A stretch of DNA of 64,000 nucleotides from positions 1 to 64,000 of the forward strand of contig NZ_MUHF01000030.1 in assembly GCF_002217435.1 (NCBI RefSeq). Direction: 5' to 3'. This DNA is from Flavobacterium reichenbachii (GTDB taxonomy: Bacteria > Bacteroidota > Bacteroidia > Flavobacteriales > Flavobacteriaceae). Under the pieces are notes generated by a model that did not search any database, was not told the origin of the DNA, and saw nothing but the letters and a program-made list of their open reading frames with translations. Positions 1-64,000 of this stretch are shown one piece after another (position 1 is the stretch's first letter; each line of letters begins with the position of its first letter). The translations under genes and the position numbers were made by a program.

Positions 1-142
1 CAATTTGATAATTAGATAATGATTTAAAAACGAAATTTATTCTATTAAATTTTAAGTTTTTAATCAAAATTTTCTAATAATCGCATTTTCAGATTGATGA
101 ATTATCTAATTGACACATTTTCAAATTATCTCATTAATAAAC
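1..142. repeat. AT-rich intergenic palindromic repeat upstream of alaS
   Basis: No gene is visible before alaS. The stretch carries motifs of the form ATTATCTAATT and CAAATTATCTCATT near 99-135, with an inverse copy (TTTGATAATTAGATAAT) at about 3-19, so it looks like an imperfect palindrome. The same words recur at 21650-21690 and 21806-21842. I infer a dispersed intergenic repeat family; no clear TAnnTTTG promoter for alaS could be picked out inside it. Confidence 0.45.
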
Positions 143-2779
143 ATGAAATCACAAGACGTACGTAAACAATTTTTAGACTTTTTTAAGAGCAACGGACACT
201 TAATCGTTCCTTCTGCTCCCATCGTTCTTAAAGACGATCCAACCCTTATGTTCAATAACTCGGGAATGGCCCAGTTTAAAGAATATTTTTTAGGGAACGG
301 AACGCCAAAAAGTCCGAGAATAGCCGATACGCAAAAATGTCTTCGTGTTTCAGGAAAACATAACGATCTTGAAGATGTAGGTTTTGATACTTATCATCAC
401 ACCATGTTTGAAATGTTAGGAAACTGGTCATTTGGAGATTATTTCAAGAAAGAAGCAATCAACTGGGCTTGGCAGCTTTTGACAGAAGTTTATAAGATTC
501 CAAAAGAAAATCTTTACGTTTCAGTTTTTGAAGGAAGTAAAGAAGATAACGTTCCGTTTGATCAGGAAGCTTGGGATATCTGGAAAACTTTGATAGACGA
601 AGACCGAATTATTCTTGGAAATAAAAAAGATAATTTCTGGGAAATGGGAGATCAGGGACCATGCGGACCTTGTTCTGAAATTCACGTTGATTTACGTTCA
701 GAAGAAGAAAAAGCATTAAAACCAGGGAAAGAAGAAGTAAATAACGATCACGCACAAGTAGTTGAAATCTGGAATAATGTATTCATGGAATTCAACCGTA
801 AAGCAGATGGTTCTCTAGAAAAACTTCCGGCACAACACGTAGATACCGGAATGGGATTTGAGCGTTTGTGTATGGCTTTACAAGGAAAAACATCCAATTA
901 TGATACCGATGTTTTTACACCGCTTATCGAAAAAGTAGAGCAGATTACAGGTCTAAAATATACTTCTGATGAAATTAAAAACATCAGCGAGGAACAAAAT
1001 AAAACAAACATTGCGATTCGTGTAATCGTAGACCACGTTCGTGCGGTTGCTTTTGCAATTGCAGACGGGCAATTGCCATCTAACACAGGTGCGGGTTATG
1101 TTATTCGTAGAATCTTGCGTCGTGCAATTCGTTACGGATTTACATTCTTAGATATCAAAGAACCATTTATAAATAAACTGGTAGAAGTTCTTGCAAATCA
1201 AATGGGAGAATTTTTCCCGGAAATAAAATCGCAGCAACAATTGGTTACCAATGTAATTCGTGAAGAAGAAGCCTCTTTCTTAAGAACTTTAGAACAAGGA
1301 TTACAACTGTTAGAAAATGTGGTAACAGAAACTACAGGAAAAGAAGTTTCTGGTGCTAAGGTTTTTGAATTGTATGATACATTTGGTTTTCCAAAAGATT
1401 TGACAGCTTTAATTTTAAAAGAAAAAGGATTCTCTTATAATGAAGAAGAATTTGAGGTTGAATTACAAAAACAAAAAACACGTTCTCGCGCCGCTTCTGA
1501 AGTTTCTACAGAAGACTGGAATGTTTTGATTCCTGGAAATGTGGAAACGTTTGTGGGTTATGATAAAACAGAAAACGAAGTAAAAATCACTCGTATTAGA
1601 AAAGTTGATTCTAAAAAAGATGGTATTTTGTATCAAATCGTTTTAGACAATACACCTTTTTATCCAGAAGGAGGAGGACAAGTTGGTGATAAAGGAACGT
1701 TGGTTTCTGCAAACGAAACAATTGAAATTATTGATACCAAAAAAGAAAATAATTTGATCTTGCATTTTGCAAAACAACTTCCCGAAAATGTAGAAGCTGG
1801 TTTTGTCGCAAAAGTAAATACTGATTTAAGAACATCAACTTCAAAAAATCACTCTGCTACGCATTTAATGCATTTGGCACTGAGAAGTATTTTAGGTACA
1901 CACGTAGAACAAAAAGGATCGTTGGTAAATCCAAATTATCTGCGTTTTGACTTCTCTCATTTTAGCAAAGTTTCTGATGAAGAGATTAAACAAGTTGAAG
2001 CTTCTGTAAATGCTCAGATTGAAGCGCAATTGCAATTAGTAGAACATAGAAATATTCCGATTCAGGAAGCGTTGGATAAAGGAGCAATGGCTTTATTTGG
2101 CGAGAAATACGGCGATAATGTTCGTATGATTGAATTTGGCGAAAGCAAAGAATTATGCGGTGGTATTCATGTAAAAAATACGGGTGAGATCTGGCATTTC
2201 AAAATTATTTCTGAAGGTGCTGTTGCAGCTGGAATTCGTCGTATTGAAGCAATTACAGGTGATGCAGTGAAGAACTTCTATCTAAACCAGGAAAACACAT
2301 TGGCAGAGATAAAAGAAACGCTTAAAAATCCGCAGGATATTTTAAAATCTGTTGCTTCACTTCAGGATGATAATGCAAAATTGAAAAAACAAATTGAGCA
2401 ATTATTAAAAGAAAAAGTTGGAGCGTTAAAAACTGAATTGGAGAAAGATTTTCAAGAAGTAAACGGCGTAAATTTCCTTGCTAAACAAGTAGATTTGAGC
2501 ATGGCGTCTACAAAAGATTTAGCTTCGGCATTAGGAAGTTCAAAACCAGATTCGTTTGTGTTTTTAGCTTCTGTAGAAGATGGTCAGCCAAATATTCATT
2601 GTTATATTGCTAAAGAATTGGTAGCTTCTAAAAGCTTAAACGCAAATGCAGTAATTAAAGAATTAGGAAAATATATTGAAGGAAATGGAGGAGGACAGCC
2701 TTTCTTCGCATCTGGAAAAGGTAAAAATGCTAACGGAATTACTGAGGCTTTGGCTAAGGCAATAGAGTTTTTGAAGTAA
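143..2779 (+). CDS. alaS: Alanine--tRNA ligase
   Basis: Class II synthetase that charges tRNA-Ala, with an editing domain that clears Ser/Gly-tRNA-Ala; cytoplasmic. The N-terminal catalytic core is plain ([38 protein letters not shown]-like [12 protein letters not shown]). The editing site follows ([12 protein letters not shown], then [14 protein letters not shown] with Cys and His metal ligands), then a coiled coil and the C-terminal C-Ala domain ending in a Gly-rich [14 protein letters not shown]. The product is 878 residues, normal for the family. I chose ATG 143 over the in-frame ATG 110 because family members begin at MKSQDVR and because 110 lies in repeat sequence. Its stop is 17 nt from the convergent ABC exporter. 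Confidence 0.97.
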
Positions 2780-2796
2780 TTTTTTTAATCTCGCAA

Positions 2797-4542
2797 CTAT
2801 TTTCGTTCCCCAATCTGCTGGCGCCACATAGCGTAATACAATCCTTTTTCTACAATTAGATCTTCGTGTTTTCCCTGTTCGATGATTTTTCCTTGTTCTA
2901 AAACAAAGATTCTGTCGGCGTGCATTACAGTTGATAATCTATGTGCGATTAAAACGGTGATTCGGTTTTTGTCTGATATGTTTCTGATCGTTGCATTAAT
3001 TTCTTCTTCCGTAATAGAATCTAGAGCTGAAGTAGCTTCATCAAAAATCAACAAATTCGGATTTCTCAATATTGCTCTTGCAATAGATAAACGTTGTTTT
3101 TCTCCACCAGAAACTTTGATTCCGCCTTCGCCAATTGTAGTATTTAAACCATCTTCGGCACGTCTTAAGAGTTTTTCGCAAGAAGCTCTTTTTAAGGCGT
3201 CGTACAAATCTTCGTCGGTTGCATTTGGTTTTACGAATAATAAATTTTCACGGATTGTTCCAGAAAATAATTGTGCATCCTGCGTTACAAAACCTAATTG
3301 TTTTCTTAAGTCTAATAAATCAATTTCTGTCGAATCAATATCGTTATAAAAAACCTGACCTTCGGCTGGAGAATATAATCCAACCAAGAGCTTAACCAAA
3401 GTTGTTTTTCCAGAACCAGACGGACCGACAAAAGCAACGGTCTGCCCTTGTTTAATTTCGAAATTGATATTTTCTACAGCTTTAAACTTTGCTGTTTTGT
3501 GTTGAAAACTTACATTCGAAAATAATAAAGACTGAATCGCTCCAACATGTTTGGGCGTTTTAGGACGAAATTCTTTTGGAGCATTTAATAAAACTCTGAA
3601 ATTTTCCATCGAAACTTTAGTCTCATTCAGTGCGATAATAAAATTTCCTAATTCCTGCAAAGGACCAAAAATAAAGAAAGTAAAAAATACCATTGTCAAT
3701 AAATCACCCACAATAATTTTTCCTCCAAATAAGAAATAATACAAAGTAAAAACCACACAGGTTCTTAAAAAGTGAACTGTTGTTCCTTGTATAAAACTTA
3801 AACTTCTGATGAAACGTATTTTCTCTAGTTCCAGATGAAGAATTTTAAACGTATTAAGGTTCAAACGCTTTTCTTCCTGATACGTTAATCCAAGACTTTT
3901 TACAAGTTCAATGTTTCTTAAACTCTCTGTCGTAGAACCGGCAAGTGCATTGGTTTGATTGACAATTTTTCTAGAAACGATTTTGATTTTTTTACCTAAA
4001 TAAGAGCTTACTAATGCAATAATCGGCGCAGTAATTAGAAAGATTATAGAAATGCGGTAATCAATTCTGGAAACGTACAAAATCACGAATACAAACCCAA
4101 TAATAGTTTGGAAAATCAAAGAAATCGAAAGTGTAATTAATTTTTCAGAATCAGAACGTACTTTGGTTAGTTTGCTTAACGTTTCTCCGCTTCGCTGATC
4201 TTCGAATTCTGCAAAAGGAAGATCGAGAGATTTTTTAATTCCATCCGTATACATTTGAGCTCCGGTTCTTTGGATTACCACATTCGTAAAATAATCCTGA
4301 AAATTTTTGGTGATTCTGGAAATCATTGCGGCGCCAAGCGAAAGTCCGAGCCAGAACGATAGAGATTTTATAAATCCCATTTCGTTTCCTTTATATTTAG
4401 CCAGTCCAACCCCGCAGTCCTGCATTAATTTTCCTGTAATAATAGAGTCTGATAAGCTAAAACAGATGTTTATAGTAGCCATAATCAAAGCAAAAAACAA
4501 TAACATTTTATGCTTGATTATATAAGAATATAATAATTTCAT
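2797..4542 (-). CDS. ABC transporter, fused permease/ATPase (type 1 exporter)
   Basis: Half-transporter of 581 residues: an N-terminal six-helix membrane domain (about residues 1-310) and a C-terminal ATPase. The ATPase shows Walker A GPSGSGKTT (about 371-379), signature VSGGEKQR (about 479), Walker B LLIFDEATSALD (about 496) and the H-loop IAHRLST (about 532). It should work as a homodimer or heterodimer in the inner membrane exporting lipid, peptide or drug. No partner gene or accessory protein lies beside it, so the substrate cannot be named. It is convergent with alaS and divergent from the lipoprotein gene at 4775. A TAnnTTTG promoter box lies 27 nt upstream of its start. Confidence 0.93.
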   Translation of the reverse strand: MKLLYSYIIKHKMLLFFALIMATINICFSLSDSIITGKLMQDCGVGLAKYKGNEMGFIKSLSFWLGLSLGAAMISRITKNFQDYFTNVVIQRTGAQMYTDGIKKSLDLPFAEFEDQRSGETLSKLTKVRSDSEKLITLSISLIFQTIIGFVFVILYVSRIDYRISIIFLITAPIIALVSSYLGKKIKIVSRKIVNQTNALAGSTTESLRNIELVKSLGLTYQEEKRLNLNTFKILHLELEKIRFIRSLSFIQGTTVHFLRTCVVFTLYYFLFGGKIIVGDLLTMVFFTFFIFGPLQELGNFIIALNETKVSMENFRVLLNAPKEFRPKTPKHVGAIQSLLFSNVSFQHKTAKFKAVENINFEIKQGQTVAFVGPSGSGKTTLVKLLVGLYSPAEGQVFYNDIDSTEIDLLDLRKQLGFVTQDAQLFSGTIRENLLFVKPNATDEDLYDALKRASCEKLLRRAEDGLNTTIGEGGIKVSGGEKQRLSIARAILRNPNLLIFDEATSALDSITEEEINATIRNISDKNRITVLIAHRLSTVMHADRIFVLEQGKIIEQGKHEDLIVEKGLYYAMWRQQIGERK

Positions 4543-4568
4543 GGTGCGATGTAAAAATTTTAGAGATG

Positions 4569-4576
4569 CAAAAGTA
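4569..4576 (-). promoter_or_regulatory. Promoter -7 box of the ABC exporter gene
   Basis: On the minus strand this reads TACTTTTG, an exact match to the Bacteroidota -7 consensus TAnnTTTG. It is 26 nt before the ATG. I do not see a convincing TTG at the -33 position, so the assignment rests on the -7 box and position. Confidence 0.55.
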
Positions 4577-4774
4577 GTGAATAGATCGATGTACTCCTGT
4601 TGTTTTAGAGTATTAAAAAGCTAAATCTTTGTAAAGATTTTTTTAATTCAAAATTTGTGAAATGGAAAAGGAAAACTATTGTCCTATTTTAATTTTTTAG
4701 TATTAAATTTCTTAAAATTTATTGTTTTTGTTTTTAGAATTGACTTAATTTGAAAACTAATATAAATTTATAAA

Positions 4775-5569
4775 ATGAAAAAAAAATTACTTCTAATAGC
4801 TTCTTTCTTACTGATGTTATCCTCTTGTTCTAGTGATGATAATTCTTCTAATCCAGAAGAGCAATTAATCTTTCCTAAAACAATTTCTTATATATATCCT
4901 AATTCTCCTCAGGATAATTATAAAAACATAATGACTTATGATGGAAATAAAATTATAAGTATGGATAGAGGAAATTCCATAATAAAATTTGTTTACGAAG
5001 GAAATTTTATTGTAAAGCAGTTGTCATTCAATGTGGATTCTCAAGGAAAAGAAACTAAAAGAGGAGAGAGGACATATAGCTATACTAATAGCAAATTGTC
5101 AAATATTACCAGAAGAGTAAATTTTTCAGAAGCTTATCCCAATGGTGAAGATTTCCTAAAATTTGATTTTACTCATAATGCAGACGGGACAATTTCTTAT
5201 GTTGCGTTTATGCTTAGCTCTACCGATATAGATTATACCGGAACACTTATTTACAAGGATAAAAATTTAATTAAAAGAGATATAGATGTTGTTTCGATTC
5301 CAGATTACGGGCATGAGATTAGTATTTATGAATATGACACAAAAAATAATCCACTTAAGAACATTGTTGGATTTGATCTAATTTTACAGGAGATAGTGGG
5401 TTATGGAAGCAACAATATTGTAAAAATGACCAGAACAATTAAGGATAATCCACCAGTAGATGTAATTAAGTCAAATTACTTATACAACGAGAATAATTAC
5501 CCAACAAAAAATAATGATATAGCTGATGTTAACTATATATACACTCGGGATATAGAGTATACTTATTAA
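4775..5569 (+). CDS. Putative lipoprotein of unknown function
   Basis: 264 residues. The N-terminus MKKKLLLIASFLLMLSSCSS is a clear lipoprotein signal with cysteine as lipidation site, followed by an Asp/Ser-rich linker (SSDDNSSNPEE). The rest is soluble and beta-rich, with repeated YxYxxxKL/NI patterns like YSYTNSKLSNI and YLYNENNYPTKN. These resemble the YD/RHS-like repeats common in Bacteroidota secreted lipoproteins, but I cannot assign a family with certainty. It stands alone, with its own terminator at 5589-5618. Function unknown. Confidence 0.8.
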   Translation: MKKKLLLIASFLLMLSSCSSDDNSSNPEEQLIFPKTISYIYPNSPQDNYKNIMTYDGNKIISMDRGNSIIKFVYEGNFIVKQLSFNVDSQGKETKRGERTYSYTNSKLSNITRRVNFSEAYPNGEDFLKFDFTHNADGTISYVAFMLSSTDIDYTGTLIYKDKNLIKRDIDVVSIPDYGHEISIYEYDTKNNPLKNIVGFDLILQEIVGYGSNNIVKMTRTIKDNPPVDVIKSNYLYNENNYPTKNNDIADVNYIYTRDIEYTY

Positions 5570-5588
5570 ATAAATGCTGCATTTTATC

Positions 5589-5618
5589 AACCCAAATACT
5601 TTTTGTATTTGGGTTTTT
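5589..5618 (+). terminator. Intrinsic terminator after the 4775 lipoprotein gene
   Basis: AACCCAAATAC and GTATTTGGGTT form an 11-bp stem around a five-T loop, followed by more Ts. It ends 41 nt before the GSCFA gene, so that gene is probably transcribed separately. Confidence 0.85.
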
Positions 5619-5659
5619 CTTTGAAAAAATAAACGAAATTTGTTTCAAACAAAATTAAG

Positions 5660-6610
5660 ATGCAATTCAGAACTCAAGTCCCAATTCTTAAAAGTAATAA
5701 TCCAATCGATTATAATTCGAAAGTGATTTCATTTGGTTCTTGTTTTGCAGAAAATATGGCCGATAAATTTGATTATTTTAAATTTCAAAATGAAACCAAT
5801 CCATTCGGAATTATTTTTAATCCTGTTTCAATAGAGAAATTATTCAAAAGAGTTTGTCAACAGGAATTATTTGGAGAAAAAGATGTTTTTTTTCATAATG
5901 AGCGCTGGCATAGTTTTGAAGTACATTCAGATTTAAGTAATTCAGATCGAGAAGAGCTATTAGAAACGCTCAATAAAGCTATCGAAGTTACACATAAACA
6001 TTTAGTAGAGGCAACGCATCTTATTATCACTTTTGGAACTTCCTGGATTTACAGAAATATAGAAAGTGATCAAATCGCGGCAAATTGCCATAAAGTGCCT
6101 CAAAAGCAATTTACAAAAGAATTATTGCCTGTTGAATCAATTCAGAAAAGTATTCAAAATACAATTAGTTATATTCAGGCTTTAAATCCCACAGTTCAAT
6201 TCATTTTTACAATTTCACCAGTACGCCATATAAAAGATGGTTTTGTAGAAAATCAATTAAGCAAATCACATTTATTTACTGCTTTAAATCAAACTCGTGA
6301 TTTTGGAAATTCAACCTCCAGCTATTTTCCTTCTTATGAGATTATGATGGACGAACTTCGCGACTATCGTTTTTATAACGAAGATATGCTGCACCCAAAT
6401 TCTGTAGCGATAGATTATATTTGGGAACGGTTCAGTGAAAACTTCATTTCTGAAACTGCTCTTCAGGTTATGAAAGAGGTGGCAGAAATTCAAAAAGGAT
6501 TAAATCATAGAAGTTTTAATCCACAATCAGAGCAGCATCAAAAATTCTTAATTAAACTTAATCAGAAAATCAGTCTTTTACAAGAAAAATTTCCAAAAAT
6601 TCACTTCTAA
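5660..6610 (+). CDS. GSCFA domain-containing protein
   Basis: 316 residues. The family-defining SFGSCFAENMADKF sits at about residues 24-37, followed by NPFGIIFNP and the HPNSVAIDYIWERF motif near residue 255. Both fit the SGNH/GSCFA hydrolase-like fold (Ser in the GSC motif, late Asp/His-type block). No signal peptide is seen, so it is probably cytoplasmic. GSCFA proteins are widespread in Bacteroidota with no settled substrate. The start is the first ATG after the preceding terminator. A monocistronic unit is likely. Confidence 0.9.
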   Translation: MQFRTQVPILKSNNPIDYNSKVISFGSCFAENMADKFDYFKFQNETNPFGIIFNPVSIEKLFKRVCQQELFGEKDVFFHNERWHSFEVHSDLSNSDREELLETLNKAIEVTHKHLVEATHLIITFGTSWIYRNIESDQIAANCHKVPQKQFTKELLPVESIQKSIQNTISYIQALNPTVQFIFTISPVRHIKDGFVENQLSKSHLFTALNQTRDFGNSTSSYFPSYEIMMDELRDYRFYNEDMLHPNSVAIDYIWERFSENFISETALQVMKEVAEIQKGLNHRSFNPQSEQHQKFLIKLNQKISLLQEKFPKIHF

Positions 6611-6782
6611 AACCGTTATAAAACCGTAATAATTAAATAAGTAAAAACTTACATTGTGCTGTAATTTTGCAGCAAATGATTGGAATTATGTAAATTGTTG
6701 AGGTATATTTTTTACATTTTTGTAAATTGTATAAGCCAGCTCTTTTCGTAAAATTTAATTATTAAAACGTTTATTATAACGT

Positions 6783-9700
6783 ATGAATAAGAAAACATCT
6801 CATTTTCTAAAAAAAACATTTCGTGTACTGCTTTGGTGCGTGGTTTCTGTAGTTGCGCTGTTACTTCTTCTTACCATTTTAATTCAGGTTCCATCTATTC
6901 AGAATTTCGCTAAAGACAAAGCAATATCATACCTTCATAAGAAGATTAAAACTAAAGTCAGCTTAGATAAAATTCTAATCAAATTCCCTAAAGATGTAGT
7001 TCTGGAAGGTTTTTATTTTGAAGATCAAAAAAAAGATACTTTGCTGGCCGGCAAGCGTTTAGTTGTAGATGTAGACTTGTTTAAACTTGTCAGCAGTGAA
7101 CTCGAAATCAATTCTGTCTCTTTAGAAAACACAACAGCAAATATTTCCAGAAACAAACAAGGTGTTTTTAATTTTGATTATATCATAAAAGCATTCGAAT
7201 CTAAAGAACCAAAAGTAAAAGATCCGGACAGTAAACCTTTTAAAATCTCGGTTGTAAATGTTGATCTCGATAATATCAAATTCAACTTTAAGGATGATTA
7301 TTCCAAAAATGACATCCGAGTAAATCTTACCCATTTTGACACTAAATTCAAAAATTTTGATTTGGATAAAATGGATTTTGATATTCCGAACATCACTTTG
7401 GATGGACTTAAAATGGTTTTGAATCAGGATGTTGTAGAGCAGATTGCGGTGGTTTCTGTTAAGACAGTTGATACTATTTCGAAAAGAAAAGACTTTAAAT
7501 TAAAATTGGGCAAAATTGCTTTGTCAAAAATAAATATATCATACGATAATAAAGATACCAGATTAGATTCTGGAATACAATTAGGAAACTTAAATTTAGC
7601 AGTTAATGAAATCGATCTTAATAAACAGCTTTTGGATTTTGATACTTTTGAAATTAAAAATCTTAAAGGAAATTTACGTCTGGGTGCAAAAGATAAGCAG
7701 ATCCAGGCTCCAAGCTTAGACAGTACCGCAATAAAACAAACGGGCTGGAAAGTAAAACTTAACAATACATCACTGCAGAATATAGCGTTTAAATTTGATG
7801 ATATGCAGTCAAAACCTGTTTCTAAAGGCATTGACTACAAACATCTTGATTTGGATAAATTTAATTTTGAAGCTGAAAAATTATATTACGGCAATGATAC
7901 CATTTCTGGAAATATAAAGAAACTGACGATAAATGAGAAAAGCGGTCTGCAGATTCAATCTCTTAAAACAGACTTTTTTTACGGTCCCAAAAATGCATAT
8001 TTAAATAATTTGTATTTAAGAACACCTCAGACGCTTCTTCAGGATAAAATTAAAGTGTCTTATCCGTCGATAGCAGCTCTTTCTAAAAACATCGAAGATC
8101 TAGCTTTAGATGCCAATTTAAACCAATCAAAAATTGGGTTTAAAGATATCATACTTTTTGTGCCTAATCTGCAAAATCAGAACCCGTTTAAAAGCAATCC
8201 TAATGCAATTGTGTATTTGGACACGCGTATAAGCGGAAAAGTTAAAGATTTGAATATTTCGCAGTTTGAAATGAGCGGTATTGGTGCGACAAAAGTTTCT
8301 CTCTCGGGAAAAATAAAAGGTCTTCCGGATGCAAAGAAATCTTACTTTGATTTAAATATTAAAAAGCTTTCCAGTACCTCAAAAGATATTAACACGTTTG
8401 TGCCGGCTGGAACAATTCCGAAAAATATTCAGCTTCCTTCGCAGATCAATGTAACCGGAAAATTTAAAGGTTCTCTACAGAATTTCAAAACCAATTTGGC
8501 CTTAAACAGCAGTTTTGGAAATGCCAAAATAGATGGAATGTTTGATCAGCGTGTAAAAAAACGCGAAATATATGATGCTTCAGTTTATCTTTTGGATTTT
8601 GATTTAGGCCGACTAATCAAAAATGATTCAATCGGAAAAATTACGCTTAAAGCCAAAGTTAAAGGCAAAGGCTTAGATCCAAAAACTGCTGATGCCGCCA
8701 TTGACGGTTTGGTTCAGAAAGCTGTTTTTAATAGATATACTTACAGGGATTTGGCACTGAAAGGGAATATTGAAAACGGATCTTTTGCAGTAAAATCAGG
8801 AATGAAAGATCCGAATCTGAATTTTGATTTAGTAGCCAGCGGCGATACAAAAGACAAATATCCGACTGTAAAATTAAAACTAAATCTGGATATTGCCGAT
8901 TTAGAAAAGCTGCATCTGCATGCCGGTCCGATGAAACTTAGAGGAAATGTCGATGCTGATATTGCCAATAGTAATCCCGATTTTCTTAACGGAAAAGTGT
9001 TTTTGTCAAACATCCAGATTTTGCAAAAAGAAGAACCGATTGTTTTAGACTCTATCAGGATTTTGGCTTTTGCAGATAAAGACAGCAATAGTATTAAAGT
9101 TTCTTCACAGTTTTTAAAAGCAGAAGTAAACGGAAAATACAAACTTACAACGCTGACAACGGCAATTAAAAAATCAATTTCTAAATATATAGATCTTCAT
9201 AATCCTAAAGTTAATAACGAATCAGACGAGCAGCGACTGGTATTTACTTTAAAAGTAGATAATGATCCGGTATTGTTTAAGCTGATTCCGAAACTTACAG
9301 GTTTAGAGCCTTTTACCATTACAGGAAAATACAATAACAAAACAGATTCTCTCGAAGTAAAAGGAACGATTCCGAGAATTGTATACGCAGACAATACCAT
9401 TTCTGATGGTAGAATTAATATTGAAGCCAAAGAAAATGCTTTAGAATATAGAGTTTCTGTGGCGACTATTGAAAGCGGCTCGCTTAAAATTCCGTTTACA
9501 AGTTTATCTGGAAAAGTAGAAAATAATATTCTCAATTATGCACTTGAAGTTCAGGATGTAAAAGAAAAACAGCAATATTACATTGCAGGAAATTTAGCCA
9601 GTGAAAATGCTAAAAATATTTTTAAAATTGACGCCGAAACCTTAGTGCTGAATTATGAAAAGTGGAATATAGATCCTGAAAATGCAGTAGAGTTTGGCGG

Positions 9701-11885
9701 TAAAAGACTTTATATCAATAAATTTTATCTTGATAATGCTGGTAATGAACTAAAAATCCAGTCACAAGGCAATCAGGATAATGCACCGCTGCAGGTTGAT
9801 TTTGTGAATTTCAAAATTGAAACGATTTTAAATATTGTCAAAAAAGACAAGCTATTAATGCAGGGTTTAATAAACGGCTCGGCATTGGTAGAAAACGTTA
9901 TGACAAAGCCAACTTTTACGTCAGATTTAAAAATTGATGATTTTGCTTTTAAAGGAGAAAAAGTCGGAGATCTTGAAGTAAAAGTCGATAATAAAACCGA
10001 CAATACGCTGGCAGCAAACGTAAAATTAAGTGATGAAGGAAATGATTTAAACCTAACCGGAGATTATAAACTAGATGCAGGAACATTTGATTTTGATGTA
10101 GCTATTAATAAATTGAATATTAAAAGCATACAAGGTTTTAGTATGGATAATATCACAGAAGGAAGCGGTTATTTATCCGGTAATTTTAAAGTGACAGGAA
10201 ATACTGCAGCACCAAAAATTAATGGTGAATTGAATTTTAATGATGCCGCTTTTAGAGTTACTCAGCTTAATTCTTATTTTAAAATTAAAAAAGAAAAAAT
10301 CACTTTTAATAACGAAAGTATTTCATTCGATAAATTTTCTCTGCTAGACGAAAACGATAATGAATTGTTTGTAGACGGAGACATTAAATCTACCGATTTT
10401 AGAAACTTTAATTTTGATTTATTGGTTCAGGCAGACGATTTTAGAGCTATAAATTCTAAAGCAAAAGATAATGATCTGTTTTATGGAGATTTATTTCTGG
10501 ATACTAAATTGAACATTAAAGGAAATCTGGACAGTCCGGTAATTGATGGAACAATTAAGATCAATAAGGAGACGAAATTTTCAGTAGTACTGCCTCAGTC
10601 AGATCCGTCAATTGCTGACAGAGAAGGGATTGTAGAGTTTGTAAACGAAGATAACATGTACCTGAAACAAACGGTTGATATGAAAAATCAATTGAATCAA
10701 TCGGAGTTAAAAGGGATGAATGTAAATGTTGGTATTACCATTGATAAACTTGCAGAACTGAATTTGATTATCGATAAAGGAAATGGCGATTACCTGCAGT
10801 TAAAAGGAGAAGCCGAACTTGTTGGAGGAATCGATCAATCTGGAAAAACAACTTTAACCGGGAAATATGAGTTTAATGAAGGTGCGTATGAAATGAATTT
10901 CAACGGAATCAAAAGAAAATTTGATCTTCAAAAAGGAAGTTATATTACCTGGAACGGCGAACCAACAATGGCAAACCTGAATATTACGGCTATTTATAAA
11001 GTAAATACGGCACCAATAGATTTGTTAGGAACACAGCTTTCTGGCGAAAGTTCGGCAATTAGAAATACGTATAAACAAAAACTTCCTTTTCAGACTTTAT
11101 TAAAAATGAAAGGAGAATTGTTGAAGCCTGAAATTTCTTTTGGAATTAATCTGCCAGACGGAAATTACAATGTTTCATCAAACGTAGTTGAAGTTACTCA
11201 GACAAAACTAAAACAATTAGAACAAGATCCGGCAGAACTGAATAAACAGGTTTTTGCACTTTTATTATTAAACAGATTTGTAGGGGAAAATCCATTTGCA
11301 AGCGAAAGCGGAGGAGCAAGTGCAGAATCTCTTGCCAGACAAAGTGTTAGTAAGATTCTTTCGCAGCAATTAAACAATCTTGCAGACGAATTAATTACGG
11401 GCTTTGAAGTCAATTTTGATTTGGAATCTACAGAAGATTATACGTCTGGAACAATGGAAAACAGAACCGATCTGAATGTAGCTGTTTCTAAAAAATTATT
11501 AGACGACAGATTAAAAGTAACTGTTGGAAGTAGTTTTGGAGTAGAAGGACAGGAACGTGCCAACGAAGAAAGTACCAATATTGCCGGTGATGTCGCATTA
11601 GATTATCAGCTTACTAAAGATGGGCGCTATATGGTGAGAGCGTATAGAAAAAACCAATATCAGGTTGCAGTCGAAGGTCAGGTTGTAGAAACCGGTGTGG
11701 CTTTTATTATTACTATGAGTTACAATAAATTCAGAGAACTTTTTCATCGTTCTGAAGAAGAAAAAGAATTGATCAGAGAAGAAAAACTCAGAAAAGAGAA
11801 AAAGAAACAAAAGGAAAAAGAAGAGAAAGAAAAAAAAGCAAATCAACCCGAAATTGAAATTAAAGGAAATGAACAAAAAACATAA
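6783..11885 (+). CDS. tamB: TamB-family translocation and assembly module protein (DUF490)
   Basis: 1700 residues. A single N-terminal membrane anchor (about residues 13-33) is followed by an AsmA-like start (KDKAISYLHKKIKTKVSLDKI). A very long repetitive beta-rich body follows, full of alternating hydrophobic strands such as LKGNIENGSF and ISGKVKDLNIS. The conserved TamB/DUF490 block occupies roughly the last 400 residues (GxYEFNEGAYEMNFNGIKRKF, then the QLNNLADELITGFEVNFDLES region). Proteins of this class bridge inner and outer membrane and are thought to carry lipids or aid outer membrane protein assembly. The C-terminus is an unusual Lys/Glu-rich tail of about 45 residues. The gene overlaps the BamA-family gene by 17 nt, which points to translational coupling. 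Confidence 0.92.
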   Translation: MNKKTSHFLKKTFRVLLWCVVSVVALLLLLTILIQVPSIQNFAKDKAISYLHKKIKTKVSLDKILIKFPKDVVLEGFYFEDQKKDTLLAGKRLVVDVDLFKLVSSELEINSVSLENTTANISRNKQGVFNFDYIIKAFESKEPKVKDPDSKPFKISVVNVDLDNIKFNFKDDYSKNDIRVNLTHFDTKFKNFDLDKMDFDIPNITLDGLKMVLNQDVVEQIAVVSVKTVDTISKRKDFKLKLGKIALSKINISYDNKDTRLDSGIQLGNLNLAVNEIDLNKQLLDFDTFEIKNLKGNLRLGAKDKQIQAPSLDSTAIKQTGWKVKLNNTSLQNIAFKFDDMQSKPVSKGIDYKHLDLDKFNFEAEKLYYGNDTISGNIKKLTINEKSGLQIQSLKTDFFYGPKNAYLNNLYLRTPQTLLQDKIKVSYPSIAALSKNIEDLALDANLNQSKIGFKDIILFVPNLQNQNPFKSNPNAIVYLDTRISGKVKDLNISQFEMSGIGATKVSLSGKIKGLPDAKKSYFDLNIKKLSSTSKDINTFVPAGTIPKNIQLPSQINVTGKFKGSLQNFKTNLALNSSFGNAKIDGMFDQRVKKREIYDASVYLLDFDLGRLIKNDSIGKITLKAKVKGKGLDPKTADAAIDGLVQKAVFNRYTYRDLALKGNIENGSFAVKSGMKDPNLNFDLVASGDTKDKYPTVKLKLNLDIADLEKLHLHAGPMKLRGNVDADIANSNPDFLNGKVFLSNIQILQKEEPIVLDSIRILAFADKDSNSIKVSSQFLKAEVNGKYKLTTLTTAIKKSISKYIDLHNPKVNNESDEQRLVFTLKVDNDPVLFKLIPKLTGLEPFTITGKYNNKTDSLEVKGTIPRIVYADNTISDGRINIEAKENALEYRVSVATIESGSLKIPFTSLSGKVENNILNYALEVQDVKEKQQYYIAGNLASENAKNIFKIDAETLVLNYEKWNIDPENAVEFGGKRLYINKFYLDNAGNELKIQSQGNQDNAPLQVDFVNFKIETILNIVKKDKLLMQGLINGSALVENVMTKPTFTSDLKIDDFAFKGEKVGDLEVKVDNKTDNTLAANVKLSDEGNDLNLTGDYKLDAGTFDFDVAINKLNIKSIQGFSMDNITEGSGYLSGNFKVTGNTAAPKINGELNFNDAAFRVTQLNSYFKIKKEKITFNNESISFDKFSLLDENDNELFVDGDIKSTDFRNFNFDLLVQADDFRAINSKAKDNDLFYGDLFLDTKLNIKGNLDSPVIDGTIKINKETKFSVVLPQSDPSIADREGIVEFVNEDNMYLKQTVDMKNQLNQSELKGMNVNVGITIDKLAELNLIIDKGNGDYLQLKGEAELVGGIDQSGKTTLTGKYEFNEGAYEMNFNGIKRKFDLQKGSYITWNGEPTMANLNITAIYKVNTAPIDLLGTQLSGESSAIRNTYKQKLPFQTLLKMKGELLKPEISFGINLPDGNYNVSSNVVEVTQTKLKQLEQDPAELNKQVFALLLLNRFVGENPFASESGGASAESLARQSVSKILSQQLNNLADELITGFEVNFDLESTEDYTSGTMENRTDLNVAVSKKLLDDRLKVTVGSSFGVEGQERANEESTNIAGDVALDYQLTKDGRYMVRAYRKNQYQVAVEGQVVETGVAFIITMSYNKFRELFHRSEEEKELIREEKLRKEKKKQKEKEEKEKKANQPEIEIKGNEQKT

Positions 11886-14184
11886 TCATATAGAAAATCA
11901 ATATGTAAAGTATTTTGTAATGCTGTCTTTATTTTTTGTTTTAGGATGCAGTAATACAAAATATCTTCCCGAAGGCGATCTGCTTTATACAGGGGGTTCT
12001 GTAACGGTAAAGGATTCTATTATAAAAAAGAAAGACAGAAAAGCGTTAGAAACAGAAATGGAGGGTTTATTACGCCCAAAACCAAATAAAAAAATAGTAG
12101 GATTACGCCCAAAATTATGGATTTATAATATTGCGGGAGAACCAAAAAAAGAAAAAGGATTTAGGTACTGGCTTAGAAATACAGTTGGCGAACCACCCGT
12201 TCTTTTTAGTAAAGTAGATTTGGATTATAACGCATCGGTTTTGCGAAATTTTACCGAAAACAGAGGCTATTTTAAAACCCGTGTGAGTGCAGATTCTACT
12301 GTGAGCAACAAAAGAGTTACGGCAGAATATACCGTAACTCCAAAAAGACAGTACATCATAAAAAGTGTGACTTTTCCGGATGATTCACTGGCGATTTCGC
12401 GGATTATAGGGAAGTCACACAGAAGAAGTCTGCTAAAAGTGGGAAAACCTTACGATCTCGATATTATAAAAGCAGAAAGAGAACGTATTGATGCAAGACT
12501 TAAGGAAAAAGGTTATTATTATTTTAATCCAGATTATATTTTAGCCAAAGTTGACAGCAGTAAAGGCGATCATGAAGTTAATATTAGACTGGTTATAAAA
12601 GACGAAGCCCCTGTAAAAGCACTTACAGCATATAAAATTGATAAGATATTTGTATATCCAAATTACTCTCTATCAAATGACAGTGTGGTGTATAGAAAAA
12701 AAGATATTAAGCAATATCATGATTTTACAATTATAGACACAGCAGATACATTTAAACCGAGAATTTTTGATCGAACAATCTATTTTAAAAAAGGAGATTT
12801 GTACAACAGAAAAGATCATAATCTTACTTTAAATAGATTTGTAAATCTAGGAACATTCAGTTTTGTGAAAAATGAATTTAAACCTTCAGACAGCATACCC
12901 AAAACGTTGGATTCTTATTATTATCTAACACTTCTGCCTAAAAAATTTATTCGCGTTGAGGTTTTAGGAAAAACGAATTCAGCAAGTTATACCGGTTCTG
13001 AAATTAATGTCAATTGGAATAACAGAAACTTTTTTAGAGGAGCAGAATTATTTACAGTTTCTGTTTTTGGCGGTGCCGATTTTCAGCTTGGCGGACCAAA
13101 CAAAGGAAGGAATATTTATAAGCTTGGAGCAGAAACCAGCTTGACATGGCCTAGATTTATAACGCCTTTTAACATACAAGGAAACAGTGAATTTGTACCA
13201 AGAACCAAAGCAACACTTCGTTACGAATATCAAAAGCGTACACAGCTGTATGCTTTAAATTCTTTTAATGCATCATTTGGTTATTTATGGAAAGAAAATC
13301 TCCGTAAAGAACATCAATTAAATGTTATCGACATTACTTATGTGAGTCCAAATCATGTAACACCAGAGTATTTGCAGCAGACAAAAGACGATGAGGCATT
13401 GAAGAGAGTAATCGAGAAACAATTAATTTTTGGTCCAACTTATTCCTATACTTACACCAATACAATGCAAAAACGTCGAAAAAATACGTTTTATTTTAAT
13501 GGTGAAGTAGATCTTGCAGGAAACATAACAGGTTTAGCAACAAGCGCAAATGTCAAGAAAAATGATACGATAAAAATATTCGATGTTCCGTTTAGCCAAT
13601 ATGTCAAAATTAAAACGGATTTAAGACATTATTTAAAATTAGGAAAAGAAAGCGAACTGGCGAGCAGATTGATTGTTGGTGCAGGATTTGCCTACGGAAA
13701 CTCCAGCACACTGCCAACATCAAAGCAGTTTGTAGTAGGAGGTACAAATAGTATTCGTGCTTTTAGAGCAAGATCTTTAGGACCTGGAAGTTATGTGCCA
13801 GAAGTTACAAACTCAACTTATGTTCCAGATCAATCGGCAGATTTGAAACTGGAATTTAATACCGAATACAGAGCAAAACTTTTCAGCATTGTTCGAGGTG
13901 CACTATTTTTGGATGCTGGAAATATATGGCTTTTAAATGCTGATCCTAATAGACCAGGAGCAGAAATCACCAAAGATTTTATGAAAGAAATTGCTGTTGG
14001 TGCAGGAGCCGGATTACGGTTTGATTTATCATTTTTGGTCTTAAGAACAGATTTAGCTTTTCCTCTTAGAAATCCTTCACGTCCAGACGGGCAGAGATGG
14101 GTAATTGATGAAATTAATTTTGGAAGCGGTCCTTGGAGAAAAGATAATCTGATTTTGAATATTGCTATTGGATATCCTTTCTAA
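11869..14184 (+). CDS. tamL: BamA/TamA-family outer membrane lipoprotein (TamL type)
   Basis: 771 residues from ATG 11869; an in-frame ATG at 11854 is also possible. A hydrophobic stretch ending FFVLGCSNTKYLPEGD provides a lipobox, so unlike proteobacterial TamA the protein is predicted to be lipidated. This is the feature that defines TamL proteins in Bacteroidota. POTRA-like repeats occupy about residues 30-370 and the 16-strand barrel follows, with the family motif FVVGGTNSIRAFRARSLGPG near residue 630 and a C-terminal aromatic strand ending GYPF. It overlaps tamB and so forms the expected tamB-tamL pair for envelope biogenesis. Confidence 0.92.
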   Translation: MNKKHNHIENQYVKYFVMLSLFFVLGCSNTKYLPEGDLLYTGGSVTVKDSIIKKKDRKALETEMEGLLRPKPNKKIVGLRPKLWIYNIAGEPKKEKGFRYWLRNTVGEPPVLFSKVDLDYNASVLRNFTENRGYFKTRVSADSTVSNKRVTAEYTVTPKRQYIIKSVTFPDDSLAISRIIGKSHRRSLLKVGKPYDLDIIKAERERIDARLKEKGYYYFNPDYILAKVDSSKGDHEVNIRLVIKDEAPVKALTAYKIDKIFVYPNYSLSNDSVVYRKKDIKQYHDFTIIDTADTFKPRIFDRTIYFKKGDLYNRKDHNLTLNRFVNLGTFSFVKNEFKPSDSIPKTLDSYYYLTLLPKKFIRVEVLGKTNSASYTGSEINVNWNNRNFFRGAELFTVSVFGGADFQLGGPNKGRNIYKLGAETSLTWPRFITPFNIQGNSEFVPRTKATLRYEYQKRTQLYALNSFNASFGYLWKENLRKEHQLNVIDITYVSPNHVTPEYLQQTKDDEALKRVIEKQLIFGPTYSYTYTNTMQKRRKNTFYFNGEVDLAGNITGLATSANVKKNDTIKIFDVPFSQYVKIKTDLRHYLKLGKESELASRLIVGAGFAYGNSSTLPTSKQFVVGGTNSIRAFRARSLGPGSYVPEVTNSTYVPDQSADLKLEFNTEYRAKLFSIVRGALFLDAGNIWLLNADPNRPGAEITKDFMKEIAVGAGAGLRFDLSFLVLRTDLAFPLRNPSRPDGQRWVIDEINFGSGPWRKDNLILNIAIGYPF

Positions 14185-14323
14185 AAAAGTTTGCCTTAAT
14201 TTTAATGTACGAAATTGATTGAATGAACTCCAAACTGGAGATTGGTAAAATTTCTTGTGATTCGAAGCGAAAAACTTTTTAGCTCTTAAAAAAAGAAGTA
14301 AATTAGTCTGATAAAATAGAGTA

Positions 14324-14953
14324 ATGCAAAATTTAATAAAAAGAATAATAGTTTTAGGCGCAGTTGTACTTTTGATCATTCTGGCTTTCAAATACTGTCA
14401 ATTCAAAAAAGATGACGATTCTTCACTGGATTATAATACCAATTTAATTCAGCAGCAGATTCTTAACGTCGGAAAACTGGTAGTAACCGAAGGGCATTTC
14501 TCAGAAGTTGTCACGTATAAAAATCAGCAGAAATATTTGATGGATATGGTTTCTTTTGAAAAGAAAGCCCTTATCGTGGTCAATGCTGACGTTACAGTTG
14601 CGTACGATTTGCATCAGATGAAATATGATATTGATGAAAAAAATAAAACTATTACGATTTTAAATATTCCAAAAGAAGAAATAAAAATCAATCCAGACAT
14701 CAAGTTTTACGATGTTGAACAGAGTAAATTAAATCCGTTTACGGGAGACGATTATAATAAAATCAACAAATCGGTAAAAGCCAATCTTGCAAAAAAAATC
14801 GAAAAATCTTCTCTTAAGACAAACGCCCAAAACAGATTAATAAGCGAATTGTCTAAGATTTTGATCCTAACCAATTCAATGGGCTGGAAGCTGCAATACA
14901 ACGGAAAAACGATTAAATCTGATGCTGATTTAAGTCAGGATTTGAAATTGTAG
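14324..14953 (+). CDS. DUF4230 domain-containing protein
   Basis: 209 residues with an N-terminal membrane anchor (RIIVLGAVVLLIILAFKYC, about residues 6-25) and a soluble domain. The pattern KLVVTEGHFSEVVTYKN and VSFEKKALIVVNADVTVAYDL is typical of DUF4230. The domain probably faces the periplasm. Function is unknown. It lies 139 nt after tamL, with only a weak 5-bp hairpin between, so co-transcription is possible but not shown. Confidence 0.85.
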   Translation: MQNLIKRIIVLGAVVLLIILAFKYCQFKKDDDSSLDYNTNLIQQQILNVGKLVVTEGHFSEVVTYKNQQKYLMDMVSFEKKALIVVNADVTVAYDLHQMKYDIDEKNKTITILNIPKEEIKINPDIKFYDVEQSKLNPFTGDDYNKINKSVKANLAKKIEKSSLKTNAQNRLISELSKILILTNSMGWKLQYNGKTIKSDADLSQDLKL

Positions 14954-14955
14954 TT

Positions 14956-15090
14956 TTGAGGTTCAAAGAGGCAAAGGAACATAGTTGTAAAGGTTTTTTC
15001 GTACTCTTGTGATTTCTCCCTTCGTCGAAATGATAAAAAGAAGAAAAAAACCTTTGAAACTTTGTAGCTCTGTGCCTTTGAGCCTTAAAA
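14956..15090. repeat. Long imperfect palindromic intergenic repeat
   Basis: The left arm (about 14958-15000, GGTTCAAAGAGGCAAAGG...) and the right arm (about 15041-15084, reverse complement GGCTCAAAGGCACAGAG...) are imperfect inverted copies that both run into AAAGGTTTTTT. The centre holds GATTTCTCCCTTCGTCGAAA. From experience, words of the CAAAGGCACAGAG type recur many times in Flavobacterium genomes. It fills the whole gap between two convergent genes and could also terminate both. Confidence 0.6.
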
Positions 15091-15091
15091 A

Positions 15092-16849
15092 CTAAACAGC
15101 TTCTTTGTCAAAAATTAAATCCAAGCCTCCAGAAATAAGATGTGCAATTTCAGGGCGTTTTACTTTCAATTGATCTAAATGATTTAAAACTTCCTGAAGC
15201 AATTGGGTTTCTTCTGAATCTTTCAAAAGCTCTGCAATTTCAACAGAAAGTAACCAATCATTTGAATGATTGCTTTTTAGTTTTTCAAAAACAGTTTTTA
15301 GTTCTGATTTCGAATCTTTATTTTCTCTAATCAAGCGAACAGTTTGATATAAAACCTCCAAATCATCACGTTCGTCAGTATGTTTTGCTTTTATAGTTGT
15401 TGTTTTCGGGACAGTATTTATCAAATCAAAACTATTTACATCTGCCGGGCCAGAAAATGCAGAAACCACTTTTTTACCAATCGCCATATCGTAATTTCCC
15501 CATTCTGGTTGAAATAGAATTTCTTCGCCGTGCGTTACGGTGCAATTTCTAAAACTAATTAAAATAATCTCACCGTGTAAGTTTCTTGAACCTGTAATGA
15601 TTTCACCTTCAACAATAATATTGCCTTCAAATTCTAATTTCACAGTTTCATTTTCCACAATAGAATACGCCTGTAAATCCATTGGACTCATGTCTTCAAT
15701 TGCTAAATTAAAACCTTTTAATTTCCCAATCGGACTTCCAAAACCTTCTGGATGCGTCAAAGTTCCGTGACCTACCAATTCTTTTTCACGGTATGACAAA
15801 GCTGTTTTTCCAGTGGTCTGGATATAAACTGGTTTGCCCTGTTCTTCAATTACTTTAGTAAAAACGCCAGAAATCTGTAAACCTGTACTTAATTCAATTG
15901 TCCCTAAAGCGTTTGATTGTATTAATTTTTTAATTCCAGAAATACCTCCGGTACGCAAAGCCATTTTATTGGCAAATTCTTCCAAAATCAAACTCAAATA
16001 AGAAAAAGTCGGCGTTACATAAAGCTGAGGCTGTAATTGTGTGATATCAAAATTTTGATTCGCAGCCGAAATATCATAAGGGATTTTCTTCACGTTATCG
16101 GTCATGCACCAGGCACTTTCTCCAATAGAGGAAAGTAATCCGGCACCGTAAATTTTAGGATTTTCTACAGTTCCGATCAAGCCATATTCTACTGTCCACC
16201 AATGCAGGTTTCTAATTTGTGCCATTTCAGACAATTCGCCCATATTGTTCTGTAAGTCAGCAACTGCTTTTTCAGCCTCGTCAATTTTTTCCTGAGGCGT
16301 ATCTTCGGCTTCTTTCAAAATCGACAGCAGTCGAATTGCTTCGTACATCTCATAATCTTTATGAGACGAAATCGCTTTACAGCCAATTTCACCAAAACGT
16401 CTTAAATATTCTGCATATTCCGGATTTGCTATAATAGGCGCGTGGCCTGCACCTTCGTGAATAATATCTGGTGCGGGAGTATATTCTATATGTTCTAATT
16501 GTCTAATATCTGATGCAATAACCAAAACATTGTAAGCCTGAAATTCCATAAATGCATTTGGCGGAATAAAACCGTCAACGGCAACTGCAGCCCAGCCAAT
16601 CTCAGTCAAAATTCGGTTCATGCCGTACATACTCGGGATTGAATTAATTTCAATTCCGGTTTTTTTCAAACCATCTAAATAGGAGTGATGGGCAACTTTT
16701 GATAAATAATCTACATTTTTACGCATCACGTAGCGCCAAACCGCTTGATTTATAGGAGTGTAATCACTATAGTCTTGTGGCTTAATAAATTGCTTTAAAT
16801 GTTTAGGCAGACGCTCTAATAACGGATTGGTTTCAATACTTGCATTCAT
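15092..16849 (-). CDS. Biopterin-dependent aromatic amino acid hydroxylase (phenylalanine 4-monooxygenase type)
   Basis: 585 residues. The iron site is complete: HEGAGH gives His131 and His136, and WWTVEYGL gives Glu221; GAGLLSSIGE follows. The likely reaction is phenylalanine to tyrosine with tetrahydropterin and oxygen. Two oddities: the spacing from the second His to the Glu is 85 residues, against about 40 in animal enzymes, because of a charged, helix-like insertion at about 165-210; and about 250 residues follow the catalytic core with no similarity I recognise. No pterin dehydratase gene is adjacent. The gene is monocistronic as far as can be seen. Confidence 0.88.
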   Translation of the reverse strand: MNASIETNPLLERLPKHLKQFIKPQDYSDYTPINQAVWRYVMRKNVDYLSKVAHHSYLDGLKKTGIEINSIPSMYGMNRILTEIGWAAVAVDGFIPPNAFMEFQAYNVLVIASDIRQLEHIEYTPAPDIIHEGAGHAPIIANPEYAEYLRRFGEIGCKAISSHKDYEMYEAIRLLSILKEAEDTPQEKIDEAEKAVADLQNNMGELSEMAQIRNLHWWTVEYGLIGTVENPKIYGAGLLSSIGESAWCMTDNVKKIPYDISAANQNFDITQLQPQLYVTPTFSYLSLILEEFANKMALRTGGISGIKKLIQSNALGTIELSTGLQISGVFTKVIEEQGKPVYIQTTGKTALSYREKELVGHGTLTHPEGFGSPIGKLKGFNLAIEDMSPMDLQAYSIVENETVKLEFEGNIIVEGEIITGSRNLHGEIILISFRNCTVTHGEEILFQPEWGNYDMAIGKKVVSAFSGPADVNSFDLINTVPKTTTIKAKHTDERDDLEVLYQTVRLIRENKDSKSELKTVFEKLKSNHSNDWLLSVEIAELLKDSEETQLLQEVLNHLDQLKVKRPEIAHLISGGLDLIFDKEAV

Positions 16850-17012
16850 TTTGAAAACGTTGTAGATTAGAATGTAAATTTACGAATTTAGACCGCTATT
16901 TTGAGATGTTTATTACAATATTTTTGTTTGAGGGTCTGTTTTATTGCGTTTTTATTTTAAAATGATAGAAATTTTAACTGCTGATTATACAAATTCCCTC
17001 GGGTTTATTCAC

Positions 17013-17043
17013 TGAAATTAGTCCTGAAATTAGTCCTGAAATT
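17013..17043. repeat. 12-bp tandem repeat, 2.6 copies
   Basis: TGAAATTAGTCC occurs twice in a row at 17013-17036, followed by TGAAATT. It lies between the globin stop and the hydroxylase promoter region. Probably a replication-slippage repeat; no function is evident. Confidence 0.8.
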
Positions 17044-17048
17044 TTCAT

Positions 17049-17435
17049 TTAATGGTTTTCTGCATTTCTAAAATATTCAATTTTATGGCTAAACATAAAA
17101 GCCATATTGGTAGCACGCATTTTAGCTTCTTCGGTAATAACTCCTGCGAACTGAGCATCAATTGTAGTATTAAAAATTTGAATCCAGCGGTCAAAATGAG
17201 TCTGGTCAACTGGTAAATGTTTATGAGGCGGAAAAGGTGTTCCTGAGTAGGCACGCACATCAAACAAAATAGTCTGCCAGAAATTATACATTTTTTGCAA
17301 ATGCTCTGACCAGCGATCTTGTAATTTGTCATTAAAAATCGGACCAATAAGATCATCTTTTCTGACATTGCCATAAAAAGTATCTACCATTTGTTTAATA
17401 TCTTCTAAGGTCGAAATATCTTTAAGAGTTTCCAT
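17049..17435 (-). CDS. Group III truncated haemoglobin
   Basis: 128 residues from ATG 17435. The sequence METLKDISTLEDIKQMVDTFYGNV, FNDKLQDRWSEHLQKMYNFWQTI and PFPPHKHLPVDQTHFDRWIQIF is typical of group III 2-on-2 globins; His in the PPHKHLP/THFDRW region supplies the haem ligand. It is a cytoplasmic haem protein, with oxygen, NO or redox roles proposed for the family. An upstream in-frame ATG at 17477 exists, but the -7 promoter box lies between the two, so the shorter form is the likelier product. ilvA lies 79 nt upstream on the same strand. Confidence 0.88.
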   Translation of the reverse strand: METLKDISTLEDIKQMVDTFYGNVRKDDLIGPIFNDKLQDRWSEHLQKMYNFWQTILFDVRAYSGTPFPPHKHLPVDQTHFDRWIQIFNTTIDAQFAGVITEEAKMRATNMAFMFSHKIEYFRNAENH

Positions 17436-17458
17436 GTTTTTATATCTAAATTGAACTG

Positions 17459-17466
17459 CAAAAATA
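17459..17466 (-). promoter_or_regulatory. Promoter -7 box of the globin gene
   Basis: The minus strand reads TATTTTTG, matching TAnnTTTG, 23 nt before ATG 17435. It lies inside the longer open frame and therefore argues for the shorter start. Confidence 0.5.
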
Positions 17467-17513
17467 CGCTTTCGCATTTTGTTTATTCCATGATATTTAT
17501 CATCAGGAATATA

Positions 17514-18758
17514 TTAACCGATTAACTGCGTAAACAAATCCTGATTGTCATTCAGATATTGAAATTCAAAACCATTCTGTGTCATATTCAGTTTGATAGA
17601 CATGATATCGTTTTTGTTTTTCAATTCTAAACCAACCACGACAGAACCTACTTCACGGTTATTTTTTTTGTGAAATTGAAAATAAGTAATATCATCGTCC
17701 GGACCTAAAATGTTATTTACAAATTCTTTTAAAGCTCCGGGACGCTGCGGAAACTGAATCATAAAATAATGCATTAAACCTTCATAAAGCAGCGAGCGTT
17801 CTTTTATTTCGGCAGTTCTTTCGATGTCATTATTGCTTCCGCTTACAATGCAGACTACATTTTTTCCTTTAATTTTTTCTTTATAAAAATCAAGCGCGGC
17901 AATAGTCAAAGCACCTGCAGGTTCAACTACCATTGCTTCTTCATTATACAAACGTAATATTGTGGTACAGACTTTTCCTTCGGGAACCAGAATAATATCT
18001 TCCAGATTATAACGGCAGATTTCAAAAGTTTTATCACCAACTTGTTTAACAGCAGCGCCGTCCACAAATTTGTCAATGGTTTTTAAGATCGTATTTTTGT
18101 TTTCTTCTATAGAAGTTTTCATAGAAGGAGCGCCTTTTGGCTCAACCCCAATTATTTTAGTATTTGGACTTAAGTTTTTAAAAACCTCAGATAATCCAGA
18201 AGCCAGTCCGCCTCCGCCAATCGGAACAAAAACATAATCGATAGGTTCTTTAAAACTTTCCAGTATTTCTAATCCGACTGTTCCTTGTCCGGCTATTACT
18301 TTTTCATCATCAAAAGGGTGGATAAATGTTTTATGGTTTTTAATCGCATCTGCAGTAGACGAAGCATAAGCATCATCAAAAGTGTCACCTGTCAGAACAA
18401 TTTCTACAAACGATTTTCCGAATAATTGTACTTGTTTTACTTTTTGTTTTGGAGTAGTTTTTGGCATGTATATTTTGCCTTGTATTTTGAGAAGATTACA
18501 AGAATACGCAACACCTTGGGCATGATTTCCTGCACTCGCACAGACAATTCCGTTTGCTTTTTCTTTTTCATTTAATGAAGAAATCTTGTTGTAAGCACCT
18601 CTGATTTTATACGAACGCACAATTTGCAAATCTTCTCTTTTAAGTAAAATAGTTGCTTCAAATTCGTCTGAAAGATTTAGATTTTGTGTTAAAGGTGTTG
18701 CTGCAACTACATTTTCAAGCTGTTTTTTGGCGGCAAGTACTTCGTTAAATAGATTCAT
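17514..18758 (-). CDS. ilvA: Threonine ammonia-lyase (threonine dehydratase), biosynthetic
   Basis: 414 residues. A PLP enzyme that deaminates threonine to 2-oxobutanoate, the committed step to isoleucine. The PLP lysine is Lys51 in SYKIRGAYNK; the glycine loop GGGGLASG and the SGSNND segment are present. The C-terminal third (FPQRPGALKEFVNNILG onward) is a single ACT-like regulatory domain. This arrangement gives isoleucine feedback control in short biosynthetic forms. No other ilv gene is in the window. A 240-nt leader with an Ile-rich peptide, terminator and antiterminator precedes it, so transcription should respond to charged tRNA-Ile. Confidence 0.95.
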   Translation of the reverse strand: MNLFNEVLAAKKQLENVVAATPLTQNLNLSDEFEATILLKREDLQIVRSYKIRGAYNKISSLNEKEKANGIVCASAGNHAQGVAYSCNLLKIQGKIYMPKTTPKQKVKQVQLFGKSFVEIVLTGDTFDDAYASSTADAIKNHKTFIHPFDDEKVIAGQGTVGLEILESFKEPIDYVFVPIGGGGLASGLSEVFKNLSPNTKIIGVEPKGAPSMKTSIEENKNTILKTIDKFVDGAAVKQVGDKTFEICRYNLEDIILVPEGKVCTTILRLYNEEAMVVEPAGALTIAALDFYKEKIKGKNVVCIVSGSNNDIERTAEIKERSLLYEGLMHYFMIQFPQRPGALKEFVNNILGPDDDITYFQFHKKNNREVGSVVVGLELKNKNDIMSIKLNMTQNGFEFQYLNDNQDLFTQLIG

Positions 18759-18776
18759 GATTTTTTGTTTTTTTTG

Positions 18777-18859
18777 CCACGAATTACACGAATTTCCACT
18801 AATTTTTATTCTTTAATATAGAAGAAATAATTCGCGTTAATTTGTGAAATTCGTGGTGG
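18777..18859. repeat. Imperfect palindromic repeat in the ilvA leader
   Basis: The left arm GCCACGAATTACACGAATTT and the reverse complement of the right arm, CCACGAATTTCACAAATTAA, are near-identical inverted copies about 25 nt apart. The CCACGAATTTCAC word resembles a repeat I associate with Flavobacterium intergenic regions. It lies between the attenuator terminator and the ilvA start codon, so it would be transcribed as a stable hairpin. Confidence 0.6.
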
Positions 18860-18878
18860 TTTTAATCTTTGTTTAAAT

Positions 18879-18905
18879 AAAAAAAACCTCCCGATTTGGG
18901 AGGTT
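18879..18905 (-). terminator. Attenuator terminator upstream of ilvA
   Basis: On the minus strand AACCTCCC and GGGAGGTT form an 8-bp stem with loop AAATC, followed by a run of Ts (eight including the stem end). It lies between the Ile-rich leader peptide and ilvA and would stop transcription before ilvA when the antiterminator is not formed. Confidence 0.88.
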
Positions 18906-18940
18906 CTTATAAATTATATTACTTATTTATATAACACCTC
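18900..18940 (-). promoter_or_regulatory. Antiterminator of the ilvA attenuator
   Basis: On the minus strand GAGGT (18940-18936) and TTATA (18934-18930) can pair with TATAA (18911-18907) and ACCTC (18904-18900). This gives a 10-bp stem with a small interior loop. The pairing consumes the 5' arm of the terminator stem, so the two structures exclude each other. GAGGT starts only 4 nt after the leader stop codon, so a ribosome finishing the peptide would cover it and let the terminator form. A ribosome stalled on the Ile codons would leave it free. Confidence 0.75.
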
Positions 18941-18944
18941 GCCA

Positions 18945-19004
18945 TTATTGCTCAATTGCAATAATGCTGATAATAGCGATAATAATGTTATTAAAGTTTG
19001 TCAT
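18945..19004 (-). CDS. ilvA leader peptide (isoleucine-rich attenuation peptide)
   Basis: A 19-residue open frame, MTNFNNIIIAIISIIAIEQ, with eight isoleucine codons (ATT and ATC) and no leucine or valine. It starts 12 nt after the inferred transcription start and ends 4 nt before the antiterminator arm. The composition matches the end product of the pathway of the downstream gene, which is the hallmark of ribosome-mediated attenuation. The frame is too short for normal gene calling. There is no Shine-Dalgarno sequence, as is usual in this phylum; the ATG follows an A-rich stretch. Confidence 0.88.
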   Translation of the reverse strand: MTNFNNIIIAIISIIAIEQ

Positions 19005-19022
19005 TTTTTGTTGTTTAAAAAA

Positions 19023-19030
19023 CAAATGTA
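19023..19030 (-). promoter_or_regulatory. Promoter -7 box of the ilvA leader
   Basis: The minus strand reads TACATTTG, an exact TAnnTTTG match, placing the RNA start near 19016. It is only about 8-15 nt downstream of the stop codon of the DUF4136 gene, so the -33 region lies within that gene's 3' end. No good TTG is seen there. Confidence 0.65.
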
Positions 19031-19037
19031 CTTATAA

Positions 19038-19574
19038 TTATTTTTTTACAGGTGGATATTGAGCTAAAATTTTGTTTACAAATTCAGCTACTTTTTCATC
19101 TTTTTTGTCCACATTTTTAGTCAAAGTTCCTAATCCTTCGCCTTGCCAAACCATTTCTTTCTTTTTGGCATCGATTAAATCAATGTATAGAGTTCCTTCT
19201 GTAGAAGTAGAAACAGAAGTCTGGTTTCCGTACATCATCCAGGGATTCCAACCCCAGCCCCAGCCGTATCCCCAGCCAGCGCTAAATTGGTTTACATTTA
19301 CCTGTTCTCTGGATTTGGTAAAAATATTAACTAATAGATCTGGATTTTCACTTTTAGTAAAACCTTTAGCCTGCAGTTCATTGTCAATTGCGTGAAGAAT
19401 ACGTCTCTTATCTAAATCAGAAATTTCAACCTTATCAATTCCGGGCTTAAAGAAAGCATACGTTTTATAAGGCGCAAAATCTACATTTTTATCGTAATCA
19501 GAGTATACCGTAACACTGCTGCAGGAAGCAAGTACCAAAAGCAAAAAGACAGGAATTAATTTGTATGTTTTCAT
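19038..19574 (-). CDS. DUF4136 domain-containing lipoprotein
   Basis: 178 residues. The signal MKTYKLIPVFLLLVLASCSS ends in a lipobox. The mature part shows the DUF4136 pattern: SVTVYSDYDKNVDFAPYKTYAF, then KRRILHAIDNELQAKGF, a Gly/Trp-rich loop (GWGYGWGWGWNPW) and GTLYIDLIDAKKKEMVWQGEG. Function is unknown for the family; it is expected to be anchored in the outer membrane or the periplasmic face. It starts 36 nt after hutU on the same strand, so it may be read from the hutU transcript. Confidence 0.9.
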   Translation of the reverse strand: MKTYKLIPVFLLLVLASCSSVTVYSDYDKNVDFAPYKTYAFFKPGIDKVEISDLDKRRILHAIDNELQAKGFTKSENPDLLVNIFTKSREQVNVNQFSAGWGYGWGWGWNPWMMYGNQTSVSTSTEGTLYIDLIDAKKKEMVWQGEGLGTLTKNVDKKDEKVAEFVNKILAQYPPVKK

Positions 19575-19610
19575 ATTATTAAGAATTAAGTGTTCTCTAT
19601 TTATGTATGA

Positions 19611-21587
19611 TTAAAGTAAACTTTCGTCAACTAAATTTGGTAAAGTTACTTTTAATAAAGGCTCAACTTCCATTGCTCTTTTTATGGCAAAAACAGCACC
19701 TTCATTTCGAGCCCAGCTTCGTCTTGAAATTCCGTTGTTAACATCCCAGAAAAGCATTGACGCTAAACGTTTTGACGCCTCTTTAGAACCATCAAGAACC
19801 ATACCAAAGCCACCATTTATAACCTCTCCCCAGCCAACTCCTCCGCCATTATGAATCGACACCCAGGTTGCACCTCTAAAACTGTCTCCAATTACGTTCT
19901 GAATCGCCATATCTGCCGTAAAACGTGATCCGTCGTAGATGTTAGAAGTCTCTCTGTAAGGAGAATCTGTTCCGGAAACGTCGTGATGATCGCGTCCTAA
20001 AACAACAGTTCCAATTTCGCCTTTGGCAATTGCCTGATTAAAGGCTTCTGCAATTTTAACTCTTCCTTCCGCGTCAGCGTATAAAATTCGAGCCTGAGAA
20101 CCGACAACCAGTTTATTTTCCTGTGCGCCTTTGATCCATTTGATATTATCCTGCATTTGCTGCTGAATTTCATTTGGACTAGTTTTCGCTAATTCTTCTA
20201 AAACCTGACTTGCAATTGTATCCGTTTTTTGTAAATCTTCTGGTTTACCCGAAGTACAAACCCATCTAAAAGGCCCAAAACCGTAATCAAAACACATTGG
20301 TCCCATAATATCCTGAACATAACTTGGATATTTAAAATCGATATTATTTTCGGCCATAACAGCTGCTCCGGCGCGTGAAGCTTCTAGTAAAAAGGCATTT
20401 CCGTAATCGAAAAAATAAGTTCCTTTTGCGGTATGTTTGTTAATCGCTTTGGCTTGCCTACGCAACGATTCCTGTACTTTTTCTTTGAATAAGTCAGGAT
20501 TATCAGCCATCATTTCATTAGCTTCTTCAAACGAAATTCCAGCCGGATAATAACCTCCTGCCCATGGATTATGAAGTGAAGTCTGGTCTGATCCTAAATC
20601 GATTTTGATATTTTCCTTATCGAAACATTCCCAAACATCAACCACATTTCCTAAATAAGCAATCGAAACGGTTTCTTTATTGGCTTTCGCCGAATTTACT
20701 CGGGCAACCAATTCTTCGGTCGAAGTAACGATTTCATTAATCCAGCCTTGTTCGTGGCGAATTTTGGTGATTTTCGGATTTACTTCGGCGCAGACCGTAA
20801 TACAGCCCGCGATATTTCCTGCTTTTGGCTGTGCGCCAGACATGCCGCCAAGACCTGAAGTTACAAATAAATTACCTTCTGGATTTAGTTTTATTTTTCT
20901 GAAACCATTCAAAACCGTAATTGTAGTTCCGTGCACAATTCCCTGCGGGCCAATGTACATATAACTTCCTGCCGTCATTTGTCCGTATTGAGAAACTCCA
21001 AGTGCATTCATTTTTTCCCAATCGTCCGGTTTTGAGTAATTCGGAATCACCATTCCGTTGGTAACGACAACTCTCGGCGCTTCTTTATGAGAAGGAAATA
21101 ATCCCATTGGATGACCGGAATACATCGTTAAAGTCTGCTCGTCTGTCATTTCAGACAAATACTGCATTGTCAATAAATATTGCGCCCAGTTCTGAAAAAC
21201 AGCTCCGTTTCCGCCATAGGTAATCAATTCATGCGGATGCTGCGCCACAGCATAATCCAGATTGTTCTGAATCATGTGCATAATCGCTTTTGCCTGCAAT
21301 GATTTTCCTGGATATTCGTCTATTGGACGAGCATACATTCTATAATCCGGACGAAAACGGTACATATAAATGCGTCCGTATTTTTCTAATTCTTCAGCAA
21401 ATTCAGTAATTAATTCGGCGTGATGCTGCGGTTCAAAATAACGTAAGGCATTTTTTAAAGCCAGTTTTTTTTCTTCTGCCGAAAGAATTTCCTTTCGTTT
21501 TGGCGCATGATTAATCGCTAAATCGTACTCTTTTTTTGGGGGTAATATCGAAGGGATTCCTTCTTGTATTTGTTCTTTGAAAGTCAT
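19611..21587 (-). CDS. hutU: Urocanate hydratase
   Basis: 658 residues. Converts urocanate to imidazolone propionate in histidine breakdown, using tightly bound NAD. Visible motifs: the nucleotide-binding GLGGMSGAQPKAGNIAG, the active-site Cys444 in GPFRWVCTSG, and GRDHHDVSGTDSPYRETSN. The length is closer to the eukaryotic-type form than to the roughly 555-residue proteobacterial form, which I recall as usual for Bacteroidota. No hutH, hutI or hutG is nearby, so the pathway genes must be scattered. Confidence 0.95.
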   Translation of the reverse strand: MTFKEQIQEGIPSILPPKKEYDLAINHAPKRKEILSAEEKKLALKNALRYFEPQHHAELITEFAEELEKYGRIYMYRFRPDYRMYARPIDEYPGKSLQAKAIMHMIQNNLDYAVAQHPHELITYGGNGAVFQNWAQYLLTMQYLSEMTDEQTLTMYSGHPMGLFPSHKEAPRVVVTNGMVIPNYSKPDDWEKMNALGVSQYGQMTAGSYMYIGPQGIVHGTTITVLNGFRKIKLNPEGNLFVTSGLGGMSGAQPKAGNIAGCITVCAEVNPKITKIRHEQGWINEIVTSTEELVARVNSAKANKETVSIAYLGNVVDVWECFDKENIKIDLGSDQTSLHNPWAGGYYPAGISFEEANEMMADNPDLFKEKVQESLRRQAKAINKHTAKGTYFFDYGNAFLLEASRAGAAVMAENNIDFKYPSYVQDIMGPMCFDYGFGPFRWVCTSGKPEDLQKTDTIASQVLEELAKTSPNEIQQQMQDNIKWIKGAQENKLVVGSQARILYADAEGRVKIAEAFNQAIAKGEIGTVVLGRDHHDVSGTDSPYRETSNIYDGSRFTADMAIQNVIGDSFRGATWVSIHNGGGVGWGEVINGGFGMVLDGSKEASKRLASMLFWDVNNGISRRSWARNEGAVFAIKRAMEVEPLLKVTLPNLVDESLL

Positions 21588-21596
21588 TTTTTTTGA

Positions 21597-21840
21597 GTTG
21601 CTAAGTTGCTGAGATTCTAAGCTGCTGAGGTTTTAATTCCAGCAAACAAAAGAATTATCTAATTTTCAAATTGTCACATTTTCTAATTAAAAAAACTAAG
21701 GATAACGGATATCCGACCTATGATAAGACTTGTGGATTTTAATCCTAAATTTTCTTGAACGAATATCCATCTTTAAATTTTAGATTGTTGATTTCAGATT
21801 TTTAAAAATTATCTAATTGACTAATTATCTCATTTTCTAA
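21597..21840. repeat. Intergenic region built of short dispersed repeats
   Basis: The gap between hutU and the dehydrogenase contains three repeat types. At about 21595-21632 is a near-tandem GTTGCTAAGTTGCTGAGATT / CTAAGCTGCTGAG. At 21650-21690 and 21806-21842 are AATTATCTAATT / CAAATTGTCACATTTTC words shared with the region upstream of alaS. At 21777-21801 is TTTTAGATTGTTGATTTCAG, shared with the gap between tRNAs at 57525-57555. No gene and no clear promoter are visible. Confidence 0.5.
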
Positions 21841-22815
21841 TTAAGAATAAACCTCTTCATTCACACAAAAAGGCATTTTTTTATCCTCAAAGAGTGCTGT
21901 TATATTTTGTGCCGCACAAACTGCCATTCCGTTTCTAGCCTCGTAGGTTGCCGAACCAATATGCGGTAAAATACAACAATTTGAAAGTGCTAACAATGGA
22001 TTGTCTTGCTTCATAGGTTCCGGATTAGTAACGTCAAGTCCAGCGCCCCAAATAATATCGTTTGTTAACGCATAAAACAAATCGTCTTCGTTATGAAATT
22101 TCCCTCTTGCTGTGTTGATAAAAATAGCATTAGGTTTCATTTTAGCAAATGTGCTTTTATTGAAAAGTTTGTTATTTTCTTCAGCATAATTAGAATGAAT
22201 ACTCAAAACATCACTTTCAGAAAGTAAGGTTTCAAAATCTACAAACTTCGCGTCAAGTTCTTTTTCTGCATCTTGGTTATGAGAACGATTGTGGTAGATG
22301 ATATTCATACCAAATGCGGCTTTGCACTTTTGAGCCATTTCAAAGCCAATTCTTCCCAAGCCAAATATTCCCAGCGTTTTGCCGTAGAGTTCTTGTCCTA
22401 AATTTGCTAAAGCATCAAAACTTCCCCATTCTCCATTCATAATTCTTTTATGATTATAAAAGGACTTTCTGGCCACGCTCTGCATCAACAAAAAAGCAAC
22501 ATCAGAAGTTGCTCTACTTAAAACATCTGGCGTATTTCCAACAGGAATTTTTCTACTGTTAGCCGATGGAATATGCACAGAATCAAAACCAACAGAAAAT
22601 AAAGCAATTCCTTTTAAATTTGAACATTGCTTAAAAAAATCTTCGTCTAAATTATTGGTTCCAACGTTCAGAAGAGCATCGTGTTCCTGACAGATTTTTA
22701 TAAATTCCTCTCTTGATAATACATTTTCTGTGGGATTTATGGTGAAATCAATGCCTTTTTTCTGAAGCAATAAAATGCCTGCTTCTGGTATATCTTTAGT
22801 TATAAAAACTTTCAT
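21841..22815 (-). CDS. D-2-hydroxyacid dehydrogenase, hydroxypyruvate/glyoxylate reductase type
   Basis: 324 residues of the D-isomer-specific 2-hydroxyacid dehydrogenase family. The NAD(P) site is LGIFGLGRIG. Catalytic residues fall in NTARGKFHNEDDL (Arg), GAGLDVTNPEP (Glu/Asp region) and LPHIGSATYEAR (His). The HIGSAT motif and PEP ending suggest glyoxylate/hydroxypyruvate reductase (GhrB-like) rather than lactate dehydrogenase, but the substrate is inferred. Cytoplasmic. Flanked on both sides by repeat-filled gaps. Confidence 0.88.
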   Translation of the reverse strand: MKVFITKDIPEAGILLLQKKGIDFTINPTENVLSREEFIKICQEHDALLNVGTNNLDEDFFKQCSNLKGIALFSVGFDSVHIPSANSRKIPVGNTPDVLSRATSDVAFLLMQSVARKSFYNHKRIMNGEWGSFDALANLGQELYGKTLGIFGLGRIGFEMAQKCKAAFGMNIIYHNRSHNQDAEKELDAKFVDFETLLSESDVLSIHSNYAEENNKLFNKSTFAKMKPNAIFINTARGKFHNEDDLFYALTNDIIWGAGLDVTNPEPMKQDNPLLALSNCCILPHIGSATYEARNGMAVCAAQNITALFEDKKMPFCVNEEVYS

Positions 22816-22860
22816 TTAATATTGTTTTTAACCTGTTAAGGTAATTTGTTAAAAGAATTA

Positions 22861-22994
22861 AACACATAGAAACATAGATTTTATGTGTAAAAAAGGAGAC
22901 AAAAAGGAACCACATTTCTTTCACATAGTTCCTTATGTGTATTTTAAATAAGTGAAACGCCTTTTTTTAACAGCAAATTCTATGTTTCTATGTG
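22861..22994. repeat. Imperfect palindromic repeat (ACACATAGAAACATAG family)
   Basis: The left arm AACACATAGAAACATAGATT at 22861-22880 and the reverse complement of the right arm, CACATAGAAACATAGAATTT (22975-22994), are almost the same. Between them is a second inverted pair around CACATAG and TTATGTG. The right arm abuts the stop codon of the DUF5522 gene directly. The structure is typical of a REP-like or MITE-like remnant. Confidence 0.65.
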
Positions 22995-23183
22995 CTAAAA
23001 ATTTGACGGTTTGTTTATTCTTCCCGTTTTTTTATCAAATCCGTAAGGACAATGACGGCAGCCGCTTTTACAGCAATAGCCTCTTTTTAAATGATGTTTT
23101 TCGGTAAAGCATTTATAACCTTCGGGTGTATAGTAAAAATCTTCGCCTTCGATTAATTTATTTTCATTACTTTGCTCTTTCAT
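22995..23183 (-). CDS. DUF5522-family cysteine-rich small protein
   Basis: 62 residues. A conserved core EDFYYTPEGYKCFTEKHHLKRG is followed by YCCKSGCRHCPYGF, with four closely spaced cysteines and several histidines. The CC-x3-C-x2-C pattern suggests metal binding (zinc or Fe-S). Small and cytoplasmic, function unknown; the family is common in Bacteroidota and often sits alone. The stop codon touches a palindromic repeat. Confidence 0.85.
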   Translation of the reverse strand: MKEQSNENKLIEGEDFYYTPEGYKCFTEKHHLKRGYCCKSGCRHCPYGFDKKTGRINKPSNF

Positions 23184-23288
23184 AAATCTGCTTCGCGTTC
23201 ATTTCGAATAAATAAAAATCAAAACTTGATTGTGATTTTATTGAAATTGAACAATTTTATAACTACAAATTTATAAATTTTACAGCCA

Positions 23289-23627
23289 ATGTTTCTAATT
23301 GTTGCCAAATATTTAATTCCAAAAGGTTATCGGGGAATGGCTGTATTTCCGTTTGTTTTGGTAAAATATGATGTTGATAAGACGAATAGCGTTTTTGTTA
23401 ACCATGAAAAAATTCATTTAAGACAACAGTTAGAACTTTTAATAATTCCGTTTTTTGTTTGGTATTTTTTAGAATATTTAATTCGTTTAATTCAATATAA
23501 AAATGGTGCTTTAGCGTATAGAAACATCAGTTTTGAAAGAGAAGCTTACGCGAAAGAAACGAATTTAACTTATTTAAAAAACCGAACTCTTTTTCAATTT
23601 CTTCATTACACAAAGAACAAAAAATAG
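23289..23627 (+). CDS. Small membrane-associated protein with HExxH-like motif
   Basis: 112 residues. The motif NHEKIHLRQQLE (about residues 37-48) has an HExxH arrangement, followed by a hydrophobic helix (LLIIPFFVWYFLEYLIRLI) and a second acidic element, SFEREAYAKE. The order HExxH, membrane helix, E-x2-A resembles a minimal zinc metallopeptidase-like layout, but the protein is very short. I know it only as a conserved hypothetical protein of flavobacteria. Divergent from the DUF5522 gene. Confidence 0.7.
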   Translation: MFLIVAKYLIPKGYRGMAVFPFVLVKYDVDKTNSVFVNHEKIHLRQQLELLIIPFFVWYFLEYLIRLIQYKNGALAYRNISFEREAYAKETNLTYLKNRTLFQFLHYTKNKK

Positions 23628-23687
23628 GCTTTAAGCTTTAAAATATTAAGATATAAATTGTCACTTTTGACTTTCGACTTTAAAAAA

Positions 23688-24593
23688 ATGAACCCAGTTT
23701 TCAATCAACTCCTAAATATTAATTTTCCGAATGATATTTCTTTGACCATTAAGCGTGAAGATCTGATTCATCCGTTTGTGTCTGGGAATAAATTCAGAAA
23801 ATTAAAATATAATTTACTTCAGGCTAAAGCCGAGAATAAGCAGATGTTACTGACTTTTGGCGGTGCATTTTCCAATCATATTGCAGCCGTGGCGTACGCA
23901 GGAAAAGAACAAGGATTTAAAACCATCGGAATTATTCGCGGAGACGAACTTTTTGATAAAATTGAAGAAAATCCAACCTTGAAATTCGCTCAGGAAAACG
24001 GAATGCAATTTGAATTTGTTTCCCGCGAAGAGTATCGTTTAAAGAGTGAAACGTCATATATAGAAAAGCTGAAAGATAAGTTTGGTGATTTTTATTTGGT
24101 TCCAGAAGGCGGTACAAACGAATTGGCTGTAAAAGGCTGTGAGGAGATTTTAACAGAGGAAGATGCTGCTTTTAATTACGTTTGCTGTGCTGTTGGAACC
24201 GGCGGCACGATTTCTGGATTAATAAATAGTGCATTGCCAAATCAGAAAATTTTAGGGTTTCCAGCGTTAAAAGGTGACTTTTTAAAGGATGAAATTCGTA
24301 TTTTTGCAAAAAAAGATAACTGGGATTTAATTTCTGACTATCATTTTGGAGGTTATGGCAAAGTAAATTTAGAATTAATCGAATTTATAAATGCTTTTTT
24401 TGAAGAAAACAAAGTGCCTTTAGATCCAATTTATACGGGAAAGATGGTTTTTGGCGTTATAGATTTAATCCATAAAAAATATTTTCCTGCACATTCAAAA
24501 ATAATACTCATTCACACCGGCGGATTGCAAGGAATTGATGGGATGAATATAAAGTTGAATCAGAAAAAATTACCAATACTTAAAAAACAATGA
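23688..24593 (+). CDS. 1-aminocyclopropane-1-carboxylate deaminase / D-cysteine desulfhydrase family protein
   Basis: 301 residues from ATG 23688 (a TTG start at 23658 is unlikely). Fold type II PLP enzyme: the PLP lysine is in SGNKFRKLKYN, the phosphate loop is VGTGGTISGL, and FGGAFSNHIAAVAYAG is the substrate loop. D-cysteine desulfhydrase or a related activity is likelier than true ACC deaminase, but the sequence alone cannot decide. The stop overlaps the next start by 4 nt (ATGA), so it is coupled to the glucosaminidase gene. Confidence 0.87.
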   Translation: MNPVFNQLLNINFPNDISLTIKREDLIHPFVSGNKFRKLKYNLLQAKAENKQMLLTFGGAFSNHIAAVAYAGKEQGFKTIGIIRGDELFDKIEENPTLKFAQENGMQFEFVSREEYRLKSETSYIEKLKDKFGDFYLVPEGGTNELAVKGCEEILTEEDAAFNYVCCAVGTGGTISGLINSALPNQKILGFPALKGDFLKDEIRIFAKKDNWDLISDYHFGGYGKVNLELIEFINAFFEENKVPLDPIYTGKMVFGVIDLIHKKYFPAHSKIILIHTGGLQGIDGMNIKLNQKKLPILKKQ

Positions 24594-25474
24594 TTAAAAA
24601 AATTGTATTGCTCTTTATAGTTATACTTCTGGCAAGCTGTTCTTCGAGCAAACCGGCTATTGCTACTACTAGAAAAGCGGCAGCGGTTCAGAAACCTCGA
24701 GTGGCTGCAACCAAAAAGCAGACTCCTGTTAAGCCAGTCAGTAAAAGTTATCCATCTACAAATGTCACAACTGAGGTTATTCAGTCTACATCAAAAACAG
24801 TTGTAACCAGCGATTTAATCAATAATTATGTATTGCAGTACAAAGATATTGCAATAGGAAATATGCAGAAATACGGGATTCCGGCCAGTATAATCCTGGC
24901 GCAGGGAATTTTAGAATCTGGTGCAGGAAGAGGAGATTTGGCAGTTGAAGCTAATAATCATTTCGGAATAAAATGTCATAGCGACTGGTTGGGAGAAAGC
25001 GTGAGACATGACGATGATGCATCTCAGGAATGTTTTAGAAAATATCCAGAAGCTTCAGAATCTTACAGAGATCATGCTTTGTTTTTGGTCGGAAAAAAAA
25101 GATATGCCACATTATTTACTTACGAAAAAGACGATTATAAAGCCTGGTCAAAAGGGCTGCGTGCTGCGGGATATGCCACAGATCCCAATTATCCAGACAA
25201 ATTAATTAGTTATATTGAACGTTACAATCTGCATCAGTATGATTGTCAGGTTACCGGAAAAAGTTATATACCAATCAATAAAACAGCTCCGGCAAGAAGT
25301 TCTTCATCCAACTCAAATTCAAATTCAAACGATCCAAATTTATACGAAGTTCAAAAAGGCGATACTTTGTATTCTATTTCAAAAAAATTCAATGTATTGG
25401 TTGATGATTTAAAGCAAAAAAACAATCTCTTGGATAATGCAATTTCAATTGGACAGAAGTTGAAAGTGAAATAA
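24590..25474 (+). CDS. Glucosaminidase (GH73) lipoprotein with C-terminal LysM domain
   Basis: 294 residues. A lipoprotein signal (IVLLFIVILLASCSSSKP) and a Ser/Ala/Lys-rich linker are followed by the peptidoglycan hydrolase domain at about residues 75-215 (IPASIILAQGILESGAGRGDLA, NNHFGIKCH, Y-rich YRDHALFL). The proposed catalytic Glu is in ILESG. After a Ser/Asn linker comes one LysM repeat (LYEVQKGDTLYSISKKFNV to GQKLKVK). Predicted to trim peptidoglycan from the periplasmic face. It overlaps the PLP enzyme upstream by 4 nt. Confidence 0.92.
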   Translation: MIKKIVLLFIVILLASCSSSKPAIATTRKAAAVQKPRVAATKKQTPVKPVSKSYPSTNVTTEVIQSTSKTVVTSDLINNYVLQYKDIAIGNMQKYGIPASIILAQGILESGAGRGDLAVEANNHFGIKCHSDWLGESVRHDDDASQECFRKYPEASESYRDHALFLVGKKRYATLFTYEKDDYKAWSKGLRAAGYATDPNYPDKLISYIERYNLHQYDCQVTGKSYIPINKTAPARSSSSNSNSNSNDPNLYEVQKGDTLYSISKKFNVLVDDLKQKNNLLDNAISIGQKLKVK

Positions 25475-25507
25475 TTATCAATTGTAATTTTGAATTATCA
25501 ATTGTAA
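25473..25507 (+). repeat. 15-bp direct repeat between glucosaminidase gene and hemL
   Basis: AATTATCAATTGTAA occurs at 25473-25487 and again at 25493-25507, separated by 5 nt. The unit contains the palindrome CAATTG. Its meaning is unknown; it fills the short gap upstream of hemL. Confidence 0.75.
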
Positions 25508-25523
25508 AAAATCTAAAATAAAA

Positions 25524-26810
25524 ATGATATACAAAAGAAGCAGCGAACTTTTTGCCGCAGCAGAAAAAGTAATTCCGGGAGGAGTAAATTCGCCAGTAAG
25601 AGCCTTTAAAGCAGTTGGCGGCACTCCAATTTTTGTAAAAAGTGCAAAAGGCGCTTATTTATATGATGAAGACGGAAACAAATTAATCGATTATATCAAC
25701 TCTTGGGGACCAATGGTTTTAGGTCATGCTTATCAGCCTGTTGTTGATGCTGTAATAGAAAAAGCAAAATTAGGGACTTCATTTGGAATGCCGACAGAAC
25801 TGGAAACAGAAATTGCTGCTTTGGCTGTTTCTATGGTTCCGAATATTGATAAAATACGTTTTGTAAATTCAGGAACAGAAGCTTGTATGAGTGCAATTCG
25901 TCTGGCTCGCGGTTTTACAAAAAGAGATAAAATTGTAAAATTTGCAGGTTGTTACCACGGACATTCTGATTCATTTTTGATTCAGGCAGGAAGCGGTGCT
26001 GTAACTTTTGGATCTCCAAACAGCCCTGGTGTTACAGAAGGAACGGCAAAAGATACTTTGTTAGCAAAATACAATGATTTAGAAAATGTAAAGACTTTGG
26101 TAGAAGCTAATAAAGGCGAAATTGCCGCTATTATTATCGAAGCGGTTGCAGGAAATATGGGATGTATTCCACCTCAAAAAGGTTTCTTAGAAGGATTAAG
26201 AGAATTGTGTACTGCAAACGGAATTTTATTAATTTTTGATGAAGTAATGACTGGTTTCCGTCTGGCTCGTGGCGGCGTTCAGGAATTGTACAATATCAAT
26301 GCTGATATCGTAACATTCGGAAAAGTAATTGGTGGCGGACTGCCTGTTGGTGCTTTTGCTGCGCGTGAAGAAATTATGAATTATTTAGCGCCTCTTGGTC
26401 CGGTTTATCAGGCAGGAACTTTATCAGGAAATCCGTTGGCAATGGCGGCAGGATTGGCAATGTTACAATCGTTAGATAATGATCGTGAAATTTTTACTCG
26501 CTTAGAGGAAAAAACAGCTTATTTAGAAGCAGGAATTGACAGAGTTTTAAAAGCAAATAATATTGTTTTTACCATCAATAGAGTTGGTTCTATGATTTCG
26601 GTTCATTTTGATGCAAATCCGGTTGTTGATTTTCAAACCGCTGCAAAAGGTGATAACGAAACGTTCAAGAAATTCTTCCACGGATTGCTGCAAGAAGGAA
26701 TTTATATCGCTCCATCTGCCTACGAAACATGGTTTATAACAGACGCATTGACTTACGAAGATTTAGATTTTACAATTAATGCAATTGATAAGGTTTCAAA
26801 GACATTCTAA
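25524..26810 (+). CDS. hemL: Glutamate-1-semialdehyde 2,1-aminomutase
   Basis: 428 residues. PLP enzyme making 5-aminolevulinate from glutamate-1-semialdehyde in the C5 haem pathway. Family signatures are all present: [16 protein letters not shown] near the start, [16 protein letters not shown], the PLP lysine in [16 protein letters not shown], and [16 protein letters not shown]. Length is typical. A strong terminator at 26827-26855 closes the unit. Confidence 0.97.
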
Positions 26811-26826
26811 TTTTAGAAATAATTAT

Positions 26827-26855
26827 AAAGGTCCAGTTAATCTGGACCTTTTTTT
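26827..26855 (+). terminator. Intrinsic terminator of hemL
   Basis: AAAGGTCCAG and CTGGACCTTT form a perfect 10-bp stem with loop TTAAT, running into a T tract. Confidence 0.92.
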
Positions 26856-26918
26856 ATGCTCAATTGTTAATAAAAAGTTAAACCAAATTCTGCCTCAATT
26901 AGAATAGCAATCAAAATC

Positions 26919-26926
26919 TATTTTTG
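26919..26926 (+). promoter_or_regulatory. Promoter -7 box of the metalloprotease gene
   Basis: TATTTTTG matches TAnnTTTG and lies 30 nt before the ATG. No clear -33 TTG is seen. Confidence 0.45.
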
Positions 26927-26956
26927 TTTACTATATCACTATTAACCTTAACATAA

Positions 26957-29431
26957 ATGAAGAAATTTTACATTTTTGCTGCAACAATGGCGTTTTTACT
27001 ATTTCCAGTGAGCCAATTTGCACAATCTAAAAAGGAGAAATCTAAAAAAGGAGAAACAATTGCTCCAGCTCCAGAAAAGAAACCAGAATCTGCAATTAAG
27101 GATTATAATAAAGTGATTACTAAAGATGCGATCACTGATGACGGTCTTTTTAAAGTACATAAAGTAGATAAAAAATATTACTTCGAGATTCCGAATAAAT
27201 ATCTAAATAAAGATATGCTTTTGGTGAGCAGATTATCTAAACTTCCTTCAAATTTAGGCGGAGGATATGTAAATGCTGGTTCAGAAACTAACGAACAATT
27301 AATTGTGTGGCAGCGTTTTCAAGATAAGATTCTCATTAAATCTAAATCGTATAATGCTGTAGCAAATGACAGTCTGCCAATAAGTATTTCGGTAAAATCA
27401 AATAATTATGAGCCGACAGTATTTGCTTTTGATATTGTTGCTTTTAGTAAAGATTCTGCTAATACAGTTATAGATGTTACTAAATTTTACAGCACAGATG
27501 TAAAAGCGATCAGCGGTATTTCTGCAGAAATGAGAGAAACTTATAAAGTAAAAGGACTGGACGAATCCAGAAGTTTTATTAATGGAATGAAAAGTTTTCC
27601 GATGAATATCGAAGTGATTCAGGATATGACTTATAATGCTTCAAAACCTTCAATGCTGGAAGATACAGAATCGATCAGCATCCAGATGAATCAATCGATG
27701 ATTTTGCTTCCAGAAGTTCCGATGAAACCCAGATTGGCCGATCCAAGAGTGGGATGGTTCAGCGTAAGCCAATATGATTATGGAAGTAATAAATTAAAAT
27801 CTGATCTTAAAACCTATATTCGACGCTGGAGATTAGAGCCAAAAGATCCGGAAGCCTACGCAAGAGGAGAATTGGTTGAACCGATAAAACCAATTGTTTA
27901 TTATCTGGATCCTGCGACTCCGGTTAAATTGCGAAAATATATTAAACAAGGAATTGAAGAATGGCAAAAACCGTTTGAAGCTGCAGGTTTTAAAAATGCT
28001 ATAATTGCCAAAGATGCGCCTACAAAAGAAGAAGATCCGGATTTTAGTCCAGAAGATATTCGCTATTCGGTTATTCGTTATGTGGCAAGTACAACACGAA
28101 ATGCTGTTGGACCAAGCGTTTCAGATCCTAGAACGGGAGAAATTATAGAAAGTGATGTTATTTGGTATCACAATCATTTGCGTTCGTATAGAAACAGATA
28201 TTTGCTGGAAACGGGTGCATCAAATCCAAAAGCAAGAACTTTAGAAACTAGCGATGAGGAAATGGGTGAAATGATGCGAATGGTGATCGCACACGAAGTA
28301 GGTCATGCTTTAGGTTTTCCGCATAATATGGGAGCAAGCAGTTCTTACGATACAGAAAGTTACAGAAACGGCGATTTTACACAGCAAAACGGAATCTCTG
28401 CAAGTATTATGGATTATGCGAGATACAATTATATTGCACAGCCGGGAGATAAGAATATTCGATTTATTCGTAAAATGGGAGCGTATGACCAATATGCTGT
28501 TAATTGGGGTTACAGAGTAATTCCTAACGCCAAAACGCCAGAAGATGAGGTGGCGGTATTGGATAAATGGATCTTAGAGAAAGCAGGAAATCCAATTTAT
28601 AAATTCGGAAAACAAAGCAGTGCTTTTGATCCTTCTTCGCAAACAGAAGATATTGGAAATAATTCTATGAAAGCAAGTTCATATGGACTTAAAAATCTGG
28701 AATATGTGGCAGCTCATTTGAATGAATGGACTAGTAATGTTACCAACAATTACGAAGATTTAGATGAATTATATAAAGAGTTATTAGATGTTTGGGGGCG
28801 ATATGTAGGTCATGTTGTAACCAATGTCGGAGGCGTTTATGAAAATAGTAAAAAACCAAATCAGGCAGGAAGTGTTTATGAAGTGGTTCCAAAAATAAAA
28901 CAAATTGAAGCAATGAACTGGCTTCAGACAAATGCTTTTGCTTCTCCAACCTGGATTGTAAATGTAAATACTTTAAAAAATACTGAATTTGCAGGTTATT
29001 CTGAAAAATTTAGAAATATACAAGTAAGACAGTTGAATAATCTTTTAAGCGTTGGGCGTATAGGCAGATTAATGGATAATGAAATTCTGGGTGCAGATAC
29101 TTATAAAGCTTTAGATTTTTTTAAAGATCTCCGAAAAGGAATCTGGAAAGAAGCAGCAACACCAGCGAACGTTACTATTTACAGAAGAAATTTACAGCGT
29201 GCCTATATTGATAGAATGGGAGTTTTAATGACTGAAGAAATTAAAGCAAACGACCGATCTGCAATTTATTACAATGTAGCGCAATCTGATCTTAGGGCTT
29301 TAGTTCGAGGCGAATTAAATGTTTTAAGAAAAACATTATCAGCTGCAAAGGCAATGGGTACAAATACAGAGACCAAATATCACTATGAAGATTGTATTAA
29401 GAGAATAGATTTAATATTGAATCCAAAATAG
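26957..29431 (+). CDS. Zinc-dependent metalloprotease (DUF5117/DUF5118 family)
   Basis: 824 residues with a signal peptide (MKKFYIFAATMAFLLFPVSQFAQ), so exported. The zinc site is HEVGHALGFPH at residues 446-456, an HExxHxxGxxH metzincin-type motif with three His ligands and catalytic Glu447. SIMDYARYN about 35 residues later is the Met-turn. The N-terminal part (KDAITDDGLFKVHKVDKKYYFEIP) corresponds to DUF5118 and the central part to DUF5117. Such proteins are very common in Bacteroidota; the substrate is unknown. A single gene between two terminators. Confidence 0.9.
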   Translation: MKKFYIFAATMAFLLFPVSQFAQSKKEKSKKGETIAPAPEKKPESAIKDYNKVITKDAITDDGLFKVHKVDKKYYFEIPNKYLNKDMLLVSRLSKLPSNLGGGYVNAGSETNEQLIVWQRFQDKILIKSKSYNAVANDSLPISISVKSNNYEPTVFAFDIVAFSKDSANTVIDVTKFYSTDVKAISGISAEMRETYKVKGLDESRSFINGMKSFPMNIEVIQDMTYNASKPSMLEDTESISIQMNQSMILLPEVPMKPRLADPRVGWFSVSQYDYGSNKLKSDLKTYIRRWRLEPKDPEAYARGELVEPIKPIVYYLDPATPVKLRKYIKQGIEEWQKPFEAAGFKNAIIAKDAPTKEEDPDFSPEDIRYSVIRYVASTTRNAVGPSVSDPRTGEIIESDVIWYHNHLRSYRNRYLLETGASNPKARTLETSDEEMGEMMRMVIAHEVGHALGFPHNMGASSSYDTESYRNGDFTQQNGISASIMDYARYNYIAQPGDKNIRFIRKMGAYDQYAVNWGYRVIPNAKTPEDEVAVLDKWILEKAGNPIYKFGKQSSAFDPSSQTEDIGNNSMKASSYGLKNLEYVAAHLNEWTSNVTNNYEDLDELYKELLDVWGRYVGHVVTNVGGVYENSKKPNQAGSVYEVVPKIKQIEAMNWLQTNAFASPTWIVNVNTLKNTEFAGYSEKFRNIQVRQLNNLLSVGRIGRLMDNEILGADTYKALDFFKDLRKGIWKEAATPANVTIYRRNLQRAYIDRMGVLMTEEIKANDRSAIYYNVAQSDLRALVRGELNVLRKTLSAAKAMGTNTETKYHYEDCIKRIDLILNPK

Positions 29432-29441
29432 TATTTACAAT

Positions 29442-29470
29442 AAAAAAGAGGCTTTACGGCCTCTTTTTTT
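29442..29470. terminator. Bidirectional terminator between convergent genes
   Basis: AAAAAAGAGGC and GCCTCTTTTTT form an 11-bp stem with loop TTTACG. A and T runs on both sides let it serve the metalloprotease gene and the convergent gene at 29472. Confidence 0.88.
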
Positions 29471-29471
29471 A

Positions 29472-29912
29472 TTATTGATTCTCTCTGTGCTCTTTCATTT
29501 TATCTTTCATCTTATCCCTTTTTTCTTCTTGCAGCTTTTTCCATTTGGTATATTGGTCTGCTTTTAGGATTGATTTCATTTTGGCATCATTTGCTGCAAC
29601 TTCATCTTCCATTTGTTTTTTGAAAGCTGCTTTTTCTTCAGTTGTCAGTTTTGTATTGCTCTCTTTTCGTGCTGCTTTGCGATCTTCTCTAATTTTTTCT
29701 GCTTTAGCACTTCTGTCAGCCAATAGTTGTTTTACCTGAGCTTGCTGATTGGCATCCAAAGTCAATTCAGAAGTTAATTTTTGCAATTGTTTCTCATTAC
29801 GTTGTTCAGGAGTCATTTTTTCCTTGTGATCACGTGACGGTTTTTGGTCTGTGTCTTGTGCAAAACCTGCTATTCCAACAAATAACAAAGCTGCGATAAA
29901 TAGTTTTTTCAT
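29472..29912 (-). CDS. Small exported Lys/Glu-rich helical protein (DUF4890/Spy-like)
   Basis: 146 residues: signal peptide MKKLFIAALLFVGIAGFAQ, then an almost wholly helical, highly charged chain. LTSELTLDANQQAQVKQLLADR and a repeat-like TKLTTEEKAAFKKQMEDEVAANDAKMKSILKADQYTKW resemble the LTxxQ patterns of Spy/CpxP and DUF4890 proteins. Likely periplasmic; a chaperone-like or stress role is suggested only by that resemblance. Confidence 0.72.
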   Translation of the reverse strand: MKKLFIAALLFVGIAGFAQDTDQKPSRDHKEKMTPEQRNEKQLQKLTSELTLDANQQAQVKQLLADRSAKAEKIREDRKAARKESNTKLTTEEKAAFKKQMEDEVAANDAKMKSILKADQYTKWKKLQEEKRDKMKDKMKEHRENQ

Positions 29913-30095
29913 GATTTATTTTATTAAGTTTTATATCAATTAGACTATAAGAAATTTATTAGGTTTAATAGGGGAGTAATAATTATAATTTATTTAACAT
30001 GTTGGAAACCATTATCAAAAGATATACAGTTCTTTACTGTGAAATCTATAATTTATATCTAAATTTATAATAACGAATAAATAACTGACAATATT

Positions 30096-31121
30096 ATGAG
30101 TGTAATAGCATCTCAAACAGGAAATAAGATTGCTTTTTTTTCTACACAGCCTTATGATAAAAGCTTTTTTAATAAATACAACTCTGATTTTGGTTTTGAA
30201 TTAGATTTTTTTGAAACCCAGCTCAATCCGCAAACAGCAACTTTGATTCAAGACTGTGCAATTGTATGCGTTTTTGTAAATGATATTGTAAACGAAGCTG
30301 TCATTAAGCAATTGGCGGCAAAAAAGGTAAGGATTATTGCACTTCGCTGTGCCGGCTTTAATAATGTCGATTTGGAGGCGGCAAAAAAATACAATTTAAA
30401 AGTCTGCCGTGTTCCTGCATATTCACCACAAGCAGTTGCAGAACATGCAATGGCAATGATTTTAACCTTAAACCGAAAAACACACAAAGCTTACAACAGA
30501 GTTCGAGAACAAAATTTCTCCCTAAACGGATTATTAGGTTTTGATTTATTCGGAAAAACAATCGGAATTATTGGAACTGGAAATATCGGGAAAGCTTTTG
30601 CAAAAATAGCTTTGGGTTTTGGATGTAAAGTTTTGGCTTATGATATTGTAACCAATGATGAAATGATAAAAGACGGGGTTGAATTTGTAAGTTTAGAAAC
30701 CATTTTTAAATCGAGTGATATTATTTCGCTTCACTGTCCGTTAAATGATCAGACCAAGCATATTATTAACAAAGATTCTATTGCCTTAATGAAAGACAGC
30801 GTTATGATTATCAATACCAGCCGTGGCGGGCTAATTGAGACAGCTTGTGTTATTGAAGGTCTAAAAGAAGGTAAAATAGGTTATTTGGGAATTGATGTTT
30901 ACGAACAAGAAGAAAAACTGTTTTTCAGAGATCTTTCTGCAGACATTATTCAGGATGATGCCATTCAGCGTTTAATGAGTTTTCCGAATGTTTTGGTTAC
31001 GGCGCATCAGGCATTTTTTACCAACGAAGCTTTGACGCAGATTGCCTTGGTTACTTTTAATAATATAAAGTTATTATTGACTGATAATGATATTGAACAT
31101 AAAGCAGGATTGCTCGTATAA
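30096..31121 (+). CDS. D-2-hydroxyacid dehydrogenase, D-lactate dehydrogenase type
   Basis: 341 residues. N-terminal substrate domain, NAD site IGIIGTGNIGKAFA, and catalytic residues in NTSRGGLIE (Arg), GIDVYEQEE (Glu) and VTAHQAFFT (His). The YEQEEKLFF..D..Q.D element and the TAHQAFFTNEAL end are typical of fermentative D-lactate dehydrogenase (LdhA), so pyruvate to D-lactate is the likely reaction. It is a different subgroup from the dehydrogenase at 21841. Confidence 0.88.
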   Translation: MSVIASQTGNKIAFFSTQPYDKSFFNKYNSDFGFELDFFETQLNPQTATLIQDCAIVCVFVNDIVNEAVIKQLAAKKVRIIALRCAGFNNVDLEAAKKYNLKVCRVPAYSPQAVAEHAMAMILTLNRKTHKAYNRVREQNFSLNGLLGFDLFGKTIGIIGTGNIGKAFAKIALGFGCKVLAYDIVTNDEMIKDGVEFVSLETIFKSSDIISLHCPLNDQTKHIINKDSIALMKDSVMIINTSRGGLIETACVIEGLKEGKIGYLGIDVYEQEEKLFFRDLSADIIQDDAIQRLMSFPNVLVTAHQAFFTNEALTQIALVTFNNIKLLLTDNDIEHKAGLLV

Positions 31122-31226
31122 ATTCAACTAAACTCACAAATTGTATAGATCTATCTTGAGAATTCTGGACTGTTGGTTTTAGATTGTAGAATATTTTTCG
31201 TACTTTAAGTTTTTAAAAATCAAATT

Positions 31227-31829
31227 ATGAAAACTAAATTTTTACTAGCAATATTCATTGTAACTCTATATTCCTGTCAAAATAAAGATAAAACAGAAGA
31301 CAAGAGTATAATCAAAACAATTGCCGAAGATACTTTGTCAAAAACAGTTGCAGGAACTGCAGATGTAAGCGATGCGCCTGCAAAAGATACTAAAGCAGTA
31401 GAATTGATTAGGAACCAATTGAACGTTTTATTAAAGAAAGATTCGAATGCTCTAACTAAAGAAGACCGATTCTTTTATTATGAAGCTTTTGATTTAAATA
31501 ATGATAAAAAAGACGAATATTTCGTTGGTTTCTCAAACCCTTATTTCTGCGGAAGCGGCGGTTGCTCAGGTTATATTTTAAACAATGATGGAACTTTAAT
31601 AAATGCTTTTACGGTTACTGAATTTCCAATTTTTGTAACGACTTCGACTACTGAAAAATTTTATAATCTTCTAATGAAAAGTGGAGGAGTATTTCATCTC
31701 ATAAAAATGAAAAACGGTAAATATCCTTCAAATCCTTCTGTTCAGGAAAAATGGAAAGGAGAGGTTACAAAAGAAGCTGCTTCTGTTTTGTATATTGATA
31801 AAGAGAACTTGAAGAAGTATTCGTTTTAA
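31227..31829 (+). CDS. Putative lipoprotein of unknown function
   Basis: 200 residues. MKTKFLLAIFIVTLYSCQNK is a lipoprotein signal followed by a charged linker. The folded part (VELIRNQLNVLLKKD... FDLNNDKKDEYFVGFSNPYFCGSGGCSGYIL) contains a calcium-loop-like DLNNDKKDEYF stretch and a CGSGGCSG cysteine pair. No family is recognised with confidence. It lies just upstream of the RloA/RloB module but looks like chromosomal background. Confidence 0.72.
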   Translation: MKTKFLLAIFIVTLYSCQNKDKTEDKSIIKTIAEDTLSKTVAGTADVSDAPAKDTKAVELIRNQLNVLLKKDSNALTKEDRFFYYEAFDLNNDKKDEYFVGFSNPYFCGSGGCSGYILNNDGTLINAFTVTEFPIFVTTSTTEKFYNLLMKSGGVFHLIKMKNGKYPSNPSVQEKWKGEVTKEAASVLYIDKENLKKYSF

Positions 31830-31860
31830 ATATTTGTAAAATTAAACACTTATTAATACT

Positions 31861-31886
31861 TTGAAGTTGATTAAAGTGTATATTTG
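31861..31886 (+). promoter_or_regulatory. Promoter of the rloA-rloB module
   Basis: TATATTTG at 31879-31886 matches TAnnTTTG; a TTG sits at 31861-31863, 15 nt upstream, a little closer than usual. The start codon is 28-31 nt downstream. This gives the two-gene module its own promoter. Confidence 0.6.
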
Positions 31887-31913
31887 CATAATATTTACAA
31901 ATTAACACCTTAA

Positions 31914-33134
31914 ATGATGTTTTTAAACTTTAGAGTATCAAATTTTCGATCAATTAATGAAACTGCTGAATTGTCAATGATTCCTAGTGATTTAAAAAAC
32001 CCGGCTAACATTTTCATGAAGATAAATCACAATGCTACTAAAAATAAAGATTATTATGCATTGACTTCTGCAGCTATTTATGGGCCTAATGCAAGTGGGA
32101 AAAGTAATATTATTAAAGCTTTGAGAGAATTTGTAGATTATATTAAAAGTTCTACAGATAATAAACCCAATGACCCAATTTTGTTATTTAATCCTTTTAA
32201 ATTGAATAATGCTAATATTAAAATACCATCACTTTTTTCAATTGATATGGTTATTGATAATATTTTATATACTTATTCTATTGAAGTTGTTCGTGATGAA
32301 ATTATAAAAGAATCTCTTTATTTTTTTCCAAAGGGGATAAGTGTTAAAATCTTTGAACGAAAAAAGCAACAATTTAATAAAGGAAATGGTTATGAAGGAA
32401 TTTTCGAAGTTATTAAACAAAGAACTAACGAAAATCAATTGTTTTTAGGTAAAGCTGCTTCTGAAAATGTTGAGATTATTAAGAGGTTTTACCAAAAGAT
32501 CTTAAGCATAAATATTTATACTACTGAATTATTTCATTCACACTCATTTAATAAGCTTTTTAGTAATTTGGTGTTTAAATTTAATGAAAAAGGGACTAGT
32601 TTGATAAAATCTTTGATAAAAAAGCTTGATACTCAGGTAGTCGATTTTGAAGAGAGAGATGATGTTATAAAAACATTCCATCTTGATAATAAAATGCAAA
32701 AAATTGAATTTGATTTTGAAGAGGAATCATCTGGAACACAAAGATTAGTTTCTTTTATTCCGTTGGTATTATTGGCGTTAAGAACGGGTTCTGTTATTGT
32801 AGTTGATGAGTTTGAAAGAAGTTTGCATCCAGATATTGCACAGTATATTTTAGGTTTTTTTAATGATTTAGAAGTAAATAAATTTGGAGCTCAATTTATA
32901 TTTGCTACGCATGATGTCACTCTTTTAAGTCTTGAAAATAATTTAAGAAGAGACCAAATTAATTTAGTAGAAAAAAATGAAAAAGGAGAAACTGAATTAT
33001 ATTCAGTTTCAGACATAAAGGGAATAAGAGAAGGTAACTTTGAAAAATGGTATTTAGAAGGGAGATTAGGCGGATTACCAAACATCGCGAAGGAAACTTT
33101 TAGAGATGAATTAATTGATTTTATAAATTCTTAA
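31914..33134 (+). CDS. RloA-like AAA/ABC-type ATPase (AbiL-type defence candidate)
   Basis: 406 residues (ATG 31914 or the adjacent ATG 31917). The domain is a SMC/OLD-like ATPase: start FLNFRVSNFRSINETAEL, Walker A YGPNASGKSN at about residues 56-65, signature-like ESSGTQRL, Walker B VIVVDEFERSLHP and a switch histidine in FIFATHDVTLLS. Members of this family (AbiLi/RloA, related to OLD and PARIS AriA) pair with a Toprim-like partner in phage defence. Here the partner RloB starts 2 nt after the stop. The gene is visibly AT-richer than its neighbours, fitting horizontal acquisition. Confidence 0.88.
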   Translation: MMFLNFRVSNFRSINETAELSMIPSDLKNPANIFMKINHNATKNKDYYALTSAAIYGPNASGKSNIIKALREFVDYIKSSTDNKPNDPILLFNPFKLNNANIKIPSLFSIDMVIDNILYTYSIEVVRDEIIKESLYFFPKGISVKIFERKKQQFNKGNGYEGIFEVIKQRTNENQLFLGKAASENVEIIKRFYQKILSINIYTTELFHSHSFNKLFSNLVFKFNEKGTSLIKSLIKKLDTQVVDFEERDDVIKTFHLDNKMQKIEFDFEEESSGTQRLVSFIPLVLLALRTGSVIVVDEFERSLHPDIAQYILGFFNDLEVNKFGAQFIFATHDVTLLSLENNLRRDQINLVEKNEKGETELYSVSDIKGIREGNFEKWYLEGRLGGLPNIAKETFRDELIDFINS

Positions 33135-33136
33135 TT

Positions 33137-33742
33137 ATGGCTAAAAGACCTACTAATAATTTTAAATCAAGAATTTTTAAATCAAAAATATTAATTCTAT
33201 GTGAGGGACTTACGGAGAAAAATTATTTTACAGCCATGAAAGAAGATCTAAGTTTGCCTAAAACTATTGGGGTAGATGTTTTTCAAAGTAATAAAGTTGA
33301 TTGTAAAGGTGTTGTAGAAGAAGCAATAAAAAAGGCTAAACGTGATGGGGTTGAAGAAATTTTCGTAGTATTTGATCATGATAATCAGGCAAAAAGAGAT
33401 GAGGCTTTTAAATTGGCTGAAACTAAAAGTATAACTGTAATTTTTTCAAGTATCTGTTTTGAGAGTTGGTATTTAATGCATTATAAAAATTCAACTAAGG
33501 CCTTTTCTTCTGAAGCTGATTTAGAAAGAGAATTGAAAAAATGTGTGGGAATGGAGAATTATGAAAAAAACAATTTTAAGCATTATTCAATTTTAAAAGA
33601 CAAAACGGCTATTGCAAAATCAAATGCCGAAAAGACTAGGCTGACTGTTATTAAAAATAATAGTGGGGTAGAAATTTTTAATTTAAATCCGTTTACTAAT
33701 GTAGATGAATTAGTTTTTTATTTAGAAAGTCAAAAAGAATAA
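33137..33742 (+). CDS. RloB-family Toprim-like protein (AbiL-type defence candidate)
   Basis: 201 residues. The RloB pattern is clear: KILILCEGLTEKNYF with Glu23, then EEIFVVFDHDNQAKR with Asp80 and Asp82. These match the conserved acidic residues of the Toprim nuclease fold (E ... DxD). SSICFESWYLMHY follows, as expected in the family. It is probably the effector of the pair, possibly a nuclease acting on tRNA or DNA, with RloA as its ATP-driven sensor. That assignment is inferred from relatives, not from this sequence. Followed at once by a terminator. Confidence 0.88.
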   Translation: MAKRPTNNFKSRIFKSKILILCEGLTEKNYFTAMKEDLSLPKTIGVDVFQSNKVDCKGVVEEAIKKAKRDGVEEIFVVFDHDNQAKRDEAFKLAETKSITVIFSSICFESWYLMHYKNSTKAFSSEADLERELKKCVGMENYEKNNFKHYSILKDKTAIAKSNAEKTRLTVIKNNSGVEIFNLNPFTNVDELVFYLESQKE

Positions 33743-33773
33743 AAAAAGAGCTTCAAATCGAAGCTCTTTTTTT
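33743..33773 (+). terminator. Intrinsic terminator after rloB
   Basis: AAAGAGCTTC and GAAGCTCTTT form a 10-bp stem with loop AAATC, followed by Ts. It begins at the rloB stop codon. Confidence 0.9.
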
Positions 33774-33776
33774 GTG

Positions 33777-33851
33777 CGCGTGAGAAGGGATTCGAACCCT
33801 AACTTTGAAGCCATCCATTCGACATTTTGTAATAAAAATTGTGCTCACGCG
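33777..33851 (-). pseudogene. Degenerate tRNA-like element
   Basis: On the minus strand an 8-nt CGCGTGAG starts the element and its perfect complement CTCACGCG ends it, 75 nt in total. This is tRNA length. The 3' half has a good T arm (AGGG TTCGAAT CCCT) directly before the acceptor strand. Position 8 is not T, the D arm is an AT-only ATTTT/AAAAT hairpin, and no proper anticodon stem with T33 can be drawn (only GAA/TTC around a TGGATGGC loop). I read it as a decayed tRNA, or a tRNA end copied by an integrating element, next to the RloAB module. Confidence 0.5.
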
Positions 33852-34024
33852 GTCAAAGTTTTAAACACGCCGTTTTTTATTTTTTCCATAAGCTTTGAGT
33901 TATTAAAAAAGTAGCAAGTTATATAATCATATAAAGTGCCTAAACCCAATTTCACGTACAAATTAATGTCATAACCTGTTATCAATGTTACTATCCAACA
34001 GATTAAATGAATATCATAATATTT

Positions 34025-35728
34025 TTACTCTGCCAATTCCACAAATTTAAACTCACCATCAACCACAACTTTAGTCAAACCATGTTTAGATAAGTTTTTC
34101 ATAGAAGCATCCCATTTTTTACCGCTTAAGTTAGCAGTAATTTTTAATTGCTGAAGATCCATTTTATTTTCATTTCCTTTCAATAAATCTACGATAAACT
34201 TCTCTTCATCAGAAAGTTCAATTTGAGCTAGTTTTTTCTCCGGACGCATTTGCGGGAACAATAAAACTTCTTGAATAGAAGCGTTATTAGTTAAGTACAT
34301 AATCAAACGATCCATTCCAATTCCCATTCCAGAAGTTGGAGGCATACCGTATTCTAAAGCTCTTAAGAAATCTTCGTCGATAATACCATTTGCTTCATCA
34401 TCACCTTTTGCAGCCAAACGCATTTGATCTTCAAAACGCTCACGCTGATCAATTGGATCATTTAATTCAGAATATGCATTTGCAATTTCTTTACCACAAA
34501 CCATTAATTCAAAGCGCTCAGTAAGTTCTGGATTATCGCGGTGCTCTTTACATAAAGGCGACATTTCTTTAGGATAATCAGTAATAAAAGTTGGCTGAAT
34601 ATAATTTCCTTCGCATTTTGTTCCAAAAATCTCATCAATCAATTTTCCTTTCCCCATTGTGTTGTCAACGTCGATTCCCATTCCTCTTGCAGCTTCAAAT
34701 AATTCCTCTTCCGTTTTACCTGAGATATCAAAACCAGTAAAATGTTTGATAGAATCAGTCATTGTAACACGTGCATAAGGCGCTTTAAAGTTAATTTGGT
34801 GTTCACCAAAAGTAACTTCGCTAGTTCCGTTTACTGCAATTGCGCAATGCTCAAGAAGGCCTTCTGCAAATTCCATCATCCAGTTGTAGTCTTTGTAAGC
34901 TACATATATTTCCATAGCGGTAAATTCAGGATTATGCGTTCTGTCCATACCTTCATTTCTAAAGTTTTTCGAGAATTCATAAACACCTTCAAAACCACCA
35001 ACAATTAATCTTTTCAAATACAATTCGTTTGCAATACGCATATAAAGCGGAATATCAAGCGAATTATGGTGTGTGATAAAAGGTCTTGCCGCAGCTCCAC
35101 CTGCAATTGATTGTAAAACTGGAGTTTCAACTTCAAGATAACCTGCATCGTTAAAATAGTTACGCATAGCCGTAAACAATTTTGTACGTTTAATGAAGTT
35201 TTCTTTAACATGCGGATTAACCGTTAAATCTACATAACGCATTCTGTAACGCAATTCAGCATCTGTAAAAGCGTCGTGAACGTTTCCGTCTGTGTCTACT
35301 CTTGGTAAAGGAAGCGGACGAAGCGTTTTACTTAAGAAAGTAAAACCGCTAACACGAATACATTTTGCACCAACCTGAGTGGTAAATAATTCTCCTTCAA
35401 TACCAACAAAGTCACCTAAATCAGTTAATTTTTTAAAAACCGTATTGTACAAAGCTTTATCATCACCTTCACACAAAACATCGCGATTCACGTACAATTG
35501 AATACGTCCTTCGCTATCCTGCAATTCTGCAAAACAAGCTTTACCCTGATCACGAACACTCATCAAACGTCCCGCAACGATTACCTTCTTACCTTCTTCA
35601 AACGACTCCTTAATTTGCTTAGAAGTATGATTTACAGGAAAAAGATTAGCCGGATAAGGATTGATTCCTAAGTTGCGTAGGTTTTGAAGTTTTTCTCTTC
35701 TAATGATTTCTTGTTCTGATAATGCCAT
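34025..35728 (-). CDS. lysS: Lysine--tRNA ligase, class II
   Basis: 567 residues from ATG 35728. OB-fold anticodon domain (VIVAGRLMSVRDQGKACFAELQD), class II motif 2 FRNEGMDRTHNPEFTAMEIY and motif 3 GMPPTSGMGIGMDRLIMYL. The C-terminus carries about 65 extra residues (LSDEEKFIVDLLKGNENKMDLQQL to the end) beyond the usual synthetase, seen in Bacteroidota LysS. A longer frame reaches 35821, but the promoter box at 35751-35758 lies inside it, so the shorter start is chosen. Confidence 0.97.
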   Translation of the reverse strand: MALSEQEIIRREKLQNLRNLGINPYPANLFPVNHTSKQIKESFEEGKKVIVAGRLMSVRDQGKACFAELQDSEGRIQLYVNRDVLCEGDDKALYNTVFKKLTDLGDFVGIEGELFTTQVGAKCIRVSGFTFLSKTLRPLPLPRVDTDGNVHDAFTDAELRYRMRYVDLTVNPHVKENFIKRTKLFTAMRNYFNDAGYLEVETPVLQSIAGGAAARPFITHHNSLDIPLYMRIANELYLKRLIVGGFEGVYEFSKNFRNEGMDRTHNPEFTAMEIYVAYKDYNWMMEFAEGLLEHCAIAVNGTSEVTFGEHQINFKAPYARVTMTDSIKHFTGFDISGKTEEELFEAARGMGIDVDNTMGKGKLIDEIFGTKCEGNYIQPTFITDYPKEMSPLCKEHRDNPELTERFELMVCGKEIANAYSELNDPIDQRERFEDQMRLAAKGDDEANGIIDEDFLRALEYGMPPTSGMGIGMDRLIMYLTNNASIQEVLLFPQMRPEKKLAQIELSDEEKFIVDLLKGNENKMDLQQLKITANLSGKKWDASMKNLSKHGLTKVVVDGEFKFVELAE

Positions 35729-35750
35729 TTTGTGCTTTTTTTTAAGAGTG

Positions 35751-35758
35751 CAAAGATA
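35751..35758 (-). promoter_or_regulatory. Promoter -7 box of lysS
   Basis: The minus strand reads TATCTTTG, matching TAnnTTTG, 22 nt before ATG 35728. It fixes the start choice for lysS. Confidence 0.6.
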
Positions 35759-35893
35759 AAATTTTTGTTTCAAGTTTCCACTCAAAGTGTTAAGGTTTTT
35801 TGAAGCAGAAATTCTAAGCATTTTAATCTTCTTTTTATGTAAGAAAATAATTATATCTTAGCCATTCAAAATCTAAGAACTATTCACAGAAAA

Positions 35894-36619
35894 ATGAAAT
35901 ATCTATCTGCTTTTTTACTTTTTATTCTCTTTGCAGGCTGTCAAATTACCGAAACCCTTACCATTAATCGAGATGGAAGCGGCGATCTCGAAGTGGTACA
36001 GCTTCGAGATGAAAATAGTTATATGCAAATTGCTTTTGAGCAATATTCTAAAGAAAATATATTTCAGGATACTACTTATGTTTTTAAAGAATACATTGAG
36101 AAATACAACGAAAATTTTTTAAAATATCAGCCAGAAGAAAAACAGTTGTTTCAAAAATATGCCAATGTAAAAGTGCATTTAAAAAAGAGTTCTTTCGAAA
36201 AAGAATTCAGAAACGTATTGTCACTTCAATTTGATCAGGTTTCAGAAATTCCAGATTTATACAAAACAGAAAACTATGCGTCAGACATTGAGCATAATTA
36301 CGCCTTAACAGCAGAAAATCATTATTACAAAATAGGATATGATTTTGATGGGAAAATTTTTAAACGTTCGGTTTTAATCACCACTACAGCCGAATTAGAA
36401 AAGACAAAAGAAGAATGCAAAAGATTTGAAAACAAATATGGTGCATTAAAACTACTGCAGAGTTATGTTCTAAAATATCATTTTCCAAGGAAAATAAAAT
36501 CTGTTTCAAATGAAAAAGCAATTCTCAGTTCAGATAAAAAATCACTGACTATAGAATTCCAGCTTTCAGCTTTTTCACAAAATCCGGCAGATACAAATCT
36601 AGAAGTGGTTTTAGAGTAA
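35894..36619 (+). CDS. Lipoprotein, first of three tandem paralogues
   Basis: 241 residues. Lipoprotein signal MKYLSAFLLFILFAGCQ, then ETLTINRDGSGDLEV. The C-terminal part holds KYHFPRKIKSVSNEKA and a final beta strand block. The same two signatures appear in the next two genes, so the three are paralogues from tandem duplication. No known domain is recognised. The N-terminal INxDGSG block looks like the start of a beta-rich domain. Its start lies 166 nt upstream of lysS in divergent orientation. Confidence 0.82.
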   Translation: MKYLSAFLLFILFAGCQITETLTINRDGSGDLEVVQLRDENSYMQIAFEQYSKENIFQDTTYVFKEYIEKYNENFLKYQPEEKQLFQKYANVKVHLKKSSFEKEFRNVLSLQFDQVSEIPDLYKTENYASDIEHNYALTAENHYYKIGYDFDGKIFKRSVLITTTAELEKTKEECKRFENKYGALKLLQSYVLKYHFPRKIKSVSNEKAILSSDKKSLTIEFQLSAFSQNPADTNLEVVLE

Positions 36620-36680
36620 AAACTCCAAATAATTTTTAAAAGAAAGTATCTTCGCTGCATATTAACCTAAATCAAAAAAC

Positions 36681-37481
36681 ATGAAAAGAATTCTACTTTG
36701 TTTCTTCGTTTTATTATGTATTTCAAGCTGTACTCTTAAGGAGAAGATGATTATGAATGAAGATGGATCGGGAACTTTCTCGTACGGATTTGATATGTCA
36801 CCAATGTTTAAACTGGGAATGAAAAAAAGTGATTCTACAAAAATCAATAAAGTGGTAGATACTTCTTTTACGTTCAAAGATGTATTTGATAAAATAAAAG
36901 ACAGTATCTCTAAATTGCCAGAAGCAGATAAAGAAAAAATTGAGATGCTGGAAAAGGAAAAAGAGAAACTTAAAATTTTGGAGAATTTTAAAGTCAGCTT
37001 AAAAATTAATGAAGAAAAGCAACAGTTCGAATATAATATGGCATTTGATTTTCCTAGTATTACGGGTTTTCAAAATCTTGCAACACCAGCCGAAAGCTTA
37101 GAAGCTCTGGCGGCTACTGACAAAAAACGATTAGGGGCTTTTAGTGCAGTTCCAAAACCAGACGAAAAGGCTAGTGCTTCTGTTTTTTATGATGGTAAAG
37201 TTTTTATTAAGTCTATAACGCCTGCTAAAGACAATAAAAAAGTTAAAAAGAAAAAGGAAAAGAAGAAAGAAAAAGATGATGATCCATTCTCAAAAAAAAT
37301 GGACGATATGTTTAAGGAGTGTAAATATATTGCCGAATATCATTTTCCTAAAAAGATTAAAACCGTTTCGATCAAAAATGCTGTAATAGCTGCAGATGGA
37401 AAAAGTTTTACTGTTGAAATCCCTCTTGAAAATATGCAGGAAAGTAATGTGGATTTTGGTTTTAAAGTAGAATTTGAATAA
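36681..37481 (+). CDS. Lipoprotein, second of three tandem paralogues
   Basis: 266 residues. Signal MKRILLCFFVLLCISSCT, then EKMIMNEDGSGTFSYGFDMS and, near the C-terminus, EYHFPKKIKTVSIKNA and DGKSFTVEIPLENM. It differs from its paralogues by a long Lys/Glu segment (KKVKKKKEKKKEKDDD, about residues 190-206). It also shows a coiled-coil-like run (EADKEKIEMLEKEKEKLKIL). Unknown function; outer membrane or periplasmic anchoring is expected. It follows the first paralogue by 61 nt. Confidence 0.82.
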   Translation: MKRILLCFFVLLCISSCTLKEKMIMNEDGSGTFSYGFDMSPMFKLGMKKSDSTKINKVVDTSFTFKDVFDKIKDSISKLPEADKEKIEMLEKEKEKLKILENFKVSLKINEEKQQFEYNMAFDFPSITGFQNLATPAESLEALAATDKKRLGAFSAVPKPDEKASASVFYDGKVFIKSITPAKDNKKVKKKKEKKKEKDDDPFSKKMDDMFKECKYIAEYHFPKKIKTVSIKNAVIAADGKSFTVEIPLENMQESNVDFGFKVEFE

Positions 37482-37525
37482 TAATCTGAGATTTCTAATT
37501 AAACTTATTTTTAAAATAGTCTTCG

Positions 37526-37533
37526 TATCTTTG
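37526..37533 (+). promoter_or_regulatory. Promoter -7 box of the third paralogue
   Basis: TATCTTTG matches TAnnTTTG and lies 18 nt before ATG 37552. It supports that start over the in-frame ATG at 37474, which would overlap the previous gene. Confidence 0.6.
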
Positions 37534-37551
37534 ATAAAAATTAACAGCACG

Positions 37552-38307
37552 ATGAAATTATACAAATTACTAAGTTTTTCTTTTCTAATAGCTACATTAA
37601 CAAGCTGCACTTTTACAGAAAATATTTATATTAACGATAATGGCGCCGGAAAATTTTCTGTAGACATGGACGGTTCTTCTCTAATGGCAATGGCTGGCGA
37701 CCAAATTGGCAGTCAAATGGGAGCTGACGCTAAAAAAGATATTGATTCTACATTTACTTTCAAGCAATTATTTGATGCTAAAAAAGACAGTATTGCAAAG
37801 CTTTCTCCAGAAACTCAGAAAGAATTAAAGAAGATAGAAAACTTTGTGGTTCATACTAAAATGAGCAACGAAAAGAAAGAATTTTTGATGACATTTTCTA
37901 CCGATTTTAAAAATGTAAATGAGTTACAAGACATACTGCAAACCATGAGTACTTTGCAGAAGTTAGATAAGGGAGGAAGCAGTACAAGTCCTTTTGGCAG
38001 TAATTTTGGAAACAATAACAGCAAACTGAGTTATAATTATGATGGAAAGAAATTTACGCGTAAAGCAATAATTGAGAAACAGAAAGCAGAAGAAAAAGCA
38101 GCCGATCCTAATCAGGATATGTCTAAAATGGTTTTTGCTTCATCAAGTTATATTTTGAAATATCATTTTCCTAAAAAAATCAAAAAAGTTTCTAATCCGA
38201 ATGCTCTCTTTAGTGAGGATAGAAAAACAGTTACGATTCAATACCCATTTACGGATTATATGGAGAATCCGGACAAACTTAACTTTGACGTAGAGTTTGA
38301 AAAATAA
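37552..38307 (+). CDS. Lipoprotein, third of three tandem paralogues
   Basis: 251 residues from ATG 37552. Signal MKLYKLLSFSFLIATLTSCT, then ENIYINDNGAGKFSVDMDGS and, near the C-terminus, KYHFPKKIKKVSNPNA and SEDRKTVTIQYPF. FTFKQLFDAKKDSIAKLSPE closely follows the second paralogue's FTFKDVFDKIKDSISKLPEA, so these two are the closest pair. Function unknown. lipB starts 5 nt after its stop and is probably in the same transcript. Confidence 0.83.
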   Translation: MKLYKLLSFSFLIATLTSCTFTENIYINDNGAGKFSVDMDGSSLMAMAGDQIGSQMGADAKKDIDSTFTFKQLFDAKKDSIAKLSPETQKELKKIENFVVHTKMSNEKKEFLMTFSTDFKNVNELQDILQTMSTLQKLDKGGSSTSPFGSNFGNNNSKLSYNYDGKKFTRKAIIEKQKAEEKAADPNQDMSKMVFASSSYILKYHFPKKIKKVSNPNALFSEDRKTVTIQYPFTDYMENPDKLNFDVEFEK

Positions 38308-38312
38308 TAAAA

Positions 38313-39014
38313 ATGAATAAAAAAATTCAACTTCAGGATTTAGGTCAAAAAGATTATAAATCTACTTGGGAATATCAAGAAGAACTTTTTGGGGCTATAG
38401 TCGACTTAAAAATAAAAAATAGAAGAGAAGAACTCGATTTAGAGACACCAAATTATTTACTGTTTGTAGAACATCCTCATGTTTATACATTAGGGAAAAG
38501 CGGCGATTTGGAAAATCTGTTATTAAACGAAAAACAGCTCGAAGCCAAAGGAGCAACTTTTTATAAAATTAACCGAGGCGGTGATATTACGTATCACGGT
38601 CCTGGACAGATTGTAGGTTATCCAATTCTTGATTTAGAAAACTTCTTTACAGATATTCATAAATATTTGCGTTTTCTGGAAGAGTCAATTATTCTGACTT
38701 TAGAGGAATATGGCTTAAAATGCGGCAGGAGTGAAGGTGAAACGGGCGTCTGGTTAGATACTGGAACTCCATTTGCAAGAAAAATTTGTGCACTTGGTGT
38801 ACGTGCCTCACGCTGGGTAACGATGCATGGATTTGCTTTGAATGTTAACGTAGATCTAGGATATTTTGATAATATAATTCCGTGTGGTATTCGCGGTAAA
38901 GGCGTTACTTCTTTAAACGTAGAATTAGTAGTAGAAAAAGTAGATGAAGAAGAAGTTAAGAATAAAATTAAAAAACATCTAACGGCTCTTTTTGAGGCAG
39001 AATTTATTCAATAA
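38313..39014 (+). CDS. lipB: Lipoyl(octanoyl) transferase
   Basis: 233 residues. Transfers octanoyl from acyl carrier protein to lipoate-dependent enzymes. Signature RGGDITYHGPGQIVGYPILDL-type block (RGGDITYHGPGQ), the catalytic lysine in RKICALGVRASRWVTMHG, and the catalytic cysteine in IIPCGIRGKGVTSL. Length is standard. It follows the third lipoprotein paralogue by 5 nt. The AraC-type regulator starts 14 nt downstream. Confidence 0.96.
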   Translation: MNKKIQLQDLGQKDYKSTWEYQEELFGAIVDLKIKNRREELDLETPNYLLFVEHPHVYTLGKSGDLENLLLNEKQLEAKGATFYKINRGGDITYHGPGQIVGYPILDLENFFTDIHKYLRFLEESIILTLEEYGLKCGRSEGETGVWLDTGTPFARKICALGVRASRWVTMHGFALNVNVDLGYFDNIIPCGIRGKGVTSLNVELVVEKVDEEEVKNKIKKHLTALFEAEFIQ

Positions 39015-39028
39015 CAAAAAAAAAAAAG

Positions 39029-39844
39029 ATGAAAAATTCTGAAGAAAATAACAATTATAGAATTGCTGTTCCATCAGAATTTGAATCTGTTTTTTCTCAT
39101 TTTTATTTTGCTGAAAATAAAACAGATTTTCCCATTACTAAAACTTTACTTCCTAGTTTTCAAACTATACTTGTTTTTAATTTTGGTGCAAAAGCGTTCT
39201 TAAAATCACATCAAAATAATGTTTTGGAAGCAGAAAAATGTCTTGTTTTGGGTCCGATAAAACAAGCAATTGATTATACATTAGAACCTGATTCGGAGAT
39301 CTTAGTTGCGAATTTTAAAGAAGATGCTTTTTACAGATTCTTTGGTAATGCTCTTTTTGATTCATTGCCTATTCATCCAGATGATTTGATTAATGAAAAT
39401 TGTTTTACTCTTTTGTGGGAAGAACTTCAAAAGTTTAATAATACTGCCGAACGTGTTAATTATATTTTAGATTTCTGCAAACCTTATTTAAAGGAACAAA
39501 ACGAAATATCTACACTTTTAACCGAATTTCAGAGGGAGAATATAAATCCGATAAAAGCAATTGCTTCGCAAACTAATCAAACCGAAAGAAATATTCAGCT
39601 TAATCAAAAGAAGATGTTTGGTTATACCATTAAAGAAGCCAATCGCTATGAAAGATTTTTAAAAACTGTAGATCAGATCCAGAAAAATATAATTAACGAG
39701 TCTAAAACAGATTGGTTAACACTTGTTGATCAATTTGGTTATTATGATCAAAGTCAGCTGATTCATGATTTTAAATATTATATGAATATTTCACCGACCA
39801 AATTCTTAAAATTCCAATCGGACATCTGCAGTTCAAAACTTTAA
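39029..39844 (+). CDS. AraC-family transcriptional regulator
   Basis: 271 residues. An N-terminal cupin-like sensor domain (about 1-150; ILVFNFGAKAFL, CLVLGPIKQAIDYTLEPDSEILVANFKEDAFYRFFG) is followed by the AraC DNA-binding domain. That domain shows IKAIASQTNQTERNIQLNQKKMFGYTIKEANRYERFL and DQFGYYDQSQLIHDFKYYMNISPTKF. The ligand is unknown. The likely target is the oxidoreductase gene 84 nt downstream, which has its own promoter. Confidence 0.88.
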   Translation: MKNSEENNNYRIAVPSEFESVFSHFYFAENKTDFPITKTLLPSFQTILVFNFGAKAFLKSHQNNVLEAEKCLVLGPIKQAIDYTLEPDSEILVANFKEDAFYRFFGNALFDSLPIHPDDLINENCFTLLWEELQKFNNTAERVNYILDFCKPYLKEQNEISTLLTEFQRENINPIKAIASQTNQTERNIQLNQKKMFGYTIKEANRYERFLKTVDQIQKNIINESKTDWLTLVDQFGYYDQSQLIHDFKYYMNISPTKFLKFQSDICSSKL

Positions 39845-39872
39845 TTCTATTTATCATTTCGTTTTCTTACAA

Positions 39873-39901
39873 TTGTCGGCAAAATCTGCGCTATACATTT
39901 G
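39873..39901 (+). promoter_or_regulatory. Promoter of the NAD(P)H oxidoreductase gene
   Basis: TTG at 39873-39875, an 18-nt spacer and TACATTTG at 39894-39901 make a full Bacteroidota consensus promoter. It lies 27 nt before ATG 39929, and the AraC-type regulator upstream probably acts here. Confidence 0.75.
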
Positions 39902-39928
39902 TCATGTTCAATCTTAAAAATAGAAAAC

Positions 39929-40513
39929 ATGAAAAATTTAATTATTTATACGCATCCAAATTCAAGTAGTTTAAACCATTTTTTTAAGCAGGTGATTATC
40001 AAAAGTCTTGAGGAATCTGGTCACGAGGTTGAGTTGCGAGATTTGTATCAAATAGGTTTTAATCCTGTTCTTTCTTTAGGAGATATAGAGGGGCAAAGAA
40101 TGGGAAAAGTTGCAGCAGATATAAAGGAGGAGCAAGATTTTATAGAATGGGCGGACCGAATTATCTTTATTTACCCAATTTGGTGGACGGGAATGCCGGC
40201 AATTATGAAAGGTTATATCGATCGCGTATTTAGTTATGGATTTGCATATCGTTACGATCAAGGTATTCAGAAAGGTTTACTAACAGGAAAAAAGACCATA
40301 ATTGTTAATTCTCATGGGAAGTCCAATCAGGAATACGAAGAAATTGGAATGGACAAAGCTTTAACATTGACATCTGATAAAGGAATTTTTAACTATTGCG
40401 GGTTAGAAATTCAAAAACATTTTTATTTTGATAAAGCAGATCGGGCTTCTACAGATAATATAGTAGAATGGGAGAGTCAGATTTTAAATTTTTTCAGAGA
40501 GAATTCGCTATAA
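39929..40513 (+). CDS. NAD(P)H-dependent oxidoreductase, flavodoxin-like fold (MdaB/KefF type)
   Basis: 194 residues from ATG 39929 (a TTG at 39899 is inside the promoter). LIIYTHPNSSSLNHFFKQ is the FMN/FAD phosphate loop, and IEWADRIIFIYPIWWTGMPA followed by MKGYIDRVFSYGFAY is the Flavodoxin_2 signature. Likely a quinone or drug-quinone reductase in the cytoplasm. Placement right behind an AraC regulator suggests induction by an electrophile or quinone, which is an inference. Confidence 0.88.
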   Translation: MKNLIIYTHPNSSSLNHFFKQVIIKSLEESGHEVELRDLYQIGFNPVLSLGDIEGQRMGKVAADIKEEQDFIEWADRIIFIYPIWWTGMPAIMKGYIDRVFSYGFAYRYDQGIQKGLLTGKKTIIVNSHGKSNQEYEEIGMDKALTLTSDKGIFNYCGLEIQKHFYFDKADRASTDNIVEWESQILNFFRENSL

Positions 40514-40522
40514 CAATAAATC

Positions 40523-40551
40523 AAAAGACTTATCAAAGGATAAGTCTTTTT
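40523..40551. terminator. Bidirectional terminator between convergent genes
   Basis: AAAAGACTTATC and GATAAGTCTTTT form a 12-bp stem with loop AAAG, flanked by A/T runs. It serves the oxidoreductase gene and rnhB, whose stop codon lies 2 nt beyond. Confidence 0.9.
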
Positions 40552-40552
40552 G

Positions 40553-41218
40553 TTATTCTATAAAATTTAGCTCTAATTGTTCTGGCAGCAGCCTAAAACT
40601 CATTCGATGATATTTTGTTGTTCCAAATTGTTTAATGGCTTCGCGGTGTTCTCTTGTTGGATACCCTTTGTTTTGTTTCCAGTTGTACATCGGAAATTCC
40701 TCGTGAATTTTATTCATATATTCATCACGATACGTTTTAGCTAAAACAGAGGCGGCGGCAATGCTTAAAAACTTAGAATCACCTTTTATTATACATTGAT
40801 TAGGAATTGATTTTAATAAATCAATTTCATCTGAAGAAAACTGCTTTCCAAAAGTATTCTTTAAACCCAACTTTGCATTAAGAGAACGATTGCCGTCTAC
40901 AATAATATATTCAGGAATTTGATTTAATTTTAGGATGCATTCCTGCATGCCTTTCATAGAAGCATTAAGAATGTTAATTTCATCAATTTCATCTGCATGA
41001 AGATGGGTAACAGAATAGCAAATAGCATGCTGTTCTATAATGGGTTTTAAGTTTTCTCTGACTTTTTCTGATAACTGTTTACTGTCATTTAATATTTCAC
41101 TAACAAAATCTGCTGGTAAAATGACCGCAGCAGCAGTTACTGGTCCGGCTAAACAGCCTCTTCCGGCCTCGTCAGTGCCCGTTTCTAGTGCAAATCCGGA
41201 GAAATTTTTTGAAAGCAT
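40553..41218 (-). CDS. rnhB: Ribonuclease HII
   Basis: 221 residues. Removes RNA from RNA-DNA hybrids and starts ribonucleotide excision. [14 protein letters not shown] carries the first acidic residues (DEAGRG); YIIVDGN gives the next Asp, and [17 protein letters not shown] the last acidic block. Standard length. The promoter box TATTTTTG lies at 41241-41248 on the minus strand. Confidence 0.96.
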
Positions 41219-41589
41219 TCGTTTTTTTAAATTAAGATTACAAAAATATTGAAAATTATTTTTGCTTTTCCCCTTTTGTTAGTAGGAATTATCAAAAGAT
41301 CAAAAAAGTTGTTTAATTAAATGATGTTGATAATAGAATATGATCTTTTTTATGGTTTTGATTAAAAGAGGGACTGATTTGTTAAAAAAGAGTTAATGTT
41401 TGGTTTTTTGTTAAATTGAATATATGATATTATACAAGGAAAAACATTGTTAAAAATTTTCAATTTTGATCAATTTGTAGTGTTTGTTGAGGTATTGTTA
41501 ATGTTTTTTAAAAAAATTAAGATAAAATAGTTTGGTATTTTAAGAAATAATTAAGATGTTTGCGACATACTAATTCAAAATAAATTAAA
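41219..41589. promoter_or_regulatory. Divergent control region between rnhB and susC
   Basis: A 371-nt AT-rich gap with no gene. On the left is the minus-strand -7 box TATTTTTG (41248-41241) for rnhB. AAAAGATCA (41294-41302) and TGATCTTTT (41341-41349) form a 9-bp inverted repeat that might be an operator or a hairpin. On the right, TTG at 41532-41534 and GATGTTTG at 41555-41562 resemble a weak promoter for susC. The 41400-41530 stretch holds several TTGTTAA/TGTTAAT words but nothing I can name. Confidence 0.4.
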
Positions 41590-44500
41590 ATGAAATTAAA
41601 ATTACAATGGATTTGTACGCTACTATTAGCGTTATCTATGCAGTTTTCTTTTGCTCAAGAGCGAACTGTATCTGGAAAAGTGTCTGATCAGACAGGCGTT
41701 ATTCCAGGAGTAAATGTTGTTGTTAAGGGAAGTAAAGTAAGTACTTATACTGACTTTGATGGTAGTTACTCAATAAAAGCAAAAACAGGTGATGTTTTAG
41801 TTTTCTCATATGTAGGTATGAGTAACAAACAAGTTACTGTTGGAACTTCAAACAGTGTAAATGTCTCTTTAGAGTCTGAAGCACAATTAATGAACGAGGT
41901 TGTTGTAGTTGGTTATGGTGTTCAGAAAAGAAAAGAGGTTACAGGTTCTATTTCTAAAATTGCTGGGAAAGACATTTCTAATTTAGTAACTCCATCTTTC
42001 GAAGGTGTTTTAGCTGGTAGAGCTGCGGGTGTTCAGGTTTTAACTAATAGTGGTATTATTGGTGGAGCTCCAAAAATTAGAATTAGAGGTATTGCATCTA
42101 TTTCTGGTTTGACTGAGCCTTTAATCGTTGTAGATGGTGTGCCTATTTATTCTGGTGATGTTGGTGGTGTTTCTGCTACAAATGGTTTAGCTGACATTAA
42201 TCCTGATGATATCGAATCTTTTGATGTTTTAAAAGATGGTGCTTCAACAGCTATCTATGGTTCTAGAGCAGCTAACGGTGTAATCTTGATTACAACTAAA
42301 AGTGGTAAAAAAGGAACTCTTAAAGTTACTTACTCAAGTGTTTTTGGTGTAGCTAGTGCATACAAAAAATATGATTTATTACAAACTCCGGACTTCATTA
42401 CAATTTCTAATGAAAAAAGAGCAAATGTACCTGTAGCTGCAGGACAGCCACAATTAACCCCATGGGCTGCCGGAACTACATATAATACAGATTGGCAAAG
42501 TGCAGTATTGAGAAATGCGCCACAAATGACGCACAATCTTAACTTTAGCGGAGGTTCTGATAAAACTAAATATTATTTGTCTTTAGGTTACACAGATCAA
42601 GAAGGTATCAATATAGCTAACAGTATGAATAGATTTTCTATCAGAGCTAATATTGATCAAGAGATTAACAAATGGTTGTCTATTGGTACTAATTTAACAG
42701 TTAGTAGAACAGAATATTATGGGTTGAATATTAATAGTAATGGTCTTTCTGGAAATATTTTCAATACTATCAGACAATTGCCAAATACACCTATTTATGA
42801 TGCAAGTAATCCGACAGGATACAATTTAACGCTGCCATTAACGACTAATGTTGTTGGTAAGTGGGATAACCTTGCTGTTCAAAGTGAAGGTATTTCAAAC
42901 ATTGTTTATATTCTAGATCATAATATTTATAAATCAAAAACTCAAAGAACATTGGCAAGTGTTTTTGCAAATGCAAAAATAACTTCAGATTTGAGCTATA
43001 AATTACAAGTAAGTTCTGATAATGCTATAACCACAGGTTTTCAATATTGGAACCCAGTTCATGGTGATGCAGCAGGTAGAAACGGATACTTATACAATGA
43101 TGTTCAAGACATGCAGAGATGGAACTGGCAAAATATTTTAAACTACAAACATACTTTTGCTGAAAGCCATAATTTAGGAGTAACTGCGGTTGCCGAATAT
43201 CAAAAATCGCAAACAAAACTATCTTGGGGTAATGGATCAGATTTATTAAGTGATTTTTATAACAAAAACTTAGTAACTAATTCATACTCAACTAAAGATT
43301 CTGGAGGAGGAGTTACTGAAAAAGGTATTATTTCTTATTTAGGACGTGTAAGTTATAATTATAAAGAAAAATATTTCCTTCAAGGATCTATTAGACGTGA
43401 TGGAATTTCACAGTTCGAATCAGATGTTAGATACCACAATTTCCCTGGAGTTTCTGCTGGTTGGACAGTTTCTAAGGAAAATTTCATGCAGGGAATCAGC
43501 AATACAATTTCTGATTTTAAAATAAGAGCATCTTATTCTGAAGTAGGTAACGTAGATGTATTAAATGGTAATGCTTATCCTTCTAAAGGATTAACGATTA
43601 GTTCACCATATGGTATATCAAATGGTCTTGGATATTCTCAATTTGGAAATAGTGTATTGCAATGGGAAACAAGTACAAAAATTGATTATGGTGTAGATTT
43701 TGGTTTCCTAAACAATCGTTTGACTTTAGGTTTTGATTATTTCAAAAATGATATCGATGGTTTAGTTTTAGCTGCACCAGTAGCGCCTTCATTGGGTATT
43801 CCAGGTAGTGTGATCAACAGCAACGTTGGTAAAATGTTCAACGAAGGGTACGAATTTGCAGCGACTTTTAAAGCAATTAATACTCAGAACTTTTCTTGGG
43901 ATGTTGCGGCTAACTTAACACTTGCTAAAAATGAAGTTACTGAATTGCCAAGTGGTGATATAATCGGTGGATCTTATACAACTGATACAAATATTGCTCC
44001 GAATATCATTATTAGAAAAGGTGAGTCAATTAACTCTCTTTACGGATTTGAATATTATGGAGTAAATAAAGCAAATGGTAATCCTGTTTATTATAAGGCA
44101 AATGGTTCTTTAGTACAAGGTCTATTACCAGGTTCTACTTATGCTGAGTATAATGCTGCAAATCCTGCAGACGTAAGCAAAACTGCGACATTAACAAATT
44201 CTGACAAGAAAATTTTAGGTAATACTCTTCCTACTTATTACGGGTCATTCTCATCAAACATGAAGTATAAAAATATTGATTTCGGTTTTATGTTTAGATT
44301 CAGTGGAGGTAATAAAGTTTTTAATTCTACAAGAAGAGAATTAATGACTCAAACTTTTAGTAATAACGGAACTGAAATTTTAGGAAGATGGCAGAGTGTT
44401 GATAATCCTGGAGACGGATGGACACCAAGATTATATGCTAGTACAAACAACACAACAAACTTAAATGGTAGTGCAACTTCTCGTTTCGTAGAAAAAGGAG

Positions 44501-44721
44501 ACTTTATTTCTCTGGATAATATCAGCTTAGGTTATTCTCTTCCAAGATTATTATTAGATAAAATTGGAGTTGATTCATTCAGACTTTTTGTACAAGCTCA
44601 AAATATTTGGTTAATTTCTGATTATAAAGGTATTAATCCTGAGATGGAAACAGCTGGTGTAGATATTAACGGAACTCCTCGTTCTAAAGTAGTATCAATG
44701 GGAATTAATGTAAGTTTATAA
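41590..44721 (+). CDS. SusC/RagA-family TonB-dependent outer membrane receptor
   Basis: 1043 residues. Signal peptide 1-22 (ending QFSFAQ), then a carboxypeptidase-regulatory-like beta sandwich (RTVSGKVSDQTGVIPGVNVVVKG). A TonB-box-like NEVVVVGYGVQKRKEVTGS follows, then the plug (IRIRGIASISGLTEPLIVVDGVPI with the SusC-specific DINPDDIESFDVLKDGAS), and a long 22-strand barrel ending RSKVVSMGINVSL. There is no N-terminal STN domain, so signalling to an anti-sigma factor is not expected. With SusD it imports a glycan or peptide. No hydrolase lies nearby, so the substrate is unknown. Confidence 0.95.
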   Translation: MKLKLQWICTLLLALSMQFSFAQERTVSGKVSDQTGVIPGVNVVVKGSKVSTYTDFDGSYSIKAKTGDVLVFSYVGMSNKQVTVGTSNSVNVSLESEAQLMNEVVVVGYGVQKRKEVTGSISKIAGKDISNLVTPSFEGVLAGRAAGVQVLTNSGIIGGAPKIRIRGIASISGLTEPLIVVDGVPIYSGDVGGVSATNGLADINPDDIESFDVLKDGASTAIYGSRAANGVILITTKSGKKGTLKVTYSSVFGVASAYKKYDLLQTPDFITISNEKRANVPVAAGQPQLTPWAAGTTYNTDWQSAVLRNAPQMTHNLNFSGGSDKTKYYLSLGYTDQEGINIANSMNRFSIRANIDQEINKWLSIGTNLTVSRTEYYGLNINSNGLSGNIFNTIRQLPNTPIYDASNPTGYNLTLPLTTNVVGKWDNLAVQSEGISNIVYILDHNIYKSKTQRTLASVFANAKITSDLSYKLQVSSDNAITTGFQYWNPVHGDAAGRNGYLYNDVQDMQRWNWQNILNYKHTFAESHNLGVTAVAEYQKSQTKLSWGNGSDLLSDFYNKNLVTNSYSTKDSGGGVTEKGIISYLGRVSYNYKEKYFLQGSIRRDGISQFESDVRYHNFPGVSAGWTVSKENFMQGISNTISDFKIRASYSEVGNVDVLNGNAYPSKGLTISSPYGISNGLGYSQFGNSVLQWETSTKIDYGVDFGFLNNRLTLGFDYFKNDIDGLVLAAPVAPSLGIPGSVINSNVGKMFNEGYEFAATFKAINTQNFSWDVAANLTLAKNEVTELPSGDIIGGSYTTDTNIAPNIIIRKGESINSLYGFEYYGVNKANGNPVYYKANGSLVQGLLPGSTYAEYNAANPADVSKTATLTNSDKKILGNTLPTYYGSFSSNMKYKNIDFGFMFRFSGGNKVFNSTRRELMTQTFSNNGTEILGRWQSVDNPGDGWTPRLYASTNNTTNLNGSATSRFVEKGDFISLDNISLGYSLPRLLLDKIGVDSFRLFVQAQNIWLISDYKGINPEMETAGVDINGTPRSKVVSMGINVSL

Positions 44722-44730
44722 TAAAAACAT

Positions 44731-46311
44731 ATGAAAAATATAATAAAAACAATTTTGCTTTCTGTAGTTGTATTCGGGATGAATTCATGTACAGAAGAAA
44801 AAATATTAGACTTAGAGCCAATTAATCAAATATCTGAAAGTGTAGCATTTTCGACTCCTTCCTTCATTGCATCATCAATGAATGGTGTATATAATGCAGC
44901 AGCTCTTGGTCAGTATAACACAACAAATCCGAATGGTGGTAGAGGTTATATCTGGGGTGCAGCTTTCGTTGAGCAAGGAGACTGTAGAGGAGAAGATGTT
45001 GTAAACACACAAGCATTTTTTCAGGTTACTTACGAAGGAAGTTATGATGCCAATACTTTAAATAATATGTATTACTGGGTTGATGGTTTTAGACTAATCA
45101 ATAGATGTAATCTTATGATTGAAGGTGTTAACGGTGCTGTTGCTAAAGGTATTATTACTCAAGCGGTAGCTGATGATTATATAGGGCAAGCTAAATTTTT
45201 AAGAGCAATTACTCATTTTGAATTGTTAAATTTCTTTGCTAGACCTTACAACTATACTGCTGGTGCTACTCATCCTGGTTTACCATACAGAGAGGTAGGA
45301 GTTAATACTACTGCTGAAATCGCATCAGAAACAGCAAAACCAAGAAACACAGTTGCAGAATGTTATACTAAAATCTTAGCAGATTTAACAGATGCAGAAG
45401 CTTTAATTACTTCAAATGGTTTTAACAATAGTACAAGAGTGGTTGCTAAGGCTACAAAATCTGCAGCAATTGCTTTTAAAACTAGAGTATATCTTCACAA
45501 GAGAGACTGGGCTAATGTTATTGCAGAAGGAACTAAATTGACTACAATGACTTTACCAAATGCATATGCTTTAACGTCTGCATCTAATGGTGCTTTTCTA
45601 TATCCTACTAATTTGAGTAACACAGAATCTATTTTCTCAATTCAGCATTCTTCTACAGCTAATCCAACAACAAATGGTGCTTTGCCAAGTATGTATAAGC
45701 AAAGAGTCTTGATCGCAATTAGTCCAATTATCTGGAGAAATCCATTTTGGTTAGCGGATGATAAAAGAAGACAAGAAGGTGTAATGATTAATACACCAGC
45801 TTCTGGTGCTAAATATTCAAATAAATATACAGATGTAACAAATAATACAGATGCTGCACCAGTTATCAGATATGCAGAAGTATTATTGAATATGGCAGAA
45901 GCACAAGCTCGTTTGTCTAATTTACCTGCAGCTTTAACGTTATTGAATTCAGTTAGAAATAGATCTTTAGCTACTCCGGCTACGCAATCTTATACTGCTA
46001 CATCATTTACTACAAATGCTTCTATGATGGCTGCTATTATTGCAGAAAGAAGAATTGAATTTCTTGCTGAAGGACGCAGATGGTCTGATATACAAAGATT
46101 ACAAGATGATGATTTAGTCCCTATTGTTGGTGTTCCTGCTAAAGTTGCAAATGGAGTTCCTCCGGCAGCTGCATATACTTTAGGTACTCCTTATGATGGA
46201 CCATTATCTATTGCAGCGATTCCTAAGACGGATCGTAGAATGTTATGGCCTATACCTCAAGTAGAAAGAAATACGAATCCAAATGTTGCTCAAAACGATG
46301 GTTGGGAATAG
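44731..46311 (+). CDS. SusD/RagB-family nutrient-binding outer membrane lipoprotein
   Basis: 526 residues. Lipoprotein signal MKNIIKTILLSVVVFGMNSC, then LDLEPINQISESVAFSTPS, typical of SusD starts. TPR-like helices follow, with FLRAITHFELLNFFARPY, PVIRYAEVLLNMAEAQARL and IIAERRIEFLAEGRRWSDI. C-terminal LWPIPQVERNTNPNVAQNDGW is the family end. It forms the lid of the SusC transporter; the genes are 9 nt apart and share a terminator at 46331-46366. Confidence 0.95.
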   Translation: MKNIIKTILLSVVVFGMNSCTEEKILDLEPINQISESVAFSTPSFIASSMNGVYNAAALGQYNTTNPNGGRGYIWGAAFVEQGDCRGEDVVNTQAFFQVTYEGSYDANTLNNMYYWVDGFRLINRCNLMIEGVNGAVAKGIITQAVADDYIGQAKFLRAITHFELLNFFARPYNYTAGATHPGLPYREVGVNTTAEIASETAKPRNTVAECYTKILADLTDAEALITSNGFNNSTRVVAKATKSAAIAFKTRVYLHKRDWANVIAEGTKLTTMTLPNAYALTSASNGAFLYPTNLSNTESIFSIQHSSTANPTTNGALPSMYKQRVLIAISPIIWRNPFWLADDKRRQEGVMINTPASGAKYSNKYTDVTNNTDAAPVIRYAEVLLNMAEAQARLSNLPAALTLLNSVRNRSLATPATQSYTATSFTTNASMMAAIIAERRIEFLAEGRRWSDIQRLQDDDLVPIVGVPAKVANGVPPAAAYTLGTPYDGPLSIAAIPKTDRRMLWPIPQVERNTNPNVAQNDGWE

Positions 46312-46330
46312 TTTCTATTCTAAATAATTT

Positions 46331-46366
46331 AAAAGCCCTCAATCTTTTTAGATTGGGGGCTTTTTG
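46331..46366 (+). terminator. Intrinsic terminator of the susC-susD operon
   Basis: AAAAGCCCTCAATCT and AGATTGGGGGCTTTT pair over 15 bp (one G-T pair) around a TTTT loop, ending in Ts. Confidence 0.92.
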
Positions 46367-46439
46367 CTAAATAATACTTTTCTTTAAAACTTCTAAATAC
46401 TAACGATTTGTTTTTTTTCGTTTATACGTTTTTATCATT

Positions 46440-46447
46440 TACCTTTG
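46440..46447 (+). promoter_or_regulatory. Promoter -7 box of the putative porin gene
   Basis: TACCTTTG matches TAnnTTTG and lies 41 nt before ATG 46489. No well-placed TTG is seen. Confidence 0.5.
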
Positions 46448-46488
46448 CTTAGCAAATTTTGTCAAATAAATACATATAAAGCCATCAA

Positions 46489-48456
46489 ATGAGAATTTTC
46501 ATTTTTCTATATCTTTTAGTTATACCATCTTTATTGTTTTCGCAGGAAAAAAAGACATCTAAAAATAATCTGGATATGAATACAAAATATTCTAGTATCA
46601 CAGATACGGTAAAAAAGAAAAAAGCTAAAGTTGCTACAATAGATCAATATCAGATTATTACCTTAGAGCATGATACCACTTATGCAGATACGTCGCTGAC
46701 ACTAAAAAGCGCATACAAACAAAATCATATTAGAAGAGATGAATTTGGACTTTTGCCATTCTCTAATATCGGACAGCCTTATAATACATTGCAATATAGT
46801 TTGACAAGTTTTTCTCCTTATCCGGAAATTGGTTTTAAAGCAAAGCATTTTAATTATATCGAAGCAGATCAAATTAAATATTACTCAGTGGCAACACCAT
46901 TGACAGAATTATTTTTCAATACCACAATAAATAAAGGACAAAATGTTGATTCTTTCATAACCTTAAATATTTCAAAGAACCTTAATTTTTCTATTGCTTA
47001 CAGAGGATTACGTTCTGAGGGAGATTATATTAATCAATTGGTAAGTGCAGGGAATTTTAGGTTTACAACGAGTTATGCTACAACCAACAAAAGATATATT
47101 TTAAATGCTCATTATGCTTATCAGGATGTAATGAATGAAGAAAATGGTGGTATTACAGATCCTCAATATTTTGAAAGTGACAATAAAGACTATAAAAATC
47201 GTCAGAGATTACAAGTTTATTTGACAGATGCAGAATCTTTTTTAAAAGGGAGGCGCTTGTTTTTTGACCACGCTTTTAGAATAAATCCAAAGGGAGGAGA
47301 TAATAATTTGTATGTAACACATCAATTTAATTACGATAATAAAACTTTCGAATACAAACAGCCAACTGTGATTTCTATAGTGACTAATAGAAGGATACAG
47401 CGTTTTGGAGAATCTTACGTGGCGAGCAATATTAATGATCATACAAAATTTGAAAAATTATATAATAAAGCAGGATTAGCATATGAGAATTCTCTTTTAG
47501 GAAAGTTTAATTTTTTTATTGATGATTATAGATCGAACTATTTATATAACCGTGTTATAGTCCCAACAAATGGACCGATAATTCCGTCTCACTTATACCA
47601 GCAGTTTAATAATGTAGGCGGGCAGTACGAGTACCAGAAAAATAAATGGAACGGCCGATTTTTATATTCTAGATCGATTTCAAATCAGTCCCTTTCTGAT
47701 TTAGATGCAAAACTGCGTTACGATTATAATGATAAGATAAAGTTTGATTTTAGATATAGAAATATTAATAAACTGCCGAATAATAATTACAATTTATATC
47801 AAAGCAGCTGGGTAGCTTACAATTGGTCAAATAATTTTAAAAACGAAAAAATAAATTCGCTTAGTGCTGAAGTTTCTACTCCTTGGGCAAACCTACAAGC
47901 GCAATATACTGTATTAAAGGACCATTTGTATTTCAGAGATGATTCTACTCCAAATCAAAAGGACAGCCTTATTCAGATCATTAAACCATATCAGTATGAT
48001 AATGTGATTAATTATTTAGAGATAAAAGCTAATAAAGAATTCAAATTTGGAAGATTTGCGCTTGATAATACCTTTCTTTATCAAAAAGTCGATCAATCTG
48101 ATTTAATATTAAATGTACCTGATTTTGTAACGAGAAATACATTTTACTATTCTGGCTACTTTTTTAAGAAGGCACTTTATATGCAGAGCGGAATTACATT
48201 TAATTATTTCACAAAATATTATGCAGACAATTATAACCCAGTTATAGGAGAGTTTTTTGTTCAAAAGACAGATAAGATAGGGAGTTATGCAAATTTTGAT
48301 TTATTTGTTAATGCCCGAATTAGACAAACACGATTTTATCTAAAAGCAGAACATTTAAATGCTGCTTTCTCACGAGGTAATTATTATTCAGCGCCTGATA
48401 ATCCATATCGAGACTTTGTTATTCGATTTGGTTTAGTTTGGAATTTCTTCCAATAA
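46489..48456 (+). CDS. Putative porin (Bacteroidota beta-barrel outer membrane protein)
   Basis: 655 residues. Signal peptide MRIFIFLYLLVIPSLLFSQ, a Lys-rich linker, then a chain of alternating aromatic strands (FNYIEADQIKYYSVATPLTELFF, LNFSIAYRGLRSEGDYINQLV, FRFTTSYATTNKRYILNAHYAYQ) ending in the aromatic terminal strand VIRFGLVWNFFQ. These are features of the 'putative porin' family found across Bacteroidota. Substrate unknown. The cysteine synthase-CBS gene follows by 45 nt and could be co-transcribed. Confidence 0.85.
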   Translation: MRIFIFLYLLVIPSLLFSQEKKTSKNNLDMNTKYSSITDTVKKKKAKVATIDQYQIITLEHDTTYADTSLTLKSAYKQNHIRRDEFGLLPFSNIGQPYNTLQYSLTSFSPYPEIGFKAKHFNYIEADQIKYYSVATPLTELFFNTTINKGQNVDSFITLNISKNLNFSIAYRGLRSEGDYINQLVSAGNFRFTTSYATTNKRYILNAHYAYQDVMNEENGGITDPQYFESDNKDYKNRQRLQVYLTDAESFLKGRRLFFDHAFRINPKGGDNNLYVTHQFNYDNKTFEYKQPTVISIVTNRRIQRFGESYVASNINDHTKFEKLYNKAGLAYENSLLGKFNFFIDDYRSNYLYNRVIVPTNGPIIPSHLYQQFNNVGGQYEYQKNKWNGRFLYSRSISNQSLSDLDAKLRYDYNDKIKFDFRYRNINKLPNNNYNLYQSSWVAYNWSNNFKNEKINSLSAEVSTPWANLQAQYTVLKDHLYFRDDSTPNQKDSLIQIIKPYQYDNVINYLEIKANKEFKFGRFALDNTFLYQKVDQSDLILNVPDFVTRNTFYYSGYFFKKALYMQSGITFNYFTKYYADNYNPVIGEFFVQKTDKIGSYANFDLFVNARIRQTRFYLKAEHLNAAFSRGNYYSAPDNPYRDFVIRFGLVWNFFQ

Positions 48457-48501
48457 TTAGAGTTGATTCACTTAAAAACCAAATATTAAATTTAAATAAA
48501 A

Positions 48502-49863
48502 ATGGACTTTTCAAAAAATATTTTAGAAACAATAGGTAATACACCGTTAGTAAAACTCAACAAAGTTGTTGCTGAAATTGATGCATTAGTACTAGCAAAA
48601 GTCGAGACATTTAATCCGGGAAATTCTGTAAAAGATAGAATGGCCGTAAAGATGATTGAAGATGCAGAAGCTGACGGAAGATTAAAACCTGGTGGAACTA
48701 TTATTGAAGGAACTTCTGGAAATACAGGAATGGGACTTGCACTTGTGGCCATTATCAAAGGATACAAATTGATTTGTGTTATCTCAGATAAACAATCTAA
48801 AGAGAAAATGGATATTTTGCGTGCCGTGGGTGCCAAAGTAGTAGTGTGTCCAACAGATGTCGAACCAACAGATCCTAGGTCTTATTATTCTGTTTCGAAA
48901 CGTTTAGCAGAAGAAACTCCAAACTCCTGGTATGTAAATCAGTACGATAATATGTCAAATTCTTTGGCACATTACGAACAAACAGGACCTGAGATATGGA
49001 AACAAACGGATGGTAAAATTACTCATTTTGTAGTTGGAGTAGGAACTGGAGGAACTATTTCTGGTGTTGGAAGATATTTAAAAGAAAAAAATCCAAATAT
49101 CAAAATTTGGGGAATTGACACTTACGGTTCTGTTTTTAAAAAATACCATGAAACTGGAATATTTGATGAAAATGAAATTTACTCTTATATCACAGAAGGA
49201 ATTGGAGAAGATATTTTACCTAAAAATGTTGATTTTTCTTTGATTGATGGTTTTACAAAAGTAACCGATAAAGATGCGGCAGTTTATACTAGAAAAATTG
49301 CTCTTGAAGAAGCTATTTTTGTAGGTAATTCTGCTGGTGCATGTATAAAAGGATTATTGCAGCTAAAAGAACATTTTAAACCAGATGATGTTGTTGTGGT
49401 TCTTTTTCATGATTCAGGAAGCCGTTATGTCGGTAAAATGTTTAATGATGATTGGATGCGCGAACGAGGTTTCTTAGAAGAAAATATTACTAAAGCAGAA
49501 GATGTAATTAAAGATCATATAGACAAGCAATTAATTGTAGTTCGTACAGAGGAATTGGTTTCGCATGCTATCGAGCGTATGCGTAAATATAAAATCTCGC
49601 AGATTCCGGTTGTTGATATCAACGGATTTGTAGGTTCTGTAGACGAAACGGATTTATTTAGAAGTTATGTAGCTGATAAAAACGTTGCCGAAAAACCAAT
49701 TAAAGAAGTGATGGGAAAACCATTTCCGATAGTAAAATTAGGAACGCCAATCGAAGAAGTTTCTAAATTATTTACAAAAGAAAATGACGCTGTATTGGTA
49801 GATTTAGAAAATGGAAATCATCATATTATTACTAAATATGATATCATTGGATCGATAAAATAA
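48502..49863 (+). CDS. Cysteine synthase / cystathionine beta-synthase-like PLP enzyme with CBS pair
   Basis: 453 residues. The N-terminal 320 residues are a fold type II PLP enzyme: PLP lysine in NPGNSVKDRMAV, substrate loop EGTSGNTGMGLA, phosphate loop VGTGGTISGVGRY. The C-terminus (about 330-453) holds two CBS motifs (VSHAIERMRKYKISQIPVVD and PIEEVSKLFTKENDAVLVDL). The domain order is that of cystathionine beta-synthase, but a cysteine synthase activity is equally possible. The CBS pair implies control by an adenosyl ligand. Closed by a 19-bp hairpin terminator. Confidence 0.9.
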   Translation: MDFSKNILETIGNTPLVKLNKVVAEIDALVLAKVETFNPGNSVKDRMAVKMIEDAEADGRLKPGGTIIEGTSGNTGMGLALVAIIKGYKLICVISDKQSKEKMDILRAVGAKVVVCPTDVEPTDPRSYYSVSKRLAEETPNSWYVNQYDNMSNSLAHYEQTGPEIWKQTDGKITHFVVGVGTGGTISGVGRYLKEKNPNIKIWGIDTYGSVFKKYHETGIFDENEIYSYITEGIGEDILPKNVDFSLIDGFTKVTDKDAAVYTRKIALEEAIFVGNSAGACIKGLLQLKEHFKPDDVVVVLFHDSGSRYVGKMFNDDWMRERGFLEENITKAEDVIKDHIDKQLIVVRTEELVSHAIERMRKYKISQIPVVDINGFVGSVDETDLFRSYVADKNVAEKPIKEVMGKPFPIVKLGTPIEEVSKLFTKENDAVLVDLENGNHHIITKYDIIGSIK

Positions 49864-49881
49864 AATTTTAAATCGATAGCT

Positions 49882-49928
49882 AAAAATCCATAAATCTGAT
49901 TCACAATCAGATTTATGGATTTTTTTTT
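49882..49928 (+). terminator. Intrinsic terminator of the PLP-CBS gene
   Basis: AAAAATCCATAAATCTGAT (49882-49900) pairs over 19 bp with 49906-49924, loop TCACA, ending in a run of Ts. Confidence 0.93.
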
Positions 49929-50098
49929 AGAAATATTATGCCGCAAACTATATCTTTATGTTATATAGATTTAGAATAATTAATCTGGAGATGTTGATAA
50001 TTCGAGAGTTATATTTACTAAAATGGTAATCTTTAATTTGTAAGATTAGTATTATTTTTTTGTAATTTTATCTTTTTAAAAATTATAAAAACAAAAAA

Positions 50099-51370
50099 AT
50101 GAAAGAAGATTTTCTTCATTATCTCTGGAAGTTTAAAAAATTTGACATATTAAATTTGCGTACAACTCAAAATGAGTCGATCACAATAATTAAAACAGGA
50201 GAATTTTTAGAAAGCGCTGGTCCAGATTTTTTTAATGCTCAAATTATAATTGAAAATCAAAAATGGGCCGGAAATATAGAAATTCATTTAAAATCTTCTG
50301 ATTGGTATCTTCACCATCACGAAAAAGATCCCGCATACGAGAATGTTATTTTGCACGTAGTCTGGGAGCACGATACGGCAGTATTTAGACAAAATAATAC
50401 TGAAATTCCTGTTTTGGTTTTAAAAGAATACGTTCAGTCAGAAATTATAGATAATTATAATTCGTTATCATCTCCTAAATCCTGGATATTTTGCGAAAAA
50501 CAAATCGCTCAAATTGACGAGTTTGTTTTTAAAAACTGGCAGGAACGATTGTTTTTTGAACGATTAGAGCGTAAATCAAAATTTATTTATAACTTATTAG
50601 AAGAGAAAAATTCTGATTGGGAAGCGGTTTTGTTTTGCTTGCTGGCTAAAAATTTTGGATTAAATACAAACGGAAATAGTTTCCTGCAGATTGCTAATTC
50701 CATTCCTTTTTCAATTATTCGGAAAGAAAGTTTTGAAATTGAAAATCTGGAAGCTTTACTTTTTGGAAACTCAGGTTTGTTAAATAACAATAAAGAAGAT
50801 GTTTATTTTAAAGATTTAAAAATTAGATATTATTACCTCTCTCATAAATATCAATTAAAAAAAGTAATTGTAGAGCCACTTCAGTTCTTTAAGCATCGTC
50901 CAGATAATTTTCCCACTATAAGACTCGCTCAATTGGCAGGTTTATATAACAAACATCAAAATTTATTTTCAAAAATTATAAATGTAAAATCTGTTAAAGA
51001 CGTTTATGATTTACTCACTATAGCGCCTAGTGTATATTGGAAAAATCATTATCAGTTTGATAAAGAGAGTTCGAAAAAGGCAAAAATATTGTCGAAAGCG
51101 TTTATAGATTTAATGATTTTAAATACTATAATTCCTCTTCAATTTGCTTATTTCGAAAGAATTGGCGATTCTGATTTGGAAGATTTAATTGCCTTCATGA
51201 ATGAGGTTGCGCCAGAGAAAAACTCTATTATTGAAAAATTCGAATCCTATGGGGTGTTTTCTAAAAATGCTTTTGAAAGCCAGACTTTGTTGCAGCTCAA
51301 AAATGAATATTGCAACCTAAAAGCCTGCTTAAAATGTGCAGTAGGAATGGAGCTGCTCAAAAATAATTAG
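50099..51370 (+). CDS. DUF2851 family protein
   Basis: 423 residues, no signal peptide or membrane segment. The start MKEDFLHYLWKFKKFDILNLRT and the early GEFLESAGPDFFNAQIIIENQKWAGNIEIHLKSSDWYLHHHEKDPAYENVILHVVWEHD block are the DUF2851 hallmark, found in nearly all Bacteroidota. The acidic and histidine residues in that block (GPDF, IEIH, SDW, HHH, HVVWEHD) recall a metal-dependent nuclease core such as PD-(D/E)XK. That is an inference. PspC follows by 62 nt. Confidence 0.88.
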   Translation: MKEDFLHYLWKFKKFDILNLRTTQNESITIIKTGEFLESAGPDFFNAQIIIENQKWAGNIEIHLKSSDWYLHHHEKDPAYENVILHVVWEHDTAVFRQNNTEIPVLVLKEYVQSEIIDNYNSLSSPKSWIFCEKQIAQIDEFVFKNWQERLFFERLERKSKFIYNLLEEKNSDWEAVLFCLLAKNFGLNTNGNSFLQIANSIPFSIIRKESFEIENLEALLFGNSGLLNNNKEDVYFKDLKIRYYYLSHKYQLKKVIVEPLQFFKHRPDNFPTIRLAQLAGLYNKHQNLFSKIINVKSVKDVYDLLTIAPSVYWKNHYQFDKESSKKAKILSKAFIDLMILNTIIPLQFAYFERIGDSDLEDLIAFMNEVAPEKNSIIEKFESYGVFSKNAFESQTLLQLKNEYCNLKACLKCAVGMELLKNN

Positions 51371-51404
51371 TTGTTTAAAAAAATAGCTGAGAGATATATT
51401 TTTG

Positions 51405-51412
51405 TACTTTTG
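51405..51412 (+). promoter_or_regulatory. Promoter -7 box of the PspC gene
   Basis: TACTTTTG matches TAnnTTTG, 20 nt before the ATG; another TATATTTTTG lies just before it. Confidence 0.5.
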
Positions 51413-51432
51413 AAAAATAAATATAATAGAAA

Positions 51433-51660
51433 ATGTCAGCCATTTTAAAACTTAAATTCTTTCTTGAAAAATACGGATTTCATGTTTCATCTCGTTTAGC
51501 AGATAAATTAGGAATGCGTGTTACTAGTGTAAGATTGTTTTTTATTTATATTTCGTTTGTCACTGCAGGTTTAGGATTTGGAGTGTATCTGACATTAGCA
51601 TTTTGGATTCGTCTAAAAGATTTAATTAGGGCGAAGCGTACTTCTGTTTTCGATCTATAG
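51433..51660 (+). CDS. PspC domain-containing small membrane protein
   Basis: 75 residues. RLADKLGMRVTSVRLFFIYISFVTAGLGFGVYLTLAFWI carries the PspC pattern: a short amphipathic start, then one transmembrane helix (about 33-58). PspC proteins act in envelope stress responses in some bacteria, but here there are no psp neighbours, so only membrane location can be stated. Confidence 0.8.
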   Translation: MSAILKLKFFLEKYGFHVSSRLADKLGMRVTSVRLFFIYISFVTAGLGFGVYLTLAFWIRLKDLIRAKRTSVFDL

Positions 51661-51681
51661 AAATACTTTTAAAACATAAAA

Positions 51682-51716
51682 AAAGGATTATAAAGTAATT
51701 TACTCTATAATCCTTT
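51682..51716. terminator. Bidirectional terminator between PspC and permease genes
   Basis: AAAGGATTATA and TATAATCCTTT form an 11-bp stem; inside it, AGTA and TACT extend the stem past one mismatch. A/T runs flank it, and the genes on either side converge. Confidence 0.85.
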
Positions 51717-51736
51717 CTTATTTTATGATTGAAATA

Positions 51737-53188
51737 TTACTTTTCCGGATTGTTTAGTTTACTGTTTTTCTTTCCGTAAACAAAATAAATAAGAATACCT
51801 AAAGCCATCCAAATTACAAGTCTTGCCCAGCTTTCGTTTGGTAAAGAATACATTAAAGCCAAACAAATCACAATACCGGCAACCGGTACAAAAGGAACCC
51901 AAGGAGTTTTAAAAGCTCTTGGCACATCTGGCATTTTTTTACGCATTACCATTACACCTATACAAACCAATACAAATGCCAATAAAGTTCCGATACTTAC
52001 CATGTGTCCTAAATCACTAACAGGTACAAGTCCGGCAAATAAGCTTACAAATACTAAGAAGAAAAGATTTGTTTTCCAAGGTGTACGGAATTTTGAGTGA
52101 ATCTCACTAAAAAATGAAGGCAGTAAACCGTCTTTACTCATTGTATAAAACACACGGCTTTGTCCCATAAGCATTACTAACATTACAGAAGTATATCCAG
52201 CTAAAATGGCTATTATTAGACCAGTTTGTAAAAAGTCGTATCCTGTTACTGCAAAAGCAGTAGCAGCAGGTTTTGCATCTCCAGCAAATTTATAATAAGG
52301 AACAAGTCCCGTCATTACGTGAGAGAATAAAACATATAAAAGTGTACAGATAACTAGTGATCCTAAAATACCGATTGGCATTCCTTTTTGTGGATTTTTA
52401 GCTTCTTGTGCAGCAGTAGAAACCGCATCAAAACCAATAAAAGCAAAAAATACAGTACCAGCTCCAGCAGCAATTCCTGACCATCCAAATTTTCCAAATA
52501 CACCAGTATTTTCAGGGATATAAGGAACATAATTAGTAGGATCAATAAATTTCCATCCCAGTACAATAAATATAATAACAACGGCAACTTTTACCACTAC
52601 TAATATATTGTTAATCGTTGCTGATTCTTTTGTTCCTTTAATTAATAATAAAGACAATAAGGAAACAATAAATATTGCAGGTAAGTTTATAATTCCTCCT
52701 TCTATCACGGTGCCATTACTTAATGTTAAGGTTTCCCAAGGAGAGCAAATTAAATCGGGAGGCAGGTGTATATTAAACTTAGCAAGCAGTTCTAAAAGGT
52801 ACCGAGACCAGCTTACGCCGACAGTTGCGGCTCCTAATGCATATTCTAAAACTAAATCCCAACCGATAATCCAAGCCATAAATTCCCCCATTGTGGCATA
52901 AGAATAAGTGTAAGCACTACCGGCAACGGGTATCATTGAAGCAAATTCAGCATAACATAGACCTGCAAATGCGCAGCCTACAGCAGCTAAAATGAAAGAA
53001 ATTGTAACTGCAGGACCTGCATGGTCAGCAGCGGCAATTCCGGTTAGCGAAAATAGTCCCGCTCCAATAATTGCTCCAACTCCAAGTGCAACAAGCGAAC
53101 GTGAAGATAAGGTTCTTTTTAGTCCTTTTTCAGATTCGGATGCTTCACCAAGCAATACCGAAAGTGGTTTAGTTTTCCAAATTGACAT
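51737..53188 (-). CDS. Amino acid permease (APC superfamily)
   Basis: 483 residues with about twelve membrane helices. The cationic amino acid transporter-like start LKRTLSSRSLVALGVGAIIGAGLFSLTG has the APC helix-1 GxG motif, and FFAFIGFDAVSTAAQEAKNPQKGMPIGILGSL is the conserved helix 6-7 region of CAT-type carriers. It belongs to the YfnA/CAT subgroup. Substrate not determinable. Single gene with its own -7 box at 53220-53227. Confidence 0.92.
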   Translation of the reverse strand: MSIWKTKPLSVLLGEASESEKGLKRTLSSRSLVALGVGAIIGAGLFSLTGIAAADHAGPAVTISFILAAVGCAFAGLCYAEFASMIPVAGSAYTYSYATMGEFMAWIIGWDLVLEYALGAATVGVSWSRYLLELLAKFNIHLPPDLICSPWETLTLSNGTVIEGGIINLPAIFIVSLLSLLLIKGTKESATINNILVVVKVAVVIIFIVLGWKFIDPTNYVPYIPENTGVFGKFGWSGIAAGAGTVFFAFIGFDAVSTAAQEAKNPQKGMPIGILGSLVICTLLYVLFSHVMTGLVPYYKFAGDAKPAATAFAVTGYDFLQTGLIIAILAGYTSVMLVMLMGQSRVFYTMSKDGLLPSFFSEIHSKFRTPWKTNLFFLVFVSLFAGLVPVSDLGHMVSIGTLLAFVLVCIGVMVMRKKMPDVPRAFKTPWVPFVPVAGIVICLALMYSLPNESWARLVIWMALGILIYFVYGKKNSKLNNPEK

Positions 53189-53219
53189 ACTATTATATTG
53201 GTTTATTGTTATTAAGTCC

Positions 53220-53227
53220 CAAATGTA
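53220..53227 (-). promoter_or_regulatory. Promoter -7 box of the amino acid permease gene
   Basis: The minus strand reads TACATTTG, matching TAnnTTTG, 31 nt before the ATG. No TTG at the usual distance is obvious. Confidence 0.5.
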
Positions 53228-53461
53228 TCGCTTTTTACAAATAATAAAAACAATTATGTTGTTTTAAGTTATAAAATATTTAATTTTTTTGCACAACTCT
53301 CAATAAAGCTTTCTTAGTTGTTGAGATTCATTAATTTAATTCCCATTTGATAATAGAATAAGTAATCTTTCAAAATTTATATTTTTTACTATTTTTCCTA
53401 ATAATATTAGATTTTTTCTTTAATTTATATTTTTAAATAATATTCATTATAGTGCAAAGGA

Positions 53462-54367
53462 ATGAGCTTTAAAGGGTTTACATCATATTTTAATTTTACA
53501 AAACAACAGCGAACTGGCGTTTTTTTATTGTTTTTGGTAATAATAGTTTTGCAGCTGATTTATCTTTTTAGTGATTTTGTGCTTCCTGAAAAATATTTTC
53601 CTGAAGAATCACAATGGATTGCCTTGCAGTCTGAAATAGATGCGTCAAAATCATTAAAAAAGAATGAAATACGTAAAGTCTATACTTTTAATCCAAATTT
53701 CATTACTGATTATAAAGGATATAAGCTCGGTATGTCTGTTCAGGAAATCGATCGTCTGCTGGCCTTTCGTAAACAAAATAAATATGTAAATTCTGCGGTG
53801 GAATTTCAGAAAGTGACCAATATTTCTGATTCATTATTAAAAGCGATTTCTCCTTTATTTAAATTTCCGGATTGGATTAATAATAAGGATGAAACTTCCG
53901 GTAATAAAAAAGAATACAAGGAATATAAGAAGTACAAAAATGAGTCTTTCGTAAAAAAAGAAAAAATTATATTAATAGATATAAATCAAGCAACAGAGGC
54001 TGATCTGATTAAAATTTTTGGTATAGGTGAAGCCCTTTCGCAGCGTATATTAAAACAGAAAGAAATTTTAGGTGGATATGTTTCAATGGAACAATTAAGT
54101 GAAGTTTGGGGACTCTCTCCTGAAGTTATTTATGAACTCAATGCACATTTTAAGATTTATGAAGTTCCGAATTTTAAGAAAATAGCAATAAACGATGCGT
54201 CTTTAAAAGAATTATCTCAGTTTTATTATTTTAAATATGGTTTGGCAAAACAGATCATAACTTATAGAAGTATGAATGGGGATTTTAAAAATATTGAGGA
54301 ATTGTCAAAAATTAAAGGTTTTCCTGTTGAAAAAGCAAAAATAATTAGTTTATATTTGGAGTTCTAA
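53462..54367 (+). CDS. ComEA-like helix-hairpin-helix protein
   Basis: 301 residues. One N-terminal membrane helix (GVFLLFLVIIVLQLIYLF, about 19-36) and two or three helix-hairpin-helix units. The clearest is IDINQATEADLIKIFGIGEALSQRILKQKEILGGY (about 176-210); a second is INDASLKELSQFYYFKYGLAKQIITYR and SKIKGFPVEKAKII at the C-terminus. In ComEA this fold binds DNA in the periplasm, but whether this protein serves DNA uptake is unknown. It is followed by an acyl-CoA dehydrogenase gene at 14 nt, a pairing I cannot explain functionally. Confidence 0.85.
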   Translation: MSFKGFTSYFNFTKQQRTGVFLLFLVIIVLQLIYLFSDFVLPEKYFPEESQWIALQSEIDASKSLKKNEIRKVYTFNPNFITDYKGYKLGMSVQEIDRLLAFRKQNKYVNSAVEFQKVTNISDSLLKAISPLFKFPDWINNKDETSGNKKEYKEYKKYKNESFVKKEKIILIDINQATEADLIKIFGIGEALSQRILKQKEILGGYVSMEQLSEVWGLSPEVIYELNAHFKIYEVPNFKKIAINDASLKELSQFYYFKYGLAKQIITYRSMNGDFKNIEELSKIKGFPVEKAKIISLYLEF

Positions 54368-54381
54368 AAAAAAAGTAAACG

Positions 54382-55524
54382 ATGAATTTTGATTATAATG
54401 AAACGCAGTCTATGATTGCTCAATCTATAAAGGACTTCGCTGAAAAAAACATAAGACCCCATATAATGGAGTGGGACGAAGAGCAGATTTTTCCGATTCC
54501 CCTTTTTAAAGAATTGGGTCAAATGGGTTTTATGGGGGTTTTAGTGCCAGAAGAATACGGCGGATCTGGATTAGGTTACCACGAATATATCACTGTTATA
54601 GAAGAAATTTCAAAAGTAGATCCTTCAATTGGTTTATCTGTTGCGGCTCATAATTCGTTATGTACCAATCATATTCTAACTTTTGGTAATGAAGAACAAA
54701 AGAAAAAATGGCTTCCAAAATTAGCTTCTGCGGAATATATTGGAGCTTGGGGTTTAACGGAGCATAATACAGGTTCTGATGCGGGTGGTATGAATACAAC
54801 AGCTGTTAAAGATGGTGATTTTTGGATTGTAAATGGAGCTAAGAATTTTATCACGCATGCAGTTTCTGGAGATATAGCAGTTGTAATTGTTCGTACAGGA
54901 GAAAAAGGAGATTCTAAAGGAATGACCGCTTTTGTTTTTGAGAAAGGAATGAAGGGATTTTCGTCTGGAAAAAAAGAAAATAAACTGGGAATGCGTGCGA
55001 GCGAAACCGCAGAATTGGTTTTTGACGGCTGTCGCGTACCAGATGCCAATAGATTGGGTGAAGTTGGCCAGGGATTTGTTCAGGCAATGAAAATTTTGGA
55101 CGGAGGGCGAATTTCAATTGGCGCTTTATCGTTAGGAATAGCAAAAGGTGCCTACGAAGCGGCTTTAAAGTATTCTAAAGAAAGACATCAATTTGGACAG
55201 CCAATAAGTAGTTTTCAAGGAATCTCGTTTAAATTAGCCGATATGGCAACCGAAATAGAAGCTTCGGAATTGTTACTGCATAAAGCAGCCTTTTTAAAAC
55301 AACAACATAAACCCGTTACCACAAGCGGAGCAATGGCGAAAATGTATGCTTCAGAAGTTTGCGTTAGAGTAGCAAATGAAGCAGTTCAAATTCACGGAGG
55401 TTATGGCTACACTAAAGATTTCCCTGTAGAGAAGTTTTATAGAGATTCTAAATTATGTACTATTGGAGAAGGAACTACAGAAATACAAAAATTAGTAATT
55501 TCTAGGAATTTGCTAAAAGAGTAA
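54382..55524 (+). CDS. Acyl-CoA dehydrogenase
   Basis: 380 residues, flavoprotein of short or medium-chain acyl-CoA oxidation. Signatures: GAWGLTEHNTGSDAGGMNT for FAD and substrate, FGQPISSFQGISFKLADMA, and the C-terminal QIHGGYGYTKDFPVEKFYRDSKLCTIGEGTTEIQKL containing the catalytic Glu region. Likely butyryl/short-chain type, but chain length is not decided by sequence alone. Cytoplasmic. Probably co-transcribed with the HHH gene (14-nt gap). Confidence 0.93.
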   Translation: MNFDYNETQSMIAQSIKDFAEKNIRPHIMEWDEEQIFPIPLFKELGQMGFMGVLVPEEYGGSGLGYHEYITVIEEISKVDPSIGLSVAAHNSLCTNHILTFGNEEQKKKWLPKLASAEYIGAWGLTEHNTGSDAGGMNTTAVKDGDFWIVNGAKNFITHAVSGDIAVVIVRTGEKGDSKGMTAFVFEKGMKGFSSGKKENKLGMRASETAELVFDGCRVPDANRLGEVGQGFVQAMKILDGGRISIGALSLGIAKGAYEAALKYSKERHQFGQPISSFQGISFKLADMATEIEASELLLHKAAFLKQQHKPVTTSGAMAKMYASEVCVRVANEAVQIHGGYGYTKDFPVEKFYRDSKLCTIGEGTTEIQKLVISRNLLKE

Positions 55525-55600
55525 AGAGCAAAAGATTTTACGAAAATCTTTACCTATTACTATATTTTATTTTCTTTTAAAATAATTCAGCATTTGTAAC

Positions 55601-55629
55601 TTGTAATTCAAAATTAATATTTACTTTTG
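55601..55629 (+). promoter_or_regulatory. Promoter of rpsU
   Basis: TTG at 55601-55603, an 18-nt spacer and TACTTTTG at 55622-55629 form a full consensus promoter. It gives a leader of only about 25 nt before the start codon. Confidence 0.82.
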
Positions 55630-55642
55630 CACCCTTAACGAG

Positions 55643-55650
55643 AGGAGGTG
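55643..55650 (+). promoter_or_regulatory. Strong Shine-Dalgarno sequence of rpsU
   Basis: AGGAGGTG lies 8-15 nt before ATG 55659 and is fully complementary to the 16S anti-Shine-Dalgarno end. Other genes in this window have only A-rich starts. In Flavobacterium, bS21 helps hide the anti-Shine-Dalgarno. The rpsU mRNA keeping a perfect Shine-Dalgarno fits the reported autoregulation in which ribosomes lacking bS21 translate rpsU preferentially. Confidence 0.88.
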
Positions 55651-55658
55651 TCAATATT

Positions 55659-55853
55659 ATGTTAATTATACCAATTAAAGACGGAGAAAATATCGATAGA
55701 GCATTAAAGCGCTATAAAAGAAAATTTGATAAAACAGGAACTGTTCGTCAACTAAGAGCACGTACTGCTTTTATTAAGCCTTCTGTAATCAAAAGAGCTC
55801 AAATTCAAAAAGCTGCTTACATTCAAAACTTGAGAGACAGTTTAGAAAGTTAA
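55659..55853 (+). CDS. rpsU: 30S ribosomal protein bS21
   Basis: 64 residues: MLIIPIKDGENIDRALKRYKRK and then FDKTGTVRQLRARTAFIKPS, the standard Arg/Lys-rich bS21. It sits on the platform of the small subunit near the 3' end of 16S RNA. It has its own consensus promoter, an exceptional Shine-Dalgarno sequence and a strong terminator, so it forms an independent unit in front of xerC. Confidence 0.96.
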   Translation: MLIIPIKDGENIDRALKRYKRKFDKTGTVRQLRARTAFIKPSVIKRAQIQKAAYIQNLRDSLES

Positions 55854-55876
55854 TATTAAGCTTTGTAAAAATAATT

Positions 55877-55916
55877 ACCGTTAGTTATCAAAAATTTTGA
55901 TACTAACGGTTTTTTT
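55877..55916 (+). terminator. Intrinsic terminator of rpsU
   Basis: ACCGTTAGT and ACTAACGGT pair; after a one-base bulge ATCAAAA and TTTTGAT continue the stem. A long T run follows. It separates rpsU from xerC. Confidence 0.9.
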
Positions 55917-55987
55917 ATGCTTAATTTTGAAATTGCTAAATCTTATAAGTAGAGTTTGTAAACCCTGTTTCTGTGTAATTAAGTCTT

Positions 55988-56881
55988 ATGGAGTCGAATA
56001 AAGAAGCATTTCGTAATTATCTTCTCTTGGAAAAAAAATATTCCATTCATACTATCAATGCATATTTGGCTGATATAGAGTCTTTCGAATTGTTTAATAA
56101 GACTCAGTTTGAGCAAGAGAGTATTGATAGAGTTAATTACAGTCAAATTAGAAGCTGGATTGTGTCTTTGGTAGATCAGGAAGTTGCTAATGTCTCTGTA
56201 AACAGAAAAATGGCCTCTTTAAAGGCGTTTTATAAATTTCTTCTAAAAACAAAACAGATAGAAGTGAGTCCAATGTTAAAGCATAAGGCTTTAAAGACTC
56301 CTAAAATTGTTCAAATTCCGTTTTCTGAAAAAGAGCTGACGGATTTAATTGAAAGTGTTGGTGATCCTGTAGGTTTTGAAGAAATAAGAGATAAGTTGAT
56401 TGTTGAAATATTTTATACTACTGGAATACGAAGAGCAGAATTAATAGGTCTGATGATTCGTAATGTTGATTTGTCTTCTGGTGTGATTAAGGTTTTGGGT
56501 AAAAGAAATAAAGAACGTATTATTCCTGTTTTGCCTGTTGTAAGGGAGCAGTTCAATTTGTATTTAGAAGTAAGAGCTTCTGTTTTGGAAATTGTTGATG
56601 ATGAGTATTTCTTTATTTCAAAAAAAGGGTTAAAATTGAATGAATCTTTTGTGTATCGATTAATAAATTCATACTTTAGTAGGGTCTCTGAGAAAGTAAA
56701 AAAAAGTCCTCATGTGCTTCGGCATACTTTTGCGACTCACTTGTTAAATAACGGAGCAGATTTAAATTCAGTTAAAGAATTATTAGGACATTCTAGTTTA
56801 GCATCAACTCAAGTGTATACTCATAATAGTTTGGCAGAACTTAAAAAGGTATATAAAGATGCGCATCCGAGGAATAAGTGA
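55988..56881 (+). CDS. xerC: Tyrosine recombinase XerC-type
   Basis: 297 residues. N-terminal SAM-like core-binding domain (FRNYLLLEKKYSIHTINAYLADIESF), catalytic domain with the full R-K-H-R-H-Y set. Arg is in TTGIRRAELIGL, Lys in VLGKRNKER, His and Arg in SPHVLRHTFATHLL, and His and Tyr in LLGHSSLASTQVYTH. Expected to resolve chromosome dimers at dif. The housekeeping location beside rpsU and hpf argues against a mobile-element integrase. XerC versus XerD cannot be settled from sequence alone. Confidence 0.92.
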   Translation: MESNKEAFRNYLLLEKKYSIHTINAYLADIESFELFNKTQFEQESIDRVNYSQIRSWIVSLVDQEVANVSVNRKMASLKAFYKFLLKTKQIEVSPMLKHKALKTPKIVQIPFSEKELTDLIESVGDPVGFEEIRDKLIVEIFYTTGIRRAELIGLMIRNVDLSSGVIKVLGKRNKERIIPVLPVVREQFNLYLEVRASVLEIVDDEYFFISKKGLKLNESFVYRLINSYFSRVSEKVKKSPHVLRHTFATHLLNNGADLNSVKELLGHSSLASTQVYTHNSLAELKKVYKDAHPRNK

Positions 56882-56915
56882 TAATTCTGAAATGTTAAAC
56901 CCTAAAATTTATATT

Positions 56916-57218
56916 ATGAAGGTAGATGTTCATGCGGTTAACTTCACTGTTGACAGAAAGTTGGTGGATTTTATTCAGGAAAGAATGGATAAATTAGAAA
57001 AATACTACGATCGTGTTGTCTCGGCAGATGTTTTTTTGAAAGTTGAAAGAACAAGTGATAAAGAGAATAAGGCGGTAGAGATAAAAATTAATGTTCCTGG
57101 GGATGATTTTTTGGTTAAAAAACAGTGTAAAACATTTGAGGAGGCGGTAGAACTTTCAGCTGAATCGTTAGAACGTTTATTAGTAAAAAGGAAAGAAAAA
57201 ATTAGAGCACATATTTAA
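56916..57218 (+). CDS. hpf: Ribosome hibernation promoting factor, short form
   Basis: 100 residues from ATG 56916. MKVDVHAVNFTVDRKLVDFIQERMDKLEKYYDRVV and KVERTSDKENKAVEIKINVPGDDFLVKKQCKTFEEAVELSAESLERLLVKRKEK match the HPF/YfiA beta-alpha-beta domain, without the C-terminal dimerisation domain of long HPF. It binds idle 70S ribosomes. A longer frame from 56859 overlaps xerC and is less likely. 34 nt after xerC. Confidence 0.92.
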   Translation: MKVDVHAVNFTVDRKLVDFIQERMDKLEKYYDRVVSADVFLKVERTSDKENKAVEIKINVPGDDFLVKKQCKTFEEAVELSAESLERLLVKRKEKIRAHI

Positions 57219-57242
57219 TTGAAATTTTTTTAAAAAAATGTT

Positions 57243-57271
57243 TTGATTCAAAGATAAAATAGCTACATTTG
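57243..57271 (+). promoter_or_regulatory. Promoter of the tRNA-tuf block
   Basis: TTG at 57243-57245, an 18-nt spacer and TACATTTG at 57264-57271 make one of the best consensus promoters in the window. It lies 37 nt before the first tRNA. It may drive tRNA-Thr, tRNA-Tyr, tRNA-Thr and tuf, since no terminator separates them. Confidence 0.85.
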
Positions 57272-57308
57272 CAGTCCGTTAGAAATAGCGGACTTTTTTA
57301 ATGTAATT

Positions 57309-57382
57309 GCCAGCGTAGCTCAGTTGGCTAGAGCAGCTGATTTGTAATCAGCAGGTCGTGGGTTCGAGTCCCTCCGCCGGCT
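57309..57382 (+). tRNA. tRNA-Thr (anticodon TGT)
   Basis: 74 nt. Acceptor GCCAGCG/CGCCGGC has one A-C mismatch; D arm AGCTCAGTTGGC, anticodon stem CTGAT/ATCAG around TTGTAAT, T arm GTGGGTTCGAGTCCC. CCA is not encoded. Confidence 0.95.
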
Positions 57383-57436
57383 CTAAATATTTCAAATGCG
57401 ATTTGAAATTGTTCATGCAATTATTGATTAAAAAAT

Positions 57437-57517
57437 GGGGAGATACTCAAGCGGCCAACGAGGGCAGACTGTAAATCTGCTGTGTGAACTTCGCAGGTTC
57501 GAATCCTGCTCTCCCCA
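57437..57517 (+). tRNA. tRNA-Tyr (anticodon GTA)
   Basis: 81 nt with the long variable arm of class II tRNAs. Acceptor GGGGAGA/TCTCCCC, anticodon arm GCAGA CTGTAAA TCTGC, T arm GCAGGTTCGAATCCTGC. Confidence 0.95.
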
Positions 57518-57522
57518 CAATT

Positions 57523-57630
57523 TTGATTTTAGATTAGTGATTTCAGAATTTAGATTTATAAAAATATTTGAATTTAATTCGCTTTTTGTTATTAATCTAA
57601 ATCAGAAATCTGGATTCTAAAATTAAAAGC
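57523..57630. repeat. Imperfect palindromic repeat between two tRNA genes
   Basis: GATTTTAGATTAGTGATTTC near 57523 and the reverse complement of the sequence near 57592-57627 (AATTTTAGAATCCAGATTTC) are imperfect inverted copies. The TTTTAGATT..TGATTTCAG word is shared with 21777-21801. It belongs to the dispersed palindrome family of this genome. Confidence 0.5.
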
Positions 57631-57633
57631 TCT

Positions 57634-57705
57634 GCCGGTGTAGCTCAGGGGTAGAGTGCTTCCTTGGTAAGGAAGAGGTCTCGGGTTCAATTCCCGACAT
57701 TGGCT
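57634..57705 (+). tRNA. tRNA-Thr (anticodon GGT)
   Basis: 72 nt. Acceptor GCCGGTG/CATTGGC (two G-T pairs), D arm AGCTCAGGGGTAGAGT, anticodon stem CTTCC/GGAAG around TTGGTAA giving GGT, T arm TCGGGTTCAATTCCCGA. The second threonine tRNA of the cluster. Confidence 0.93.
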
Positions 57706-57760
57706 CAAGTAAGTAGGAAATTGAAAATTAATATATAACTAAGATTAAAAATTAAGTAAA

Positions 57761-58948
57761 ATGGCAAAGGAGAATTTTAATCGTTCCAAACCGCACTTAA
57801 ACATAGGTACAATTGGACACGTGGATCACGGAAAAACTACATTAACTGCAGCAATTACAAAAGTATTGTCTGATGCTGGTTACTGTCAAGCAAAATCGTT
57901 TGATCAAATCGATAACGCTCCAGAGGAGAAAGAAAGAGGTATTACTATTAATACATCACACGTAGAGTATGAAACAGCTAACCGTCACTACGCTCACGTT
58001 GACTGTCCAGGTCACGCGGATTACGTAAAGAACATGGTTACTGGTGCTGCTCAAATGGACGGAGCTATCTTAGTAGTTGCTGCTACAGATGGTCCAATGC
58101 CGCAAACTCGTGAGCACATCCTTTTAGGTCGTCAAGTTGGTATTCCAAGAATCGTTGTTTTTATGAACAAAGTGGATATGGTTGATGATGCTGAATTGTT
58201 AGAGCTTGTTGAAATGGAAATTAGAGATTTATTATCTTTCTACGAATATGATGGAGATAATGGTCCTGTAGTTCAAGGTTCTGCTTTAGGAGGATTGAAT
58301 AATGATCCTACTTGGGTACCAAAAATCATTGAATTAATGGCAGCTGTTGATGCTTGGATCGAAGAGCCAGTGCGTGACGTAGCTAAACCATTCTTGATGC
58401 CGGTTGAAGATGTATTTACAATTACTGGTCGTGGAACTGTTGCTACAGGTCGTATCGAAACAGGTATTGCTAATACAGGAGATCCAGTTGAAATTATTGG
58501 TATGGGAGCTGATAAATTGACTTCTACTATTACAGGAGTTGAGATGTTCCGTAAAATCCTTGATAGAGGTGAAGCTGGAGATAACGTAGGTTTATTGTTA
58601 AGAGGTATTGATAAAGAATCTATCAAAAGAGGAATGGTTATCATTAAGCCAGGATCAGTAAAACCACACGCTACTTTCAAAGCAGAGGTTTATATCTTGA
58701 AAAAAGAAGAAGGTGGACGTCATACTCCATTCCATAATAACTACCGTCCACAGTTCTACGTACGTACAACTGACGTAACAGGAGTTATTACTTTACCAGA
58801 AGGAGTAGAGATGGTAATGCCAGGAGATAACTTGACTATCAATGTTGCTTTATTAAGCCCAATCGCAATGAGCGTAGGTTTACGTTTTGCTATCCGTGAA
58901 GGTGGTAGAACTGTAGGTGCAGGTCAGGTGACTGAAATCGTAGGATAA
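57761..58948 (+). CDS. tuf: Elongation factor Tu
   Basis: 395 residues. G1 [11 protein letters not shown]2 region [14 protein letters not shown]3 [10 protein letters not shown]4 NKVDM and the beta-barrel domains ending [20 protein letters not shown]. Delivers aminoacyl-tRNA to the ribosome. It lies 55 nt after the second tRNA-Thr gene and is probably co-transcribed with the tRNAs. A hairpin follows at 58966-59004. Confidence 0.98.
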
Positions 58949-58965
58949 TCCTATAAAAATTATAT

Positions 58966-59004
58966 AAAGCCAGTTGATTTTCTTAACTGAAATCACTGGC
59001 TTTT
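58966..59004 (+). terminator. Terminator-like hairpin after tuf
   Basis: AAAGCCAGT and ACTGGCTTT pair; beyond a one-base bulge GATTT and AAATC extend the stem to about 14 bp, followed by TTTT. It sits 4 nt before tRNA-Trp, so it may end the tuf transcript or only trim its level, with read-through into secE-nusG. Confidence 0.75.
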
Positions 59005-59008
59005 AATT

Positions 59009-59079
59009 ACGGGCGTAGTTCAAGGGTAGAATAGCGGTCTCCAAAACCGTTGATGGGGGTTCGAATCCCTCCGCCCGTG
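59009..59079 (+). tRNA. tRNA-Trp (anticodon CCA)
   Basis: 71 nt. Acceptor ACGGGCG/CGCCCGT, anticodon loop CTCCAAA giving CCA, T arm GGGGGTTCGAATCCCTC. It stands in the conserved tuf-trnW-secE order of bacteria. Confidence 0.95.
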
Positions 59080-59097
59080 CAATAAAAAATTTATCAA

Positions 59098-59295
59098 ATG
59101 ACAAAAGTTACTAATTATTTATCAGAGGCTTTCGAAGAGTTAAAGTCAAATGTTACTTGGCCAGCTTGGGCTGAAGTACAAAAATTGACAATTGTTGTAG
59201 CTGTATTTTCGATTCTATTTGCTTTGGCAACATGGGGAGTAGACGAATTTTTTGCAAAAGCTTTAGCTGGATTTTTTAACTGGTTAAAAGCGTAA
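59098..59295 (+). CDS. secE: Protein translocase subunit SecE
   Basis: 65 residues: short cytoplasmic start ending NVTWPAWAEVQKLTIV, a signature of SecE, and one membrane helix (about 27-50). Part of SecYEG in the inner membrane. nusG follows by 11 nt, as in most bacteria. Confidence 0.95.
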   Translation: MTKVTNYLSEAFEELKSNVTWPAWAEVQKLTIVVAVFSILFALATWGVDEFFAKALAGFFNWLKA

Positions 59296-59306
59296 ATTTT
59301 TTTGTC

Positions 59307-59858
59307 ATGGCAGATAATAATGTGAAGAAATGGTATGTGGTTAGAGCTGTAAGCGGACAAGAAAATAAAGTCAAAGCTTATATCGAAACTGAGATTGCCA
59401 GATTAGGTATGGGTGATTATGTTTCCCAGGTTTTAGTGCCTACTGAAAAAGTGGTTACTGTAAAAGAAGGGAAAAAAATGTCTAAGGATAAAGTTTATTT
59501 CCCTGGATATGTTATGATCGAAGCTAATTTAGTTGGTGAGATACCTCATATTATTAAGTCTATTACTAGTGTAATTGGTTTTTTAGGTGAGATTAAAGGT
59601 GGTGAGCCTGTTCCGTTAAGACTTTCTGAGGTGAATCGTATGTTAGGAAAAGTAGATGAGTTGGCTGTAAATACAGATACTCGTGCTATTCCATTCAATT
59701 TAGGAGAAACTGTGAAGGTTATAGATGGTCCATTTAATGGATTCAATGGTACAGTTGAAAAAATTAATGAAGAAAAGCGTAAACTAGAAGTAATGGTTAA
59801 GATTTTCGGAAGAAAAACTCCACTAGAGCTAAGTTTTATGCAAGTTGAAAAAGTATAA
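59307..59858 (+). CDS. nusG: Transcription termination/antitermination protein NusG
   Basis: 183 residues. NGN domain (KWYVVRAVSGQENKVKAYIETEI, PGYVMIEANL) and C-terminal KOW motif (GETVKVIDGPFNGFNGTVEKIN). Standard housekeeping NusG rather than a specialised paralogue, because it lies between secE and rplK. Confidence 0.96.
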   Translation: MADNNVKKWYVVRAVSGQENKVKAYIETEIARLGMGDYVSQVLVPTEKVVTVKEGKKMSKDKVYFPGYVMIEANLVGEIPHIIKSITSVIGFLGEIKGGEPVPLRLSEVNRMLGKVDELAVNTDTRAIPFNLGETVKVIDGPFNGFNGTVEKINEEKRKLEVMVKIFGRKTPLELSFMQVEKV

Positions 59859-59925
59859 TTTTTTGTTACATATATAATAACCATTGTAATCGCTTCCATA
59901 GATTGCAGTGTTAAATTTTTTAAAA

Positions 59926-60363
59926 ATGGCTAAAGAAATTAGTAAGGTAGTTAAACTACAAGTTAAGGGAGGTGCTGCGAATCCGTCGCCACCGGTTGGA
60001 CCTGCTTTAGGAGCTGCTGGGGTAAACATCATGGAGTTCTGTAAGCAGTTTAATGCTAGAACTCAAGATAAACCTGGCAAAATTTGTCCAGTGCAAATCA
60101 CTGTGTACAAAGACAAATCATTCGATTTTGTTGTTAAGACTCCTCCAGCAGCAGTTCAGTTAATGGAAGCTGCAAAGCTAAAATCTGGTTCTGGTGAGCC
60201 TAATCGTAAAAAAGTAGCTAGTGTTACTTGGGAACAAATTAGAGCTATTGCTGAAGACAAAATGCCTGACTTAAATGCTTTTACAGTAGAAAAAGCAATG
60301 AGTATGGTTGCAGGAACAGCTAGATCTATGGGTATAACCGTATCAGGAGATGCTCCTTTTTAA
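59926..60363 (+). CDS. rplK: 50S ribosomal protein uL11
   Basis: 145 residues from ATG 59926. [20 protein letters not shown] and the C-terminal rRNA-binding part ending [12 protein letters not shown] are typical. It binds the GTPase centre with 23S rRNA. An in-frame ATG at 59908 is less likely since the family starts MAKE. Confidence 0.97.
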
Positions 60364-60376
60364 TTAAGAAAAAGAC

Positions 60377-61066
60377 ATGGCAAAATTAACAAAAAAGCAA
60401 AAAGAGGCTGCTTCAAAAATTGAAAAGAACAAATTATACTCTCTTAAAGATGCTGCGGCATTATTGAAAGTTGTTGCTTCTGCAAAATTTGATGAGTCTG
60501 TTGATATCGCAGTTCGTTTGGGTGTTGATCCAAGAAAAGCGAATCAAATGGTTAGAGGTGTTGTAACATTACCTCACGGAACAGGTAAAGACGTTAAAGT
60601 ATTAGCATTGGTTACTCCAGATAAAGAAGCGGAAGCTAAAGAGGCTGGGGCTGATTATGTAGGTCTTGACGATTATTTACAAAAAATTAAAGATGGTTGG
60701 ACAGATGTTGATGTTATCATCACAATGCCAGCTGTTATGGGTAAATTAGGTCCATTAGGTCGTATTTTAGGACCTAGAGGTTTAATGCCAAACCCTAAAA
60801 CAGGTACTGTAACTATGGATGTTGCAAAAGCTGTTCAAGAGGTTAAAGCTGGTAAAATTGACTTTAAAGTTGATAAAACTGGTATCGTGCACGCAGGAAT
60901 TGGTAAAGTTTCTTTTGGAGCTGAGCAAATTGTTGACAACGCACACGAAATTATTCAAACATTAATAAAACTTAAACCAACTGCTGCTAAAGGTACATAC
61001 ATTAAAGGTATCCACCTTACAAGCACTATGAGTCCTGCTATTGCATTAGACCCAAAAGCAGTATAA
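60377..61066 (+). CDS. rplA: 50S ribosomal protein uL1
   Basis: 229 residues. [20 protein letters not shown] and the signature [22 protein letters not shown] are clear. It forms the L1 stalk and in many bacteria represses its own operon; no L1-site mimic was recognised here. 13 nt after rplK. Confidence 0.97.
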
Positions 61067-61088
61067 TTGGTAGTTAAAAATTTTTAGT

Positions 61089-61589
61089 ATGACTAGAGAA
61101 GAAAAATCAATCGCGATTGAAAATTTAACTGCGCAGTTAGCTGGTACAAATATCATTTATGTATCTGATATTTCTGGTTTAAACGCAGAAACAACTTCAA
61201 ACTTACGTAGAGCTTGCTTTAAAGCAGGAATCAAATTAGAAGTTGTAAAGAACACTTTGCTTGCAAAAGCAATGGAAGCTTCTGCTAATGATTATGGTGA
61301 TTTACCTACAGTTTTAAGTGGTAATAGTGCTATATTTATTTCTGATGTTGCTAACGCACCTGGAAAAATTATCAAAGATTTCCGTAAGAAATCTGATAAA
61401 CCAGTTTTAAAAGGAGCTTACATCAATTCTGAAATATACATTGGAGATAACCAATTAGATGCATTAGCAACTATTAAATCTAAAGAAGAACTTCTTGGAG
61501 AGCTTATCGGATTGTTACAATCTCCAGCTCAAAGAATTATTTCTGCTCTTCAGAACAAATTCGCTGGCGAGGAGTCAGAAGAAGCATAA
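61089..61589 (+). CDS. rplJ: 50S ribosomal protein uL10
   Basis: 166 residues; VYVSDISGLNAETTSNLRR (IIYVSDISGL) and LEVVKNTLLAKAM are typical, with a C-terminal helix that anchors bL12 dimers. It starts 22 nt after rplA, which leaves no room for a classical L10 leader structure between them. Confidence 0.97.
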   Translation: MTREEKSIAIENLTAQLAGTNIIYVSDISGLNAETTSNLRRACFKAGIKLEVVKNTLLAKAMEASANDYGDLPTVLSGNSAIFISDVANAPGKIIKDFRKKSDKPVLKGAYINSEIYIGDNQLDALATIKSKEELLGELIGLLQSPAQRIISALQNKFAGEESEEA

Positions 61590-61593
61590 TATT

Positions 61594-61609
61594 AAAGACC
61601 AGTGTCTTT
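61594..61609 (+). other. Small hairpin between rplJ and rplL
   Basis: AAAGAC, loop CAGT and GTCTTT form a 6-bp hairpin, with only one further T. It is too weak for a firm terminator; it could adjust the L10:L12 ratio or mark an RNA processing site. Confidence 0.4.
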
Positions 61610-61675
61610 TGTATTATTAAATTCGCACACACAAATAAATTATAATTTTACAAATCATTTTAAACGATAGAAAAA

Positions 61676-62047
61676 ATGGCAGATTTGAAACAATTCGCAG
61701 AACAATTAGTTAACTTAACAGTTAAAGAAGTTAACGAATTAGCAACAATATTAAAAGACGAGTATGGTATCGAGCCTGCTGCTGCAGCTGTAGTAGTTGC
61801 TGCTGGTGGTGGAGAAGGTGCTGCTGAAGAAGCACAAACTGAATTTACAGTTGTATTAAAAGAGGCTGGTGCTTCTAAATTAGCAGTTGTAAAATTAGTT
61901 AAAGAACTTACAGGTTTAGGTTTGAAAGAAGCTAAAGATGTAGTTGACGGAGCTCCAAGCAACGTTAAAGAAGGTGTTTCTAAAGAAGAGGCTGAAGGTC
62001 TTAAAAAATCATTAGAAGAAGCTGGAGCTGTAGTTGAACTTAAATAA
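61676..62047 (+). CDS. rplL: 50S ribosomal protein bL12 (L7/L12)
   Basis: 123 residues. Short N-terminal dimerisation domain, an Ala/Glu-rich hinge ([19 protein letters not shown]) and the C-terminal factor-binding domain ([36 protein letters not shown]). Forms the stalk that recruits translation factors. Confidence 0.97.
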
Positions 62048-62069
62048 GTTTACTCGGTTTTAAGAACTA

Positions 62070-62112
62070 GGTTTAGGTCCTGAGTTAACACTCAAAGGCC
62101 TAAACCATTTTT
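62070..62112 (+). terminator. Attenuator-like hairpin between rplL and rpoB
   Basis: GGTTTAGG (62070-62077) pairs with CCTAAACC (62099-62106); inside it CC/GG and GAGT/ACTC extend the stem. Five Ts follow. Position just after rplL and 199 nt before rpoB mirrors the known partial terminator between rplL and rpoB in E. coli. Confidence 0.8.
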
Positions 62113-62165
62113 CGTATAATAAAATAGATCAAGTTTTATTATCAAATAGTTTAAAATACGAAAAA
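62108..62165 (+). promoter_or_regulatory. Competing stem that captures the attenuator T tract
   Basis: TTTTTCGTAT (62108-62117) is the exact complement of ATACGAAAAA (62156-62165). Inside it, AATAAAA (62118-62124) pairs with TTTTATT (62134-62140). The outer stem contains the U tract of the hairpin at 62070-62112. Whether it works as a processing site or a read-through aid is not known. Confidence 0.5.
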
Positions 62166-62310
62166 GTTTTTGATCAATACGAAGAAAAAAAATTGAACAG
62201 ATTTTATCGGTTTATTTTTAAAGATGTATTGATTATAATAAGAAAGTATAGATTAAACAGTGTGTTTTACACAAAAAATTACTTTTTTTTAATCAAAATT
62301 TTGTCCATTG

Positions 62311-64000
62311 ATGATAACAAATCAGACTGAAAGATTGAATTTTGCCTCTACAAAAAATATTCCTGACTATCCGGATTTTCTAGATGTTCAGGTTAAATCT
62401 TTTAAAGATTTTTTTCAATTAGAAACTAAATCTGATGAAAGAGGCAACGAAGGATTGTACAATACCTTCATGGAAAACTTTCCAATTACAGATACAAGAA
62501 ATAACTTTGTATTGGAGTTCCTTGATTATTTTGTTGATCCACCGCGTTATACAATTCAAGAATGTATAGAGAGAGGTCTTACTTATAGTGTGCCTTTAAA
62601 AGCCAGGTTAAAACTATACTGTACAGATCCAGAACATGAAGATTTTGAAACTATTGTACAAGATGTTTATCTTGGAACAATACCTTATATGACTCCAAGC
62701 GGTACTTTTGTTATCAATGGTGCTGAGCGTGTGGTAGTATCTCAACTACACCGTTCTCCTGGGGTTTTCTTTGGTCAATCATTCCACGCAAATGGAACAA
62801 AACTTTATTCTGCCAGAGTAATTCCTTTTAAAGGTTCTTGGATAGAATTTTCTACAGATATCAACAGCGTAATGTATGCTTATATCGATAGAAAGAAAAA
62901 ATTACCTGTTACAACTTTATTCCGTGCAATTGGTTTTGAAAGAGATAAGGATATCCTTGAAATCTTTGACCTTGCTGAAGAAATTAAAGTTTCTAAAACT
63001 GGTATTAAAAAATATATTGGAAGAAGACTTGCTGCACGTGTATTGAACACATGGCACGAGGATTTCGTTGATGAAGATACCGGTGAGGTAGTTTCTATCG
63101 AACGTAACGAAATCATCCTTGATCGTGATACAATTATCGACAAAGATAATGTTGAAGAGATTATCGATTCTAACGTTAAATCTATTTTGTTACATAAAGA
63201 GGATAATAATCAAGCAGATTATGCTATTATCCACAATACATTACAAAAAGATCCAACAAACTCTGAAAAAGAAGCTGTTGAGCATATTTACAGACAATTG
63301 CGTAATGCAGAACCGCCTGATGAAGAAACTGCTCGTGGTATTATCGATAAATTGTTCTTCTCTGATCAACGTTATAATTTAGGTGAAGTTGGTCGTTACA
63401 GAATGAACAAAAAACTTGGTTTAGATATCCCAATGGAAAAGCAAGTGCTTACCAAAGAAGATATCATTACCATTGTAAAATATTTGATCGAATTGATCAA
63501 CTCTAAAGCAGAGATTGATGATATTGATCACTTATCAAACCGTCGTGTTAGAACAGTTGGAGAACAATTGTCTCAACAATTCGGTGTTGGTTTAGCACGT
63601 ATGGCTAGAACTATTCGTGAGAGAATGAACGTTAGAGATAACGAGGTGTTTACACCAATCGATTTGATTAATGCTAAAACATTATCATCGGTTATCAACT
63701 CTTTCTTTGGTACTAACCAGTTATCTCAATTTATGGATCAAACGAATCCATTGGCTGAGATTACGCACAAAAGAAGACTTTCTGCACTTGGACCAGGTGG
63801 ACTTTCGAGAGAGAGAGCTGGTTTTGAGGTTCGTGACGTTCACTATACACACTATGGTCGTTTATGTCCGATTGAAACTCCTGAGGGACCAAACATTGGT
63901 TTGATTTCATCTCTTGGTGTTTATGCAAAAGTGAACGGAATGGGATTCATTGAAACTCCATACCGTAAAGTAACTAATGGTGTAGTTGATTTAGAGAGTA
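62311..64000 (+). CDS. rpoB: DNA-directed RNA polymerase subunit beta (N-terminal part)
   Basis: Open from ATG 62311 to the window end, 563 residues; the rest lies outside. [27 protein letters not shown] is the Bacteroidota start; [24 protein letters not shown] is the protrusion block. The rifampicin region [34 protein letters not shown] is complete with wild-type-looking residues (D in FMDQTN, H and R in ITHKRRLS, S in RRLSAL). It continues through [25 protein letters not shown]. Preceded by the rplL attenuator region. Confidence 0.97.

Follow-up and report, generated by a model that had tools for sequence, protein, structure and literature searches.

How Flavobacterium reichenbachii adjusts the expression of ilvA is the question raised by a short segment upstream of this gene, located in the 64,000-nt stretch of DNA analysed here (contig NZ_MUHF01000030.1, positions 1 to 64,000; hereafter, the window). 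Ribosome-mediated attenuators have their paradigm in the ilv, thr, trp and his operons of Proteobacteria, where leader-peptide attenuation is classical, and we found little on this kind of regulation in Bacteroidota. An earlier note, made from the letters of the sequence, described the segment as a complete attenuator with an isoleucine-only leader peptide, working as a simple two-state switch. Our results indicate that the isoleucine attenuator upstream of ilvA is genuine and well conserved, and of a kind already known; very probably, it controls the transcription of ilvA by ribosome-mediated attenuation, according to the supply of charged Ile-tRNA.

The elements of the locus are listed in Table 1. 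The -7 box, the 19-codon frame with eight Ile codons (positions 7, 8, 9, 11, 12, 14, 15 and 17) and the T-tract terminator previously described upstream of ilvA on the minus strand are all found in the sequence. The box was assigned according to the -7 consensus of Bacteroidota. The motif TAnnTTTG is named as well in an account of F. psychrophilum (PMC9723704). Regarding the controlled gene, its product scored 631.5 bits with NCBIfam model NF006390 and 617.1 bits with TIGR02079, both above the cut-off, and an IlvA search of the own genome returned five matches, one of them strong and corresponding to the ilvA studied here, the next listed having an E value of 3.3e-11.

Table 1. Elements of the ilvA locus and their positions in the window.
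Element	Position	Strand	Details
-7 promoter box, Bacteroidota type	19030-19023	minus	TACATTTG; read from sequence
Leader peptide ORF	18945..19004 (ATG 19004-19002, stop TAA 18947-18945)	minus	MTNFNNIIIAIISIIAIEQ; 19 codons
Hairpin P, leader end	18966-18958 with 18951-18943	minus	CATTATTGC pairs with GCAATAATG; 9 bp
Antiterminator	18940-18936 with 18904-18900; 18931-18925 with 18914-18908	minus	GAGGT with ACCTC; TATAAAT with ATTTATA
Intrinsic terminator	18905-18898 with 18892-18885; T tract 18886-18879	minus	AACCTCCC with GGGAGGTT
Candidate longer 1:2 pairing	18991-18984 with 18938-18931; 18979-18976 with 18942-18939	minus	weak
ilvA, threonine ammonia-lyase, controlled gene	17514..18758	minus	414 aa; NCBIfam
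Upstream neighbour gene	19038-19574	minus	no assigned function; same strand as ilvA

The terminator comprises 8 pairs, or 11 counting the A-U ends, with a folding energy of -15.6 kcal/mol (z -4.85), and hairpin P, whose 3' arm includes the stop codon of the leader, reaches -9.0 kcal/mol (z -3.6). For the antiterminator, RNAfold gave -8.6 kcal/mol (z -3.4) with flanks and -7.5 kcal/mol (z -2.2) as a bare element; it does start 4 nt after the leader stop, as had been stated, and its helices are better drawn as 5 + 7 pairs, which RNAfold prefers over the 5 + 5 pairs first proposed. The statement that it uses the terminator's own 5' arm holds, since ACCTC is common to both structures and renders them mutually exclusive.

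From this arrangement we infer promoter use, translation of the leader, pausing, termination and a response to isoleucine, which would be connected as follows. Transcription would start just before the leader, as the -7 box suggests, with a ribosome trailing RNA polymerase through the leader, and hairpin P would most likely hold the polymerase until the ribosome arrives. When Ile-tRNA is scarce, the ribosome would stall on one of the eight Ile codons with its leading edge short of GAGGT; the free GAGGT would pair with ACCTC, the antiterminator would occupy the 5' arm of the terminator, and ilvA would be transcribed. When Ile-tRNA is ample, the ribosome would reach the stop codon and cover GAGGT, ACCTCCC would pair with GGGAGGT, and transcription would terminate at about 18880.

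Such parts could also arise otherwise: the stem-loop might be just the terminator of the upstream gene, which ends 33 nt before the leader ATG, and the Ile-rich frame a chance product of A+T-rich DNA. When the 279 nt between the two genes were subjected to dinucleotide shuffling, an ORF of 10-40 codons with at least 8 Ile codons appeared in 30 of 5000 cases; among the 637 ORFs of 10-40 codons in the window, two contain 8 Ile codons, the other one having them among 39 codons; and a promoter/terminator scan returned 1 terminator-like site against 0.7 expected from shuffles. Since shuffles yield similar features, the Ile-rich frame and the stem alone constitute modest evidence, and it is conservation that decides.

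An IlvA protein search in 199 genomes of the same genus gave a match in 197, many of these being weak paralogue matches. The first set comprised 80 ilvA loci whose upstream DNA was read (about 100 nt in the case of L084), 30 of them taken from this search and 50 from a group of 54 stretches; the other four stretches corresponded to paralogues, and the set does not include the ilvA loci of genomes G031 and G116. An Ile leader followed by an antiterminator and a terminator was found in 45 of these 80 loci (44 by script, plus L033), and one further copy, at L053, displays a diverged leader and matches R1, a model built on the ilvA leaders, with an E value of 2.7e-8. Eight loci (L038 and L040-L046) have their match to the attenuator model farther upstream, at 584-713 nt in seven of them and at 2.6 kb in L038. 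Finally, 26 loci were without such a leader directly upstream or not classifiable, several of them, as judged by eye, sitting behind an ilvC-like gene; in L009, L050 and L056 the leader is apparently absent from the upstream DNA read. The alignment of the 45 loci (A1) excludes L050, with a terminator and no Ile leader, and L053.

A second set, overlapping with the first, was integrated by the best 80 named relatives (91-96% IlvA identity, nearly all titled Flavobacterium). Leader, arm and terminator occur within 1500 nt in 77 of them, 57 of these loci not being identical to any previously retrieved locus; no leader was found at L209 and L255, and L267 has just 118 nt of upstream DNA. The leader frame and the paired arms, on whose loss in close relatives the earlier note would have given up attenuation, are kept in 45 of 80 loci of the first set and in 77 of 80 of the second. 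Furthermore, 44 of the 45 aligned loci have TAnnTTTG 16-20 nt ahead of the leader ATG; the exception is L033, for which just 5 nt of upstream DNA were retrieved. In the second set, the motif is found no more than 60 nt ahead of the ATG in 77/77 leaders. A tree based on 198 nt of ilvA was poorly resolved, with 7 of 42 inner branches well supported, too few for independent events to be counted on it.

In L050, a terminator without an Ile leader comes after a neighbour gene of the same type, in agreement with a plain terminator and an accidental frame. Conversely, a promoter box precedes the leader in every testable locus of both sets, and the leader, hairpin P and the antiterminator are all conserved, at distances that hardly vary, which speaks against an accident; we consider that explanation very unlikely. 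The terminator itself may serve both the upstream gene and the ilvA attenuator.

Two further structures at the locus were considered and set aside. Between the attenuator and ilvA, at 18774-18858 of the window, lies an imperfect long inverted repeat (CCACGAATT...AATTCGTGG), which was rejected as a second attenuator: it is devoid of a leader frame, and its end motif is found genome-wide, in 29 copies (12 forward, 17 reverse; 0 for the reversed control), as in a dispersed repeat. Similar repeats occur in L033 between ilvA and the attenuator, which is about 560 nt away. A second small frame across the leader stop codon (TAATG) was dropped, its ATG being lost in L047 and L049 by eye.

The leaders of the 45 aligned loci are 16-20 codons long and contain 6-10 Ile codons. 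At the eight Ile columns of the alignment, ATT, ATC and ATA are exchanged for one another and never for Val or Leu codons, the other residues encountered there being Asn, Ser, Thr, Gly, Arg, Gln, Phe and Met; outside these columns, one Val codon occurs in 4/45 loci and one or two Leu codons in 18/45. The position of the stop codon also varies, its first base preceding the antiterminator arm by 7 nt in 41 loci and by 10 nt in 4. The last Ile codon, by contrast, invariably begins 16 nt ahead of the arm (45/45). In the second set, with the arm located by a simple motif, the latter distance is 16 nt in 75/77 loci and 15 nt in 2/77. These observations are not independent, given the relatedness of the loci and the additional constraint that hairpin P places on this stretch. 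The critical measure of the switch would be this distance of roughly 16 nt, whose near constancy offers a way to test how far a stalled flavobacterial ribosome reaches.

The leader peptide is hydrophobic and conserved, as would be expected if it were a functional small peptide, acting in the membrane or in trans, with the RNA structure being secondary. Under such a function, Val and Leu, the usual exchanges in membrane helices, should be tolerated, and yet they are absent from the eight Ile columns; the length of the leader varies while the codon-to-arm spacing hardly does; and in L027 an Ile codon reads ATC in place of ATT while CAA has become CGA, a compensation within hairpin P that alters the peptide. 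A functional peptide is thus highly improbable.

Hairpin P is the best-covarying helix of the 45-locus alignment and the only one with clear compensatory changes: 98.4% of its cells are paired and 5 of its 9 pairs are changed on both sides, neither value being reached in 500 shuffles, and slid versions of the helix are paired in at most 80.3%. This element had been missed when the attenuator was called complete, and the presence of a third hairpin also departs from a simple two-state switch, as does a weaker pairing of the leader with the arm, seen in the fold and devoid of covariation. By analogy with the trp paradigm, the probable role of P is the pausing of the polymerase. With regard to the comparison across Flavobacterium that had been proposed, the Ile codons are conserved; compensatory changes in the terminator (97.7% paired) amount to a weak covariation signal, and those in the antiterminator (94.7% of cells paired, 44 distinct sequences) do not exceed shuffles. 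Judged from this alignment, the antiterminator is conserved rather than covarying. RNAalifold applied to the ilvA alignment predicted hairpin P and the terminator and not the antiterminator, which is expected, because antiterminator and terminator exclude each other.

The effect of the ribosome was computed in the 45 loci by folding nascent transcripts that include the shared arm and lack the 3' arm of the terminator, with the ribosome footprint placed codon by codon. The mean antiterminator probability was 0.91-1.00 as long as the A site was located between codons -16 and -2 (0 being the stop), and it fell to 0.26 at codon -1 and to 0.04 at the stop. Of the 346 Ile-codon positions, 343 gave a value above 0.5; the antiterminator does not win at the last Ile codon of L010, L014 and L030. 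Varying the leading edge between +10 and +15 nt in 16 of the 45 loci preserved the contrast between the last Ile codon (0.89-0.97) and the stop (0.00-0.23). Such a dependence on ribosome position is, in these computations, the behaviour required of an attenuator, and it agrees with the proposal that the antiterminator arm is hidden once the ribosome has reached the stop codon, and is left free by a ribosome on an Ile codon. In the ribosome-free RNA the mean antiterminator probability was 0.78, with values above 0.5 in 82% of the loci.

The latter result bears on a variant compatible with the main reading, namely a classical three-hairpin attenuator in which P extends into the arm and untranslated RNA terminates (superattenuation, as in trp). 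The longer 1:2 pairing over the antiterminator arm is in fact part of the minimum free energy structure of the window RNA, both for the full and for the truncated leader, and the consensus leader-end hairpin of 17 ilvD leaders from other genera reaches into the presumed arm (alignment A3, which includes 17 of the 28 loci L116-L143, all ilvD-like; the remainder lie before other genes, have diverged leaders or, in the case of L143, belong to the genus of the window). Among the ilvA loci, however, this extension is paired in just 86.9% of cells, with covariation not above shuffles; hairpin P stops 2 nt short of the arm, and the ribosome-free RNA mostly favours the antiterminator. The lower 1:2 pairing was therefore not adopted as a protector, being present in the minimum free energy structure and unsupported by the alignment, and it is kept as a rival that we regard as rather unlikely. 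Because P leaves the antiterminator arm uncovered, untranslated RNA of the ilvA attenuator is predicted to read through, unlike in the trp paradigm.

An isoleucine-responsive terminator upstream of ilvA would look alike from afar if control were exerted by a T-box or a metabolite riboswitch. An Rfam scan of the site gave no family at gathering score, and no T-box among the 30 weak matches, of which the best was Thr_leader (RF00506; 18876-18994, 32.2 bits, E 2.3e-4, gathering score 55). These sub-threshold matches were set aside as chance or convergence. The scan thus gave no domain for binding a tRNA or a ligand, which speaks against T-box or riboswitch control of ilvA, and such control appears extremely improbable.

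The choice of codons in the ilvA leader can be compared with a second leader of the same genome. A single ilvD match was found in the own genome, at L172 (G000:C33), and upstream of it lies, by eye, an attenuator-like leader, MMQISIIITSVVVVNVFSTSASGMV, with four Ile and six Val codons, followed by an antiterminator-like stretch and a terminator; the leader of L143, translated by script, is near-identical. Isoleucine is the sole branched-chain end product requiring ilvA. The Ile-plus-Val leader at ilvD thus bears out the proposal that Ile-only codons suit a stand-alone ilvA, and the pair constitutes a clean case with a natural control within one genome.

Model R1 matched the own genome solely at the ilvA copy, and gave matches in 85 of 249 genomes of the genus and in 29 of 299 genomes of a family sample, 27 of them outside the genus; the family counts were obtained with stricter filters, by which weak matches are lost. 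With genes called by eye (and by Pfam for L128, L151 and L161), the 27 loci outside the genus lie before ilvD-like genes (20), ilvE-like genes (3), a pair resembling GatC and GatA (2) and a gene resembling prephenate dehydratase (1); at one locus no gene could be named, and none of the 27 lies before ilvA. The Ile-only version at ilvA thus seems to have arisen in Flavobacterium from an older Ile/Val attenuator.

Other leaders among these loci are rich in different codons. From position 1501, L128 and L137 display Asn-rich leaders (MINNNNNNFNNPNF and MMNNNNNNNFNNPIF) with a terminator, behind which a small GatC-like frame (20.8 bits in L128, below the Pfam cut-off) precedes an amidase-family, GatA-like gene (by Pfam in L128, by eye in L137); a possible reading is an asparagine attenuator for tRNA-dependent amidation. 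Likewise from position 1501, L140 displays a Phe/Tyr-rich leader (MINLIRWNTFFYFYFYFRDRNGSVM) and a terminator before the prephenate dehydratase-like gene, which was named by eye.

In some relatives, a second attenuator type is found directly behind R1-type ones, with an Ile-rich leader (e.g., MKNLTAIIIIAIIIICLS) and a terminator (CCTTTCTC/GAGAAAGG). Model R2, built from 15 such copies (one opposite-strand match at L147 being left out of the R2 set), matched at least at 73 bits in 43 places of 40 of the 249 genus genomes, with weaker matches, which often coincide with R1 attenuators, uncounted; it had no match in the genome of the window. According to coordinates, 39 of the 43 places have another R1 or R2 match at most 150 nt upstream, and in 34 of these the gap measures 1-13 nt; in the other four of the 43, an upstream leader and terminator were recognized by eye. 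R2 was thus seen only behind another attenuator in all 43 places of at least 73 bits. Serial attenuators were found in other Flavobacterium (L145-L150, L157, L161, L162, L165-L169, L174, L190-L195), before ilvE-, ilvN- or ilvB-like genes; there are two in each array, except in L190, L191 and L192, where three attenuators in a row precede ilvE-like and ilvD-like genes; the genes behind the arrays include acetolactate synthase small subunit domains (L145, L162) and a class IV aminotransferase (L161) by Pfam, and an ilvB-like frame (L166) by eye. Between the tandem attenuators and ilvA of L165 (G157; 2026-2466, minus strand) lies a small ACT-like gene (Pfam ACT_5, 23.5 bits, below the cut-off), and by eye likewise in L167 (G046), with the same attenuator-ilvA spacing in five more genomes; this gene is perhaps a regulatory partner. 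Among the open-access papers listed for tandem attenuators, one concerns Salmonella mgtCBR (PMC3641672), and none is, by title, about amino-acid operons. These serial attenuators are more surprising than the ilvA switch and merit a separate study.

Taken together, these observations suggest a wider proposal, which we put forward tentatively and regard as somewhat less probable than not. The ilvA attenuator would be of a ruler type and on by default: P would time the polymerase without protecting the terminator, lack of translation would result in read-through, and the 16-nt distance would be under selection. It would further belong to a codon-programmed branched-chain regulon of Flavobacterium, the other members of which would string together two or three different leader-peptide attenuators; if true, the second type, Ile-rich and seen only behind another attenuator, would act as a serial (AND-type) isoleucine gate.

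Regarding known systems, the ilvA attenuator shares with those of the proteobacterial ilv, thr, trp and his operons a short leader rich in codons for the end product, the decision by ribosome position, and an antiterminator sharing the 5' arm of the terminator. It differs from them in that Ile is the sole regulatory codon, before a single ilvA, and in that hairpin P lies beside, and not over, the antiterminator arm.

According to a study from 2010, which added a case from Firmicutes, amino-acid leader-peptide systems had until then been known just in Proteobacteria and Actinobacteria (PMC2965389), and short ORFs recalling attenuation leader peptides have been described in Bacteroides (PMC7366714). 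Within the same genus as the ilvA switch, strong clues of leader-peptide attenuation before amino-acid biosynthesis operons were reported for F. psychrophilum, with structured 5' elements before pheA and hisG that have no Rfam matches (PMC9723704); therefore, this kind of attenuation is not new to the genus. The terms "ilv" and "isoleucine" have 0 occurrences in the main text of that work, and no leader sequence, spacing or covariation is given in the part of it drawn on here; it also remarks that Bacteroidota mostly initiate translation without a Shine-Dalgarno sequence (PMC9723704). Among the open-access papers listed, none dealt, by title and abstract start, with an ilvA attenuator in Bacteroidota.

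A tested counterpart is Rli60 of Listeria monocytogenes, a ribosome-mediated attenuator for branched-chain amino acids located before ilvDBHC-leuABCD-ilvA, with a 13-codon leader, an antiterminator of -10.3 kcal/mol and a terminator of -17.1 kcal/mol (PMC5864092). Rli60 is likewise based on a leader peptide, but belongs to another phylum, uses branched-chain codons generally and controls a whole ilv-leu operon; furthermore, its start-codon and ribosome-binding-site mutants act as superattenuators, that is, untranslated RNA terminates, in contrast to the read-through predicted for the Flavobacterium ilvA (PMC5864092). The attenuator of Corynebacterium glutamicum ilvBNC also has three hairpins, described as terminator, antiterminator and a third one called anti-antiterminator (PMC11857589), whereas hairpin P of the ilvA attenuator does not overlap the antiterminator arm.
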